Shown here in pieces: positions 1 through 64,000 of a stretch of DNA of 64,000 nucleotides. The position numbers and the translations under genes are program-made. The number at the start of each line of letters is the position of its first letter. The first letter of the stretch is position 1. Origin of the DNA: Diphasiastrum complanatum. Its lineage: Eukaryota > Streptophyta > Lycopodiopsida > Lycopodiales > Lycopodiaceae. Location of the stretch: assembly GCA_029204225.1 (NCBI GenBank), contig CM055095.1:76960471-77024470 (forward strand), in the 5' to 3' direction. Below the pieces are notes generated by a model. That model was not told the origin of the DNA. It ran no database searches and saw nothing but the letters and a program-made list of their open reading frames with translations.

Positions 1-237
1 TCCTCCTCTACTCCTTTGCCTTTGTCAGAGATAATTTCTTCATTGTCCGTAGATGCAGAGTCCTTCTGCTTGGCTGAGATCTTAGCAGAAATGGGAATGA
101 CAGCTAAAGCTACAAAGAAGGAACTTTTGAGACTCCAATAGAGAATGATGTCCATGAAGGATCTTTCACCACCTCTTAGAGGATCCCTTACAAGATGTTC
201 CATAAATGTGTCTATATACATGTAGCACACTTCAAAA

Positions 238-1235
238 CTAAACATCATGCCAAGCCATGGATTCCAAGGCATTTTGTGCACTTGAAGATACATCAATTAA
301 AATATTAAGTGCATAAATAATGTTGCCAAAGACAACTTGTCTTGCTTGATCCATATGATTGAGCCTAGATGGCTCCATCTTGATACTCAAGGTTCTTCTT
401 GGAGTCCTCGGGTCTTGAGCTTGCTCCTCCACTTGACTTGACTCCAAAACATCAATGAATTGAATAATGTGTTGATCTAAAGGTGCTTCTTCAAGTTTAC
501 AAATCTTCCACTCTTGAAAGATCACATTTCCACCATTGACAAATTATTTGGTTGAAAACAAGTAGATTCTACAATCTCTACTTGAAGAGCAAAACACTAC
601 CATTATTCCTATCATTGAAATAGGATAAACTTTGGTCCTTACATTGGAATGATCATGCACAAATCATGTGGACACAAAGATTTCCAAAGCAAATGATGTT
701 TTATCTTTTATGACTCTATTCAAACTACTACAAAAATAGTTATCCAATGAAATTGCTTTATCAACAACAATGTAGATTTCAAAGCATCCCATTTCATTGT
801 CTTGTCATACAAAGTAATAAACACCATGAATCTTAAAGGTAAGAAACAAGTCACCTCATGTCTACTAATACTTTCCAAAAAGTATTCAAAGATAGTAGAC
901 TCTCCAATGCTCACCACCCTTGCAAGATGCACACTTGAATGGACAATATGCATGCAATTTGATGGCTCGGACATTGTCATTGAGGACTCCCTTGGAACTC
1001 TCATGCTTTGAGGCTGATCCTCAAGATCTTCCTCCTTTTGATGCTCCTCCTCAATGCAAGCAAAATCACACTTTTCCAAGATCTCCTCTTGAGTGATCTC
1101 CTCCTTTGCCAAGCTCATTCTTTCAAAAGCAACACTAGCTTCCAACTTAAACAATCTTCCATGTTTAAATTCCTTTGCAATGCAAACATCATTCTTCAAG
1201 ATGAAGCAAACACCATGCTTAAAGTGGACATCCAA
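238..1235 (-). pseudogene. Copia GAG-pre-integrase start joined to integrase/RT hinge, hinge present twice
   Basis: The ORF at 720-1235 begins 'LDVHFKHGVCFILKNDVCIA', the normal continuation after protease, then jumps near 'EEITQEEI' straight into the acidic hinge that normally sits between integrase and RT ('DLEDQPQSMRVPRESS'). The ORF at 238-525 holds a second version of the same hinge ('VEEQAQDPRTPRRTLSIKME', followed by 'ARQVV' and 'ALESMAWHDV'). The integrase core is therefore deleted and the hinge is represented twice, in diverged forms. No catalytic function can remain. Recombination between related Copia copies is the likeliest cause. Confidence 0.65.
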
Positions 1236-1241
1236 ACCACT

Positions 1242-2417
1242 TTATAAGAGTAGACCAACACTAAGCATATTCTTGGTGATTGATGGTACATAAAGGACAT
1301 TTTCTAGATCCATGCATTTTGAGGATTCTAGATACAAAGAGATGGTGCCAACACCATCTATCCTACACTCTTCATCATTTGCAGTAAAGACAAACTTTTT
1401 AGCATCATTGAAAGAGTGTAAGGTTGAGAAAAAGTCATTTTCACAAGACATGTGGGAGCTAGCCCCACTGTCGATCCACCAATTGTCTCTTGAATTGCTA
1501 TTGCTTGTTGGTGAGGATGTAGATGCCATCAAGAATACATCTACTTCATCGTCCTCCTCCTCCTTTGCAAGGTTTCCTTGTTTGTCCTCCTCCACTTGTG
1601 CTCTTAACCTCTTGTAGCATTCAGATGCATAATGCCCCTTCCTTCCACAAAAGAAGCATTTTTGCTTTGACTTGTCCTTTGAGCTTGATGCATCATCCTC
1701 TTCTTTGGCCTCCTTTGGATGCTTCTTCTTTTCATTGGTCTTCTTTTTGCCCTTGATTGAGAAATTGGCTTTCTCATCACCATCCTGCAATGACAAGGAA
1801 CTCATCCTAGATTTTGCATGGAGCATCCTACACTCTTCAGCCACTAATACACTGTGAAGTTTTTCAATAGTTGGCAAAGTGTCTTGGATGATAAAACTTT
1901 GGACCAAATTTGCAAAGTCATCTCCTAGACCATTAAGGACGATTTGTACAAGCTCTCCATCACGAATCTTCTCTCCAATGGAAGCCAACTCCCTATTTAG
2001 AGACTTGATTCTGAGTACATAATCCTGTGCACTCTCCTCACTTCTCCTCATGCTTTGCAAAATTTGATTTCTAAGCATAAGAGCTCTAGAAGTGTTGCTA
2101 GACTCATAGATTGATTTTAAAGACTCCCAAGCCTATTTAGCATTAGTACAAGCTGATACTTCTCTCAACAAATCATTGCTCACATTCATCTTCACACAAT
2201 GAAGTGCAAGCCTAGATCTCTTCTTGTATCTAGCTAACTCCTGTGCACCTAGAGGTTCATCTTCATCTTCAATCAAGAACTCATAAAGGTCTTGGAGCAC
2301 CAAGAGTGACTCCATTCTAACCTTCCAAATAGCATAATTTGTAGAATTCAACCTCTCACTAGCTTCTAGAAGGTATGCTCCAGCAGATCCCATCTTACTA
2401 GTGACTTCTACAAACAA
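1242..2417 (-). pseudogene. gag-pro: Copia gag-protease (nearly intact reading frame)
   Basis: The minus strand reads from a methionine near 2417 (a better start is the downstream Met of 'MGSAGAYLLEASERLNSTN') through the gag_pre/UBN2-type gag, with 'YAIWKVRMESLL'. A TAG stop at about 2130 lies within 'TNAK*AWESLK', and reading resumes in the same frame. It continues through the zinc knuckle 'CFFCGRKGHYASEC' and the protease 'WWIDSGASSHMS', whose DSG is the aspartic-protease active site, to 'LENVLYVPSITKNMLSVG'. A second stop follows at about 1242. Gag coats the RNA in virus-like particles; the protease matures Gag-Pol. With only two stops over roughly 390 codons, this is one of the better preserved gag regions here. 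A Lys/Glu-rich linker precedes the knuckle. Confidence 0.85.
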
Positions 2418-2759
2418 GAAATAGATTTGATTGACTTGAAACTCACAAAAGTCTCACACTTGCAGTGTTTCACTCAAATTTGATTTCTAATCCAACAAAT
2501 GGACTTATAATCACAGTTCTATCACTCCCTCACAAAGCTGGAATGAAGATAAGATGAAGTGAAAACTACTTTCAAACAAATCTTGCCAAGAAATGGATTT
2601 GATTGTCTCTAGAAACTCACTAAGGTCTCTCTCTTGTAGTTTTTCACTCAAATTAGATTTCTAATCCAAAAAATGGACTTATAATCTCAGTTCTAGCACT
2701 CCCTCACAAAGTTGGAATGAAGATAAGATGATGTGAAATCTACTTACAATCAAATCTTG
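2416..2759 (-). repeat. 172-bp tandem duplication in the Copia leader
   Basis: Two head-to-tail copies (about 2416-2587 and 2588-2759) of the leader between primer-binding site and gag. Both start AAGAAAT(A/G)GATTTGATTG and share 'CTAATCCAA', 'ATGGACTTATAAT' and 'GGAATGAAGATAAGATGA'. The copies differ at scattered positions, so the duplication is not recent. It lies upstream of the gag start, where it may alter leader folding or packaging signals. Confidence 0.8.
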
Positions 2760-3186
2760 CCAATTTTGGCTATTTTTGGACAAAAAAATGACTTAATCTC
2801 TTTCTCCCTTCTTGGTGTACTTTCAAGACCTGTTTTTAACCTTAATAGGACTTGAACTCAGCCTAGATTAATTAGATTCCATGAAACAAATTCAAATCTA
2901 ATCAATGGCAAATGATCTTGGTAGATTATCCTAGGATCTCCACCAAAAATTACACCAATAGCTCACAAATTGAATTTATTTGGATCAAATGAATACCATG
3001 CATTAAATGCAGGTTCAGAGGTGCCCACACATGTGGACAGTACGGATTTGGACCCCTACCAACTTTGGGATCAAATCTCCTCACCAAAATCAAGATTCTA
3101 GCTTGCCCTCTCAATACTAGTTTTTAGCACCAAAACTTGCTAAAAATGGATTTGCATTAGATCAATGGCTTATGCTCTTGTACTTG

Positions 3187-3198
3187 GCTCTGATACCA
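3187..3198 (-). promoter_or_regulatory. Primer-binding site, initiator tRNA-Met type
   Basis: The plus strand reads GCTCTGATACCA, the exact complement of TGGTATCAGAGC, the standard plant Copia primer-binding site. It abuts the LTR and defines the LTR's inner edge and the element's orientation. Confidence 0.85.
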
Positions 3199-3899
3199 TG
3201 TGAAAGTACTGTACTTTAGGACCATAAATGGATCTACAAAAGATCCACAAGAGTGATTGGATGCTTGCTTAACAATCTATCAAAAAACTAGACACAAAAA
3301 AGTTGATCTAGATTGGCAATTTGACAAACAACAAGCATTAACAATCAAAAGCATTGATAAACATTAAAATCCGAACCCACACATGTGTACTACAGGCTGT
3401 AGTACGGCCTTCAACCTGAGAAACAAGTAGAAATTGATTTGGTTTCATTTGGATCACAAAAACTCAATGTACATAGTGAACTAGCTTGAGATTGCCAATA
3501 AGCTCCAAAAATTTTCTATCTTCTCACTATGGAGAGAGGGAATACATAGCAAATTCGACTCCCTTCTTGAAGTTAGGTGGATTTCCAGAATGTGATAAGG
3601 AAGTTAACTCACTCTCCTTGACCTAAAATGAAACCCTAGTCTATTTCCTAGAGTTATGCTTGGTAGGTAGCTAGTTGGTCAAATTTTCACCTTAAACTTA
3701 GGTGTAGGTCCTATAAAGTAAGGATGACCACCAAATAGACATGACCAACTCTCTTGACTTGACCTAACCTACATTAGGATGGGTTTCCCATGTGGCATCA
3801 TGGCCTCACATGTGTGGGACCCACTTGTGTACACAATTTACACTATTCTACATGGTTTTCTATCAAGCTAGATTTGCCAATTTTTGGCAATTCTTCACA
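3199..3899 (-). repeat. 5' LTR of the minus-strand Copia element (701 bp)
   Basis: On the plus strand it starts TGTGAAAGTACTG directly after the complement of the primer-binding site and ends CAATTCTTCACA. TGTGAA and TTCACA form a 6-bp terminal inverted repeat. It resembles the other LTRs of this window (9288-9941, 12952-13593, 23831-24493, 47585-48231) in its ends and length class. The right flank begins CTAAC; the matching target duplication cannot be checked because the other end is outside the window. Confidence 0.75.
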
Positions 3900-4115
3900 C
3901 TAACCAGCATAGTAAAGTAAATTTAACTTGAGATATTGATGTCGGGCAGATTAGCACGTGTCTTACAGAAAAAAAAAACCAATGGGATACGTCCATGCTG
4001 TCCGGACACAAATTTTAAAGTTTTCTATATTTCATTTTTATTTTTTAGTTAATTTGAACTATGTTACGTAGATTTCAAATCTGTGCATTTTGATTGGGCC
4101 TGGTGACGGTCGAAA
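3900..4115. other. Short unassigned gap between two minus-strand retroelements
   Basis: AT-rich sequence between the end of the Copia LTR and the broken end of the Gypsy gag. It contains a poly-A run near 3970-3980. No ORF or repeat was recognised. Confidence 0.4.
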
Positions 4116-5002
4116 CTAAAGAAAAAAAATAAAAGTATCTTTACAAAGGGTCTTTTTGATATTGAGAACTCCTCTGATGCGCTTGGCTTTAACATCAGAT
4201 ATCTGGACTTTCAGGTCACTCATTTCTCTTGTTAATATCTCCACACTTTTCCTTAATGGATCCATCTTTTCGGATTTCTCCATTCTTTTCTTCCTATCTG
4301 AATTCTTATTTTTGGATTTCCTATAAAAAGACTCTTCTTCTGATGAAGAAGAATAAGATGAATACTCAGAGGATTCTTCGCCATCCGCTGAATCAGGTAG
4401 ATGTTTCAGATTCTTCTGTTCGTTTAAGTTTGTGCTTTTTACTACTTTTTTTTTCATTTCTTCGTCTACGAGAAATTCGAGAAGTTTCGTAATTCTCAGC
4501 AGAGGCAATGACATCTTCCAAAGAAGTCATCGAACCCTGTCAACAATATCGATCCATTTTCTTAGGCAAACCACCCAAGAACCATTCATTTTGTATAGGA
4601 ACTGGATACTGGGCTCCTAACTTTCCTATTAAATTCTTAACCCTACGAGTATATTTCCTAAGTGATTCCTTTGGCTTTTTCTCAACAGAGTTAAGCCGAG
4701 CCAACAATCTAGTGGAATATCCTATCTCCCTAAACTATTTAAGGAATGATGCTTTTAAAACGTTCCAAGTATTAACTGTTTTCGGTACTAATTGATTGTA
4801 CCAAATCCTAGTCTGCTTCCTCAAATGAATCTACAAATGTTGTAGTAGCGTGTAGAAGATCATTAAACGCTTCAGGTGTTAATCTTGCTCTAACTGGTGA
4901 ATTTTGCAAATACAAATCTCTAGACTTCCTATATGCTTCTAAACGTTGTGCATGCTCTAAACGCTTCTGTTCAATAGTTGCTTGAGAGTACGTTCTTGGC
5001 AT
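4116..5002 (-). pseudogene. gag: Ty3/Gypsy gag (Retrotrans_gag type), frameshifted
   Basis: The minus strand starts 'MPRTYSQATIEQKRLEHAQR' (Met at 5002) and runs to 'FVDSFEEAD'. A frameshift near 4810 then leads into 'RIWYNQLVPKTVNTWNVLKA', 'ESLRKYTRRVKNLIGKLGAQ' and 'EWFLGGLPKKMDRYC'. The W-Y-N-x-L / T-W-x-x-L / F-x-x-G-L-P pattern is that of the Retrotrans_gag capsid domain. The C-terminal part (4116-4514) has a Ser/Glu-rich acidic stretch followed by a Lys-rich, probably coiled segment; protease and pol are missing. There are two internal stops besides the frameshift. The element lies beside its own Athila-like primer-binding site (5067-5085). Confidence 0.7.
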
Positions 5003-5066
5003 GCATTACATGAGAAAGATTCGTAAATGTAATACACTCAAAAATATTGCAAAAGGTGAAATTCAT

Positions 5067-5085
5067 CTCCTCGGCAACGACACCA
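5067..5085 (-). promoter_or_regulatory. Athila/Tat-type Gypsy primer-binding site
   Basis: The minus strand reads TGGTGTCGTTGCCGAGGAG, a slightly mutated form of the TGGCGCCGTTGCCGGGGA leader known from plant Athila/Tat/Ogre Gypsy elements. A better preserved version lies at 56022-56039 on the plus strand. Its position just upstream of the gag at 5002-4116 confirms the orientation. Confidence 0.7.
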
Positions 5086-5090
5086 GATTA

Positions 5091-6105
5091 TGTGGTGGCC
5101 TAGTCGTTATAGATTTCCACAAAAATGATGAATTATGTAGTATAAAAGGTTTGATCGTTCCCCAAGAGAGAGAATATCCTCATCTTTTGCATGGTAAATG
5201 TATATATGATGGTAAACGGACTGGTATGTATAAAATATACAATGAATACTACATCGACATAATTGGTTATCCAAAGATATTTGGGTAAATTGGCATCCAG
5301 AAATACCAATGATGAAATATTTTGGTCAAGGTCTGTAAATGTAAGGATTACTTTATCTTTCAGGCTCTTCAGGCATCAAGGAAACAGTCAGAACTGACAG
5401 CAACTAGCAATTAGATTCAGTAAGCAGAATCACATTAGCTAAAGATTCTTCTTAATCAAACATAGAGAATTAGTCTTTATCGCAGAAAGCAAGCAAAACA
5501 GAACCTCAAACAATCCCGTTATCTGAACACATAGCTCATTCAGAAATGAAAGAAGGTCTGCTAAGAAATGATGCTTAACAACTTCGGTTAATACCCTGCA
5601 CACATTAGTCAGAATTGCTACTTGCTGGTGCCACCTGAAAGTCCATGTTAGAGTAATTGAAATTCAGTATAATATAAGAAATGTGTGTGATGCAAACAGA
5701 ACAGTATCACAATCATCCACAGATCATACAGAGTGTGTTTGCACATATGATAAGAAGTAATTCTGGGAAAGATAGCAAAAGGAAAAGAATGCTCAAGCTA
5801 TAGGAACACGCTCTTCTCTCTATTGATACTCAGCTCTGCATAAAAATGCGTCAGTACAATGGCACAAAGTGTCGACCTTATAGGAACGATCACCGGCCTC
5901 AATGTCATTTACGAACCGTTAAATCTCGGTTCTGGACTTCTATTGTGTCTCTTTAGGGCGTCACAAATTCTACCTAAAATATGTTTTACAAAGTGCAAAA
6001 TAGGCCTTTACATGTATTTAGGCACTATAGCACATTTTACGTATATGGAAATTGAAATTTTTTACAATATATGACATAACTCGGATAATGTGAAATCATT
6101 CCACA
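5091..6105 (-). repeat. Probable Gypsy 5' LTR (about 1015 bp)
   Basis: It begins TGTGGTGGCC just outside the primer-binding site and can be closed at TTCCACA (6101-6105), giving a 5-bp terminal inverted repeat TGTGG/CCACA. Immediately after, at about 6106, the sequence becomes recognisable Copia gag ('ILINEEYRLQARG'), so the outer edge is placed where the new element starts. The small ORFs inside (5001-5288, 5859-6074) look like chance frames. The outer end is inferred from the junction, not from a second LTR copy. Confidence 0.5.
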
Positions 6106-6476
6106 ATCTTGATCAATGAGGAATATAGGCTTCAAGCAAGAGGTTGATCTACATTGACACTTCAAGAGGATGCTATGTTCACAAAGGGCAAATTCAAGAG
6201 AAAAACCAAAAGTAATGATCTAAAGGGCAAGATCAAGTGGATGCTTCTTCAAGTGGCAAAAAGAAGGATAGATCAAAGCTCCAGTGCTTCTATTGTGGCA
6301 TCAAAGAACACTTTGCAAGTGAGTGCTACAAGAAGAAGAGAGATCAAGGAGACAAACAAGGTAATCTTACTCTTTATGAAGATGTTTTGGATGTTCAAGA
6401 TGCAAATGATGATGCTTTTGTGATGTTTTCATGTGTGCTTGCTAATGATGGAGATCTACGATACTTGGTGGATTGA
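6106..6476 (+). pseudogene. gag: Copia gag C-terminus with zinc knuckle (5'-truncated)
   Basis: The element starts abruptly in the middle of gag at 'ILINEEYRLQARG'. The same point in the 49.3-kb Copia reads 'ILVNEEYRLLSRG', which shows that the N-terminal two thirds of gag are missing. It continues with a Lys-rich 'MFTKGKFKRKTKSNDLKGK' and the CCHC knuckle 'CFYCGIKEHFASEC' at about 6279-6320. Several stops and frame changes separate the pieces. The zinc knuckle binds retrotransposon RNA. The left edge coincides with the end of the Gypsy LTR. Confidence 0.8.
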
Positions 6477-7629
6477 TAGTGGAGCAAGTTCACACATGAC
6501 CTCTCACAAAGGGTACTTCACTTCTTTGTTGACATATGGAGATGACAAGAGGGTGATCCACATGGCCAATGATGGTGAGTGTGCAATCAATGGGATTGGC
6601 ACAATTCCTATTTATCTCTCTACAAATAAGAATGTTCATTTGGAGGATGTCTTGTTTATTCCATCTATTACCAAGAATTTACTTAGTGTGAGCCAAATGC
6701 TAAGTAAAGGCCTCAAGGTGGAGTTTGATGGAGATGCTTGTTTGATCAAAAGGAAGGATGTCTTGATTGGAAAAGGTAAAAGGCAAGGGAAGTTGTTCAA
6801 ACTAGATGCGTGTGCTATTGCTAACCAAGTTGGATGTGTTGCAAGGGAGCAAATTTCTATTCAAGAGGTTTGGCACAAAAGGATGGGACACCACAACTTC
6901 AAGTCATTGGAGGTAATGGCAAGGAAGAAGGTTGTGATTGGACTTGCAAGTTCCTTAAGTGATGTCAAGCATGTTTGTGAGTCTTGTGCTTTGTCTAAGT
7001 CACATAGACTACCTTATACTAGATCTATTTCTAGATCTACAAAGCCTTTTCAACTTGTACATTTGGATATTTATGGATTTATTACAACTAGCAATGGTGG
7101 AGCTAAGATGTATGTGACATTCATTGATGATTCTAGTAGATTTTGTTGGATCTATCTACTAAAGAGCAAGGATGAAGTGTATGATGTCTCTATCAAGTTC
7201 AAGAATGCAAGGGAGAACCAATTTTTCACAAAGATCAAGTGCTTGATTGTGTGCCAATCTCTTGTGCAATAGGTGGTCGAGGCTATTTTGGATGGAAGGA
7301 CACCTTTTGAGATTCTATTCAAGAGGAGGCCGAGTGTCAACTTTATAAGAACCTTTGGATGCACATGCTATGTCAACATTACTCTTGATGATAGGACCAA
7401 GGAGGATCCATCTTCAAGAAGAGGTATTTTTGTTGGATATAGTGAGGTGAGTAAAGCCTACAAGGTTTATGTTCCTTCTACTAACAAAGTGATTGTTGGT
7501 AGATATGTCATTTTTTATGAGGGGATCATTCCAAAAGTGTCTTCAAGCATGATTTATGGTAGTGTGGATGGATCTAGCATTCTTGATGTTGATGAGAAGG
7601 ATCCTACTTTGGATGGTAATGATGATTGA
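6433..7629 (+). pseudogene. pol: Copia protease and integrase (internal deletion)
   Basis: The frame carries the protease motif 'WWIDSGASSHMTSHKGYF', the GAG-pre-integrase block 'VWHKRMGHHNFKSLEVMA', the CxxC of 'HVCESCALSKSHRLPY', and the first integrase aspartate in 'LVHLDIYGF'. At about 7270 there is a stop and a jump from 'NQFFTKIKCLIVCQSLVQ' to 'VVEAILDGRTPFEILF'. The second Asp and the Glu of the D,D-35-E triad are therefore lost. The C-terminal part, 'TFGCTCYVNITLDDRTKEDP' and 'GIFVGYSEVSKAYKVY', is well kept. The enzyme would normally insert the cDNA into the host genome; this copy cannot. Confidence 0.9.
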
Positions 7630-7808
7630 CCTTCATCAAGTCAAAAGCCAAGGAGATCATCAAGAGAAAGACATATACCTTCAAGGCTCACATATATGAT
7701 CAAAAGGGTAAGCAAGTAGTTTTTGGAAATTATGTTGCTTTCCTAACCTCTTTGGATGAGCCTACAAGTGTAGATCAAGTAAGGAAATAAGAGGAGTGGA
7801 TCCAAGCA

Positions 7809-9287
7809 ATGGATCTTGAGTATCAAGCTCTTATGAAGAATGGAACATGGAAATTGGTGGAGTTGCCTAAGGACAAGAAAACTATTGGATGCAAATGGAT
7901 CTTCAAGGTGAAGACAAAGCAAGATGGATCTATCAACAAGTACAAGGCAAGGTTAGTGTCAAAAGGATATGCTCAACAACAAGGGATTGACTATGATGAG
8001 AGCTTTGCACCCGTGGCAAAGATGGTAAGCATTCGAGTCATCATTTCACTTGCTACACTTTATGGAAGGGATCTATGAAAAATGGACACTCAAATGCATT
8101 CTTGAATGGTGATCTTAAGGAGGAAGTGTACATGGAGCAAACCGAGAGCTACATAACAAAGCCAAATCATGTGTGTCTTTTACAAAAGAGTTGTATGGCC
8201 TTAAGCAAGCACCAAGGAGTTGGTATGCTAAGCTTAACACTTTTTTACTCTCTCAAGGCTTTGTTATGAGTAAGTATGATTATTCACTTTATTATAGGTT
8301 TGCTGGAAATGATGTTACCATCTTGCTAATCTATGTGGATGATATCATCTTGAGTGGTGGAGACAATCAAGATGTGGAGGATATCAAGAATGCTCTTAAG
8401 AAGGAATTTGAGGTGCATGATCTCGATAATTTGCATTAAATTTTGGGAATAGAAGTCATTAGATCTTCTCAATCTACTTTCATTTGTCAAGAGAAGTATG
8501 CTAATTCTATTCTAGAAAGATTTCATATGCTAGAGACAAAAGCTATTGATACACCTATGGAGTCTCATGTAAAGCTGACTATAAGAGGTAATGAAAGATC
8601 CTTCGAGGACATTACTCTCTATAGGAAGCTAGTTGGTTCACTCATCTATCTAGCCATTACTAGACCAGATCTAGGCTATTTTTTTGGAAGATTGAGTCAA
8701 TTCATGCAAGATCCTAGTGAGGAGGATTGGAAGCTAGGAAAGCGAGTTTTGAGGTACATCATTGGAACTCGAGATTTCGGCATATTGTATGAGAGATCAT
8801 CACCTAATATTTTTGGATTTTTAGATTTGGACTATGCTGGAGATGTAATGGATAGGAAATCCATTAGTTCATATTGTATTTTCATAGGCGATGGAGCTAT
8901 ATCTTGGATGTCAAAGAAACAAACCACTATCTCATTGTCATCTAGTGAGGACGAGTACAATGCTCTTACATATTGCACAAAGGAGATGGTATGGATCAAG
9001 AGGATGATCAAGGATCCACTTGCTGGATTTTTCAGAGAGACCAATCATCTTTTGTGACAATCAATCATCCCAAAGAATGGGATCCAACCCTATCTTTAAT
9101 GCTAGGAGCAAGCATATTGAGATACAATATCACTTTGTGAGGGAGCAAGTCATTGCAAAGGAGGTGGAGCTTCAACATGTGTCTTCAAGGGAATGTGTAG
9201 CTGATATCTTCACCAAAGCATTGGGAAAGGACTTGTTCATGAAGCATAGGACTTCACTTGGAGTGCTATCAAAATTTATGCTAAAAC
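7809..9287 (+). pseudogene. pol: Copia reverse transcriptase and RNase H
   Basis: RT begins '[20 protein letters not shown]' and includes '[20 protein letters not shown]' and 'SNAFLNGDLKEEVYMEQ'. After a frame change near 8080-8175 come 'KELYGLKQAPRSWYAKL' and the catalytic 'LLIYVDDIILSGG' (about 8323-8361), with a TAA in 'DLDNLH*ILGIEVI'. RNase H/C-terminal blocks follow: 'GSLIYLAITRPDLGYF', 'ISWMSKKQTTISLSSSE', 'IFCDNQSSQRMGSNPIFNAR' (after another shift), 'SKHIEIQYHFVREQV' and 'ADIFTKALGKDLF'. The YVDD active site is intact, but at least four frame or stop lesions make it a pseudogene. The 3' LTR follows directly. Confidence 0.92.
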
Positions 9288-9941
9288 TGGTTGAAGAGAC
9301 TCAACTAGTTTCATCATATTTTTGTTATATTTCCATATTTGGCATATTGAGGCCAAAACTTGTTTTAGACTTGCAGATTGACTTTTCAAAGTTCTTTAGT
9401 TTAAATGTCATTTGAATAAACACTTTCTGAAAGTGTGGGAAAGTTAGAATGCGAGTTTGAGTAGATTCAAATTTGAATAGTTGGGTACATTGAATCTAGA
9501 CCAAAAATTAGTAAGGTTAGCATTTTGGTGGGAAAGCCAAGTGGCCATATAGGGTTTGGACCTGCTATAAAAGGATGTAACTCGTGGAGAGAGCTATCTT
9601 CTCTCTTATCTATCTCATTTCATGCTTATACATGGTTCTCTTGGGTTCTACTATCCATTGGTGCACTATCTTGGTGATTGCTTGCAATTCTATGTGTAGA
9701 ATGATCTATATTTGTTATTTTTGGATCCACACGCGTGAGATATAGTAGCTTGCTGGTTTTGTACGGACAACAACAATGCTATATGATTTCATTCAAGTTT
9801 GATCAAGTTCTATTAGTGTTTGCATCTCATTTTGTGTGTAGATGCTGATTTTTCTACATTGGTAAGATTCGTAGTATATGTCTCTTTCTAACCAAAGATC
9901 ATTCAAGTAGATTGGATCATAATGATCTGAAATCTTTCACA
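9288..9941 (+). repeat. 3' LTR of the plus-strand Copia element (654 bp)
   Basis: It starts about 15 codons past the RNase H end ('TGGTTGAAGAGACTCAACTAG', a mutated TGTGAAAAATTTCAACTAG) and ends GATCTGAAATCTTTCACA. Internal landmarks shared with the other family members are 'TTGAGGCCAAAAC', a 'TATAAAAGG' TATA-like box at about 9567, 'GGTTCT.TTGGGTTCTACTATCCATTGG' and 'TGTGTAGAATG'. The TATA box and downstream start region would drive element transcription. Confidence 0.75.
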
Positions 9942-10926
9942 ACACACACATCAATGCACAAATAAGCCAATGGTTTGTTGCGTGCTCTCTCCTCAGCGAT
10001 CTTCAAGGACTCTAGCTCCTCCACGTATGATGAGTTATTAGAGCTCTCCTTCCTACCTTGTGTGTTTAGTTTCATAGATTTTGATAACAATCCATGGTAG
10101 CATGACCCTTCTTGTGATAGTGTACGCATTTGATCTTTGGATTCAACCAGCATTTATTTATCGTGTGGCCGTCATGTTTGCATCTAATGCAGGCCTTTTT
10201 CTCACCACCTTGTTATTGGTTCTTGCTCCTGCCTTTCCATCTTCCTTTTTGATTTATCTCTTTCTACTGGTTTTGGTCTTGTCTTTGGGTTGACTCTCTC
10301 TTAGACTGAGGCTTCTTCTTCAGTTGGTCTATGTTGTTGTAGAGAGCTTGATCCGACTTGTTCTTGTCGTCATAATGCTCTTGAGCCTCCACTTCCTCTT
10401 TGATGTCAATTATAGCCTTTTCAAAAGTCATCTCAGGATCCTTGGCCAGTAGAGTCCGAGTTGTTTGGAAAGATCTTGGTAGGGAGCATAGCAGGTACGT
10501 GAGTTGGTTATCTTGTGAGACTGCGTGTTCTGTTCCTACATTGTGTAGAGATAAGAACGGGTTCTTCATCTTCCTGATGAAGCTCGTGAGATCTTTGCCA
10601 TCCCATCGTAGATAGGTAAGCTGATCTTCCATATGCATGATCTAATTATATGATTTAGTTTGAAATCTAGTGATAAGTGCATCCCACATCTCCCTTGCAT
10701 TGGAGATAGTAGTGAGATCAAGGATGATGCTATCTTTGGTGGCAGAGGATATGACAACTATAGCTTTTTCATTCTTTTCTTTCCATTCGCAAAGCTCTTT
10801 GTCTGTGCCGGGCAGGCATCTCCTCGGTGCCGTCCACCCAAGCGTAACGCTTCTCCTCTCAAGATGAGAGAAGTCTTCACTTTCTAGGCCAAGAAATTTG
10901 ACCTGTCTGCCTCCAAAACTGTGCAT
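9942..10926 (-). pseudogene. gag: Copia gag with UBN2 domain and degenerate zinc knuckle
   Basis: Minus strand: 'CEWKEKNEKAIVVISSATKD', 'SIILDLTTISNAREMWDALI' and 'TRFQTKSYN' (stop), then 'HMEDQLTYLRWDGKDLTSFI', 'QLTYLLCSLPRSFQTTRTLL', a Lys/Gln-rich tail and a broken CCHC region (about 10075-10200). This is a UBN2-type Copia gag of a different sub-family from the other gags in the window. Stops at about 10640 and 10264 split it into three frames. The first ORF begins upstream near 10926, close to its primer-binding site (10974-10985). The left end is cut where the 9288-9941 LTR finishes, so protease and pol are missing. Confidence 0.75.
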
Positions 10927-10973
10927 ATCTTAGATTGGATGCTAATGATAGAAGACATAGTTTGAGTAACCAT

Positions 10974-10985
10974 GCTCTGATACCA
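10974..10985 (-). promoter_or_regulatory. Primer-binding site, tRNA-Met type
   Basis: The plus strand reads GCTCTGATACCA, complement of TGGTATCAGAGC, about 50 bp upstream (on the minus strand) of the gag start. It marks the 5' side of this Copia element. Confidence 0.85.
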
Positions 10986-10986
10986 C

Positions 10987-11140
10987 TGTTGGAAAGGATT
11001 ATTGTTCCACCTAGTCCGGATAGGAGCCAATCAAGCACAAAAAATTATTCACAGATTGCACACAATAGGCAGAATGTTGCAATTCTATTTTTCAAAAATA
11101 AGTTTACAACAACAATTTTTAGCACTGTCTATTCTAGTTT
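10987..11140 (-). repeat. Truncated Copia LTR
   Basis: Sequence starting TGTTGGAAAGGATTATTG one base outside the primer-binding site must be the end of the 5' LTR. It runs only about 150 bp before homology to the transposase-like copy A begins (acceptor-like TTCTTGCAG at 11141-11149). The rest of the LTR is missing. It begins TGTTGGA like the 949-bp LTR at 32109, but the two were not seen to be otherwise alike. Confidence 0.55.
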
Positions 11141-11149
11141 TTCTTGCAG

Positions 11150-12325
11150 ATCTGCATTATTTGCTCCTTAGAATATTAAGGAAAATGCTTCAATTGGAAA
11201 GACATTGGGTTCAATGATTGGCAAGCAAATCCACTGAGTATATCATGATGAACAATAGGAGTTTTTAATGTAAAGTGCAAAATTGCAGAGTCTTTGATGG
11301 TGGACATTCAGAAAATTTTAGACAAGACTATAGTTCAGGGTGTCTATGATTTTGCAGGTATTAGCAGAGAAGCATTGCAACAATAGTTCAACTTATTAGA
11401 GAAAAAAACAAGTTCAAATTAGAAAAGTCCCTATGCCAAGGTCATATCACTTGAAGAAAGAGAGAAACACATTATACATAGGAATGCATAACATTATTGC
11501 TACCCCATTTCATATTGAGGAAGTGTACTCCATTGGAAGTGTATGAAACTGAAGGAAGATCAATATCTTATAATTCATCAAACAACTTCTTCTTTTTTAT
11601 TATCTAAATCACTTGCTAATATACATGATCACATTCTATGATATAACTTTTGAAAATGTGAGTCGTAAAATAATCATAATACTTAAATTAGATGAGACAG
11701 AAATTGTGAAAGGGTAGAAGATGGAGAGGGTTAATATAACCCTCATAAATGGTGCACTATCACAAACAATGGACAGGGGAGATTCAGATTCAGTGTCCAA
11801 TCCGAAAATAATATTTGGTGGTTGGCAGCTTTTTAGGTATTATCCCTCATTATTATATTTGATTTAATGAATAGTATTAATTCTTATTTAACTAAGTTTG
11901 ACTTATTCTTTGGACATGTTCTGAAGGGGGATTATTATATGTTATGATGGATATTTTGTAGAACATCTTATCCTAGGATCATCAAGGACCATATAGATGG
12001 AGGACTTCTCAATATTCCAAGAGTTGGAGACTTCAATATAGAATGGCACTTAGCAGATGATTTGAAAACATTGAAATGCATGTATAATGTCTTTCACGGT
12101 ACTACAGCTGAACATCCTTGTTTGTACTGCATGAAAATGGATGAAAGATGTTACAAGGAGTACAGACATTATGAGAGAAAATGTAGATCTAAACTGGAAG
12201 CCTGTATTGACAATTCCTTCGAAAAATGTGCACGTTTGCACTCTTCGTGAAGAGGTTAGGATAATAGAGAAGATCACATCACTCATTACATGGTTAGTAG
12301 AAATGACTAGAGCTGCTTTCTATTG
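11150..12325 (+). pseudogene. Transposase-like gene, copy A (HPCLYCM family, unidentified)
   Basis: Copy A matches copies B (18504-19370) and C (43936-45811). It begins after a splice-acceptor-like TTCTTGCAG with 'SALFAP*NIKENASIG'. Conserved pieces follow out of frame: 'AKLQSLMVDIQKIL', 'TPFHIEEV', 'RKIIIILKLDETEIVKG' (11667-11717), 'FSVQSENNIWWLAAF' (about 11790-11833), an intron-like gap (11837-11917), 'WIFCRTSYPRIIKDHI', 'EWHLADDLKTLKCMYNVFHG' and 'EHPCLYCMK'. After one more shift come 'PVLTIPSKNVHVCTLREEVR' and 'IIEKI'. Asp in KLDE, Asp in LADDLK and Glu in RIIEKI are candidate DDE residues (inference). The tail after RIIEKI, present in C, is lost. Confidence 0.7.
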
Positions 12326-12699
12326 AGCTGTATATTTTGATCTAAGCATAAGACTGACACTGCAATTTTGACATGTGTAGCATATACTAAGAGATTATGT
12401 AGCATTTTTTGCAAACATATTTGGAAGCTTGAGTATCTGGTCATCATTGGGGATGGAAAAGTCACATTGGCAAGCACGGGCAACATTTCATCAAAATACA
12501 CAACATGAAAGAACCAATGAAAAAGAAACTACATTTTTCAATTATTTCAATGGTTCTACAACAGAGTTTAAATTTGATAAATAACAAAATCCACAAGATA
12601 AAACAAGCTTAGAAAAACATGCAAGTTATACAAGAAGAGAGAAAATAGAAATTCCTATACATCGGATTGTACTGATATAAAATGTACAATATACATTGA
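12326..12699. other. Unassigned AT-rich gap
   Basis: No coding motif, LTR edge or tandem repeat was recognised between copy A and the CACGTG-bearing repeat. The short minus ORF 12307-12501 has no recognisable motif. Confidence 0.4.
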
Positions 12700-12905
12700 T
12701 TTTAATATCACACGTGAGAGTCAATGCCAAATGGCAGAATATCATTGGCCAAATTATCTCGCACGTGCGAGTCAGTGGTCAATGAAATGTAGTGGAATGC
12801 AATTGGTTAGCCGATTTTTTTTTCACATGCAAGAGAAATGTTAAAAGCACCATTTCGAGACCATGTCTTATTTTTTTTTAGTCGATCTTGTGCGATATAG
12901 TTTTT
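12700..12905 (+). repeat. CACGTG-bearing repeat, copy 1
   Basis: About 200 bp repeated at 13800-14043. It contains two ~50-bp sub-units with 'CGTGAGAGTCAATGCCAAATGG' / 'CGTGCGAGTCAGTGGTCAATG'-type sequence and perfect CACGTG palindromes at 12711-12716 and 12762-12767. It ends in 'CATTTCGAGACCATGTCTTA', a T-run and 'CTTGTGCGATATAG'. The CACGTG G-box is a known bZIP/bHLH binding core in plants; binding here is not shown. Confidence 0.7.
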
Positions 12906-12951
12906 TTTGTGAGACGATTGACAATGAGTGCTACAAACGGCAACAAACATG

Positions 12952-13593
12952 TGTGAAGAAATATGAATCACTAAGATCCAAATTTGTCCTCTTGATCTTT
13001 GGTATGAAAGTTAACACAATCTACACATTTGCAACATAGAAAAATCAGCATCTACTTAATGAAAGAGATACAAACTCAATAGAAACTTGATCAAACATCA
13101 AACATAAGATGAAATAAAGTTGTTGTCCATACAAAAATAGGTGGGTCTGAATATAGCATAAAATGAGCATTCTACACACAAGATTGCAAGATATCACCAA
13201 CATAGTGCACCAATGGATAGATGAACCCAAGAGAACTCATGTATAAGCATGAAATGAGATGAGAGAGAGACAGAGAGAAAGAAAGATTCTCTTCCCACAT
13301 GTGTATAGCTATATATGATAGATCCATGTCTCATTAATGATCTTGGTATCTCTCCATACCAAAAAATCCTACCATGAATGTGGACTAGATTCAATGTCTC
13401 CAACATTCAAATTTGAATCTATCAAACTCGACCTTCTACAATTTCCCGTGACTTTCTAAAAGTGGTAATTCAAATACATTAAAACTAAAATAACTTTGAA
13501 ATGACAATCTCTAAGTCTAATATGAAAATTGGCCTCAATTGTCAAATAAACAAATCTGACCAAAATTGACTAAACTAGTTGAAATCTTTTACA
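12952..13593 (-). repeat. Solo LTR (642 bp) with perfect 5-bp target-site duplication
   Basis: It begins TGTGAAGAAATATG and ends GAAATCTTTTACA. It is flanked on both sides by ACATG (12947-12951 and 13594-13598), an exact 5-bp target duplication. Reverse-complemented it carries the LTR landmarks of this window: 'TTCAACTAGTTTAG', 'AATTGAGGCC', 'TTTGAATTC..GTGGAG', 'TCTACACATAG' and 'AACCAAAGATCAAG'. No internal retroelement sequence lies beside it, so it is a solo LTR left by LTR-LTR recombination. It sits between two copies of the CACGTG repeat. Confidence 0.85.
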
Positions 13594-13799
13594 ACATGCA
13601 TAGAGTCAATATTAGAATATGACTGCAAATATTACTCATGTGCAAGAGGGCATATTCCACTCAAGGTGGAATGAACAGGCCACGTATAGAACTGATATTG
13701 CAAAAATAAAAAAAAAATACAAAAAATGGTCGAGTTTGATATTTTTTTGTTTGCATGTGCGATGTTTGGAACATGTGTCAATATACTATTCACCCGTAC

Positions 13800-14043
13800 A
13801 GTCCACATGTGCCAGTCAAACGGTCAATGGCACATGGCATAATCCTATTCGCCAGCCTCACCCACACGTGAGAGTAAACGCCATGTGGCAAAATGTCATT
13901 GGCTCAATGTTCTCGTGCGTGTGAGTCAATGGTCAATGACACATGGCGAAATGCGATTAACTAAGTGTGTGAGCGACAAAAACATTAAAAAGTCCATTCC
14001 AAGACCATTTTTCCCATTTTTTTGTCCATTTCGTGCAATATCG
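13800..14043 (+). repeat. CACGTG-bearing repeat, copy 2
   Basis: Corresponds to 12700-12905 with one extra sub-unit. The ~50-bp units 'CAGTCAAACGGTCAATGGCACATGG', 'GAGTAAACGCCATGTGGCAAAATG' and 'GAGTCAATGGTCAATGACACATGG' lie in tandem. The tail 'CATTCCAAGACCATTTTTCCC', T-run and 'TCGTGCAATATCG' match copy 1. One CACGTG is at 13865-13870. A weaker third tail lies near 13720-13770. Confidence 0.65.
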
Positions 14044-14842
14044 CTTCTGTGCATGCCCTTTATACCTCGACGACCACCTCCTCATAGCATCACACACAAG
14101 ATCGATATTTGATCGTATATATCGATTATGAGCACACCTAGTGTTGTGAATTTCACTCAACATCCACTCTTCGCAAATAGAAGTAATATTTGATCCCTCC
14201 TATCATATTTGTTTTGGAGATGGTGAACTCATGCAACCATTCTCTAGCATTCCCAGAAGGGGCCGACATATTGGTAGTCATCGACACCGAATTGTCGGAC
14301 CCCCAACCAAAGTGCTGAAGGCAGATGTCGAGCCAAACAAATTTTCGGGCAAGCCAAACTATCGCCTCTAGCCCATCAGACATGAAGCTTCCAAGCGGTC
14401 ACGCTCAGCCATAAAAGTAACATTACCAGAGAGTTAGTTAGCAAATGATTTAGCGTAATCCTCTCTTGTAATGATTAGTTAATCTATCTTATAATCCCAC
14501 TTGGTGGGACATAAGTGTAAACCAAAAATTGATAGAATGTATGCAAAAAGCTAATGCTAATGCTAGAATGAAACTATATCTACAAGAAGCAGAACAATAT
14601 TATAAGAGGAGCATTAGGCGGCCAATGAGCAAGACATTGACGACTCACTCTGAAACAAATCAAAATACAAATACATTTATGTTCTTCCAGTTGTGATTCT
14701 TGCATTACATTTATTATTGTCTAATTGATTGTAGCAATGTCTGTGATTGATAGCCACGTACGTAACTAGTTCCTACATTTCATGCATAGTGTAGAGCACT
14801 TTTGCCAAAGAATAGGTGCACCCTTGCAGATAGATTCAGACA
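14044..14842. other. Unassigned region ending in a Copia LTR
   Basis: The last few hundred bases before 14843 must belong to a Copia LTR because a primer-binding site follows, but its left edge cannot be placed. The minus ORF 14153-14383 ('SMTTNMSAPSGNAREWLHEF') reads like protein but has no motif I recognise. Confidence 0.35.
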
Positions 14843-14854
14843 TGGTATTAGAGC
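14843..14854 (+). promoter_or_regulatory. Primer-binding site, tRNA-Met type (one mismatch)
   Basis: TGGTATTAGAGC differs by one base from TGGTATCAGAGC. It follows an LTR-like end 'AGATTCAGACA' and precedes a Copia gag start by 18 bp. Confidence 0.75.
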
Positions 14855-14872
14855 GGATTCATTAGATACAAT

Positions 14873-15034
14873 ATGGCTACTACAATTTACGCTAGGATTG
14901 CAATAAATCTTGATGGCGCAAATTATCACGTATGGAAGTTCAAGATCAAAACACTGTCAAAGGGTGAAGGGATGTGGTCAGTGACCGATCTCACAGAACA
15001 AAAGCCTCAAAAGGAAGACCCAAGAAGAGTATAA
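14873..15034 (+). pseudogene. gag: Copia gag N-terminus, truncated
   Basis: A 53-codon frame reads 'MATTIYARIAINLDGANYHV' then 'WKFKIKTLSKGEGMWSV', ending at TAA 15032-15034. The 'L(D/N)GxNYxxWKxK' pattern is the start of Copia Gag (the DUF4219/gag_pre-type N-terminal segment). Start chosen because it is the first ATG after the primer-binding site and gives the canonical motif. Only the first part of gag is present; the sequence loses similarity by about 15060. Confidence 0.7.
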
Positions 15035-15399
15035 TGGATCAGGAAGAAGTGGAGCTCCTATTGGTTGTACGTTGATAGGAAATCTATAATCAGTAACATA
15101 GAATTCTGCTAACAGTAGATAGTAGAATCGACAAACATTGGCGCCTGTTGCTACTGATAATTTGCGTGCTAAAGAACTCTCATATCACAGTTATCTTCAA
15201 GTTCTTTTTTATTCTGCTTGCTTTCTTGCATTCACTTTTTCACAAGCATTCAGAACACAACCCACAAACTGTTCAAGAAACCAACTGCTACCGCTCTCCA
15301 CTGTTTCTTGCAAACCAATCTTCCTGTGACATGTAACTCTCATGCATCATTTCAGGGGAGGAAGAATAGTTTGAGTCTACAACATGTAGTCTTAGAACC

Positions 15400-15575
15400 A
15401 TTTGCATCCAAAGCCTCTATATTTGTTTGCATCCGACGCCTCTATCTCCATTTGCATCTGATGCCCTCTATCCATTTGCATCCGACAACCTGTCTCCGTT
15501 TGCATCTGACGCCCTCTACTTACATCTGCATCTGACAACCTACCTCCGTTTGCATCCGATGGTCTAGAACCAATG
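15400..15575 (+). repeat. ~30-bp imperfect tandem repeat
   Basis: Six or so units of the type 'TTTGCATC(C/T)GA(C/T)G(C/A)C(C/T)TCTAT(C)TCC' follow each other, with unit lengths around 27-33 bp and scattered substitutions. On the minus strand they read as a repetitive 'SDANG/SDADV/QMQ' peptide (15392-15673), which is probably a by-product of the repeat. It lies between the broken Copia gag and the Gypsy pol. Confidence 0.7.
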
Positions 15576-15719
15576 GTGCATTTGACAACTAGAATTGACA
15601 ATCTATATCCAAACCGTAACAAACCACCAACTGAACCACATTCAAATTCAAAATGCATAAAAAGCTGAAACATCCAATCAAACCTTTGATAAAAAAACCA
15701 AAAGAATCTTAGTCAAGCT

Positions 15720-17840
15720 TCATCATCTACAAGCAAACCTAAAGAGAATATTCCTAAGATCCCACCAGAGATAGTTGATGATCCACTATATGATGTTCCA
15801 CAGCTCTTTAAGGATTACATAACTGATGATGTAATCATCAATATGGTAAAACCAAAACGGGAATCTCAACCACCATCAACTTCTTTTGAGGGACCTGCAA
15901 GGACAATACCTCTAAATATGAAGGATAGTGATGAAGACATAGATCATTTTGTGCATGTAGGAGCCCACCTAAATCCAACCCAGTTATGGGATTTGGAAAA
16001 CTTATTGTGCAAATACAGAGATCTGTTTGCATGGAGTTATAAAGAAATGAAGGGGGTTCCTCTTGACGTTGCAGTGCATACAATCCCACTACATGATGGA
16101 GTAATACCTATGAGAGTGAAACCTTATCGCACCAATCCTACCTATGAAAAGAGGATAAGAGAAGAAATTCAGAAGCTTCTCAATGCTGGTTTCATTTATG
16201 AAATTGAACACACTCGTTGAATATCGCCAATTGTGGTGGTACCAACAAAAAATGGTAAACTTCATATCTGCATGGTTTTGAAGAAACTTAATGATCAAAT
16301 AGAGAAAGATCACTTCCCATTTTCTCTAACCACACAAATCCTCGAAGATATGGCAAGAGCAGAAGCTTTTAGCTTCTTGGATGTTTTTAGTGGCTATTTC
16401 TTAGTCCAAATTGCTCCTGAAAATTGTTTCAATTTGGCACATTCACGTATATTGTTATGCCATTTGGTCTGTGCAATGCATCGACATTCCAAAGGGTGAT
16501 GCAATGAGCTTTCAAGGATTTGTTACATAAGAATCTAGAAATTTATCTCGATGATCTTGATGTACATTCATCTGAACACCTCGATGCCCTTAAACAAGTG
16601 TTCATGCACTGTTGAAGGTCTAGAATTTCATTGAATCCCAAAAAGTGCCAAATTTGGGTTACCCATGGTGTGGTACTAGGCCATATCATTTCTTGAAATG
16701 GTATAGCCACTGATAAGCTATAGTAACTCGTATAGCTTCACACGAGTTACTATCGCATTTTTATAATACACTATGCCGATAAAGCGAGGTTAGTATACAA
16801 AATCATTACTGATCCACGGTGGACAGAAGAACGGATTAAAGCCTTTGAAGACGTCAAATAGGCTTTCGAATGCTAGTAAGTATGCCATTGGTGTTGTTTT
16901 AACGCAACCCGAAGAATTCGAAAAGAATTTCCCAATCCGTTTCCTAAGTAATCAGCTAGTTCCAGTTGAGGTTAATTGTCATTTGCTTGGCCAACTTTTG
17001 TCTTTTCTACCAACCATCATACTCGTCTATATCAACTGAATAAACCATGCAAAATAGGACGAATTGCACGATGGCTGTTGATTTTTTTAGAATTCAACTT
17101 TCGAGCTGTTATTCGAAAGAGATCACAACATTTTTTGGTTGATCATCTTTCACAATTACCCAATGCTGAAGCATCTGATGAGCCAGTAAATGATGAGTTA
17201 ACATATGCGTGTCTATTTTATATAGATGCGGCACCGTTATGGGCTGATGATATCAATAGATATCTAGTCATTGGGAAAATAGAGCCTCAGTTGACCAAAC
17301 CGCAAAAAATAAAACTTATTATGACATTTTTGCCTTATCATCTCATTGCAGGACAACTATATAAGCTAGGTGTTGATAGTATTACATGTCGTTGCGCACC
17401 TAAATTTGAAGTCCGACAGATTATTGCCTTGACACATGGACATTTCTCCTCTAATGCTACTACTAGGACAATCCTTTTTGGAAGGATTTTGGTGGCCAAC
17501 CCTATTCAAAGACACCCATGCTTATGTAAAAGTTTGCGACATTTGTCAGCGCACAAACAATATTCAAAATGTCGACCACAATCTCCTTACTCGAATACTT
17601 GAAATTCAAGCATTTCACAAATGGGGTATTGAGTTGTTGGACCTAATACTCTAGCAGCACGTGGCACACAATCACGATACATCCTGACTGCCATTGATTA
17701 TGCAACAAAATGGATCTGGGAAACGAAATTATTTTCTGCTATTTGGGCATATCGAACGATGCCGAAACGAGCCACGAGATGGAAAATACCATTTGAGCTA
17801 GTATATGGCCAAGAGGCTGTTATGCCAGGAGAATTTTAAT
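15720..17840 (+). pseudogene. pol: Ty3/Gypsy pol: reverse transcriptase, RNase H, integrase
   Basis: The pre-RT segment 'FVHVGAHLNPTQLWDLENLL' and 'LFAWSYKEMKGV' leads to RT blocks 'RTNPTYEKRIREEIQKLLNA', 'VVVPTKNGKLHICMVLKKLN' and 'FSFLDVFSGYFLVQIAPEN'. After frame shifts come the catalytic 'EIYLDDLDVHSSEH' (YLDD at 16544-16555) and 'SLNPKKCQIWVTHGVVLGHI'. RNase H is deleted in part ('SNASKYAIGVVLTQPEEFEK', 'CKIGRIARWLLIFLEFNF'). The integrase zinc-binding region reads 'GFWWPTLFKDTHAYVKVCDI' with CxxC. The integrase core keeps 'TQSRYILTAIDYATKW' (first Asp), then jumps to 'AIWAYRTMPKRATRWKIPFE'. Asp2 and Glu are lost. Many stops; long dead. Confidence 0.88.
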
Positions 17841-18500
17841 TCCTTCCCTATGCGTCACTTTGGCGTATGCCATTGACTTGTGTGACAATAGTGCATATCA
17901 ACAAAGGGGGGGGGGGGGGGTGGCGGGCATTTGGCATTTTGGAATCAACAAAGTACAACCCATAGAAGTGGAATACCGTGGTGCAGCTAGAGCCATCTGA
18001 CAAAAATCCATATTCACACATGTGGGGAACCACAAATTTAGTGTGAATGATCTTTCCAAAGTTTTGTGTTAGCACGTAGACCACATGGAGAGTGAAATTC
18101 ACAATCTACCTCAAGAATCTAAGGCTAGATCACAATCTAGAATGCTATTGATCAAAGTAACATTAATTCCACATGTTTGGGAAAAGTACAAAAGCAATGA
18201 ATGTATGAAAAATAGCTTCAACTCGGGTTAGAGAGAGAATAGCATTTCAAGCTTAATTGAACAAGATCCAAATTGACATGAAGATAGCCTCTATGCTTTA
18301 TTCATCATTAACAATAGAGAGGATTCTCACATACATATATAGAGATGGTACTAGCTCAAGGTAGAGCAGCACATAAACCACTTTTTTACACTTCTAATAG
18401 TGGTTTCTACTTCTGACTTGACACCTATCAAGTTGCATGTAAACATACGCAACCACTTCTACACTTGTCAATTTCTTGAATATAAATTTACAAGTGTTTA
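17841..18500. other. Unassigned region with a 15-G tract
   Basis: A run of 15 G at 17906-17920 interrupts otherwise ordinary AT-rich sequence. No coding motif was recognised. The part from 18060 to 18480, with 'TATATATAGAGATGG', could be LTR- or leader-like, but no edge was found. Confidence 0.35.
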
Positions 18501-18503
18501 TAC

Positions 18504-19370
18504 ATGTGCCAACATAAGTCATGGTTTCTTTTGCATGTCACTTTTATTCAACTAGACTTATTGCATGTGATGTGGCTCGAGTTCCTACAAGCCCATTTTT
18601 GGCATTTCTACAATCAACAACTACATGCATATGGAAAAACCTTATCAATTCCAAAAGTCGAGATAGATGATTTTTTCATTTTCAATGCCATCCTAGGCCG
18701 AAGACCGACCGACTATCTCCAAAAATGCATTGAGGTATGTTTTTTTTTTTTTCACCCTTGTGTTCACTTAGTGAATTACTGAAGGATGTGGAAGTGGCTA
18801 GGAAGAAGGAGGCTAGGAGTAAGAAGCAAAAGCGACAAAGTTGCAAGGATATTCAAACTCTTTTAAAAGGAGGTTATCGAAATAGAAGAATTTGTGTATT
18901 CAAGTAAGCATATTATGATTTTTTGTAACTTGATCAATGACATATGGTTTTATTTCAGCTACTATGATGTTGTACTAACTATTTGATTATTTGCAGATCT
19001 GCATTAGTAGCTCATCAGAATATTAAGGACAATGCTTCATTTGGAATGTCGTTGGACTCAATATTGATAGGCAAATCCACTGAGTGTATCAGGAGTTCCA
19101 ATGTAAAGTGCAAAATTGCAGAGTCTCTGATGCTAGACATTCAAAAAAATTTAGATAAGACTATAGTTCACGATGTTGGTGATTTTGCAGGTATTAGCAG
19201 AGAAGCATATGCAACAATATTTCAACTTATTAGAGAAGCTTTTAAACAAGTTCAGAAAAGTCCCTATCCCAAGGTCATATCACTTCAAGACAGAGATGAC
19301 TACATTAAACATAGGTATGCATAAGATCATTGGTACCCCATTTCATATTGAGAATATGCTCTTTACGGTG
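18504..19370 (+). pseudogene. Transposase-like gene, copy B (three exons still in frame)
   Basis: Exon 'IPKVEIDDFFIFNAILGR' to 'DYLQKCIE' ends before GTATGT at 18735. A following exon (18785-18903) reads a basic 'RKKEARSKKQKRQ' segment and ends 'NRRICVF' plus AA before GTAAGC. After a 93-bp intron (18904-18996, TTTGCAG) the next exon continues in frame as 'SALVAHQNIKDNASFGMSLD', 'KIAESLMLDIQKNLDKTIV' and 'DFAGISREAYATIFQLIREA'. The frame breaks near 19320, then gives 'KIIGTPFHIENML'. Copy C has an intron at the same site and phase. The 50-bp first intron is short for a plant. The later part with the HPCLYCM motif is absent. Exact start uncertain. Confidence 0.65.
18904..18996 (+). other. Predicted intron in copy B
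   Basis: GTAAGC donor, TTTGCAG acceptor, 93 bp. Removing it joins AA|A (Lys) in frame. Copy C has the same intron at 44334-44452 with GTATGT donor and GTTGCAG acceptor, again splitting a Lys codon AA|A. Conservation of site and phase between diverged copies supports a real intron. Confidence 0.7.
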
Positions 19371-22300
19371 TAACGAAGCTTTATTAGTATACATATAAGT
19401 CATTGAAGTTTAGAGTTTTAAGTATAATAATGCTTTTTCTGATGGGTTGCTTGAGATTTAATGCTAATGTCTACACTCACATTTAATTATGTTTGTGGTA
19501 AAGATTTTTTTTTTGGAAACCCATATGAGGTATATGTTTCATGATGTTATTAGTCTTTAAATTCATGATTGTATTAGGACCAAAAGTCGTAAGTTGATAT
19601 ATTATCACTTTACTATATTGTGATGCTAATGCTTATCATTTTTTAATCTCTTGCGATGTTATACTTGGTGAGGGTAAAACGCACCTCCTAAGCTAGGAAC
19701 AAAATCATTAGACAATATATCTCTTAGAACACCCCGCCCAAGCCATCTGTTGAAACACACAGACCTTGGGAAGTGAGCACCCGGACACCTAGCAAACAAG
19801 GTGCATCGATCCCCTTAGTGGTGAGAGAAATAATTGAGCAACCCACCTTAGAACCGCATGATTAAGGGAAGTCAACCTAGTTCATGTATTCATGTTATAA
19901 ATCATGGCCATAATAGGGTACAAGAATCTTATATCTTCGGCAAAAATAATGCATCACCAAACTAGCATTCTGATGAAGTACTTGATGAAGTGTAAGACAC
20001 CCCTATAGCTTAAAAGGAGTAATATATGTTGGAAAAAAGGGCTAGACCAATATTCATTGAGCCTCAAAATTGTAAGTCATGCCCCTTGGTTGTAAAAGAG
20101 TAATCTTTATCATGCTATTTCCATAGACTTGACTATGCACTCATGATTCCTAATGGCCCTCTTTGGCACACATCAAGTCTTAGGTAGGGAAATGTCCAAT
20201 GATAGCCAAAGTCATCATAGGAAGAGAACCATCAATCAAATGACATTGAAATGACCATGAGAAAGAGATTGTACCTAGCTAATTGAGTCCAAAGTTGCAA
20301 GCAGTTTTTTTTTAAGAATGGAAGAAAGCTTTTCAAGTGAATGGATTGTTGACTGTAAATCTATCCCATCTAGAGGTTGGGTAGAACTATTAGGCATTGA
20401 AAAGGGGATATACCACATAGAACCAAGTCTAAATAGGAAAGAGTTTTATCTTAAACTGATTACGCTAAGAGAAGAACCAAGTGTATGTCCTATTTGGAAA
20501 TGAACTTGATTCCACTATGAACTTAACATGATGTTTAGAGTACCACTAGTGGATTAGACCTCAAACCGCAGTAGACACTCTTGGACTCAATAGAGATCTT
20601 ATGTGGGACAAGACGTCCCCACAATGAGCCTTGGTGATGAGAACGTTCTTCAAAATCTTTTGACAATGATGTCAGTGACCTCCATACAAAAGGAATCTTT
20701 AAAAAGTGAGAGTAACGGCAATACCACTTTGACGATATAGTTTGGACGTGAGAGCATTGTAGTGCCACTTTGACGATATGATACATGTACACAGTTAGAT
20801 GCAACCTCAAAATAGTTGACGACACTCCGAGTTCAACCCTTTTTACGATGAAAAAGCCCCTGTCAAGCATACCAACCCCAACCTGAATGGATCGAAAAAG
20901 CTAGCGCCTAGAAGCCAAACCCCCAATGTATATTGCAATTCTACTAGTGGCCTCGTCACAATTCATGAATGGATATTGCATATGTAGGTCGAAAATACCC
21001 ATAGTTGTCATGTTCAAAATATGACTAAACTTGACTAAACTCGTTGAGATTTCTCACAAGACCCCCTTTGGATACCCTTATCCACATACCTAACACGATT
21101 ACACCAAGAGTAGACATGTCCCAAAATAGAGATGAATACCATGAGCATCTAGTATTTGACAGTTCTTTCTAGACTGAGAAATTGAACAGTGATCTAGAGT
21201 AGCCATTTATATATCAATGATCATATCTCTGAGAGCCAAGAAAACTCTCATTGACCCGAGAATAAGGGGTGATTAGGACAACCCTTGGAATTGGTAGCGA
21301 CGATATATAATCACTCTCGTAAGGGCAGTGTGGGCCCTTCCCCCACTGCGGATCTTTTGACAAGACCAATCCCTTGATGGAAAATCTGCCCAACAATATT
21401 TTCAAGCAATTTTTCATGCCAACTTTTGCAACAACAAGTTAAATCCATAGCCTTCTTGCCTTTGTGAGGGCTTGACCAAGAAGTTCAGCTAATTGATGAT
21501 ATTTGAACCAACTAATTTAAGGAGCCACATGAATTTTTTTTTTCCCCTTAGTATATTTGATACATTACACCCTCCCCCCTCACCTCTTCTTTTTTAGACA
21601 ATATACTTTAATGATCTAGTTCAATTCTTACTTGCCTAGTTAAAACCAGTTTTCAAAGAGTAGCTTTGGTGCTACAAAATACGAATCTAGACTAGGACAT
21701 GCTAGCAATGGATTGTGAAGATTGATACTCAAGTAATGTAGTTCATAAATTTGTTGCTAAGCCATACCTAATCACAGTCTCTAATGGGTTTTTTTTGGGG
21801 GGTAGATTAATTGTCTAATAATTTATAGCATTATGTTGAATCATACTCATATCTTCAAAAATTGAGCCTAATTAAATGAAAACTATTCTAGATTTTTCTT
21901 TAGGTTCGACAACAATGACAAAAAATTTATAAAATCTTTTTGAGCAGTGTGCAAAGTAAAAGTTGCGTTGATTAGTTATGATTGAAGGGGTTGATGGAGT
22001 TATAGAGATATCATTGATATGTTATCGAAGTTTGAGCATGATTGGCCATATTATTGGTGCTTTGAAATTGTGAAGTTCCAATGTTATGTATAATTTTCTA
22101 CTAGTAACAAATTTTCTATCTTAAAGGTATACACTTCCTTGTACTCACTACAAACAAGCATACTTAAGAAGTACGTCATATATGAAGAGGACTAAGAAAC
22201 ATCAACATCAATCATTCAATTTTTATTTTTAATGTTTGCACATTTATAGAACAATGTGATTCTACATTTTTTGCAACATAAAATGTAAACTATGCTATGT

Positions 22301-23121
22301 CTTAAAAAATGATATCAAGTACATGATAATCTAAGGTAGAATGTCAACATCTAAGCTTGTAATTTATCGGGAGGCCCCCCCAACTAGTGTTCTGAGAGCT
22401 TTCACATAAACTAGTAATTTACTATTATAAGGGCACTTAAAACAATAAAATGTATGCTATGTGCCAGTAGCATGACTACATAGCCATTAATGACACAAAC
22501 AATGTTGTAGGTCGTGTGTTTGACCCAGTGATTTGGCGTTCACAAAAGTCCTATTACCTAGAAAAATAAGAGTAGTTTGAGTAAACCTTTGAGCGATGTG
22601 ACATTTTGAATCCAAGCAATCTTTAAATATATTTTGTATGATGCTTCATATGGAACTCTATGCTTGTTCCTCTTTCAATTGGAATTTCTAATTTACATAG
22701 AGTAACAATTTTTGATGTCTAATGAAAGAATAAAGAAGTTATTACCAAAAAAATTGTCTTGAAATCCTTAGTATTTTTTGTCGAAGTGACATACATGAAG
22801 GGATAACTCATTTATGGTGTTTACAATGGTTTCTATGCGATTGTGCATAGCATTTGTTAATCTAAAAGTAGCTTAAAAAATATTTTCATGTGTTTATTAC
22901 ACTTATTAATAGATTGTTTTCTATCTTGTGCATAATAGTTCCATTTTCTTTTTTGGTATAATTGCCATGGTGGCATCTCTTCTGTGCGTTTAGTTGTTAC
23001 TTATTATAGTGAAACAAACAAGATTTTATCCTCATAAATCTTTCCTTTGAGTGTATTTCAAGAGAAAACTCCCTATGGATCTCACCTGCTTATAAGCAAT
23101 GACATAGCTGCCCTTTTTTTT
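19371..23121. other. Long non-coding region, no gene recognised
   Basis: About 3.7 kb of AT-rich sequence without convincing protein motifs. ORFs 20318-20503, 20535-20870 and 21214-21417 carry no recognisable domain. A small repeat 'CCACTTTGACGATAT' occurs at about 20726 and 20763. A possible short minus LTR fragment lies at about 20990-21056 ('GACTAAACTCGTTGAGATTTCTCACA'-like end). 22466-22545 has a faint tRNA-like box B ('GTGTTTGACCC') and could be a SINE remnant. Confidence 0.35.
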
Positions 23122-23830
23122 TTCTAGGCTGAACTCCGAATGGACATCCCAGGCTCCTCGTCAGTCTGTTTCCACATTTTGTCTGTTTCCACAGGTTCCC
23201 CTTGACATTTCCCACTGGTAAAAATAGACAACACATGAAACGAACCCGATTCGGAAGAACTGGACCATTGGACGAAAAACTACAAAATTGGTCCATTTCA
23301 TGTGCCCTAATTGCGTTCTCTCCAAGACAAAGAGCCATTTTGACCAAAAAATGTCCGAACCAAATGAAACTGGATTCATCCAGTCTGTATTGGACTCACA
23401 AACCTATCCACAGTACTCTGAATGATTCTTTAAAGTCCTTTTTTGGGCCGAACTTCAAATAGTGGTACAGGGCTACTTGCCAGTCTATTTCTTGTATTGT
23501 TTGTCCCCATAGGTTTTTCTCAATGTTGCCCACTAGTTGGAATAGACAGCATGGAAACGGACCTTGTTCAAAAAAATTTGGTGTTGGGGATGAAGAGTCA
23601 TTTTGAGCAAACAACATTAAAACTGAGCGAGACATGATCTGTCATGTCTGTATTAGTTTCACAAACCTGTGGACAATATTTTGGACGATTTTGAGCAAAT
23701 CTAACAAGTTCTTGGGACTCGACCGGACAGGTGTCCCTGAAGCCCTTTCTCAGGCCAAACTTGAACGAGGTGTTTCGGGCTACTCGTCAGTCTGTTATCA
23801 TCCTCGTCTATTCCCACATGTTTTCCTCGA
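23122..23830 (+). repeat. ~310-bp tandem repeat array, cut by an LTR
   Basis: Three units start at about 23122, 23441 and 23749. All show '(G/A)GGC(C/T)(G/A)AAC(T)', then 'GGCT(A/C)CT(C/T)G(T/C)CAGTCT', 'TGTCTGTTTCCACAGG'-like and 'TTGACATTTCCCACTGG'-like landmarks. Units 1 and 2 also share 'AGTCTGTATTGG/ATGTCTGTATTAG' and 'CACAAACCTATCCACAGTACT/CACAAACCTGTGGACAATATT'. The third unit stops after 82 bp where the LTR at 23831 begins. The array could extend beyond 23122 in decayed form. Confidence 0.7.
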
Positions 23831-24493
23831 TGTGAAAATTTGTCAACTAGTTTGAGTTGTATATGTTAAGCTTATTTGCTAATTTTGAGGCCAATATGCA
23901 TTTTAAACTTACAAATAGACTTTATAATGTTAATAAGGTCTAAGAATAGTGGATTTAATATATTTGGAAACTTAAGCAAGCTGATAGGGTCGAATTTGGA
24001 CCTACTCTAATTGGTTAGTAGAGATGCATTGAATCTAGTTATGTTAGATCTAGGGTTTGGAAGAGATCTAGAACCTTCCATAAGTTGATAACCTTGAGTA
24101 AGAGCATTTAAATAGGGCAAAGGGTTGTTATAAATAGTCTACAAGCGTGGGAGCATTTCATTGCTCTCATTCATTCTTATGGAAGATATCTCTTTGGGGT
24201 TCTACATCCATTTTTGCTTTTTGGTGATGATATAGTGCATTCTTGTGTATAGAATGCTATTTTTGTTGTATGTATGAGTTACCGCATGTGACTACTGTTG
24301 TTGTACATATGTTTTATGGATTGGAATAGTAAATTAACTTACATAAGTGATTTGACAAGTTCTTGTTGAGTTTACATCTTCTATGTGTAGTAAATGCAAT
24401 ATTTCTACATTGTTAATGAAGCTAGACGTGCGTTCCATTTTAGCCAAAGATCAAAGGGCATAATTAGGTCTTTGTGATTTGGTTTTTTTAACA
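23831..24493 (+). repeat. Copia 5' LTR (663 bp)
   Basis: Starts TGTGAAAATTTGTCAACTAG and ends TTTTTTTAACA immediately before a primer-binding site. Family landmarks are present: 'TTTTGAGGCCAATATGC', 'TGTATAGAATGC', 'CATTGTTAATGAAGC' and 'GCCAAAGATCAAAGG'. The copy at 60711-60857 is closest to it. Only a short stub of internal sequence follows, so the rest of the element is lost or unrecognisable. Confidence 0.8.
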
Positions 24494-24505
24494 TGGTATC
24501 AAAGA
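24494..24505 (+). promoter_or_regulatory. Primer-binding site, decayed tRNA-Met type
   Basis: TGGTATCAAAGA follows the LTR end directly; it is TGGTATCAGAGC with two changes. Confidence 0.75.
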
Positions 24506-26359
24506 TTTGTTGCAGGCTATATTTGGAGGAGAAGTTGTTGGATTTCTATACTCTCCATCCCTATCTCTCTGCTAATCTAGATCCATTCACTAGTCGCATA
24601 CTCTGAAGAAATACACTTGTAGAAATACAAATGAATCAATGACAATGTTTCTTTGATTGTTCATACACCTTCAACTATTCAGTCATCTTTGATTATTAGG
24701 CCATCTTCAATTGTTCGACCATTCTCGATAGTGCGACAATCTCAGGCCATCTTACAAGATTCAATTATTCGGTCATCCTCGAACAATCCGCCGCAATCTG
24801 ACTATCGTCGGATCAACAAGTACATTGAATCATGACAGGCACAAAACCTCTAACAGAATCAGATATTGTCCGAAGGTGACTACAAATAGCACATAGTGCC
24901 TTAATCCTAATTGTAAAGTACAAATTAAGCATTCTTTTAATTAGTTAACCATGTGTATATATATCAGTCCACACTGCCAGGGCAACCACACAGGAAACAA
25001 TTCTAAGAGCACCTCTCACCTTTGACCAAGGAGGTCCCTGAGGAAGAAGAGAAGGACGAGAATGAGAGTCAAGAAATACTAGCTAGGATAACAGATCGAA
25101 ATCATATGAGCCTCATGGTAAATCCTAAGTGAAGGAATGACCATGTAGGAGTTAGTGTGTGTAGGCATTTGTAATAAATGTAGTAGACCCCTCTTAAATA
25201 AAATAGAGTGAGCTACCTTTTGATGGTGACCTCTAGTGGAGGAACTAATTTCCCTTGTAATTTGTGAATTGTGGAATTGCCACTTAGGCTCCACATAGGC
25301 AACTCATTGGCTTATCTAAGAGCCTCCCTCTTTTGTGAGGGAGCTTTTACTTGTAATGTCATTCTCTTGAATTGAGTAGAGAAGATCTTCCACGAGTTGT
25401 GACATTCTTGAGCTTCACGTCCATCTCTTTGTGTGGCTTTGGAATTAGAGTAGATTTCTTGCTTTTTCATGATGTTTGTGAAAATAAAGTGGATCAATTT
25501 CTTGCTTTCTTGCTCTAGATTAGAATCAAGCTTTCAAGTAAACTAGATAGGTTGAAGTAGTGGCATAGATCTTGCAAATTCTTCTACTCTCCAATTCTCG
25601 ATGTTCTTGAGAAGTTCAAAAATTAAGAAATGGGCATTTCTTGATCCTTGCACTTCCTATGCTTGTTAATTAGTTTTTTGTTTTCTTGTTTTTCATTTCT
25701 ATTGATACTTTAGATTAATCTAAGATTCTTGAATGGTTTCCCAGTCGTTTTACAGTAGATAGAAGTTAGAACTGTATGGAGTTCATCTGAGTTGCATGCA
25801 GATCTTTAGATGGACGTCCTTGGCTTGCATGTTTCTTGATTTTATGAGTGCTTCTACAGTGAACGAGACCAGAGAATCCATTGACAAGCTGGATTTAAAA
25901 CCTATACTACAATGAGAATCAGATCTCTCTGTCTGATTTGGGCAATGTGCTAAGAAGATAACATAAAGTACGCCCAACAGCCTGATAACGGGCAGAAACA
26001 ACCTAAAACCAGAGAAAGAAATCATAAAGCGACATTTCATAGATCCTTAGTGATAGAATATGTGAACATTTGGCGCCATTACTACTAGTGCACACAAACC
26101 AATCCAAAATGCATTCTCTATGTGTCCCACATGGTCCTTGAGACTTCATGATCCACTTTCTCAACTAAGCCTGTCACTCTCATTTCGACCGAGTCTCTAG
26201 CTCAGCCCCTGACCAAGTCTTCAAGTTCCACACCTGGCTAAGTCCATGCACTTTCTCACTAGACAAAGCCGAGGCCCTACAACCACCTTAACCAAATATA
26301 AATACACATGTTTAATCTCAACCGACTCCTATACTTGCTTTCTCAAATGAGTCTTCTCA
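24506..26359. other. Mostly unassigned; includes a 24-bp repeat frame
   Basis: At 24660-24800 units of about 24 bp ('CAATTATTCGGTCATC(C/T)TCGA') give an in-frame peptide with 'SIIRSS'/'SIVRPF' repeats (24653-24835). The remainder shows no coding or structural signal I can name. Confidence 0.4.
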
Positions 26360-27092
26360 GTCAAATCTCAACCGATTCCCCTCTGTCAGACCTCGACCAA
26401 TTCCTCTCACTCCAATCTCGACCAAGTCCCCTCTGTCATATCTCAACCAAGTCTCCTCAGTCCAATCTCGACCAAGTCCCCTCTATCATATCTCGACCAA
26501 GTCCCCTCAGTCCAATCTCGACCAAGTCCCCTCAATACCCTCTGTCAGATCTTGATCGAGTCCCCTCAGTCAGATCTCGACCGAGTCCCCTTTGTCACAG
26601 ATCTTGACTGAGTCCCCTCAGTCAAATCTTGACCGAGTCCCCTCAATTAGATCTTGACCAAGTCTCCTCTGTCAGATCTTGACCAAGTCCCCTCAGTCCA
26701 ATCTCGATCGAGTCCGTTGCTCCGTCAGTGAGCCCCCTAAGTCCGTGAGTCTTCTCCGTCCAATCTTGACCGAGTGCTCTCAGTCTCATCTCAACCGAGC
26801 CTTGAACTTGTAATCTCAATCGCTCTTGCTCTCAAGTCTCGATTGAGTCCTGACTTAACATCTCAACTGACTTAATGTCTCGATCGAGTCTTGACTTACC
26901 ATCTCGACCGAGTCCAGACCTTCAAATCTCAACCAAATCCAAATTTCCAAATCTCGACCGAGTCCTTACGTTGAAATCTCAACCGAGTCCAGAGATTGAA
27001 ATCTTGACCGAGTCCAGAGATCGAAATCTCGACCGACGAGTCCAGAGATCAAAATCTCAACCGAGTCTAGAAATAAAAATCTCAACCGGATC
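26360..27092 (+). repeat. 25-bp minisatellite
   Basis: A first block (about 26360-26740) repeats 'TCAGATCTCGACCGAGTCCCC' plus four variable bases, period 25, about 14 units. A second block (about 26850-27092) repeats 'AAATCTCGACCGAGTCCAGA' plus about five bases, same period. The core 'ATCTCGACCGAGTCC' is common to both. The Ser/Pro/Leu-rich ORFs over it (26308-26607, 26875-27117) follow from the repeat. Confidence 0.85.
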
Positions 27093-27190
27093 GACTCATT
27101 TTTTGACCCTTCGTTAATTTTTTGACCCTTCATTGATTTTTTGACCCTTTGTTATTTTTTCAATTCTTCGTTAAATTCTTCGACCCCTTC
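27093..27190 (+). repeat. 20-bp tandem repeat next to the minisatellite
   Basis: Units of 'TTTTTTGACCCTTCGTTAAT' follow directly after the 25-bp array: three clear copies and two decayed ones, ending near 'TTCGACCCC'. Confidence 0.75.
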
Positions 27191-28406
27191 ATAGTTCCGA
27201 CCCTATTCACATTTGCGACACACTTCTAAATTCCATTTTTCCAACCCAATACATTATTCCTACCCAAAAAAATAAAACAAAACAAAACAAATGCCACCTA
27301 GCACAACACCACCAGAATAGTCCAGCCCTTCCACATGGATCGTCATTACGATCCCAATTCCGTAGAAGACTATCCACCCGAGATGGTATTGAGGATCCCA
27401 GAGAACAAAGAGCACACATAAAGATATTTGATTTTGACAGTTCTCATATTGAACATATTTTATTTATGATTAGAGCATTCGACTTATCGACCAGATCGAT
27501 TTATCGTTTTGTGCACCTGATTAGGTTTGTCAGACAAGTATAACTCTGTTGCTCAGTAAAACTGACACAGAAAACTTACAAATGTCTCAGCACAAACTAG
27601 ATGTGATCCGACAATCTGTCCTCAACAACTGATCATCATTGCTCATTCAACTAATCGATCAACCACAAGTCTAAATTGCACGAGTATCCATAAGCAAGAT
27701 TTAGAGTATCAACAATGATTTCGAATGTCGTTATCACAATTAAGTTTCGAACAACTGATTAGTTCAATTACACATGCAATCAAACAAGCAATGAGTTTTA
27801 AGAAAATCTTTAGTAATGAATTTACAGTTGCGGTCTTGTGACAATATCACGACAAAAGAATTGTCTGACCAGAGTTATCAAACACAGGCACATCTGAAAG
27901 TCGAGACTTACCAACCATTGGAAACAGAAGTACTCAACAAGCAAATAGTTTGTGGAAGCGAAGAGCAAGAAAAACTTGAAGTCTCAACTCTCTCCTTGTT
28001 TTTCTGAAAAACTCAGTAATTACATTGAAGCATCTGTGGAGTACATATAGGGAGCGAGTGCAAAAGTGCGTAACTCTTTAGCAACTGATATGTCTCTTCT
28101 TATATAATTTAATTAGCTAATTCTATCCAATAAAAAAATTACAAGTGCTCAATTCCTAGATGGCATCCTTGTCACGCAACTTTGTTCCAATGAGAAGCAA
28201 GCACGTCAAAGGTTGCAACATTGGCATGGGGTGCGAACCATCTGAATCATCAAGAATATACTTCTTTTAGGGCTGGCCTTCTTCTTAAGGATTATGTCAT
28301 TTCATAACTGCCCTTCGGGTAGTGACGCTTCCTTTAGATTCATTTATTCGGGTATACTTTCCTTTGATGTATCGTTGCATAACTTGTCATTGCCGTGTGG
28401 ATTAGA
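27191..28406. other. Unassigned region
   Basis: No retroelement motif or repeat recognised. ORFs 27207-27419 (minus) and 27816-28007 (plus) have no identifiable domain. Confidence 0.35.
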
Positions 28407-31018
28407 TATTTCTTCATATTCAGTGCTCATCTTCACCAATTGAGTAGGTTGATTGGGGTTTTGCATCACATAATATAATTCAAGAAAAAAATACATGTAA
28501 TAGATATCCCCCTCTCAAAAGGGAAGTGTCCTCGCGAACAATCGACATCAGCAACAATTTATAAAAACTTCAAAGATATTTTTTCAAGCATTCCATGATG
28601 GATCTCGAACATGCATAAATATATAACGAGCCTTTAAATTGAATATATACAATATGTACATATCAGTCTAGAGCATTTTGAAGCCTCTACGAGAGCTTCT
28701 CATCTATTTATATCTGTCTTTGTATTATTCTCTGCTTTGCCTCATAGTATTGTCCGATGATTCGATTTTTGAACTCAGCTAAGTGTGTCTTTAAAAAAAG
28801 ATCCATTGTAGACAACTGCTACAATAACATTATCTGCGAGCATTCCCTTTCTGGGTATAATCTTATTCAGCAGCTCGGCATTAATTTTGACGAATGAACC
28901 CTCCAAATACATGCTCTGCATAGTTGTAAGCACTTGTGCAATAAAATTGCCAAGGCCATTTACTGAATAGGTAAAAACTTCATGTAGTCTTTATGACTCT
29001 TTTGTCTCTGCAGCAAGAAATGGCATTCTCATAATGTGTGGGATAGTTATCCTCCCAGGCGATGTATATTGTCCATAAGTTTGGGTAGGATACATCCACA
29101 TCTTGAAACAAGTTCTCTTTGTCGAACCTTGCAAAATCGGGCTCTTCCGCAGGCTTATACAAATCAATTGGCAGTGTCATTGCCAATAATCAATTTGCCC
29201 TTGACAATAGTTAAAAAATTCCATTTCTTTCTATTTTAAATAATCTAATCATATAATAAAATACATCCTACGTATAATCCTACATTGCCGAAAGGAATTA
29301 CAAAAAATTTTCCTTGCAAAATTGCCCAACAGAGGCACCCTTTCTACTCTTGATCGAACCTATTCCAAAGTCATGTTTCTCCTAAGGGGTTTCCCAATCT
29401 ACCCATGTATAACCCATTACACCTGGCAAAAACGAATAATCCACATGCCATTGCAACTCAGAAATGAATTGCAGTGACAGCCAAATACGAATTTTAATAG
29501 CAAAAATTTTGAATTCTTTCGCAAGTACCTTGTTTGTCTTCTTTGACTTGGTCGAGCGGGTTTGCTTGGCTTTTTGGGTATTGACTGGGTCTGCCTTAGC
29601 CTCGAGCTCCTTTGCATAGATGACATCATTCATCTGGGCTTGCAAGGCTTCGAGCTCCCTCTTCAGCCGGTCATTCTCAGCTACGGAGCTGCGAAATTCC
29701 TCGTGGGCCTCCACTGTTGACTAGCTGAAAACTTTCGTACTGTTGGGTTCGCTTGTCTGCGCTTGTTTTCCCTTCCAAAGCATCGATATCTCGGCCATAA
29801 GTTGTTCAATGTTTTTCACTGCCTGAGTGTATTGGTCATGTGCCTCTACACTAGGACATCTAGTTTCGGAAAGCTCGATCAGTTCTTCTTCATTCCTGTA
29901 TCTTTCTTGGTACAAAGGTTGAAGGAGTTCCATTCTGAATGCTTCCTAAAGTGTTGCTTGTGCTTGCTTCCACTTAACTGCATCAACTTTGATAATTCCT
30001 GAGTCGTTGCAGCACTAGAGCATATTTTCTACACTTATTCTTGTCAGCTTTTCTGAATCAAGCTGCTATTGTAGGTCTTCAATCGTTTTTACTAGAAATC
30101 TACCTTATTCGTAAGAGCAATTCGGTCTGAATCGAATATAGATATCTGCTTCTTTGCAGAGTTATTTCTTCCTTGCTCTTGTCCAATTCGGGATGAAGAG
30201 ACAATGAATAATCATGTGCATTTGAAAGAGGGATCTCAAACTTCCCATGGCATTGAGCTGAGACAAGAGCTTGGTCATCTTCTTCTTCAAATCTTCATTT
30301 TACCCCTGCATTTTGGCAATCTTCTGGTTATAACCCTGGCTCATGACATCTGTATTTCGAATATATAATATTATTTGCCAAGCCTCATGAGTTACGGTCG
30401 ACAACTAGTCCAGTGTGTCTTGCTCTGGCGTCTGGTCTCGTTGCACTATGTCAATCTGAATATCAGACGTGTCATTGACAATGTGGTGGTGGTGTTTACA
30501 GCAGCAACAGTAGAGGGTTGGGTGGATTCAACATGAGCTCGTTCAAACCTATAGTTTGCAACATCCTGGTTGTCATCATCCACCATGTCTGTGTCTGCCA
30601 TAGCAGCATCTGTAGCAACATTTGAAGATATGAGTCTTGAGTCTTGTACAACCTGACTCGGGTCTACATCAGCAACTTGACCATCAAATGTGTCATCGAT
30701 GATCACCATGCTATCTTGCGATGGAGCTGCAAGTGTTGGTTTTCTCTTCGTGGGCAGCAACAACTCCCCTGAAATCAAAATGTTGTAGTGCAAGCACAGA
30801 CGGGAGATGTGCGCGGCATTGAAAGCAATGGCTTCTACATTGTCAATGTGCTAGATGTGTTGACATTCATAATCAAAGAATAAAGGGACCTAATTGGATC
30901 TTCGTTATTCATATTTCTTCACAATTTTTTTTATATTCGGTGCTTATCTTCATCAATATAGTAGCTTGATTGGGGTTTTGCATCACAAAATAATAATTTA
31001 AGAAAAATATGCATGTAA
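28407..31018 (-). mobile_element. Possible non-autonomous LTR element with coiled-coil ORF, minus strand
   Basis: Direct repeats of about 100 bp lie at 28407-28507 and 30912-31018; both contain 'TTGATTGGGGTTTTGCATCACA' and end 'CATGTAATAG'. Next to the left copy the minus strand has a polypurine-tract-like TTTTGAGAGGGGGA (28508-28522), as expected upstream of a 3' LTR; in one frame it reads 'REDTSLLRGG', typical of Gypsy pol ends. Between the repeats the minus strand holds broken frames. These are an acidic segment (30446-30880), a Glu/Lys-rich probable coiled coil ('RLKRELEALQAQMNDVIYAK', 29382-29933) and 28980-29186. No pol domain was seen. Confidence 0.45.
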
Positions 31019-32108
31019 TAGGGTATTACAACTATAAACCAAGCACTTCATATTCTAATGTCTACTTCAAGACAATGCAACATTCTTTTATAGTTATCAC
31101 TTTGAATGTGGATGACACACTGCTTTTTAGCAACAATATCGATTTAATAAAAGATGCTAAATCAATGTTTTCATCAGAATTCGATATGACAGATCTAGGC
31201 AAAGCTCATTACTGTCTAGATATTCAAATCCAAAAAGACAGAAAGCGGAAGTTGATCTATATTACTCAACAAAGATACATTCGCAATATGTTGATCAGAT
31301 ATAATTTAATGAATTGAAAATTGGCTCACTCACCAATGGACCCAGGACTCAAATTGTCGAAGGACCAATGTCCTCAGAAAATCGAAGAGAAGGAGTAGAT
31401 GCATGAGTATCCTTATCATTCGATAATAGGTTCTCTTATGTATGTAATGATCTGTACCATACCAGATCAGACATAGCTTTTGCAATCAGTTCCTTAAGTC
31501 AGTTCATGACTAAATCTGGTATTACACATTAAAAAGCTCTTATCAGAGTTATGAGATACATTTGAACTACTATGAACTTATGCATTGTTATGGAGCAGTC
31601 GACAACAACAAACTCAATATTCTTAGTAGTTATTCAGATGCAAGTTGAGCAGGAGATGTAGACACTTATAAATCCACATCTGGATTTACATTCTTTCTCA
31701 ACAATGGTCCTCTTTCATGGAACAATTGCATGCAAACTTTAATAGCTCTATTTTCTACTAAATTAGAGTATATCATAGCCTCTCAAGCTACAGGAAACAA
31801 CATGGTTGAGAAACTTACTTTCAGATGTTTGTCTGAAACAATATGCTCCGACAATTTTATTTTGTGATAATCAAAGTGCCATTGCTTTATCAACCAACTT
31901 AGATTTCATTCTAGGAGTAAGCACATTGAAATAAGTATCACTATGTCATAAGCAAAGTTCTCGACAAAGAGATAAACTTGCAGTACTGTCGAACGCAAGA
32001 CATGAGAGCTGATATTTTTACTAAGGCACTAAGCTTGGACACACACAAAATCTTGTGCAGAACTAAGTTTAAAGGTCAAGGCATTTATGGATTCAGATTA
32101 AGAGGGAG
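31009..32108 (+). pseudogene. pol: Copia reverse transcriptase end and RNase H
   Basis: 'VITLNVDDTLLFSNNIDLIK' contains the RT catalytic motif as NVDD (normally YVDD). It is followed by 'FDMTDLGKAHYCLDIQIQKD', 'LIYITQQRYIRNMLIRYNLM', 'SIIGSLMYVMICTIPD' and, after many stops, 'DMRADIFTKALSLDTHKILC'. Gag, protease, integrase and most of RT are missing. It belongs to a Copia lineage distinct from the others here. A polypurine tract (TTAAGAGGGAG, 32098-32108) and a 3' LTR follow. Confidence 0.85.
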
Positions 32109-33057
32109 TGTTGGATTGTTCTACTATCGAGAGTGATCCATCTGAATAATCGATGTTTACTCTACGTCCAATCATTCATTCAGTTTTGCAGTTTATTCAT
32201 GTTTCTACACAGTCTACAGAAATACTCAAAAATCTTCGAACATGTGGATCTAACATATTGGACGACTTCAACGAACTATCGTAGAAGTCGAAGACATCGA
32301 AGAAAGACAATTATTGTTTTCGCTTATAATGAAGCTTACGACTTGCCCTAACTGCTTTGCAAGTAAATTTATGGGAAGGCCTGACTGGATGGATGACAAC
32401 ACATTATGGCTAACTCTGCCAAATGCGACCTACGACTTAATTAAGCTGCCCTAATTGGATAAGCTTTAACTACTTTAGTATAAATATCTAATTAGAGAAG
32501 AAAAACACATAGAAAAATTAGATAAGAAGGACTCGTAGAGTTCTATTAGTGTTTTGTTTTGAGTATTGCTATGTAGCACTTACTGCTTATTAGCGGAAGT
32601 GCATCAGATAGAGTTATCAGTTACTCAGAGATAATTTAAAGTATGCGGTTTCATCCGCTAGTGTTTTTGTGCTCTCATCATCTGACTTTGTACATGCTAC
32701 TTATTGAATCGATCCATCTTCTTATTGCGTTCAGTATCATTTGATAATGTATGCATCTCTGTAGTTATTAGTAACTGATAAATCTCTTATTGTTTCATCT
32801 AATCTATTAAATACTTCAATACTACAATATTCTAAACATCAATTTACTCAGTAATTGTTTGGCTACAAGATCACTTTGGTACTAATGATTTCAAAGTTAG
32901 TTGCTAAGAGATCAAATGTGACCATTGACATGATAGCTTTGTTTGATTATTGATAGGCGTAGTCGTACATCAGAAGAAGGATCATTCCGTTGCACTTGAT
33001 TGATCGTCGATAGACTTTGACTTATTGATTTTTCCTCTTCCCTTCCTTCTTCCAACA
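32109..33057 (+). repeat. Copia 3' LTR (949 bp, 7-bp terminal inverted repeats)
   Basis: Starts TGTTGGATTGTTC directly after the polypurine tract and ends CTTCTTCCAACA. TGTTGGA/TCCAACA is a perfect 7-bp inverted repeat. A TATA-like TATAAATATC lies at about 32481, as expected for an LTR promoter. The right flank begins TTTAT; the target duplication cannot be tested because the 5' LTR is missing. Confidence 0.8.
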
Positions 33058-33421
33058 TTTATGCATTTGTTACATTGAAACAAAGTAGTCATTTTGATGC
33101 TCAATGAATGTCGAGTTATCTACTAGTTGTCTATCTGGTGAGGGTGTATTCTTATGGTGGCAGTTAAATTTTCTCAAGTTGATGCTCATTGATGTCAACA
33201 TTACAAGCATGTGCTTGTAAGTGTCTGATGGGATGCTAGCCTAGCTAAATGCCAATCTTACTCCTACTCACCTAAATAAATCTTCTGAGTACTCCTGTAC
33301 AATGTAAATATCCACTCCCTACAACAGTCTAAAAAAATGAAGTATTATTCGAGATAGTTTGCAGTTTGTTGGGAACTTAGTGGGTCATTCCACAAAAATA
33401 TAGTACAACTAGGCTTACTAT
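33058..33421. other. Unassigned gap
   Basis: Sequence between the 949-bp LTR and the next Copia fragment. No motif recognised. Confidence 0.35.
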
Positions 33422-33777
33422 GTGGGCCCCACCACACTTTATGTACCCAAATTAACAAAGAATTCGTTGTCTATCAGCAAGATCACAGATCAAGACTATA
33501 GAGCTTTATTTAAGTCTAGAAAATGTACCACCTTGAATGAAGAATCTAATGAAATCCTCTTTGCAAATAGAGAAGATAATTTGTATATCTCGAGTCATGA
33601 ATATGCACTTTTTTTGACAACTGTGATTAATTTCAATGCCCAATTATGGCATCAAAGATTAGGACATTTAAACATGAGAGCTATCTTGTACATGCATCAC
33701 AATAGTGTGGTCAAGGACTTGACCTTAAATGCTACCTCCATAGACACTTGAACTGTTTATGAGATGTGCTTACTAGG
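33422..33777 (+). pseudogene. pol: Copia protease end and GAG-pre-integrase fragment
   Basis: 'TTLYVPKLTKNSLSISKITD', 'LWHQRLGHLNMRAI' and, after a stop, 'TVYEMCLLG' (the second half of the HHCC zinc-binding region). It stops abruptly at 33777 where an LTR starts. The missing integrase, RT and RNase H could be represented by the RNase H fragment at 42394-42960. Confidence 0.8.
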
Positions 33778-34502
33778 TGTGAAAATTGTCAACATTTCCT
33801 TGACTAGTTTTAGGCCAAATTTGGTAATTTTGGCACATAGTTTTGGATCATAGTTTTGGATCTAACCTTTTACATGTGTGGAAGAGGTCTAGATACTTTT
33901 ATTTTAGTATATATTCCATATTGAATAAGTTTCAAACTTCAGGACCTTCGAAATGACACCAAAATCATGTCATTTGGACATATAGGCCAAAATTGGCTAT
34001 TTTAGGCTAGTGGTGCCCTAAAATTGGGTCCTAAGTTCTAGAGAGAGGAGAAAGAATCATCTCTCTCACCTATATTAGGCTGAATTTCGTGGAGAAATAG
34101 GTTGAAGAAACTTTTGTATTGTTTCATTGAGATCAATAGATCGTTGTCATTGTTTCTTCCTCCATTGTGAGCATTGTTGTTCGTATTGTCTTCAAGCACT
34201 TGTGTATGATCTTAGATGCTTTCCAAAAGTGGTAGGCTATTGTTGTAGGGCTGGTATGCTACATTTTTTGGCCACCTTGGAATAGTTTCTTGATTTCTTA
34301 GAATGCTTGTTCAAGTTCTTGTGCATCAAAGGTAGCATTAGGATGCTTTGCCATTTCTAGATTTTGTAGCTTGTTGTGCAAAGATGGGATCTTAGATCCA
34401 TTCAAGATCCACTTTTTTCATGATTATGCATTGCATTGTTGATCAAATCTTACTAACCTTTGTTTGTTGAGTTGAACTTGTGGATCAAAAGCATTTTTGA
34501 GG
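33778..34502 (+). repeat. Copia LTR, second sub-family, plus orientation
   Basis: Starts TGTGAAAATTGTCAACATTTCC. About 510 bp of it recur in inverted orientation at 41885-42393. A degenerate primer-binding site (AAGATCAGAGGC, about 34509-34520) and a 21-bp tandem repeat in the leader precede the gag at 35374, so this is probably that element's 5' LTR. The 3' limit is approximate. Confidence 0.65.
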
Positions 34503-34636
34503 TCTATTAAAGATCAGAGGCTAAGAAGAAGCTATTTTGGATCAGATTATCACACCTAATCATTTGTTGATTGTGAGGCTTGTGCATATTCAATACTAAC
34601 AATGTTTAGTTCAATCTATTGTTGACAATCTCCACC

Positions 34637-34732
34637 TTTGTGGATGAACACCCTCCTTTGTGGATGAACACTCTCCTTAAGTGGATGAACACTCTCCTTA
34701 AATGGATGAACATTCTCCTTACGTGGATGACA
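34637..34732 (+). repeat. 21-bp tandem repeat in a Copia leader
   Basis: Five copies of 'GTGGATGAACACTCTCCTTAA' with few changes, in the untranslated leader between LTR and gag. Confidence 0.85.
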
Positions 34733-35373
34733 AATACTCTTTGAGTGATTTTTTGGAGCATTTGCTGGAAGGTTTTAACCATTATGCAAATGTGTTTTCA
34801 GGTTCTTAACAGGTGAGGAACATTCTCATGTGAAGTGATCTTAGATCTACATCTAAACATCAAGACTTGACAAGCTAGTCTTGTGATTCACTAATTGTGC
34901 TCTTTCATTCACCTCTAAAGCTTGTATTTATCACTTGCTAGAGTTTATAAACTTTTAGAAGTGTGGTTTACATGTGGTTTTACAAGTTGAATCAATATTT
35001 TAGTGTGTTGATGATCATATGTTGATCAAGTTTGCTCTATTCTAGGTATTCTTGGTAGCCTAGTCTTGTGTATTTTCTAAGAATGTAAGTAACTCTTCAC
35101 ACCATAACTTGATTTGGTCACTTGCTGGAAAGTTTGAGAGCTTAAGCAAGAGTGTTTTCAGGTTGGTTTGAGTTTGTAATCCATTCCTAGTGTGTGCAAA
35201 GTGTTGCGTGTGTCTTAATCTTCCTTTCTATGTTTGGAATCTAGCCAAGTTCAAGATAGAAGTGCTTTAGGGTCCTAGATCTTCTGAGGTCTCCTTATCC
35301 ATCATTTGTTGAGAGATAAGTGAGTGCTAGGTGCATTAGTACAAAACCTAAAAGTGAAAGAATCATTATATTC

Positions 35374-36333
35374 ATGGCTTCTAATGGTGGGATCATGTTA
35401 GAAAGTAATAATAGGTTGAGTTCATCAAACTACTCTACCTGGAAAGTGAGTATGGAGTTCATTCAACTATGTCCATGAGTTGAATGAACTCATGGACAAA
35501 GTTGCAGGAACTGAAGAGAGACCACCCACAGTTCAAGAGAAACAAAGGTTTGATAACAAGGCTAAAAGGGCTCTTCATATCTTTAAAATGAATGTTACCA
35601 ACGAACTTCTCAAGGAAGTTGGTAAGTGTCAAAGTGCAAGTGCAAGTGAGGCATGGAATGCCTTGAAGAAGCTCTTTGAATCAAAGTCCACATCTAGGGC
35701 ATTGACTCTAAGGAGGCAAATATTTTCTAGTAGACAAAGAGAGGGAGAAAGTGCTCATGCATTTGTCTTGAGGGTTAAGTCCTTAAGTGATGATCTAGCA
35801 TGCACTGATGAAAGCATAAAAGATGGTGAGATATTCCAAGTTATGCTGAATGGTTTGCTAGATGAGCATGCTAACCTTGTGCAAAGTTTTGCTATTCAAA
35901 GAGTCTTGCTAGTGTGATTGACTTGCAAGAAATCTTATTGTTTAAAGAACATAGGTTGCAATCAAAGCTTGATGGGGCATCATTGCAAGGTGGAGGTGAA
36001 GAGGCTTTCTTCACAAAAGGAAAGTTCAAAGGCAAAGGTAAAGGCAAAGGGAAATGGTCCAAAGGTGGTAAATTGGATCATGATGATCACTCTTCCTCTT
36101 CCTCTTCTACTTCTTTTCAAAAGAAAGATAAGTCAAAGTTCAAGTGCTTTTATTGTGGGATAAAAGGTGATTTTGCTAATGAATGTCATAAGAAGAAAAG
36201 AGAGCAAGGTGAGAAGCAAGGAAATCTAGCAATAGATGGCATTTGTGAAACTCTTGTTATGACTTCAAGTTTTCTTGCAAATATAGATGGGAATGATCCT
36301 TGGTGGATTGATAGTGAAACTCATCTCACATGA
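35374..36333 (+). pseudogene. gag: Copia gag with zinc knuckle
   Basis: ATG at 35374 gives 'MASNGGIMLESNNRLSSSNY' then 'STWKVSMEF'. An inverted repeat insertion (35455-35491) breaks the frame. The main part (35480-35917) reads 'KALHIFKMNVTNELLKEVGK'-type sequence (here RALHIF), 'LFESKSTSRALTLRRQ', 'AHAFVLRVKSLSDDLACT' and 'LVQSFAIQ'. The basic, Gly/Lys-rich linker 'KGKFKGKGKGKGKWSKGG' and the CCHC box 'CFYCGIKGDFANEC' (36147-36188) follow in a second frame. The protease signature is mutated: 'WWIDSETHLT' instead of WWIDSGASSHMT, so the active-site Gly is lost, followed by a stop. Confidence 0.9.
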
Positions 36334-37158
36334 CAAGAAATAAGAAATACTTTTCATCCTTATTGTCTTATGAGGGAGAAAGCAACATCATCCATACTAC
36401 AAATGATGGTGAATGTGACATCAAAGGCATAGGCACAATTCCTATTTCTCTTTTAACAAATAGGAAAGCTAATTTGAAAATGTATTGTACATTCCTTCAA
36501 TCACTAAGAACTTGCTTAGTGTTAGTCAAATGATTGACAAAGGGCTTGATGTTGAGTTCGTTGGAGATGCTTGTTTGATAAGTAAAGGTGGATCCTTGAT
36601 TGCTAAAATAAGGAGGCATGGTAAACTCTCAAGCTTGATGCATGTGTGATCTCTAAGAATCAAGGATGTATGGATAGGGAGCAATTGACAAACCAAGAAG
36701 TTTGGCACAAAATGTTGGGCCATCCCAACTTCAAATCTTTGGAGGTAATGGCAAAAAGGGCATGTTCTTGGTCCCCCTAAAAGTCTTGCTGCAAACAATA
36801 GTGTTTGTGAACATTGTGCCTTGTCCAAATCTCATAGACTTGCTTATTCTAGATCTAAAGAGGTTTTCAACTTGTGCATTCAGATCTTCATTCTTTTAGT
36901 ACAACTAGAAAGATATATGCAACTTTCATTGATGACTTTAGTAAGTATACTTGGGTCTATCTTCTTAAAGCCAAGGATGAAGTGTTTGCTGCATTTGTCA
37001 AGTTTAAGAATGAAGTGGAAAATCAATTCAATAAAAAGATCAAATGCTTGAGATCTGATAATGGAGCGAAATATATTTCATAAAAGTTCAAAGATTTTTG
37101 CATAGCACATGGGATTAAAAGGGAGTATTCTCGTCCTAGGACTCTACAACAGAATGGA
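36334..37158 (+). pseudogene. pol: Copia protease end and integrase N-terminal/core
   Basis: Broken frames give 'GECDIKGIGTIPISLLT', the GAG-pre-integrase region and 'VCEHCALSKSHRLAYSRS'. The integrase core has the first Asp in 'HSDLHSF', then 'KIYATFIDDFSKYTWVYLLK' and the second Asp in 'LRSDNGAKYIS' before a TAA (37081). It continues through 'KFKDFCIAHGIKREYSRP' to 'QQNGVVEKNRI', where the catalytic Glu sits. All three D,D,E residues can be read, but not in one frame. Confidence 0.88.
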
Positions 37159-38496
37159 GTGGTAGAGAAGAATAGAATCCTTTGTGAATGTGCCAAGGCA
37201 ATGAGACTACATGCTAATCTTGCTAAGTCCTTCTGGGGGGAAGCTTTAGCATGTGCTAACTATCTTTGTAACAGATGGACAAGGGCTTCTTTGAGTGGTA
37301 ACACTCCCTTTGAGGTCCTCTATGGTAGGAGGCCGAGTGTCAAGCATTGTAGGATCTTTGGTTGTACTTGTTTTGTCAACATCACTCTTGATGATAGAAC
37401 TAAAGAAGATCCTTCATCAAGGAAGGGCATATTTGCTAGCTATAGTGAAGTAGGCAAGGCTTACAAGATTTACATTCCTTCAACAAGAAAAGTTCTCATT
37501 TCTAGAGATGTCATCTTTGAAGAAGACAATGTACCAAAGAAAGTTGATGTTGATGAAACTAAAAATCTTCATGTTGTTTCTCCTAACTTTCTTGATGGTG
37601 ATGGATCTATGGATGATGGTGGTGGAGATGCCTCTCCAAGTCAAGTTCCAAGGGGTGAGGCAATAACTTGTGCTGATTATTTGTGCAATAGATTGCCTAA
37701 CCAATCCATTGGAGGAATCACACCATTTTACACTCTATTTGGAGAGAAGCCCAATCTCAAGGATCTCAAAGTTTTTGGATCCACTTGCTATGTACACCAA
37801 TACTTGGATACAAGGAAGAAGGATGATTCAACCTCCATCAAAGGCATCTTTGTGGGATATGGTGAAAATAGCAAAGGATATAGAGTCTTCAATCCCATCA
37901 CTAGCAAGGTGATAGTGAGTAGGAATGTTATTTTTGATGAAAGACATGCTTGTGATTTGGATGATAATGCTACTAATCATCTTGATGCCAAGGATCATGC
38001 TAGGATGGAGCAGGAGCTTCCAAGTGAAGAAGAACTTGAGGATCCACCTCAAGATTCAAGAACTCCAAGAAGATCTACAAGGGCAAGGACCGAGCCATTG
38101 AGGCTCACCTATGATGGTCAAGGTGATCACAGGGAAGGCTCATCATCTTTCACATCTTACACCTTTCTTACTTCAATGTTAGATGAGCCAACATGCTATG
38201 AAGATGCTTGTAAATCTAAGTGTGGGATGGATGCTATGCAAGTAGAGTATGATGCTCTCATTGAGAATCATACTTGGGATCTTGTGAATCTTCCTCAAGG
38301 GAAGAAACCACTTGATTGCAAGTGGGTGTTTCGATTGAAGTATATTCAAGATGGATCAATAAGTAAGCATAAAGCTAGGCTTGTAGCCAAAGGTTTTTTA
38401 CAAACCAAAGGCATTAATTATGATGAGACTTTTGCTCCTATGGCTAAGCTTGTTACTATCAGGTTGATCATTAGTCTTGCTACAACCTTCAATTGA
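37159..38496 (+). CDS. pol: Copia integrase C-terminus (duplicated) fused to RT N-terminus, 445-codon open frame
   Basis: The longest domain-bearing frame of the window. Residues about 1-120 are an integrase C-terminal segment ('EALACANYLCNRWTRASLSG', 'IFGCTCFVNITLDDRTKEDP', 'VLISRDVIFEED'). Residues about 168-265 repeat the same segment from another sub-family ('EAITCADYLCNRLPNQSIGG', 'VFGSTCYVHQYLDTRKKDDS', 'VIVSRNVIFDER'). An acidic hinge with 'PRRSTRARTEP' follows, then RT start 'HTWDLVNLPQGKKPLDCKWV' and 'ARLVAKGFLQTKGINYDETF'. It ends at a TGA just before 'ELFQLDFTNAFLNG'. The join preserves the frame. It is still a fragment of a dead element, with the integrase core upstream in other frames. 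Confidence 0.85.
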   Translation: MVEKNRILCECAKAMRLHANLAKSFWGEALACANYLCNRWTRASLSGNTPFEVLYGRRPSVKHCRIFGCTCFVNITLDDRTKEDPSSRKGIFASYSEVGKAYKIYIPSTRKVLISRDVIFEEDNVPKKVDVDETKNLHVVSPNFLDGDGSMDDGGGDASPSQVPRGEAITCADYLCNRLPNQSIGGITPFYTLFGEKPNLKDLKVFGSTCYVHQYLDTRKKDDSTSIKGIFVGYGENSKGYRVFNPITSKVIVSRNVIFDERHACDLDDNATNHLDAKDHARMEQELPSEEELEDPPQDSRTPRRSTRARTEPLRLTYDGQGDHREGSSSFTSYTFLTSMLDEPTCYEDACKSKCGMDAMQVEYDALIENHTWDLVNLPQGKKPLDCKWVFRLKYIQDGSISKHKARLVAKGFLQTKGINYDETFAPMAKLVTIRLIISLATTFN

Positions 38497-39740
38497 GAGC
38501 TATTCCAACTTGATTTCACAAATGCTTTCCTGAATGGTTATGGAGGAAGAGATCTACATGAGGCAACCCGAGGGCTTCATCAAGGCAAAGCATGAAGGAA
38601 AGGTGTGTTTCTTGAAGAAGCAGACAAGCACCTAGAGCATGGTACTTTAGGCTAAACTCTTTTCTCATTTCCATCAATTTTGTAATGGGTGCTTATGATC
38701 CATCATTGTACATAAAATTTTATGATGGCAAGATCATTATTCTTGTTTTGTATGTAGATGACATTATCTTGAGTGGTAATGATCTAGATGGAATTAGAGA
38801 TGTAAAAATTGCTTTGGCAAAAGAGTTTAAGATGGTAGATCTCGGCCTATTAAGCTTCATTCTTGGAATAGAGGTTATTACAGGATGTGATTTTAGCTTT
38901 ATTTGTCAATCTAAATATGCTACATCCATCCTAGATAGATTTGGAATGAAGAATTGTAAAGACATTGAGGCACCAATGGAGCAACATGTAGAAGCATTTA
39001 ATGATGGTGATGAAGCATCCTTTGAGGACATCACATTATATAGAAGGCTTATTGGCTCCTTGATTTATTTAACTATAACTAGACCTGATCTTATCATGCA
39101 AAGTCCTCTAGTTTCACATTGGAAGATGGCCAAAAGAGTTCTTAAATACATTTCATCTACTAAGAATCTTGACATTTTGTATAGAGGGACTAATATTGGC
39201 TTAAGAGCCTATAGTGACTCGGATTTTGCAGGTGACAAAGTGGATAGAAAATCAGCAAGTGCTTTTGCCACCTTTCTATGTGATGGAGTAGTATCATGGC
39301 TTTCCAAAAAGCAAGATACCATCTCCTTATCTTCCATTGAATCCGAGTACAAGACCTTGACATCAACATGCAAGGAGGTCTTGTGGCTCAAGAGGCTATT
39401 GGTGGAGCTTCATGTCATGGAGGAGGAGATCCCTATCATCTATTGTGACAACCAATCAGCCCAATCACTTGCAACTAATCCTACATTCCATGCAAGGAGC
39501 AAACACATCGAGATTGCTCATCATTTCATGAGGAGGAAAGTGCAAGCCAAAGAGATCAAGCTCCAACACGTGTCATCATCAAGTTTCTTGGCTGATTTGT
39601 TTACTAAATCTTTACCTAAAGATTCATTTTTCAAGCTTAGATCTTCAATTGGAGTGATTGATAAAAGTATTGTTGTTTCCAAGGCTAGATTTGAGGAGGA
39701 GTGTGAAAAATTGCCTACATTGGCAAAACTAGCCATGTAG
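38497..39740 (+). pseudogene. pol: Copia reverse transcriptase C-terminal part and RNase H
   Basis: Frameshifted 'FTNAFLNG' and 'EEIYMRQPEGFIKAKHEGKV'-like pieces (38510-38680) lead into a 351-codon frame at 38685-39740. It has the catalytic 'LVLYVDDIILSGNDL', 'FICQSKYATSILDRFGMKN', 'ASFEDITLYRRLIGSLIYLT', 'VSWLSKKQDTISLSSIESEY', 'IIYCDNQSAQSLATNPTFHA', 'RSKHIEIAHHFMRRKV' and 'LADLFTKSLPKDSFF'. About 20 residues are deleted after 'TITRPDL'. YVDD and the RNase H acidic residues are kept. No matching plus-strand 3' LTR follows. Confidence 0.92.
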
Positions 39741-39744
39741 AATA

Positions 39745-39965
39745 TTGTATATTTTGTCAATATTTTTTGTTAATCACTTGAATGGCCAAAGTGCCACTTG
39801 TCAATCCACACCTAACATAGTTATCCACCTATATACTTTCTAAAAATAGTGATAATGCTATGATTAGTCCTTATTGACATTAAGAAATGTATCTCTAAGT
39901 TGAAATTTAGCTTTGGCCTCCAAATTGCCAAATTAGACCAACTAAACTAGTTGACATTTTTCACA
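39745..39965 (-). repeat. Copia LTR fragment (about 220 bp)
   Basis: Reverse-complemented it begins TGTGAAAAATGTCAACTAG, then 'TTTGGAGGCCAAA', 'TTTCAACTTAGAGATA', 'TTTTTAGAAAGTATATAGGTGG'. These match the first third of the LTR at 47585. The orientation is opposite to the pol that ends just before it, so it is not that element's own 3' LTR. Confidence 0.7.
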
Positions 39966-41884
39966 ACACACACAATTACACATGTCCTCCTTGAATTCTA
40001 ATTCCTTGAGGCCTCCTTTGATCTCTCTTCTCTACCTTAGGTGGGCTATCCTCAAGCCTATCTTCTTGAGAGCATCCCTTCTCAAGTGCCTTTCATCTCT
40101 CCTTGAGTGCCCCTCCTCACCACCGCTTCTCTTTAGATGTCTCCCTCCTCTCCATCCTTGGCCTGCCAATCTACTTATACCCATCTAGCTTTCTCACATT
40201 TGCATGTAGATGAATTTTCAAACAACGTTTGTGTGATGTTATTGTGTCCTAATTTCTAAACCAATCTAATTGCATGTTGGAAATAATAATGTTCTTGTGT
40301 TTGCCATCATATTGTACTAACTCTTGTATTGACTTTGTGTAAAGAAAGTCTGCAAAATTTAAGGTACTTATCAAAAGCATAATATAACTAATTTTTTGGT
40401 TGCATAAAAGAAGTTTTTTCTATTGGTTGGTTTGGGGATGGGGGGGGTGTTTATGTGTGTGTGCTATTGACATGATGTTGACATCATTTCAGTTATGTTA
40501 AGCTATTCTCTTTCACCATATTCCTTTATTTTTTTAAGCTACTCTAAATCATTTACTTGTATGCATAACATACTACTTTGAAAACTAAGGACTAGTGGTT
40601 CTTGGTTTGATCTTTGGTGGAAGTATGGTGTATATATTGTACATATTGGTGTTTGCAGGACTACACATGCTGCAAATAATATTATAGAAAAAGTGCTGGA
40701 GTGGAATGCATAGTTGAGGCAATTCTAATGTTAACCATTGGTGGTTTGTAGATGTTGTCTCATGAGAAAGAAAGAAAAAGGTTTTTAGATGTTGTCTCGT
40801 GAGAACAAAATTTAGTTTGCATTTAGATGTGCACATATGCTCAAACAATTGGGCAAACTCCACAAATAAGAAATGACCAATTGTGACATCAAAGCTAAAT
40901 AACTAGCCAATGACCGCACACATAGCTCCCTAAGATCTAATAGCAATTTTGCACAATACTTGATCATTTCATTGGATATACAAGGAGGTAATCACATCTT
41001 AAATTGGCAAGCCATGATAATATCAATGCAAGGTTTTTACACATAAGCTACTTGATGGAAATAGGTGCAAGTCATATCAATTTGAGTTCAGATAAGGTGA
41101 TAAGGTGGGGCTAACTTATAACTACTTGGGAGGGAGAGGAGAGTGAACACTTAGTGTTCACTTACCCCATGTTGATATCCATTATTGCCACACAATATTC
41201 TTTCCACTTTCTTTAGGTGGTACCCCACCCATGACATGGATTGAACTCTCAATGTAAATACCATAAAGATTAAATTTCATAAAATAATAAGACCTTTATG
41301 GTGGTTGTTTGGTCTAATGGTACCACAAGCTTTTTCCTAGGGTATTAATGCAACTTATTCAACTAGCTTTGTCATGCACAATATGTACAATTTATATCAC
41401 ATTATAATGCCAATTCAAAAAAGAGCACAAGTCAATATGTCGACTCAATCATTAGCTTGAATTTTACCCAAGGGAGTTGGCTCAATTGGTTAGCTTGACA
41501 TCCAAAGTTTCTTTGGTCTCAAGTTCGAGCCTTCCCTTGGAAACCAATAAGCATTAGCTTGAATTTGAGCCCATGCAAGCATGGACAAAATTCCACATCT
41601 TATTTAGCACCTCTAGTGCAAAGGACTCCATAAACTTTTTCATACCCCCTTTTTGGTTTAGGCAATGTTGCAAAACTTCAAATGCAAAAAGAGAATGTAT
41701 TAAATTCCCATCTCACCTCTTGTAAAATGCCAAACTTGGGCTTAGGCTTGCAAAACCATTATGCACATGGAAAAGTCTTAAGCTATGTAAAACTTGCCAC
41801 AATAAAAATCTTATAGCCACAAAAATCACCATCTTGTAACTTAGGGACAACAACCTCACCCATCGTGTATTTAAGACAATGCTT
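39966..41884. other. Unassigned region with a tRNA-like sequence
   Basis: No protein motif recognised. A GT-rich stretch with G8 lies at about 40438-40470. 'GATGTTGTCTC(A/G)TGAGAA' is repeated at about 40750 and 40787. The tRNA-like segment at 41470-41538 is listed separately. Confidence 0.35.
41470..41538 (+). repeat. tRNA-like sequence, probable SINE head or tRNA pseudogene
   Basis: An acceptor-like AAGGGAG pairs with TTCCCTT at the other end (one G-T). Inside are a box A-like TGGCTCAATTGGTTAGC and a box B-like AGTTCGAGCC at the usual spacing for a polymerase III internal promoter. The anticodon arm does not fold well and the T stem is imperfect, so a functional tRNA is unlikely. No poly-A tail or target duplication was identified. 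Confidence 0.5.
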
Positions 41885-42393
41885 TATTTAAACTATTCAA
41901 AGGTACTAAGGGCGGCCAAAAACAGTAGCATATCAGCCCTACAATAGCAGCCTACCACTTTTGGAAAGCATCTAAGATCATACACAAGAGCTTGAAGACA
42001 ATACACACAACAATGCTCACAATGGAGGAAGAAACAATGACAATGATCTATTGATCTCAATGAAACAATACAAAAGTTTCTTCAACTTGTTTCTCCATGA
42101 AATTCAGCCTAATATAGGTGAGAGAGATGACTCTTTCTCCTCTCTCTAGAACTTAGGACCCAATTTTAGGACACCACTAGCCTAAAATAGCCAATTTTGG
42201 CCTTTATGTCCAAATGACATGATTTTGGTGTCATTTCGAAGGTCTTGAAGTTTGAAGCTTATTCAATATAAAATATATACTAAAATAAAAATATCTAGAC
42301 CTCTTCCACACATGTGAAAGGTTAGATCCAAAACTATGTGCCAAAATTACCAAATTTGGCCTAAAACTAGTCAAGGAAATGTTGACAATTTTT
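41885..42393 (-). repeat. Inverted copy of the 33778 LTR
   Basis: The reverse complement matches 33778-34290 throughout: 'TTGACTAGTTTTAGGCCAAA', 'GACACCAAAATCATGTCATT', 'GTTCTAGAGAGAGGAG', 'CTTAGATGCTTTCCAAAAGT'. Only a few substitutions are visible per 100 bp. Its outer end lacks the last bases of TGTG and runs directly into Copia RNase H at 42394. Confidence 0.85.
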
Positions 42394-42960
42394 ACCGAAG
42401 CAGAATATGTTGCAGCCGCAAAGATGGCCAACAAAATCACATGGCTCAGATAGTTCCTTGACGGACTGGGTGAAACCACCAAAGAGCCTCTAATCTTGTA
42501 GATGGACAATACTTCTACCATACACTTGAAAAAGGATCCCATGTTTCATTCGAGAACGAAACATAGTACAATCAAATATCATTTGATAAGGGACCTAGTC
42601 ACAAGAAACGAATTGAAGACTAGCTTCATTAGAACGAGGCAGATAGTAGCGGACATCTTTACAAAACCTTTAAACAAGGGGATGTTCGAGAGGCAGAGGA
42701 CAAGTCTAGAAATCTTAAAGCTACCATGCTTTGAGAGGGAGTTGAAGAAACAAAATGTTTCAAGCCACAAAGCTTTGCTAGCTTTTGAATTCAAGCCTGC
42801 AAAAATACAAGGGAGCTACCCACAGGCAAAGACCGTCCCAGTCCATAACTGCCACATAATAGTTTCAGCTGAAAGAAACCCAAAGGTGAAGGCCAAATGT
42901 TCGACGATTGAAAGACACTCGAAGGCAAATGTCATATGTTCAAGGACCGAAGGAACTCAA
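42394..42960 (+). pseudogene. pol: Copia RNase H C-terminal fragment
   Basis: 'TEAEYVAAAKMANKITWLRQ', an in-frame stop, then 'MDNTSTIHLKKDPMFHSRTK', 'HSTIKYHLIRDLV' and 'VADIFTKPLNKGMFERQRTS'. It starts abruptly at the inverted LTR. The downstream Lys/Arg-rich frame after 'LEILK' has no known counterpart and is probably non-coding. It could be the far half of the element whose N-terminal side ends at 33777. Confidence 0.85.
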
Positions 42961-43334
42961 AGGAGAAGGTGAAGCCCGAACAAGACCCACAGTCGAACAA
43001 CTCTCGAAGACGAAAGGCGGCGGATCAAGAAAGTACTTGGAGGACGTCCCCCTTTACGAATGATGTTGAAGGCAAACTGAATACCATTGGAACGTGCTTG
43101 ATCAGTGTCAACTTGAGCTAAGCATAGTGTTGCTAAAGCTGACGTCCAACAAGTCCGCTAGTAAGTGAGACGAACTGATATTATTCGTGAGAGGCATAGT
43201 ATCTCTCGTGCCAACACGCTGTGTGGGTTTGTCACAATATCGCCCTTACAAGGGATCATTGATAATATAGTAGCTTGCACATGTTGAATGATCTCAAATG
43301 CTTTGATGTCAGATTGTTGTCTATTCGTAATCAA
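42961..43334. other. Unassigned gap
   Basis: GC-richer sequence following the Copia end, without a recognisable LTR edge. It ends where a minus-strand Copia fragment begins. Confidence 0.35.
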
Positions 43335-43935
43335 CTATTTATTCTTCTTGCCATGGAGAGCTTGATCTTGATGTAGATTTTGAGAAGGGTAGTTGGTGAG
43401 CCTTTGAGAGGCTACATGCTTCACATATCTTCCCACACTTTGACAAATGCTTGGGGAGGCCGAGTGCAAGCTCCTTTGCACACATAGATTCCATGACTTT
43501 GAAGTTGGGGTGGCCCAACCTTTTGTGCCATAGTTCCACCTTTGATATCTCCACCTTTGCCAAGTTAACACTCTCCATTGCAATATTAGCATCAAGCTTA
43601 AACAATCTACCTTGCTTAAAGCCTTTGGCTATACATTCATCATTTCTAAGGATGGAACAAACCCCATGCTTAAATTGAACATCAAGGCCATTATCCATTA
43701 ATTGGCCAACACAAAGCAGATTTTTAGTTAATTTAGGAACATAAAGAACATTCTCAAGATTCATCCTTTTGGATGATCCAACATAAAATGGAATGATTCC
43801 TATTCCACTTACCTTACATTCTTGACTACTTGCAGTATAGATTGATCTATGTACATCATTGTAAGAAAGTAAAGTGAAAAAAATGTCCTTTTGATATGTC
43901 ATGTGGGAACTAGCCCACTATCAATCCACCAAGAA
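43335..43935 (-). pseudogene. pol: Copia protease end and GAG-pre-integrase, minus strand
   Basis: Starts with a mutated 'WWIDSGLVPT' (43935-43905) and continues in one frame 'MTYQKDIFFTLLSYNDVHRS', 'NLENVLYVPKLTKNLLCVGQ', 'ELWHKRLGHPNFKVMESMCA', 'CEACSLSKAHQLPFSKS'. The HxxxH/CxxC zinc-binding set of the integrase N-terminus is intact over 187 codons. It is related to the element at 1-3899. Both ends are sharp truncations: the right end meets copy C at 43936. Confidence 0.88.
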
Positions 43936-45811
43936 TGAAGGAAATAGCGGATTACTTGGATATTGCCAACGGTTGTGTGATATTGGAATGCATAGCATAT
44001 CTTGTCTTAATCAGCAATTATAGTTTGCTAATCAACAATTGCAACATGCAAATCAGCAATTGCTTCATTATGTGCAACACACTAGTGTTGAAAACAATGC
44101 ACTCAAGAATGCTATGTCAGAGTTGAATGCTACAATCACTACTCTTTGGGGATCAAACCAAGAAATGTTAGAATCCATGGACAAATTGCGATCTGAGAGT
44201 TTAAAATCCGTTGTTGATATAAAAGTTATCAAAAGGCAATGATGAGGAGGAAAAAAAAGAGAGTACCGATGAAGAATATTGATGACTTATCTACACATAG
44301 CGGCAATTGGAAGGAAAGAATTCGAGCATTCAAGTATGTTTTCATACAAACTGTTTATTTGATTTGTATATGTCATTTAAGTTTGATTTGCACTTGATAA
44401 CATGGATTATTTATTTATTAGACATAATTTGAGTTTCATATGTTTGTTGCAGATCATGTTTGGTGGCAAAGAACTATTTAACAGATCGTTCATGCATTGG
44501 ATCATCTTTAAGTCATGTTTTACCAAGAAAGTCAACAAAGGAAATGATGAAAAATGCTCAGTTTGAAAAAATGAAAAATGAAATTGCAAAGACTGTTTTG
44601 ATTAAGGTTCAATCATACTTGGATGCAAATGTGATACAAGGTGCATGTGATGTTTCTGGAATTAGCAGAAATGCTTATTCTACTTTTTTTAGAATAGTTA
44701 AATAAGCTTTTTCTCAAGTGATGGTGAAGAAAACTTATCTTCTGCGTCCGTATCGGGTAAGATTAGCAAGAAATTATTATAATGACGGAATGTTCAAAGT
44801 AGTTGGCCAACCACTTCATATAACTGAATTATACAAATTAGAATATGGTGAGCTCAATTAGAACGACCGCAATAATACTTTTCTTGATATTGAAAATGTT
44901 CTAAAATACATTATTCGATTCTATACTAGACGAACATCAAGTAAATGGAAAGATCATTATTGTAATAAAATTGGATGAATCTGAAATCATCAAAGGTCAA
45001 AAGTTGGAACAAGTGAGAATGTCGGCTTAACTAATGAGGAAAATGCCTACCAAGAATGTTTGCCAATTGTATTTCGTCGCAGAAGGTTTCACTTTGGTCA
45101 ACAAAATTTCAGATACAGATGATCAAACGTTTAGTGTTCAATCAAAAAATCACATATGGTGGTTGGCGGCATTCCAGATATACATTTCAATGTTCATTTA
45201 GAATATATTATTATTAACATTTCATACCTTGACAGTCTTTATTGACATGTCATGCATTACTTGCTTCTCTACAGGTCTTGAAAGAGGACCATAAAATACT
45301 TTCATGGATATTTTCAAGAACAAATTATGGCGAGATTATAAAGAGACATTTGGAGGCTGAGAAATTTATAGTCGAAAACCATGGAAGATTTCAAATTCAA
45401 TGGCACCTTGCAAGGGATTTTAAAACATTAAAATGTATGTATAATGTCTCTCATGGGGCAACATCAAAGCATCCATGTCTTTATTGCATGAAGGATTGCT
45501 ACAATAAGAATTTGGGACGATCAGACACTGGCCCAACACAAGAAGCTGAAGATCGAAACATGAAAAGTGTTCTACCAATTCCATTAAAAAGTATTTACAT
45601 ATGCACATTGCATGCTAAGGTTCGTATTATAGAAAAACTTATTTACCTCCATAGTCTACTAGCATGGAATCATAAACCGGAGCATGTGGCTAAAGCTGCA
45701 ATTAGGAGGTTGGAAATAGTTCTGTCAAATGCAGGACTACATAAAGGGAATCTCCAAATCATCATTAGCCCTTACTCAAAATTTGTACCTGCGTCAAAAT
45801 ACATTAAATAG
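43936..45811 (+). pseudogene. Transposase-like gene, copy C (most complete of the family)
   Basis: A Gln/Asn/Leu-rich probable coiled coil ('FANQQLQHANQQLLHYVQ') leads, with one shift, to 'STHSGNWKERIRAF'. An intron follows (44334-44452). Exon 2 reads 'SCLVAKNYLTDRSCIGSS', 'ANVIQGACDVSGISRNAYST', a stop at 44703, 'VVGQPLHITELYKLEYGEL', 'KIIIVIKLDESEIIKGQKLE' and 'FSVQSKNHIWWLAAFQ'. A second intron (45177-45274; donor ATATAC, acceptor CTACAG) leads to exon 3, open to 45811: 'VLKEDHKILSWIFSRTNYGE', 'HLARDFKTLKCMYNVSHGAT', 'KHPCLYCMK', 'PIPLKSIYICTLHAKVRIIE', 'LEIVLSNAGLHKGNLQ'. Candidate DDE residues: KLDE, ARDFK, RIIEK (inference). The CxxC in HPCLYC may bind zinc. At least one stop and two shifts make it a pseudogene. 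Confidence 0.7.
44334..44452 (+). other. Predicted intron 1 in copy C
   Basis: GTATGT donor, GTTGCAG acceptor, 119 bp. It splits a Lys codon AA|A, the same site and phase as in copy B (18904-18996). Copy A keeps the acceptor TTCTTGCAG at 11141-11149. Confidence 0.7.
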
Positions 45812-46163
45812 TCTATCACTAGCCTCTCCGAATCATCATTAAACAAATACTAAACAAATATTAAATGGACATAATTGAAAAACATGTACAAGGGCAATTA
45901 TTATAGTCTCTCGTCCTATTTAAGCACCATAAAGACGAATTTTTTTTTTTTTGAGCTAATTGTTCATTCAGAACATTTTCATAAGGCAAATCATTTTGAA
46001 AGAGCCGATATCGATTCCACGCGAGAGGGCAAGTGCTTCACCGAAACAGATCAAATAGACGTGTGTTGATGAGATACTTCGGTATGGCAAATCGGATATC
46101 GGATCAGCGCGCCTGTCCCAAAAAAAATGATTTTTCAACTTGGACTATGCATATTGTTTAGCT
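45812..46163. other. Unassigned 3' flank of copy C
   Basis: AT-rich, with a T12-like run near 45940. No terminal inverted repeat that would close copy C as a DNA transposon was recognised. Confidence 0.35.
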
Positions 46164-46273
46164 ATTGGAATGCATTATGAATCATCAAAGCTTGCTTTGG
46201 GAGATTCCTCATACATCCAAAGCTAAAAAAAAATTGTCGAAGCAAGCTTTGATGATTCATATTGCATTCCAAT
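46164..46273. repeat. Foldback: 34-bp inverted repeat with one mismatch
   Basis: Arm 46164-46197 (starts ATTGGAATGCATTATGAATC) and arm 46240-46273 (ends TATTGCATTCCAAT) are complementary at 33 of 34 positions around a 42-base loop. A diverged version of the left arm and loop ('ATGATCAAAGCTTGATTCGG', 'ACTATCCAAAGCTAAGAAG') follows at about 46410-46470, so the structure belongs to a local tandem repeat. It could be a MITE remnant or a hairpin-RNA source; neither is shown. Confidence 0.8.
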
Positions 46274-47144
46274 ATATTTTCAGTGTGTCGCAGATATCAA
46301 ATTAATACGCTTGGAAGAAGAAAGTGATTTTCCACTTGGATTGTGCATGTCAAATCGCTATTGCTAAAAAAAAAGATTTTTGAAAATTGTCGGAATTATT
46401 GGATGACATTATGCATGATCAAAGCTTGATTCGGTAGACTCTTCATACTATCCAAAGCTAAGAAGAATCTATCAAGTCAGGCTCCCTACCTGAGGAATTG
46501 AGTTAATGATCTGTATCCATGTTAGTAATGAAGATAATTGTTTCTAATATATTCATGAACTACTTGAGCTCTTTAACCGTGACTAGACTTTAGTTGTTGA
46601 GGACTTCTGTCTAGAATACATTAGTTCATGAAGAAGATTAACTTTTTGTTTGTTCATACATGTTTGCATGGAACATAACACAGATCCATACTGACAACTT
46701 AATCAGTCAGAGCGTAATTCATTTCAGTTACTCTGATATAATTCTACATATAGAATGTTTTTCATTCGGTTTGATAGAGGAAGATTGTTGTTTGGAATTC
46801 ATTTATCAACACACAGCACAATACAAGTAATACTAATTATCTATAAAATGTCTGTTGACAACCAGATTTTCATTCAACTCCATTTCATTTAAAATAAGTC
46901 CAAGTTTGTATCAATTAAACAACTTATTAAGTGCTATCTCCTTGGGAAATGATCTAAATACTACATAAATATAGCAATTCTGTGTTGGTATATTGCGACA
47001 GTGAAATATAGTGAAATGGTGAAATGAAAATGTGAAAGACTAGTTGATGAGGCATCCAGAACCACCAGAGACAAGAACGAGTAATCAATCATATTTAGGA
47101 TAGTTATAGTGACGATTCCAATCCATTGGCCTCTCCCGTACACT
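46274..47144. other. Unassigned region
   Basis: Apart from the decayed repeat of the foldback near 46410-46470, no coding motif or repeat was recognised. Confidence 0.35.
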
Positions 47145-47575
47145 AGTTGTGCATGATCAAAACTGACATGAATCAATCTTTCAATCAATTACACAAACAC
47201 CATCTGTCTCCATATGTTTCCTATGTTATAAGTCCTCTGTTCTGACATAGTAGTTAAGCACAAAGGCCAATGACTTGGAGACATTTTGGCCCATATATCC
47301 ACAAGGAGAGATGTTCATGGAGTGAGTAGTCTAATAATTGCCTTTAGAATGAGCACCAACGGCTGTTTGACATGTGCAAGCTACAAAAATGAAGCCAATG
47401 TGGAACTGTCATGTGTGAGCATAGCTTACTGTAGTCTATGTGGAAGAATTTATCATTGAATAAATTGTATTGCTAAGAAACAACCACAAAGAGAATACCT
47501 GAGATGTGCAAAGTAGGAATGCATGAGAGAATAAGAGTGTTGCTATATCTATCTAGAAACTACTTGTAGAATGAG
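47145..47575 (+). repeat. Dispersed repeat of unknown type, copy 1
   Basis: Matches 52968-53690. Shared blocks include 'CATGAATCAATCTTTCAATC', 'GTTAAGCACAAAGGCCAATG', 'GAGAGATGTTCATGGAGTG', 'GAAGAATTTATCATTGAAT' and 'GATGTGCAAAGTAGGAATGC'. It lacks a ~320-bp segment present in copy 2 (about 53109-53425). Ten bases after its end the LTR at 47585 begins. Confidence 0.75.
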
Positions 47576-47584
47576 AGACCCAAT

Positions 47585-48231
47585 TGTGAGAAATTGTTAA
47601 CTAGTTTGTTGGTTTATTGGTTTTTGGAGGCCAAAATGAAATCTCAACTTAGAGATAGGTTTATATTCGTCAATAAAAGCCTAAATAGTGTTTGTACTAT
47701 TTCTGGGAAGTAGATAAGTGGATGAGGTTGAAATTTGGACCCATTCTAATTGGCTAATTTTGGTACATCATCTAGACTAGTTTTTCTAGGTTTTTGATCA
47801 AGTATCTAGAAGTTTCCAATTTAGGTCAAGTTTGGGGCAAGTGGCCAAATGACATTTTGGAAGCTATAATTAGCTATACCTACATGGATAAATAATCATC
47901 ATAGTTTCTTTCTTTGTGGACAGTTCATCTCTTGTGTTTCTATGTCCATCTCATGTGTTTATTTCTTGATATCTTGATTTTCTATGTGTAGAATGTTGAT
48001 TTTATGGTGATATAGGTTCCACATGTGTGAAGGACATCTTGATGTTTTTTTGTACGGAAAGGGATAGTTCCATACTATATTTTAAGGTTCATGATCAGAT
48101 CTTAATGATTTATGAAATTCTAACATGCTAATCTTGATGAATTCTATCTTGTAACTAAATCTACATGTGCACTCCAAATTGGCCCAATATCTAAGATCCA
48201 TTAGTTGTCTTTTGGATCTGTATTTTTCACA
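47585..48231 (+). repeat. Copia 5' LTR (647 bp)
   Basis: Starts TGTGAGAAATTGTTAACTAG and ends GGATCTGTATTTTTCACA right before the primer-binding site. Landmarks: 'TTTTGGAGGCCAAAATG', 'CTCAACTTAGAGATAGG', 'CTATGTGTAGAATG', 'CCACATGTGTGAAGG'. The TGTGA/TCACA ends form an inverted repeat. Confidence 0.85.
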
Positions 48232-48243
48232 TGGTATCAGAGA
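48232..48243 (+). promoter_or_regulatory. Primer-binding site, tRNA-Met type
   Basis: TGGTATCAGAGA, one base from TGGTATCAGAGC, immediately after the LTR. Confidence 0.85.
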
Positions 48244-48817
48244 AGTTTGCATGCTTGAGTTGGTGGATTTGACAAATCTAGAGGTGGATTTGTGGGCACC
48301 ATAAATTCTATGTGGATTTGGAGGTGTTTCTAGTTCAGATCTTGTAGTTTCAAGAATAAAGTTTGGATCTTTGTGATCTTAAAATCATTTTAGTTCAAAA
48401 TACTTGTAGATGGACAATTTTTGAAACCACTTACTAGAATGTGGAGACAAAAACTATTTGTGAATTCTATTAGATTGAGATATTTAGATTCTAGCTTTTG
48501 CATGTAGATTTTGCTTGATTCAATATTTTGCATTTTTGGAGTAATCCTAAATTTGATAGGATCTCTTGATTTTAAGTTGCTGGACTTTTTCAAGAGTGTG
48601 TTTTAATCTTAGGTGTTGGCAAAAGTTCATCATATTGTGTTTAGATCTATTGTGATCAAGAAATCAAGATTCTAGGTGCTAGGATTTGCTAGAAAGAGAA
48701 AAAGGAGAGGTTAGATTGTTTCCATATCTTTGTGATTTCTTCTTGACATTTGTTGATTTTCAAGGGAGTGCTTAGTGCATTGGAACATGTTCAAAGAGAA
48801 GATCAAATCGTTGCAAC

Positions 48818-49645
48818 ATGGCCACCTCAAGTGGCTTCATGTTGGAAGGCAATGGTAGGCTTACCTCAACAATTATTCTACTTGGAAGGTGAGGATGGAA
48901 TCTTTGCTCGAGATGAATGATTTGATGGATATTGTTGTAGGTGTGGAGGAGAGACCTTTTGCACCACAAGATCAAGTGAGGTATGACAAGAGGGCAAAGA
49001 AAGCTTTACATGTGATCAAGATGAATGTGACTAATGAACTTCTCAAGGAAGTTGGTAAGTGCACAACATCAAGTGAGGTTTATGAGTCCAAGTCTACATC
49101 TAGGGTCCTAACCCAAAGGGGGAAATTTCTTCAAAGTATTCAAAAGAAGGATGAAGGTGCTCATGCTTTTGTTTTGAGAGTTAAAACTTTGAGTGATGAC
49201 CTAGCATGCATTAGTGAAAGCATTAAGGATGTGGAGCTTGTTCAAGTTGTTGTTAATGGCTTGTTGGATGATCATGTTAGTTTGGTGCAAAGCTTTGCTA
49301 TTCAAAAGACATTGCCAAGTATGGAGAGGATTTGCAAGAGATCTTGGTGAATGAGGAGTATAGGCTTCTATCAAGAGGAGGTGCATCTTGTACATCTCAA
49401 GTTGGAGAGGAGGAGAGGAGGAAGATATGTTCATCAAAGGCAAGTTCAAGGGAAAAGGCAAAGGCAAGTGGTCTAAAGGACAAGATCAAGGCTTTTATTG
49501 TGGAGTCAAAGGGAATTTTGCAAGTGATTGTTTCAAGGAACAGAGAGATCAAGATGAGAAGCAATGCATTTTCACTTTTGATGAGGATGATATTGGTGAT
49601 CAAAACTCAAATGATGATGCTTTTTTATGTCTTCTTGTTTTCTAA
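48818..49645 (+). pseudogene. gag: Copia gag with zinc-knuckle remnant
   Basis: ATG at 48818 begins 'MATSSGFMLEGNGRLTST', then shifts frame to 'NYSTWKVRMESLLEMNDLMD', 'RAKKALHVIKMNVTNELLKE', 'AHAFVLRVKTLSDDLACISE', 'LVQSFAIQKTLPSMERI'. About 20 residues are deleted after 'GKCTTSSEVYESK', where 'AW.AL..LF' should be. After a shift come 'MFIKGKFKGKGKGKWSK' and the knuckle 'GFYCGVKGNFASDC', whose first Cys is replaced by Gly. Same sub-family as the gag at 35374. Confidence 0.88.
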
Positions 49646-50240
49646 CCAATGATGGAGATATCGATCCATGGTGGATTGATAGTGGAGCAAGCTTTCATAT
49701 GACCCGTCACAAAGAGTACTTTACTTCTTTGGACTCTTATGAAGGAGAGAAGAAGGTCATCAACATGGCCAATGGTGGTGAAGTTGTTATCAAGGGCACT
49801 GGTACTATTCCTATTTTTCTCTCATCTACAAATAGGAATGTAAGCTTGAAGAATGTTTTGTTCATACCTTCCATTACTAAGAATGTTCTTAGTGTGTGTC
49901 AAATCGTTGACAGAGGGCTCAAAGAGAAATTTGTTGGTGATTCTTGTTTGATCAAAAGGAATGGATTCTTGATTGCTCAAGACAAGGTGAGCTCTACAAA
50001 CTTTATGGATTTGTTGGTTCTAACCATGGTGGTTTAAAGGCAAAGAAGCAAGTTGGTGAGCTTTGTTCAAAGTCAAAGTCACAAAGGTTGTCTTATCCAA
50101 GATCTAAGATGCCTTTTTATCTAGTACTTTTGAATGTGCACTGTACTAGTTCTTTGAGTAATGGAGGAGCAAAGATGTTTGTGACTTGCATTGATGACTT
50201 TAGTAAATATTGTTGGACTTATCTATTAAAGCAAGCACAT
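49646..50240 (+). pseudogene. pol: Copia protease and integrase start, truncated
   Basis: 'WWIDSGASFHMTRHKEYFTS' keeps the DSG active site. It continues 'GTIPIFLSSTNRNVSLKNVL', 'FIPSITKNVLSVCQIVDRGL', then, after a shift and a deletion of the GAG-pre-integrase HxxxH, 'ELCSKSKSQRLSYPRSK' and 'MFVTCIDDFSKYCWTYLLK'. The element is cut at about 50240; RT, RNase H and the 3' LTR are missing. Confidence 0.85.
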
Positions 50241-52967
50241 ATAATCAGGTCTTTTTGTGAAATTCTGCCAATATGACAGTCAGATACAACGCATATAAGC
50301 TTCTTATCGAGATGGCAAAAGATTTCAAGAGAAAAAAAAAAAAAACAAGAAGATTGTGTTTAGAAAATATATTTTTTCTCAAAAAAAAATCAATGAAAGG
50401 TAAACTTGATACTCAAAAGCCACATGAAAGCTCGAATTATAAGGAGCCCTTTAATCTAAAATGTGGGTATGCACCTTGACTTCTGAGCTTCCGTGGAAAA
50501 GTTTGTTTGTAGTTCACATGGGATTAGCGTGAATCTATAGAGCTCTTTGTAAGTCCCTTATAGGCACAATGAGGGGTTTGGATTAACCAATGGATGTTCA
50601 CCTGGTCTATGTGGGACTAACCAATGGATGCTCACCCGGTCCATGTGGGAGGGTGCTTGTTGGTCATAAGTTATCCTCAGGTTGTGCCCATGGCATGGTA
50701 CAAGGCTTAGACTCTCATGCAGGTTTGAAAGATTTAGGGAAGGACATTACATGTATTTGATGGTGTAGATGCTATATTTTGCTCATAGAATATATGGTAA
50801 ACTTTTGTCATATCATTAATCTTCATGTGGATTATGGTGAGATGACTCATCGTGTGAGTCATTCTTTTAGATAGGAGGCTTTGTAAGTGAGGCTTAAATG
50901 AGAGTCACTTAGAGAGTTGGAATTTGACATGCATACTCACCTTTAAGATTGAAGAGCTTTCCTATATTTAACTCTTGTATGAAATGTATATTTCAAGGCT
51001 AGATATTAATCTAGAAGTGAGAAGATTTTAGACAGTGTTTTATAAATTGACCAAGTACAAGAATAAAATTGGCATTATTTTTCAGAAATCTAAATCATGA
51101 AAATTTAAATGATTTTTTTATAGGCATGTATGAACCCTTTTATGAGTAATAATCCTCAAAAAATCAAGAAGCCTTAAAAAAAATGCAAGTTTTGTGAGGA
51201 TGACTCAACTCTCAACCATTTTCCCAGCACTGATTTCAGATATTTTAGAAGAGAACGTTAGATTCTTTGAAGTTTGAATGCTCTTTTTATTGGATTCTAA
51301 TACTTTTTGGCATTTGGGCTTACATATCTTTCTTTGAATGGCAAACTGGCCTTTTTCACATGCATTCATGATTGCAGTTTGCAGCTGCATGTAGCAAATG
51401 CCTGATCCTGAGTCCTGATCCTGAATCATCATGCACATTGCATGTATATACGTATTATAAAGAGTAGTCAGTAGTGAGTGGTGGGGGGCAGAATCTCATG
51501 TAAACAGTGATGATCGTAAATATATTTCCACTACTGTCTTTTTTTTTCTTTTTCTTTTTCTGAAATTGATGATGGATTATGACTGAGTGACTGACGGACT
51601 GTGCGCCGTTATTTAACTCCAAATTGAAGACATATCAGAGGAGAAGGAGCCAGGAAGAGGAAGAGCAGGCTGGAAGACAGATCACAGAGGGACAGGACGA
51701 GCCTAGAGTGGTAGGTACTAGGAACCTTTTGCTGGGCTGTACCAGTACCTGGGTCCTCCATTGATAAAGGCTTTTTCACTTTAGACTAAGAATCCAAGGC
51801 CTAAGGGATGGATGGGGCCACGCCCCGAGCCTCAACAAGGTAAAGAGACGGGTAGCCCACTTTGGGCTCGTCCTTTTGAAAAATAATGGGGGGGGGGGGG
51901 AATGAAGGGAAAATGGCATGGAACATGCAATGGAATTCCCAAAAGCATGAGCAACTTACATTGAACCACAACACTCTTAATGGTTATTGGCAAAGACTTA
52001 GAACCGTCTTTATTGAAACATTTGGTTTGATAGAAATTGTGGGGAATTTGGGAATGACGATTTTCTTTTCTCTAGAAAATCAAGGGAATGATGCTTTTAG
52101 CATCTCCCCGGGGCCCTATGTCTATTTAAAAAGCCTAACATACTCTCTTTTCTTTAAGCTTTCAATGGTTGATGTACTTTTGTATAAAGTTATAATTTAT
52201 TGTTAACCTTTAAAGAGAAAAAAAAAATCTTCAAATACAAGTAGGCCAATTGTTAGAATTGACAGTTTTACCTTTTTATTTTAGAGTTACAGGATTTCAA
52301 ATAGTCCTAGACTTAGGTATAAAAATGTTTTGAATTGTTTTGAAAATGCTATCAAAGTTTTTTTTGCACTTTAATATTAATATTAAATATTCTAACAATT
52401 TGCTTTATTTTGTTGAAGAACATAAATTTTTAAAAAATTGAGTGACCCTCCTACTTGAGCTTGAAACCCTCCTTTCTAGATCATGAACAAAAGTGAACAC
52501 CTTGCCTACATTTAGACTTGAAGGGATGGTGCAAATTATGCCTTTTGTGTCTCAGGTTGAAATTGAATACCATTAATCAGAAGACAAAATTCTTTCATGA
52601 CACATTTTAAATGAACATCGACTGTTTGTGAGCAGGTTTGAGACTCAAAACTGGTACAATTGGCCATGAATGGGATGAGTGAACGATAGTTCATTAGTAG
52701 TGTAGTGAAAAGGGAGACATTGTCAGCTTTTGAAGCATTCCATGGCACTATACTCTAGGAGGAACAAAGATGTGAATTGATCAAGATGCATCTTAAATCA
52801 TCAAATGATTAACTCTTACTATCTAACGGAAAGAAAAAGTACAAGAAATTTGACAAGAAGAAGGAAGATAAAAGTGAATCATAAGGCAGTAAGGACAGAA
52901 AACCGTCAATTGAGTCGTTCATTATGGAATTGACATTATGATGTTTAAGCCATTCTGCTACTCCCAT
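50241..52967. other. Unassigned region; short tandem duplication and a 13-G tract
   Basis: 'ACCAATGGATG(T/C)TCACC(T/C)GGT' plus 'ATGTGGGA' occurs twice in tandem at about 50584-50650, period ~34 bp. A G13 run is at 51888-51900, after a GC-richer, purine-biased stretch (51590-51880). ORFs here (51205-51438, 51886-52206, 52536-52748) show no known domain. Confidence 0.4.
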
Positions 52968-53690
52968 GCTAGTTGTGCATGATTAGAACTAGCATGAATC
53001 AATCTTTCAATCAATTACACAAACAACATCTGTCTCCATATATTTCCTATGTTATAAGTCCTCCGTTTCGATAGAGTAGTTAAGCACAAAGGCCAATGAC
53101 TCGAAGAATCACACATACTCTCTCTCCTACTCTCGTACTTAGTCAAACATACAATTGTACTAGATACAAGACATACTGATACTTGCTTTAGCTTGATTTG
53201 GACTCGACAGATCTATGTACAACGTCATTCATTGTAGAGCATTGATTATTATAGAGAATGATTCCATTCAATAGATGTAGCAATATCTGCAAATTAGTAC
53301 AATAATAATCATCTTTCTTTGGCTAGAAAGAAGAAAAAAAAAACTATTTCTACTCAAGAGCATGCAGAGACAGAGCTCCACTCCTTTATCTCCTACAGAC
53401 AAGAACATAAGAGAAAATAATGGAATGCCTGAAAAAGAGGCATTTTGTCCCGTATATCCAGAGGGAGAGATGTTCATGGAGTGAGTAGTCTGATAACTAC
53501 CTTAGAATGGGCACCAACGACTGTTTGCCATGTGTGATATAGCTCACTGTAGTCTACGTGGAAGAATTTATCGTTGAATAAATTGCATTGCTAAAAAACA
53601 ACCACAAAGATAATACATGAGATGTGCAAAGTAGGAATGCATGAGAGAAGAAGACCATTGCTATATCATTCTGGAAACTACTTGTATCTA
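52968..53690 (+). repeat. Dispersed repeat of unknown type, copy 2
   Basis: Full-length partner of 47145-47575, with about 320 bp more in the middle. The extra part includes an A-rich run and the minus ORF 53268-53477, which has no motif. The similarity outside the gap is high and in the same orientation. Confidence 0.75.
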
Positions 53691-54229
53691 AAAAAACCTC
53701 CACAAATTGTTTTTGGGAGCGAGAGTTCCACAGTGTAGTGAACTCGTCCTTGTGCATTGTTGTATGTCGAGGGTTCGAGAGGATCAATCTCTGCGAAAGA
53801 ATAGGTCCATGTGCAGGAAGAAATGAGGAATCTGGGAAGTGGCGAGCCTCCAAAAGGTTTAGCAAAAATAGGAATAATTCTCTTTCACAAGAACTATCAT
53901 AACTTTGCCAAATCTTCACCAAATTGAATTAAAATTGACCTAGATTCAAGTTAAGATAGAGATTGATTGATCCACAACATTATAGTAAAATAATACAACC
54001 AAAAGTAGAGAAAAATAGATAGCAAAATATAACTAGCTAAAATTGAAATGATTCCACTAAAATGGCCTTAACTTTGTCATTATAGCTCCAAATCTTAGTC
54101 AGTACCTCCCAGAAGCTAACATCAAGGGCTACTAATCCGAAACAACAAATCAGAGTTGCACGTTTCGATCTAGAACGTGTTTCAAAATGTGATATGATAC
54201 GTGATATGGAAAATCCAACTATCGCACCT
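53691..54229. other. Unassigned gap before the LINE fragment
   Basis: No feature recognised apart from a minus ORF (53554-53922) without known motifs that partly overlaps the dispersed repeat. Confidence 0.35.
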
Positions 54230-54970
54230 GCAACTTCAGCTTTTTCCTCTTGTTTATTCCCCTCAATTACGGATGATACTCATATTGTGGGGCCTGCTAG
54301 TGAAGTCATCCCAGTTTCTGCATTTCTCAACTCAACTTTCTTCTATTGGACTTACAGTGAACAGGTCTAAGTGCGTTGCATGGGGCCCAAAAGGCCTTCT
54401 AGCACATATCTCCTTAACTGAAGGTTTCAATACTCCTCAGCTTGGGATTAAGGCATTGGGTGTTCCCATTGGTTCTTCTGGATATGTCACTTCATTTATG
54501 CGGGAAGCTCTGGATGGTTTTGTCGTCATTCTAATTTGTTGCCAAAGCTTCGAAATTCTCAAGTTGCATTTGGAATTCTCACTCAGTGTTTTGCTCAACA
54601 TCCTAGCTATCTACTACATTGTGTTTCTTTGTCGCCTGACATATTATCCTTACGTTGAGATTTTGATGGTACTTTATTGGGCGTAATTGGTCGCCTTTTG
54701 GGGCCAGGAACCTTTGACACTTGTGGAGGTCAGTTTTCTAAGCGGCAAATTTATCTTCCTGCCTCCTCTGGTGGTGTTGGCCTAGTATCTTCTGCTTGTA
54801 TCAAACCAACTGCTTTTCTCAAAAGTTGGGCTCTTGTTCCCTCTGCACTAGTTTCCAGGTTTCAGCAGGGTAACCAGCCTCTTCTTCTTGATACGGTGGC
54901 TCATGTGGAGACTGGCAATTTGGCTTTTCAACAAGCTCTTCGCATTGCTCTTTTCCTTTTGTGTTGTTGA
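54230..54970 (+). pseudogene. LINE (non-LTR) reverse transcriptase, C-terminal part
   Basis: 'TDDTHIVGPASEVIP' carries the RT catalytic DD. After a shift come 'SIGLTVNRSKCVAWGPKGLL', 'GFNTPQLGIKALGVPIGSSG' (the L-G-x-P-x-G motif that follows RT in LINEs), then 'LLPKLRNSQVAFGILTQCFA', 'QHPSYLLHCVSLSPDI', 'QIYLPASSGGVGLVSSACIK' and 'PTAFLKSW'. Two frameshifts and one stop. From memory, the 'DDTHIVGP' form occurs in LINE-like proteins of mosses and other non-flowering lineages; this was not checked. The N-terminal endonuclease and first RT blocks are missing. Confidence 0.75.
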
Positions 54971-55300
54971 AGCCATTTGAGACCAACCTCTTGATCTTGC
55001 TCTTGACAATCAAAGCCATTGACTAAGACCTCTTTTCCAGATCCATTAGTTGCTTTTCTAGCATGAAAACCATGAGAACTAATATCCACTTGCATAGCAT
55101 CATCAAGACGATTTTCCAAAATGTGTGAGTAAAGCAAAATGAGTCATTTCCACTTGCTTACCTTTCTCTTGATCATCAAAGATATCAAAGATATGAAGTT
55201 AGCAACTGTGCTAACACAAAATAAAATAAAAAAAAAGAAATAAAATTCTATGGCATGTGTTTTGTAAGACCACGTATGAGTATCTGTCAATAAACTTCAG
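54971..55300 (-). other. Possible retroelement coding trace
   Basis: The minus strand 55137-54928 reads 'ILENRLDDAMQVDISSHGFH' and 'ARKATNGSGKEVLVNGFDCQ' without stops. It looks protein-like but I do not recognise the family. A 19-bp direct repeat ATGGCATGTGTTTTGTAAG occurs at 55250 and 55303. Confidence 0.3.
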
Positions 55301-55306
55301 CCATGG

Positions 55307-56020
55307 CATGTGTTTTGTAAGTCCATGAGTAGAAGCTTAAATAATAATAATAAAAAGCTTAAACTTAGATTTAGAACTTAGACTTAGGAAACTTAAGATT
55401 AGAAATATTTTATCTTAAGTTTTCCTGAGTTAAGAAAATTGAAGTTCTAAATCTTAAGTTAGAAGTTCTAGAAAGGCTAGAAACAGATTAGTCCCATAAG
55501 TTAGTAGACACTTATGGAAGACCCTCCTTGCCATAAAAGGAGAGGCATTTGCATTGTAAACAACACTTTGGAGATTAAGCTATCTTGCTCTCTATTTTGG
55601 AGAATTATCATTCTATTTCATTTGTGTTCCCTTTGGAAAGGTGCATAGCTTGAGGGAAGGTGCTCGGGCCTCCTCTTGCCTCCTTTTCATCGGCTTTATT
55701 GTGGCATGTTCATTATTGCTTATTTGCTTAGTATTTGTCGCAATCTCATTTTATTACCCTTCGGGTGTTAATCTAGGATTTAGTCTAATCACCTTGATAG
55801 TTGGGTAAGCCTTAGTAAGGTTTTGTGTTTTGTCGTCTCAGTTAATTTCAATTTTGTTTCGGGCACTAGTTGGGTAAGACCTAGTGCTTCATCATTGTTT
55901 TATTTTCGTATTTTTGCTGAAGCTTGTTGTAGAAACTTAAAAAGTGGACAAATCTCTACATCCCTATACTACACCCGTAAGTAGATCTAGCCACCGCACG
56001 AACTAGAAATACTTCCAACA
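55307..56020 (+). repeat. Athila/Tat-type Gypsy 5' LTR (left edge approximate)
   Basis: The right end ATACTTCCAACA is fixed by the primer-binding site that follows. A TATA-like CATAAAAGGAG at about 55532 and a following 'CATTTGCATTGTAAACAAC' start region fit an LTR promoter. The left end is only a guess: no TGTTGGAAG partner was found. Confidence 0.5.
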
Positions 56021-56021
56021 T

Positions 56022-56039
56022 TGGCGCCGTTGTCGGGGA
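56022..56039 (+). promoter_or_regulatory. Gypsy (Athila/Tat) primer-binding site
   Basis: TGGCGCCGTTGTCGGGGA, one base from the canonical TGGCGCCGTTGCCGGGGA leader of plant Athila/Tat/Ogre elements. Confidence 0.85.
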
Positions 56040-56316
56040 GCACCAACGTTGCTCACTGCATAGCTGCCTTTCAAATTCTCTTTTTCTTCACTCCTCTCTC
56101 CACTCTTTTCTACTTCCTCCCCCTCACCTCTTCTTTTTTTCATTCTCCGAAATCTTCCATTTTCATTACAAAAATCCAAGCCCTCAAGGGATTAATTTTG
56201 TTTTTTAAGCTATATATTGTGTAGTTAATTTTGAGTAAGATTTTTTTTAAATTGTTCAGTGTTTTTTATTGTCATAATCTCAGTTTTGATATGGATCAAC
56301 CCACTTTTTGAAAAAA

Positions 56317-57725
56317 AGAGTCCACAAATCTCTCTCTTCCCTCCCCCTTCTCGCTCCCTTCCTTCCCTTCTCCTCGCTCCTTCACCTCCCACTGCCTTGC
56401 CTACCTCCCTTCCACCGTTGCCTACAGCTCCACTTTCTCCCCCCCTTCTCACTCCTTGCTCCTCCGCCTTTCCTTGCCTCGCTCCCTCCCCCTCTCGCCC
56501 GAGGCCCTTTCTTCCCTCGTCTGCCTGCTCCACTCCCCCTCTTGCTCGCTCCCTCCCTCCCTTCCCCTTCACGCCCCTCCCGCTCCTTGCTCTTCCTTCC
56601 TCCCTCCCTGCTCGCACCTCCCATTACTCCCGTCTGCCTCGCTACCTCTCATTACTCCCTGTCCCTCCCTGCTACGATCTCCCTCCCTTCCGATCTCCCT
56701 CCCTCCCCGCTGCGATCTCCTTGCTTTTCCTCCCCCTTTTCGCTCACTCCCTCCCCCTCTCGCTCGCTCGCTCCCTCCCTCTTCTCGCCCCCTCCCGCTC
56801 CTTGCTCTTCTCTCCCCTGCTCTCTCTTTCACTCCCTTCACCTCTCCTCCACTCCCTCCGCTCAGCTCCATCTTTTCTTGCCCAGGACCCTCCCCTCCCC
56901 CTGCTCTCTCTCTCTCACTCCCTTCACCTCTCCTCCGCTCACCTCAATCTCTCCCTGCCCACGTCCCTCCCCTCACCTTCATCCACTCACCCCTTCACCT
57001 CCCTTTCCTGCTTCCCCCTCTCCCATGCTCGCTTCACCTCCCTGCCTCCCTGCGCTCCACCTCCTTCACCTCTCGCTGCTTGTTGCCTACAACTCCACTC
57101 CCCCTCTTGCTCACTCCATCCCCCTTCCCATCTACTGCACGTTGTTGCTGCTGTACGTGCCTGCTGCCCCCTCTCCTTCGATAATCTCCCATCCTCTGCT
57201 CCTCACCCACCCCCTTCACCTCCCTCCCCTGCTCTCTCTCGTTTCCTTCCCCTCTCTTTGTTGCTCTGCTCCCTCTCTTCCCTCACTGCCTTCCCTTCCT
57301 CCTCCCTGCTCGCTTGCTGCCACTCCCTTTTGCTCCTGTCCCCTACTCCATGCTTCCTCTTGCTCGCTACCTGGTCGCTCCCTACTCTACTACGCGCTGC
57401 GCTCTTCCCTCCCCTGCTCTCTCCCTCACTCCCTTCCCCCTCTCCCCTGCTCGCTTCACCTCCCTGCGCTCCACCTCCTTCACCTTTCTACTCGTCCTGC
57501 TTGCTCTCTGCTGTTCGCTCCCTTCCTCGCTTCCTTCCTGCTCCTCCGCTCCCTCTCCCTTCCCCTCTATTCACTGCTCCTTCGCCTTCGCTGCTCCTAC
57601 CTGTTGCTCCTCGCTACCTTCCTCCTCGCTGCCTCCCCTTCATCTATCACTGCCTACCCTCTCCTACCCTGATCCGCTCCCCTCTCGCCCTTGCCTACAG
57701 CTCCGCTCCCTTTTTCCTTTCTCTC
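56317..57725 (+). repeat. 1.4-kb polypyrimidine (C/T) low-complexity tract
   Basis: The plus strand is almost only C and T, with isolated G and A, over 1.4 kb. Sub-motifs recur, such as 'CTCCCTCCC', 'CACTCCCTTCACCTCTCCTCC' (about 56826 and 56918) and 'CGCTTCACCTCCCTGC' (about 57030 and 57447). Long frames exist in several phases (582, 454 and 242 codons), and purine-strand frames too. All stop codons need purines on this strand, so open frames are expected by composition. The Leu/Pro/Ser-rich peptides should not be taken as proteins. It lies in the leader downstream of the Gypsy primer-binding site. Confidence 0.9.
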
Positions 57726-57997
57726 ATTGTTTTATTCATGAGATATCCATCCTCAAAATTCGCAGAAAATTTGCTGCAGCTCAAATTGATCCTCACGATT
57801 TCTTTACTATCTCTGCAAATTTTGGTCAGACACATTTTTGCACTGTCAGACATTTTTTTCTCTTTTGGCATAAAAAAATCCCTTACAAGAATTTGCGGGC
57901 CCTCAGAACGTTGCCTCAAAATTTGCAACCATCCTTACCAAATCGTGGACACTGAGGACGATTTCTGGGTGAAGTTGCGAATTCCTGCCAAAAAAGT

Positions 57998-58008
57998 CTA
58001 TATATAGT
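57998..58008 (+). promoter_or_regulatory. TATA-like box
   Basis: TCTATATATAG lies about 110 bp upstream of the ATG of the 58116 ORF and about 30 bp upstream of a plausible start site. No experimental support. Confidence 0.4.
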
Positions 58009-58032
58009 CCTCCACCTTCTCTCCACGAATTC

Positions 58033-58105
58033 ATTTTAGATTGCTGCTCTCGAGTTCATGCCAATTTTTTTCAAAATTTTCAAAATTCTCAGAGCAATCT
58101 AAAAT
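58033..58105 (+). repeat. 13-bp perfect inverted repeat in a 5' leader
   Basis: ATTTTAGATTGCT (58033-58045) and AGCAATCTAAAAT (58093-58105) can pair around a 47-base loop, between the TATA-like box and the ATG at 58116. Confidence 0.7.
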
Positions 58106-58115
58106 CACTGCTATC

Positions 58116-58385
58116 ATGGCTTCTCGCGATTCCTCGATTAGCTTGCATCGCCGTAAACCCCCTCGTCCTTATTCAGAGGATATAGTCATGATCTATCTTA
58201 AGAATTACGTCGAGCAGCTCACACTGGCCAAGGATATCCTCACCAACCTTGGCTTTGATCTGACACTTGTTCGGGACCAGCAGAGCGAGAGCCTCATCCG
58301 AGCAGCCTACTCCACCTACTCGGATGAGTTCCAAACTTTCCGGATTACATCCAAGAGTGGCAGCTATTCTATTATCAACGTCTGA
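58116..58385 (+). CDS. Small ORF of unknown function (89 aa)
   Basis: ATG at 58116 gives 'MASRDSSISLHRRKPPRPYS', then 'IVMIYLKNYVEQLTLAKDIL' and 'DEFQTFRITSKSGSYSIINV' before TGA. Start chosen because it follows a TATA-like box and a 5' leader with a hairpin, and because the upstream extension has no coding character. Base use is unlike the AT-rich surroundings: many codons end in C or G, as in 'CTC ACC AAC CTT GGC'. No domain recognised. It could be the start of a Gypsy gag, since an Athila-type primer-binding site lies 2.1 kb upstream, the first exon of a host gene, or a chance frame. Downstream sequence is a Copia fragment. Confidence 0.4.
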   Translation: MASRDSSISLHRRKPPRPYSEDIVMIYLKNYVEQLTLAKDILTNLGFDLTLVRDQQSESLIRAAYSTYSDEFQTFRITSKSGSYSIINV

Positions 58386-58887
58386 TCTCCTGGGGATCTA
58401 GGTTCTTCCTTGGAAAAGATTGTTGCTAATGATTTATTTGATCATATGAATATGTTGCTAGGTGCATGCATGAAGGTGGTGTTTCTTCTACGTTATTTTG
58501 TTATGATTCCAAGAAAGTCATTTTTCCAGCAAGTGGATTCACATGTCTCATAAAGAGAGTAGATTAAATGGTTCTATCAAGAGACTTGGTGAGGGAGATA
58601 GCCACAAGTCAAGAAGAAGAGAAGTATGTAAAGTGTTCAAAGTAGGATGTACTTTAAATGATGTCATTGTGAATGATAGTGAGGAAGAATCATTATTATA
58701 TGATTCATTTCCCTAAAACATTGAGTAGAAATTCTTGTTTGAAAAAAGAGAGTACTTCAATAATCCTTATGTTGAAGGTACTAATCATTTTTTTCATGGC
58801 CTCTAATGTTTTTGAGGTTTCTACTTCTTATGATACAATCATTAAGAGGGAGTCTTATGAAGGAAAGAGCAATGGAAGATCGAAAGT
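58386..58887. other. Unassigned segment between the small ORF and the Copia RT fragment
   Basis: AT-rich with many short frames; may be decayed Copia sequence but no diagnostic motif was seen. Confidence 0.35.
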
Positions 58888-59204
58888 GTGGATCTCACAT
58901 CTCTTCATCAACTCAAAGGATTCTATGATTGTGAATTTATTACTCATGATCAAGATGGCAAAAGGTTGGTTGGAGAAGACTACATGGAGCAAATCGAGAG
59001 ACAATTTCTCCAAGTCAAGGGAGATCTCATTGGTGAGCTTATTGAGGTTTGTTATGGACTCAAGAAGGCTGGATCTATTAGGTTTGATACTCATCTTCAC
59101 CCACTCTCATTCATGTTGGATGGAAAGTTTGGAATCTATCTTTTGATTTATGATGGTGGCATTGTTTTCACTAACCTTTGTGAAAGATCAAGATCAAGCA
59201 TTGA
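58888..59204 (+). pseudogene. pol: Diverged Copia reverse transcriptase fragment
   Basis: 'DLTSLHQLKGF', 'EDYMEQIERQFLQVKGD', 'VCYGLKKAGSIRFDTHL' and 'FGIYLLIYDGGIV' align by eye with Copia RT 'LHQ(M/L)DVKTAFLNG', 'EEVYMEQPEGF', 'LYGLKQAPRSWY' and 'LLIYVDDI'. The catalytic YVDD is replaced by YDGG, so it cannot act as an RT. The frame continues without a stop into the LINE segment that follows. Confidence 0.6.
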
Positions 59205-60345
59205 TGAGTTGGTGAGCGCAGTGGAGAGAAGTAAGGAACTATGGGCTAGCCTCTTGCAGGAAGCAGCTCAACAATGGGCACCAGTCAGGGCATCGGGGTG
59301 GAGGAATTGGAGGACCATGGATCTCCTACTTTCCGATTGGAAATTCAAAGGAAAAGGAAGTGAGCTTTTTAGGAGCCTATGGTTGGGGTGGAAAAAGGGA
59401 GGACATGTAATAAGTGCCACCGAGGAGATGATGTGGGATAAAGGAGGGGTCTTGGAGATGAGTTGTTGGGCATGGAGGGGGAACCCACCCTTGGGAGAAG
59501 AGCTCTATGAAGTAGCCAGCAAGATCCACAAAAAGGGAGTTACTGGTTGGAGAGACCTTTGGGATGAGGAGGCAGGAGAGTGAGGAGGAGGAGGGGCACT
59601 ACTCGAAGGTGGGGAAGCAAAGCTCATGTGGAGAGATGGGCTCTTTGTCGAATGGAGGCAATCAAGAAAGGGCATTACATGAGGGGCTGGTCTTGGGACT
59701 GGTTCACCTGGGAGACGAAAGGAAGGATGGTATAGAAGCCCCCAGGAGTACAGGGGATACCATTGGAGTTGGTGTCCAAATTGAACAGAAGGTGGGGTCT
59801 GGATCTGGACACAGAGGAGTGGAGGTGGATATTCAGGGACATCTGGGCAAAATTCTTAGACCCGAAGGTCTCAATTCTTCTTTGGAGAATTGCACACAGG
59901 GCAATATGGACAGGCAGTACAGGCTACTAGTGGGGCACCTTAGATGGTTACTATGACATATGCGGCTCAGAATTCGACTCTATTCAGCACACATTCCTAT
60001 ACTGTGGAAGGAATGAACTCTTCTCTTCTCTTGTTCAGAGTCTAGCTAGGTTTCTAGGTCATGTTTTTGTGGATTCCCATTCTTGATTCTTTAGTAGATA
60101 GAAACATTTGGACTTGTATCAGAGCTCCTCTTCTCTGGACTACCTGGAGACTAAGGAATGCTCAAATCTTTAATGGTACCCAGGAAGTTGGGTCTTTTAT
60201 TAGTAGTCTTTGGGAAATGAGTAGGTTCTACTTTGAAGCACTTAATAAAATATTGTTGAGCGAGAAGCTCGCAGTAGATCCTAGGGCTAAGTCTCTCGAA
60301 TTTTTCAAGAGTTGGTTTCTGAAAGTGGTGGACCACCCAATGTAA
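59205..60345 (+). pseudogene. LINE C-terminal region with zf-RVT domain
   Basis: The open frame 58888-59583 continues into Trp-rich sequence: 'SGWRNWRTMDLLLSDWKFKG', 'GVTGWRDLWDE'. In other frames come 'FRDIWAKFLDPKVSILLWRI', 'AHRAIWTG' and 'DSIQHTFLYCGRNELFSSLV'. The pattern W-R-x-x-x-x-x-[IL] followed by C...H-x-F-x-x-C is that of the zinc-binding region at the C-terminus of plant LINE reverse transcriptases (zf-RVT). The last frame (60061-60345) includes 'TWRLRNAQIFNG', a usual LINE end ('xWRxRNxxVF'). An A-rich stretch at 60390-60412 may be the 3' tail. Confidence 0.7.
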
Positions 60346-60710
60346 CTATACACATTATCACATAGTTAATATACAAATTTTGTCGCTTACTTGCAAAAGA
60401 AAAAATAAACAAATTAACCAACCAAGAAAAAGACCAAAAGGATTATAGCATCAAAGATGAACGCCGCATAAATCTAGACTATTCCACGATCATATTCGAA
60501 GCTAAGACTGACTACCTTAGCAAGCCTAGATTCCCACTCCTATCATTGTGTTTACCCTCTCCCCATTGGAAGCCCGATCAAAGCCCGTTACTACAAAACG
60601 ACTACTCACGCAATTGGAGATCCAAAATCCCTTTCTTTGCCTTCTAGATCCGACCGATTAGGGAGGCACGGAAAGGGACCGACAAACCAATATAAAGAGG
60701 TTTACATGTG
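60346..60710. other. Unassigned gap
   Basis: Starts with the possible A-rich LINE tail; otherwise no recognisable signal. Confidence 0.35.
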
Positions 60711-60857
60711 ACCTTATCAACATGCCTAAGTTTCCAAAAATGGTAAATCCACTATTCTTAGGCCTTACTAACTTTGTAAGTCTATCTCTAATATGAAAAT
60801 GCATATTAGCCTCAAAATTGCCAAATAAGACAACTCAAACTAGTTGACAATTTCACA
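60711..60857 (-). repeat. Copia LTR fragment (about 147 bp)
   Basis: Reverse-complemented it starts TGTGAAATTGTCAACTAGTT and continues 'TTTGAGGCTAATATGCATTT' and 'CTAAGAATAGTGGATTTA', closely matching the LTR at 23831. Only the first part of the LTR is kept. Confidence 0.7.
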
Positions 60858-61149
60858 ATCCATTCATGTTGCTGCATATTTACTCTCATTGTCGCACTGT
60901 CTACAACAATACATGGGATTTGAAAAGTTAAACTATCGAGGTAGTCAAGTCAAACTGTCGAGGGTCGAAAGAGTCGAACTCCTCGACATATTTGACCTCG
61001 ACTCGACTAAATCGTCTAGTTCGATTGTTGACATGGCACCACTCAAAATGAAGCTAGTCACTTATCTTATCCTATCCACTCCTAGTACTATGCAACTACC
61101 TTGACCATGACTGCAGCTATGTCACTATTTGTCTGGATAATAATAGCCA

Positions 61150-62240
61150 CGATTGCCGCCTACCACTATGCAACACACCAATTACTTTTCAACGCATGAT
61201 GATGACAATTTTCCAAGATTATTTGCGAGTTTTTCTAGAAGTCTCCATGGACGACTTCTGTGTGTACATCAAAGCATCTGATCATATCACAAAACTTTGA
61301 CTGACACTGAAACGATGCAGAGAGACTTCTTTATGCCTACATCCGGAGAAATGCTTTTTCGCTATGAAGGAATTCTCCTCGGACATCAGATATCGGAAAG
61401 AGGTATCGAGGTGGACATCGACAAAGTCGGAATAATCAAGAACTTAAAGGAACCAACCAACTTGAGAGAACTTCGAGGTTTTCTTGGTGTTTTTGCATTT
61501 GCAATCGGAGTGAACCTAAGTTAGAAAGATGACTTGAGAAAGGATCATCCAGTTTATTATGCAAGGCGCCAGTTATCCAGTTCAGAGATGAATTATGCAG
61601 CGACAAAGAGGGAAGCATTAAGACTGATCTACTCAATGAAGAAGTTTCAACATTACCTGTTGGGATATCCATTCATTTTCTATGTGGACCATTATGCGTT
61701 GAAATATTTGGTTAATAAAGTTGATCTCTCTGGAAGGATAGTGAGGTGGGTGTTGTTATTGTACGAATTTACATTTGACGTGTAGACGCGATAGGGGAAG
61801 AATCATACCAATGTTGACTTCTTGTCACGACTTGGAAATGATAAAATGTGAATGAACCATTGGAAGATAAGATTTCTGATGAAGACTTATTTTTCCTAAA
61901 TGTAGAGAAGTCCTTATATTATGATATTATTGAATATTTGATAAATCTAAACTATCCTTAGAACTATAATGCAGAAGAAAAGACTATTTTCCAGCATAAA
62001 ATTGGACCTTACACTATCATAAAAGGAGTATTGTATAAACTAGGCCTTGATGCAGAGCTTCGACGATGTTTAGAAGTTGACAAAATACAGACTATTATAA
62101 AAGGTCTACACTCAAAAGATGTTGGAGGACATTATGCTCTAAAAAACACTATAACCAAGACATTAAATGCAAAATACTAGTGGCCTACATGTATAAAGAT
62201 GTTGCGGGGTACATTAAAAAATGTGAGCTTTTGAGCTACT
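61150..62240 (+). pseudogene. pol: Ty3/Gypsy RT end, RNase H and integrase zinc-binding region
   Basis: 'TPITFQRMMMTIFQDYLRVF' and 'VSMDDFCVYIKASDH' (the YxDD site as SMDD), then 'CLHPEKCFFAMKE' and 'GHQISERGIEVDIDKVGIIK' followed by 'NLRELRGFLGV'. After an internal deletion RNase H reads '[20 protein letters not shown]', '[20 protein letters not shown]' and '[19 protein letters not shown]'. Past stops come 'NVDFLSRLGND', 'GGHYALKNTITKTLNAKY' and a broken H/C zinc finger ending near 62240. The integrase core is missing. Three or more stops and shifts. Confidence 0.88.
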
Positions 62241-62379
62241 GTATGACGAGTTGTAAGCTTTGATTCACTTTCTCATAGCTTTCTTCCTCTAATGTGAGCT
62301 TCATTCTCGTTATACATTGTTCTGTTACCTGCTATTTTTGTGCTTTTGTGTTTTCTCTTTATTCTTTTTCAAGGAAAAC

Positions 62380-62940
62380 ATGACTTCATCCAGCGGTGAA
62401 CCATCAGTGGTGAACTGGAAGGTTCACAGCTCGATCAATATGGATGCAATAAGAGCTATGGCAGAAGTATGTAGGTTGGGCGGCCTACTGAAACTTAATC
62501 CATCAATCATATTGTCAGAATTATGTAACGAGTTTGTGGCTGGAATCAAGCAAATAACAGAGGACGACATCAAGGTTGTGGTAAGGGGAGCAGACTTGAT
62601 GATCATAGAAGCAATTTATGCAGATGTACTTGGATTACCAATGGATGGGACTATCTCATCTTTATCTTGGACGAAGCCACTCTTTTTAAGGGTAACTTCT
62701 TCCATTTGACAAAAGGCTATAATAATTGTTGATTCTGCTTTCCACAATCTTTGTCGCTTCGCAAATCAAGCAGTAATGACAAATATTGGTTACCTTGTTC
62801 ACGCTCTCAAAGGTGAACTAGTTAACTTTTCTTCCATTGCATTCAAAGCCTTTCACTAGTCAGTAAAGCATGGCAAGTTCGGAGCATTGGGAGCTCAACT
62901 TGGCCACTTATGCCATTTGGCAGAGTTCTATTTATGATAA
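62380..62940 (+). pseudogene. Retroelement-like ORF of unknown family
   Basis: ATG at 62380 reads 'MTSSSGEPSVVNWKVHSSIN', 'ITEDDIKVVVRGADLMIIEA' and 'DVLGLPMDGTIS', stops at 62707, and continues in the same frame as 'HNLCRFANQAVMTNIGYLVH', a stop, then 'HGKFGALGAQLGHLCHLAEF'. The same-frame continuation across two stops shows a decayed coding region. 'RG..(I)....LGLP' recalls the N-terminal domain of some plant Tat/Ogre-type and 'putative transposon' proteins, but this is by eye and weak. An AT-rich leader lies upstream, so the longer frame from 62317 is not preferred. Confidence 0.45.
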
Positions 62941-64000
62941 ATGGCACACAATTTCTCCCAAACCTTCTGTACAGGCTTTTCTACTCTGACTTGCCTAGCT
63001 AGTGTATCTCGCAGTCTCATGCATGGCATTGCACAATGCTTTCACTTCCTAGAAAAATCCCTTTGAGTGCGTTGGTTTCTACAAGGCTACAATTCCCCCA
63101 GCTTCATCTCCTTTTGCCTTCTCAAATTTCCCTCATTCACATGGCATCCTCTTTTCCCATTTATGACTCTTTCATCACTATCTCAACAGATGCCATTTCC
63201 ACGCATGAAAATTCCCCATTGAATCTCTCTGGGACTCTCGTCATTTGTTGTCATGGAGCCGATGATTCTATCTATGTAAAACATATGGACAGGTTTCTCA
63301 CTGTTAAAAATTTTCACTGACCCAATACTGATAGCATTTACAGTTTTGACTCTGGCCGAACTTTCTAACCATAGCTCTACTTGCAATGGAAGGTTGATGG
63401 ATACTCTTCTTACAACATTAGGTTAAGATGTACCATTTTAAATGAAAGTCTGGCTAACAATTGATAAAAATTCCCAATGATCTGAAGTTCTGAACATTCC
63501 CTGCTTCCAAAAATGTCAGTTTCAATCTGACATGTATCATCTATCTCAAGGAGGAGCTTCAAGGTCCGAGTGTATAATGTAATAATTCTTGGAATGGTAA
63601 AGTGCTTGTAGTGCCATCTTCGTTCTATGCCATCACCCCAAGAGAAGGGATGTTGGACTGAGGGGGTGGAGGTTGAGCTACTGTGGATTCAACATATACA
63701 TCTAGACCATCCACATCTTTGGTCGGAAACAACCGAGCAACAAATTTTTCCTATAAAATAAAGCTTCTAGATACACAAGCAGCAGGGAACGTGATTTTTT
63801 ATGTACAATGGACGGATCATCAAGCAAGTTAGATGGGTAATGAAGCCTTGGAACTTCATCGGATCTAGCCCTTGCCTACTGACTTTGATTGCTTCAATAG
63901 ATCCTTGGTAAGCTCTTGTTGGTAAATCAAGGTGCTTCTGATTTTATGCAATGACTAGAAAGCTTGAGCAAAAGAAGCATCCGTTGAGCATGACGCTCTC
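62941..64000. other. Unassigned region at the window end
   Basis: May be a continuation of the ORF at 62380 (same strand, protein-like pieces such as 'SSFYAITPREGMLD' at about 63620), but no domain is recognised and stops are frequent. The ORF 63036-63320 shows no known motif. Confidence 0.35.

Follow-up and report, generated by a model that had tools for sequence, protein, structure and literature searches.

The HPCLYCM-bearing sequences of Diphasiastrum complanatum are, with good confidence, decayed remnants of a plant cut-and-paste DNA transposon. Its two-ended copies reach ~11-12 kb and, at the same level of confidence, combine four genes in one element; among them are a probable transposase gene and a gene for a histone H3 in which lysine 4 is the only common tail lysine. 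The window analysed here, a stretch of 64,000 nucleotides (C4:76960471-77024470) of the 1.74-Gb genome, holds three fragments of this element, copies A, B and C, none of which is a complete unit.

Genome-wide, a 601-bp query from copy C returned 2,030 first-look candidates, and 40 were scored. The listed matches include the window itself and a near-identical contig (100%); all others share 85-96% identity with the query. When the exons of a better genomic copy were compared with the window by tblastn, copy C was recovered at 43937-45760 (E down to 7e-105), copy A at 11270-12524 (E down to 3e-31) and copy B at 19004-19252 only. These E values for A and C, together with the 2,030 candidates, confirm that the HPCLYCM sequences are real and repeated beyond chance. 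The initial annotation had credited all three copies with common protein blocks, which is correct for A and C; since the match of B is limited to 19004-19252, a part of exon 2 only, two copies rather than three possess all the blocks. No piece of genes 2, 3 or 4 matches the window by tblastn at E up to 0.001, and the histone gene is absent from the window.

Copy C lies on the plus strand and, as delimited by blastn to genomic copies, spans 43936..46484, with 86-94% identity over 43936-45754 and ~74-87% over 45747-46484. Compared with eight further genomic loci, it has lost the left ~650 bp and is broken off on its right side. The end given earlier, 45811, has to be abandoned, as blastn places an internal deletion at ~45754/45757, beyond which element DNA runs on to ~46484. 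Translation of the plus strand yields GISRNAY (44658-44678), KLDESEI (44968-44988), IWWLAAF (45154-45174), LARDFKTLK (45407-45433), HPCLYCM (45470-45490) and RIIEK (45623-45637). Gene 1 begins with a partial exon 1 at 43936..44333, which includes a coiled-coil-like stretch, is covered by tblastn at 43937-44307 with 83-84% identity and has its end set at the intron border. The reading frames indicate an intron 1 at 44334..44452 with GT...AG borders, the splicing itself being read from the frames. The expected donor of intron 2 is AG/AT in copies C and C9, and GT in copy A. Exon 2 (44453..45176; tblastn E 7e-105) carries GISRNAY and the first acidic motif, KLDE. Stops interrupt it, as does a 69-bp insertion at 45018-45085, which the near-identical contig C3120 alone shares among the matches listed. 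A partial exon 3 (45275..45754; tblastn E 6e-89, 84% identity) contributes LARDFK, HPCLYCM and RIIEK. Comparison with genomic copies identifies the plus-strand segment 45757..46484 as part of the interval between genes 2 and 3, joined on by the internal deletion, with one TATCGattCcACGCG-type repeat at 46007. We also note a 192-aa open frame on the minus strand at 43339-43917, directly left of copy C where the copy breaks off, which we take to resemble a piece of a copia-type polyprotein.

Copy A (11144..12530, plus strand) comprises gene 1 exons 2-4 of a diverged subfamily and was matched by tblastn at 33-87% identity, depending on the piece, with E to 3e-31. Its translated motifs on that strand are GISREA (11357-11374), KLDETEI (11685-11705), IWWLAAF (11813-11833), LADDLKTLK (12050-12076), HPCLYCM (12113-12133) and RIIEK (12258-12272). 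The copy is broken by frameshifts and stops, and a shortened interval separates exon 3 (to 12284) from exon 4 (12387-12524). It had been terminated at 12325, and exon 4, with SLGMEKSHWQAR at 12444-12479, was thereby overlooked; the copy extends to ~12524. Genome-wide, 5,160 first-look candidates, of which 40 were scored, were obtained for the subfamily of copy A. Two pairs of inverted-repeat arms, one of 96 nt (81%) and one of 105 nt (72%), flank the copy at 9635-9861 and 13032-13236, ~3.2-3.4 kb apart; they could represent internal repeats of the diverged element, or else a separate insertion.

Copy B is reduced to an N-terminal piece of gene 1 exon 2 (18991..19352, plus strand; tblastn E 1e-12, 37% identity). 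The match covers residues 2-88 of the exon, and GDFAGISREAY stands at 19178-19210. DNA similarity to copy A of 85-90% extends over 18991-19062, 19100-19208 and 19254-19352. In the tblastn comparison of the exons with the window, copy B gave no match to KLDE, IWWLAAF, HPCLYCM or RIIEK, and positions 18504-18990, formerly taken as its beginning, gave no match. The dN/dS ratio of this exon 2 piece is 0.45, over only 48 codons.

The element starts 5'-CATTAGGGG and finishes CCCCTAATG-3', the two termini forming 35-bp imperfect inverted repeats. The left boundary is sharp, with CATTAGGGGAAATATGGGCTCAAAATGGGCCC in most copies, and the right boundary, CATTAGGGGATATTAGAACTCAAAATGGGCCC, which is an imperfect inverse of the left, was reached by extending copies that bear gene 3; an early reading of the element as one without a matching terminal repeat was wrong, the right end having been located later. 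The first 21 bases of the left end, with up to 2 mismatches, match 1,249 places in the genome, and 27 bases of the right end, with up to 3 mismatches, match 1,131 (controls: 0 for the reversed pattern of the left end and 0 for the right). The search for ends suggested in the initial annotation has in this way shown the family to be a dispersed transposon whose termini are inverted repeats, and the single-copy host gene that it named as the contrary case does not hold, the family being highly repeated in the genome. The 35-base ends agree in 10 and 17 bases, and their differences fall mostly in the 8 bases between. This 8-base block, AATATGGG on one side and TATTAGAA on the other, distinguishes left from right ends and is constant among the copies compared; by their sequence, the two ends look as if they were differently bound.

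Eight pairs of left and right ends facing each other, 2.0-11.9 kb apart, were found by eye among the 100 places listed per end, and their flanks differ. One is a duplicate of another and was dropped from the target-site counts, which leaves seven distinct pairs. All eight have CATTAG...CTAATG ends, a sequence for which the pairs had been selected. In none of the seven do both ends border an exact repeat of more than 1 bp, and comparison of the 6-bp flanks gives 5, 5, 4, 4, 2, 1 and 0 matches. With small offsets allowed, exact runs of at least 5 occur in 2/7 true pairs versus 1/42 mismatched control pairs, and runs of at least 4 in 3/7 versus 3/42. The flank matches suggest, short of proof, a decayed target duplication of 5-6 bp. 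Longer exact end patterns located 52 right and 82 left places with no new facing pair by eye, and a 1,959-bp deletion derivative, when searched for sister copies, returned pieces only.

The two-ended element at C2:66524905-66536223 measures 11,319 bp and contains all four genes. In the numbering of the fetched piece, in which position 61 is the first base of the element, gene 1 (the HPCLYCM protein) occupies 514-2600 on the plus strand, gene 2 4714-2776 on the minus strand, gene 3 (histone H3) 6305 to ~7850 on the plus strand and gene 4 10943-9749 on the minus strand. This element is not intact, because a part of gene 1 exon 2 has been lost, and no intact copy was seen among the copies examined. 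The same gene order recurs at independent loci, namely on C6 (left half and H3) and at C9:60229041 and C16:5763306 (H3 and right half). A second two-ended element of 11.87 kb, on C3, has no gene 3 matches, and many other copies are truncated or rearranged. Two loci on C8, L016 (C8:25088000-25095500) and L017 (C8:11765300-11772800), of 7.5 kb each, are 99.8% identical, lie 13 Mb apart in opposite orientation and each have a left end and the right half of the element facing oppositely; the pair is either a segmental duplication or an assembly duplicate.

The likeness of gene 1 to known transposases lies in the order of its motifs. As outlined in PMC12730594, the CMCT clade unites CACTA/EnSpm, Mirage, Chapaev, Transib (RAG1), Plavaka, ESTA and Lanisha; its transposases have the order second D, C(2)C, H(3-4)H, E, and its elements have CA..TG ends and 2-5 bp target duplications. 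In gene 1, exon 1 carries the coiled-coil-like stretch, exon 2 GISR(N/E)AY and KLDE, exon 3 LA(R/D/G)D, HPCLYCM and RIIEK, and exon 4 HILLHH...GMEKSHWQARGAFHRATNHGG. Three conserved acidic residues had been proposed for this protein. The D...D...CxxC part of that proposal stands, LA(R/D)D followed by HPCLYCM being present in A, C and most copies printed, and the Asp of LA(R/D)D may well be catalytic. For the third catalytic residue, the Glu of GMEKSHW, which lies in an additional exon, is a likelier candidate than the Glu of RIIEK originally chosen, because E comes after H(3-4)H in the CMCT order and only the GMEK Glu follows the H(4)H. HILLHH or HILLYH is situated ~20 residues before GMEK, and the H(4)H is present in 8/10 copies scanned with a search pattern that required this form; it is altered in window copy A. 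The Glu of RIIEK is kept in 6/7 copies printed (K in C9), with D in the diverged R16 copy, and that of GMEK in 4/8 copies printed plus window copy A; the RIIEK Glu is at least as well conserved, and the choice of GMEK follows motif order, not conservation. A further diverged relative of gene 1 (L024, C16 ~5773136-5773689, minus strand; 38-54% identity by piece) has Asp for Glu in its RIIEK-like motif.

On these motifs, gene 1 probably encodes a DD(E) transposase with the C(2)C/H(4)H pattern, of CACTA-Transib (CMCT) type, and its product would cut and join at the inverted repeats. The element shares the order D, D-C(2)C, H(4)H, E and the CA..TG ends with the CMCT elements described in PMC12730594, and differs from them in having CATTAG rather than CAC at its ends, a target duplication of perhaps 5-6 bp and a histone as cargo. 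The gene 1 exons gave nothing above cut-off in Pfam or PDB searches. Transposase_21 (PF02992) did not match gene 1 in Pfam, and the hAT models of Pfam gave no match to it at E up to 10. PF02992 did find 180 matches in the genome, from 150 scored of 5,473 candidates, so that ordinary CACTA elements are recognised there and the HPCLYCM family is not. Alignment of gene 1 with the CACTA TNP2 profile by hhalign gave no match, in a comparison of two very shallow alignments with too little diversity to exclude homology, and a search for the H...H...E spacing in four CACTA loci found nothing. CACTA/EnSpm elements end in CACTA/CACTG and duplicate 3 bp of their target; the present ends are CATTAG, and the seven distinct pairs have neither those ends nor an exact 3-bp duplication. 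AlphaFold modelling of exon 3 from the window gave a pLDDT of 35, too low for an RNase H fold to be read from the model. Among the PF02992 (CACTA TNP2) matches listed, 22 fall within 1.6 Mb at C1:48.58-50.20 Mb, perhaps a local burst or an array.

Genes 2 and 4 encode two proteins on the minus strand, opposite to genes 1 and 3; neither has a Pfam match above cut-off, and both would be accessory. A TATCGGTTCGACGCG-like motif, partly in inverted pairs ~50 bp apart, is found in the two-ended element close to where gene 2 starts and immediately past gene 3; in other copies it lies close to the gene 3 start. The two-ended element has 5 such sites, versus 0 or 1 in each of 10 dinucleotide-matched random sequences, and the motif may be a shared regulatory site. 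It is also seen in copy C, at window positions 46007-46023.

Gene 3 encodes a histone H3 with a long C-terminal extension and a proline/arginine-rich tail. A 156-aa piece from locus L020 matches Pfam Histone PF00125 (1.7e-18, 67.5 bits versus a cut-off of 26.4) and H3 chains in PDB (1.1e-17 and weaker), the match beginning at the tail Met. At locus L019 an open frame of 378 aa starts with the histone fold; the C-terminal part has no Pfam match above cut-off, and a reading of the gene 3 C-terminus as a Ulp1-like protease was dropped, being without Pfam support. Two subfamily H3 probes gave 1,237 and 1,303 first-look candidates, 40 of each being scored. Twenty-nine copies were read in register; 9 of them came from loci already retrieved and 20 were picked out of 80 listed rows; L022/L060 and L061/L062 look like duplicate loci, and all four are counted among the 29. 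The tail starts in most copies as M-(A/T/V)-(R/W/Q)-T-K-Q-T-(A/T)-R-G, in which ARTKQTAR is kept in outline. K4 is present in 29/29 copies; this constancy carries little weight alone, given that several other codons do not vary in these young copies either. Position 9 is never lysine (G in 27, I in 1, R in 1), position 14 is lysine in 1/29, and elsewhere in the first 46 positions lysine occurs in at most 3/29 copies per position, which leaves K4 as the only common tail lysine. None of the 29 copies has the canonical ARTKQTARK tail with K4, K9, K14 and further lysines.

Genes 1, 3 and 4 and three of the five gene 2 pieces have been under purifying selection in the past, between subfamilies. For H3, the dN/dS within groups is 0.99 among 17 copies (136 pairs) and 0.83 among 11 (55 pairs), and between groups 0.42 (187 pairs; tail 0.48, fold 0.40), the two groups being defined by the probe that found them and not by a tree, with copy C18 kept apart. 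C18 against the rest gives 0.47, and L020 gives 0.18 against E66 and 0.38 against C18. The ancestral H3 ratio should be lower, since terminal decay is mixed into the between-group figures. Gene 4 gives 0.28, 0.27 and 0.32 against the diverged C6 copy and 0.34-1.22 against nearer copies, and of the five gene 2 pieces compared with E66, three have ratios of 0.17, 0.22 and 0.20 and the other two 1.07 and 1.06. For gene 1, window copy A against C9 gives 0.17 over 179 codons of exon 2 and 0.22 over 110 codons of exon 3, values that are rough because synonymous sites are near saturation; within C9's own subfamily the ratio is 0.30-1.61, and against the R16 relative it was not correctable (pS 0.764). 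In gene 1, these ratios indicate selection during subfamily divergence, followed by decay of the copies.

Three other accounts of what the element is have to be weighed. Gene 1 could represent a separate, undescribed transposase superfamily whose likeness to CMCT is a convergence of the zinc-binding pattern. The failure to match Transposase_21, any other Pfam family or TNP2 by hhalign speaks for this, as does a target duplication of possibly 5-6 rather than 2-5 bp; nevertheless, motif order, spacing and CA..TG ends are all as PMC12730594 describes for CMCT, and the profile test had almost no sequence diversity to work with, so that we regard a separate superfamily as unlikely. Still less credence, amounting to a slight chance, goes to the idea that the four genes do not form one element and that nested insertions joined the histone gene and gene 4 to gene 1. 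Copies are often rearranged, the C8 halves are oppositely oriented and several loci have one half only; against this, the order is collinear in the two-ended C2 element, on C6 and at C9:60229041 and C16:5763306, with identical ends. The presence of several genes, on both strands, of a histone among their products and of a promoter-like motif common to two genes might also bring to mind an integrated large DNA virus, and some virus groups do encode histones. Among the pieces scanned, however, no viral hallmark gene rose above its Pfam cut-off, one capsid-protein model appearing at E 0.035, far below its own; no relative was found in the viral contig collection, and each inverted-repeat end is present in more than 1,000 copies, which together make a virus extremely improbable. 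Searches of viral contigs and prokaryote genomes confirmed no relatives. A DNA transposon with four genes of its own remains the preferred reading.

What the histone does for this transposon is a matter of more evenly divided opinion. In plants, H3K9me2 coupled to DNA methylation is the main route of transposon silencing, and since silencing depends largely on that mark, an element H3 placed on the element would resist it. The histone would enter nucleosomes with host H4, where it could carry K4 methylation and not K9 methylation; with K4 kept and K9 and the other usual tail lysines missing, the element would escape silencing by H3K9 methylation. We therefore put forward, tentatively and with rather less than even confidence, that a transposon lineage evolved its own H3, keeping K4, the site of an active mark, and discarding K9 and the other regulatory lysines, such that its nucleosomes could not be locked into the silencing loop of H3K9me2 and DNA methylation. 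There is a nearly even chance that the histone is instead a passenger captured by transduplication and kept for another reason, such as host H3 dosage or packaging during transposition, with no escape from silencing. Plant and fungal transposons often carry pieces of host genes, the histone decays neutrally within subfamilies (0.99, 0.83), and a fungal element with an H3-like gene is described in PMC3538342 as a transduplication of unknown function. In contrast, the ratio between subfamilies is 0.42, with 0.18 for E66 against L020, and the protein has diverged widely from host H3 without losing the fold or the start of the tail, a profile that suits a gene long maintained in working order better than a recent fragment.

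If escape from silencing by the element's own histone is correct, a parasite supplies its own silencing-resistant chromatin: a mobile element would alter the substrate of silencing and not an enzyme, in a high-copy transposon whose histone was kept by selection during subfamily divergence. Evasion of silencing by parasites through their own nucleosomes thereby becomes testable. The annotation of plant genomes gains a transposase family that Pfam misses and that has the motif order of CACTA, Transib and RAG1. Among the titles and opening abstract lines listed from the open-access literature, with Repbase and most subscription papers outside the search, no report appeared of a histone carried by a plant transposon, of a K4-only histone tail or of the gene 1 family, and a prior description is possible.

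Histone-bearing transposons as a class have been seen before: a hAT transposon of ~5.6 kb with an H3-like gene, H3L, has been published from the fungus Pyrenophora tritici-repentis (PMC3538342). That element is a precedent for the plant one as a transposon with an H3-like gene. It differs in its hAT transposase and its ~5.6 kb, compared with a non-hAT gene 1, four genes and 11-12 kb here; the plant histone, the one whose tail was read, has K4 as its only common tail lysine. Cargo directed at host silencing also has parallels in VANDAL elements of Arabidopsis, which encode the anti-silencing protein VANC (PMC10398659, PMC5735166), and in fungal transposons with TET/JBP cargo (PMC12730594). In these systems, too, an extra protein encoded by the transposon counters, or is thought to counter, silencing by the host. 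This is in contrast to the agent proposed here: those elements use sequence-specific proteins or a DNA-demethylating enzyme, whereas the lycopod element would use a histone predicted to be unable to carry the silencing mark.
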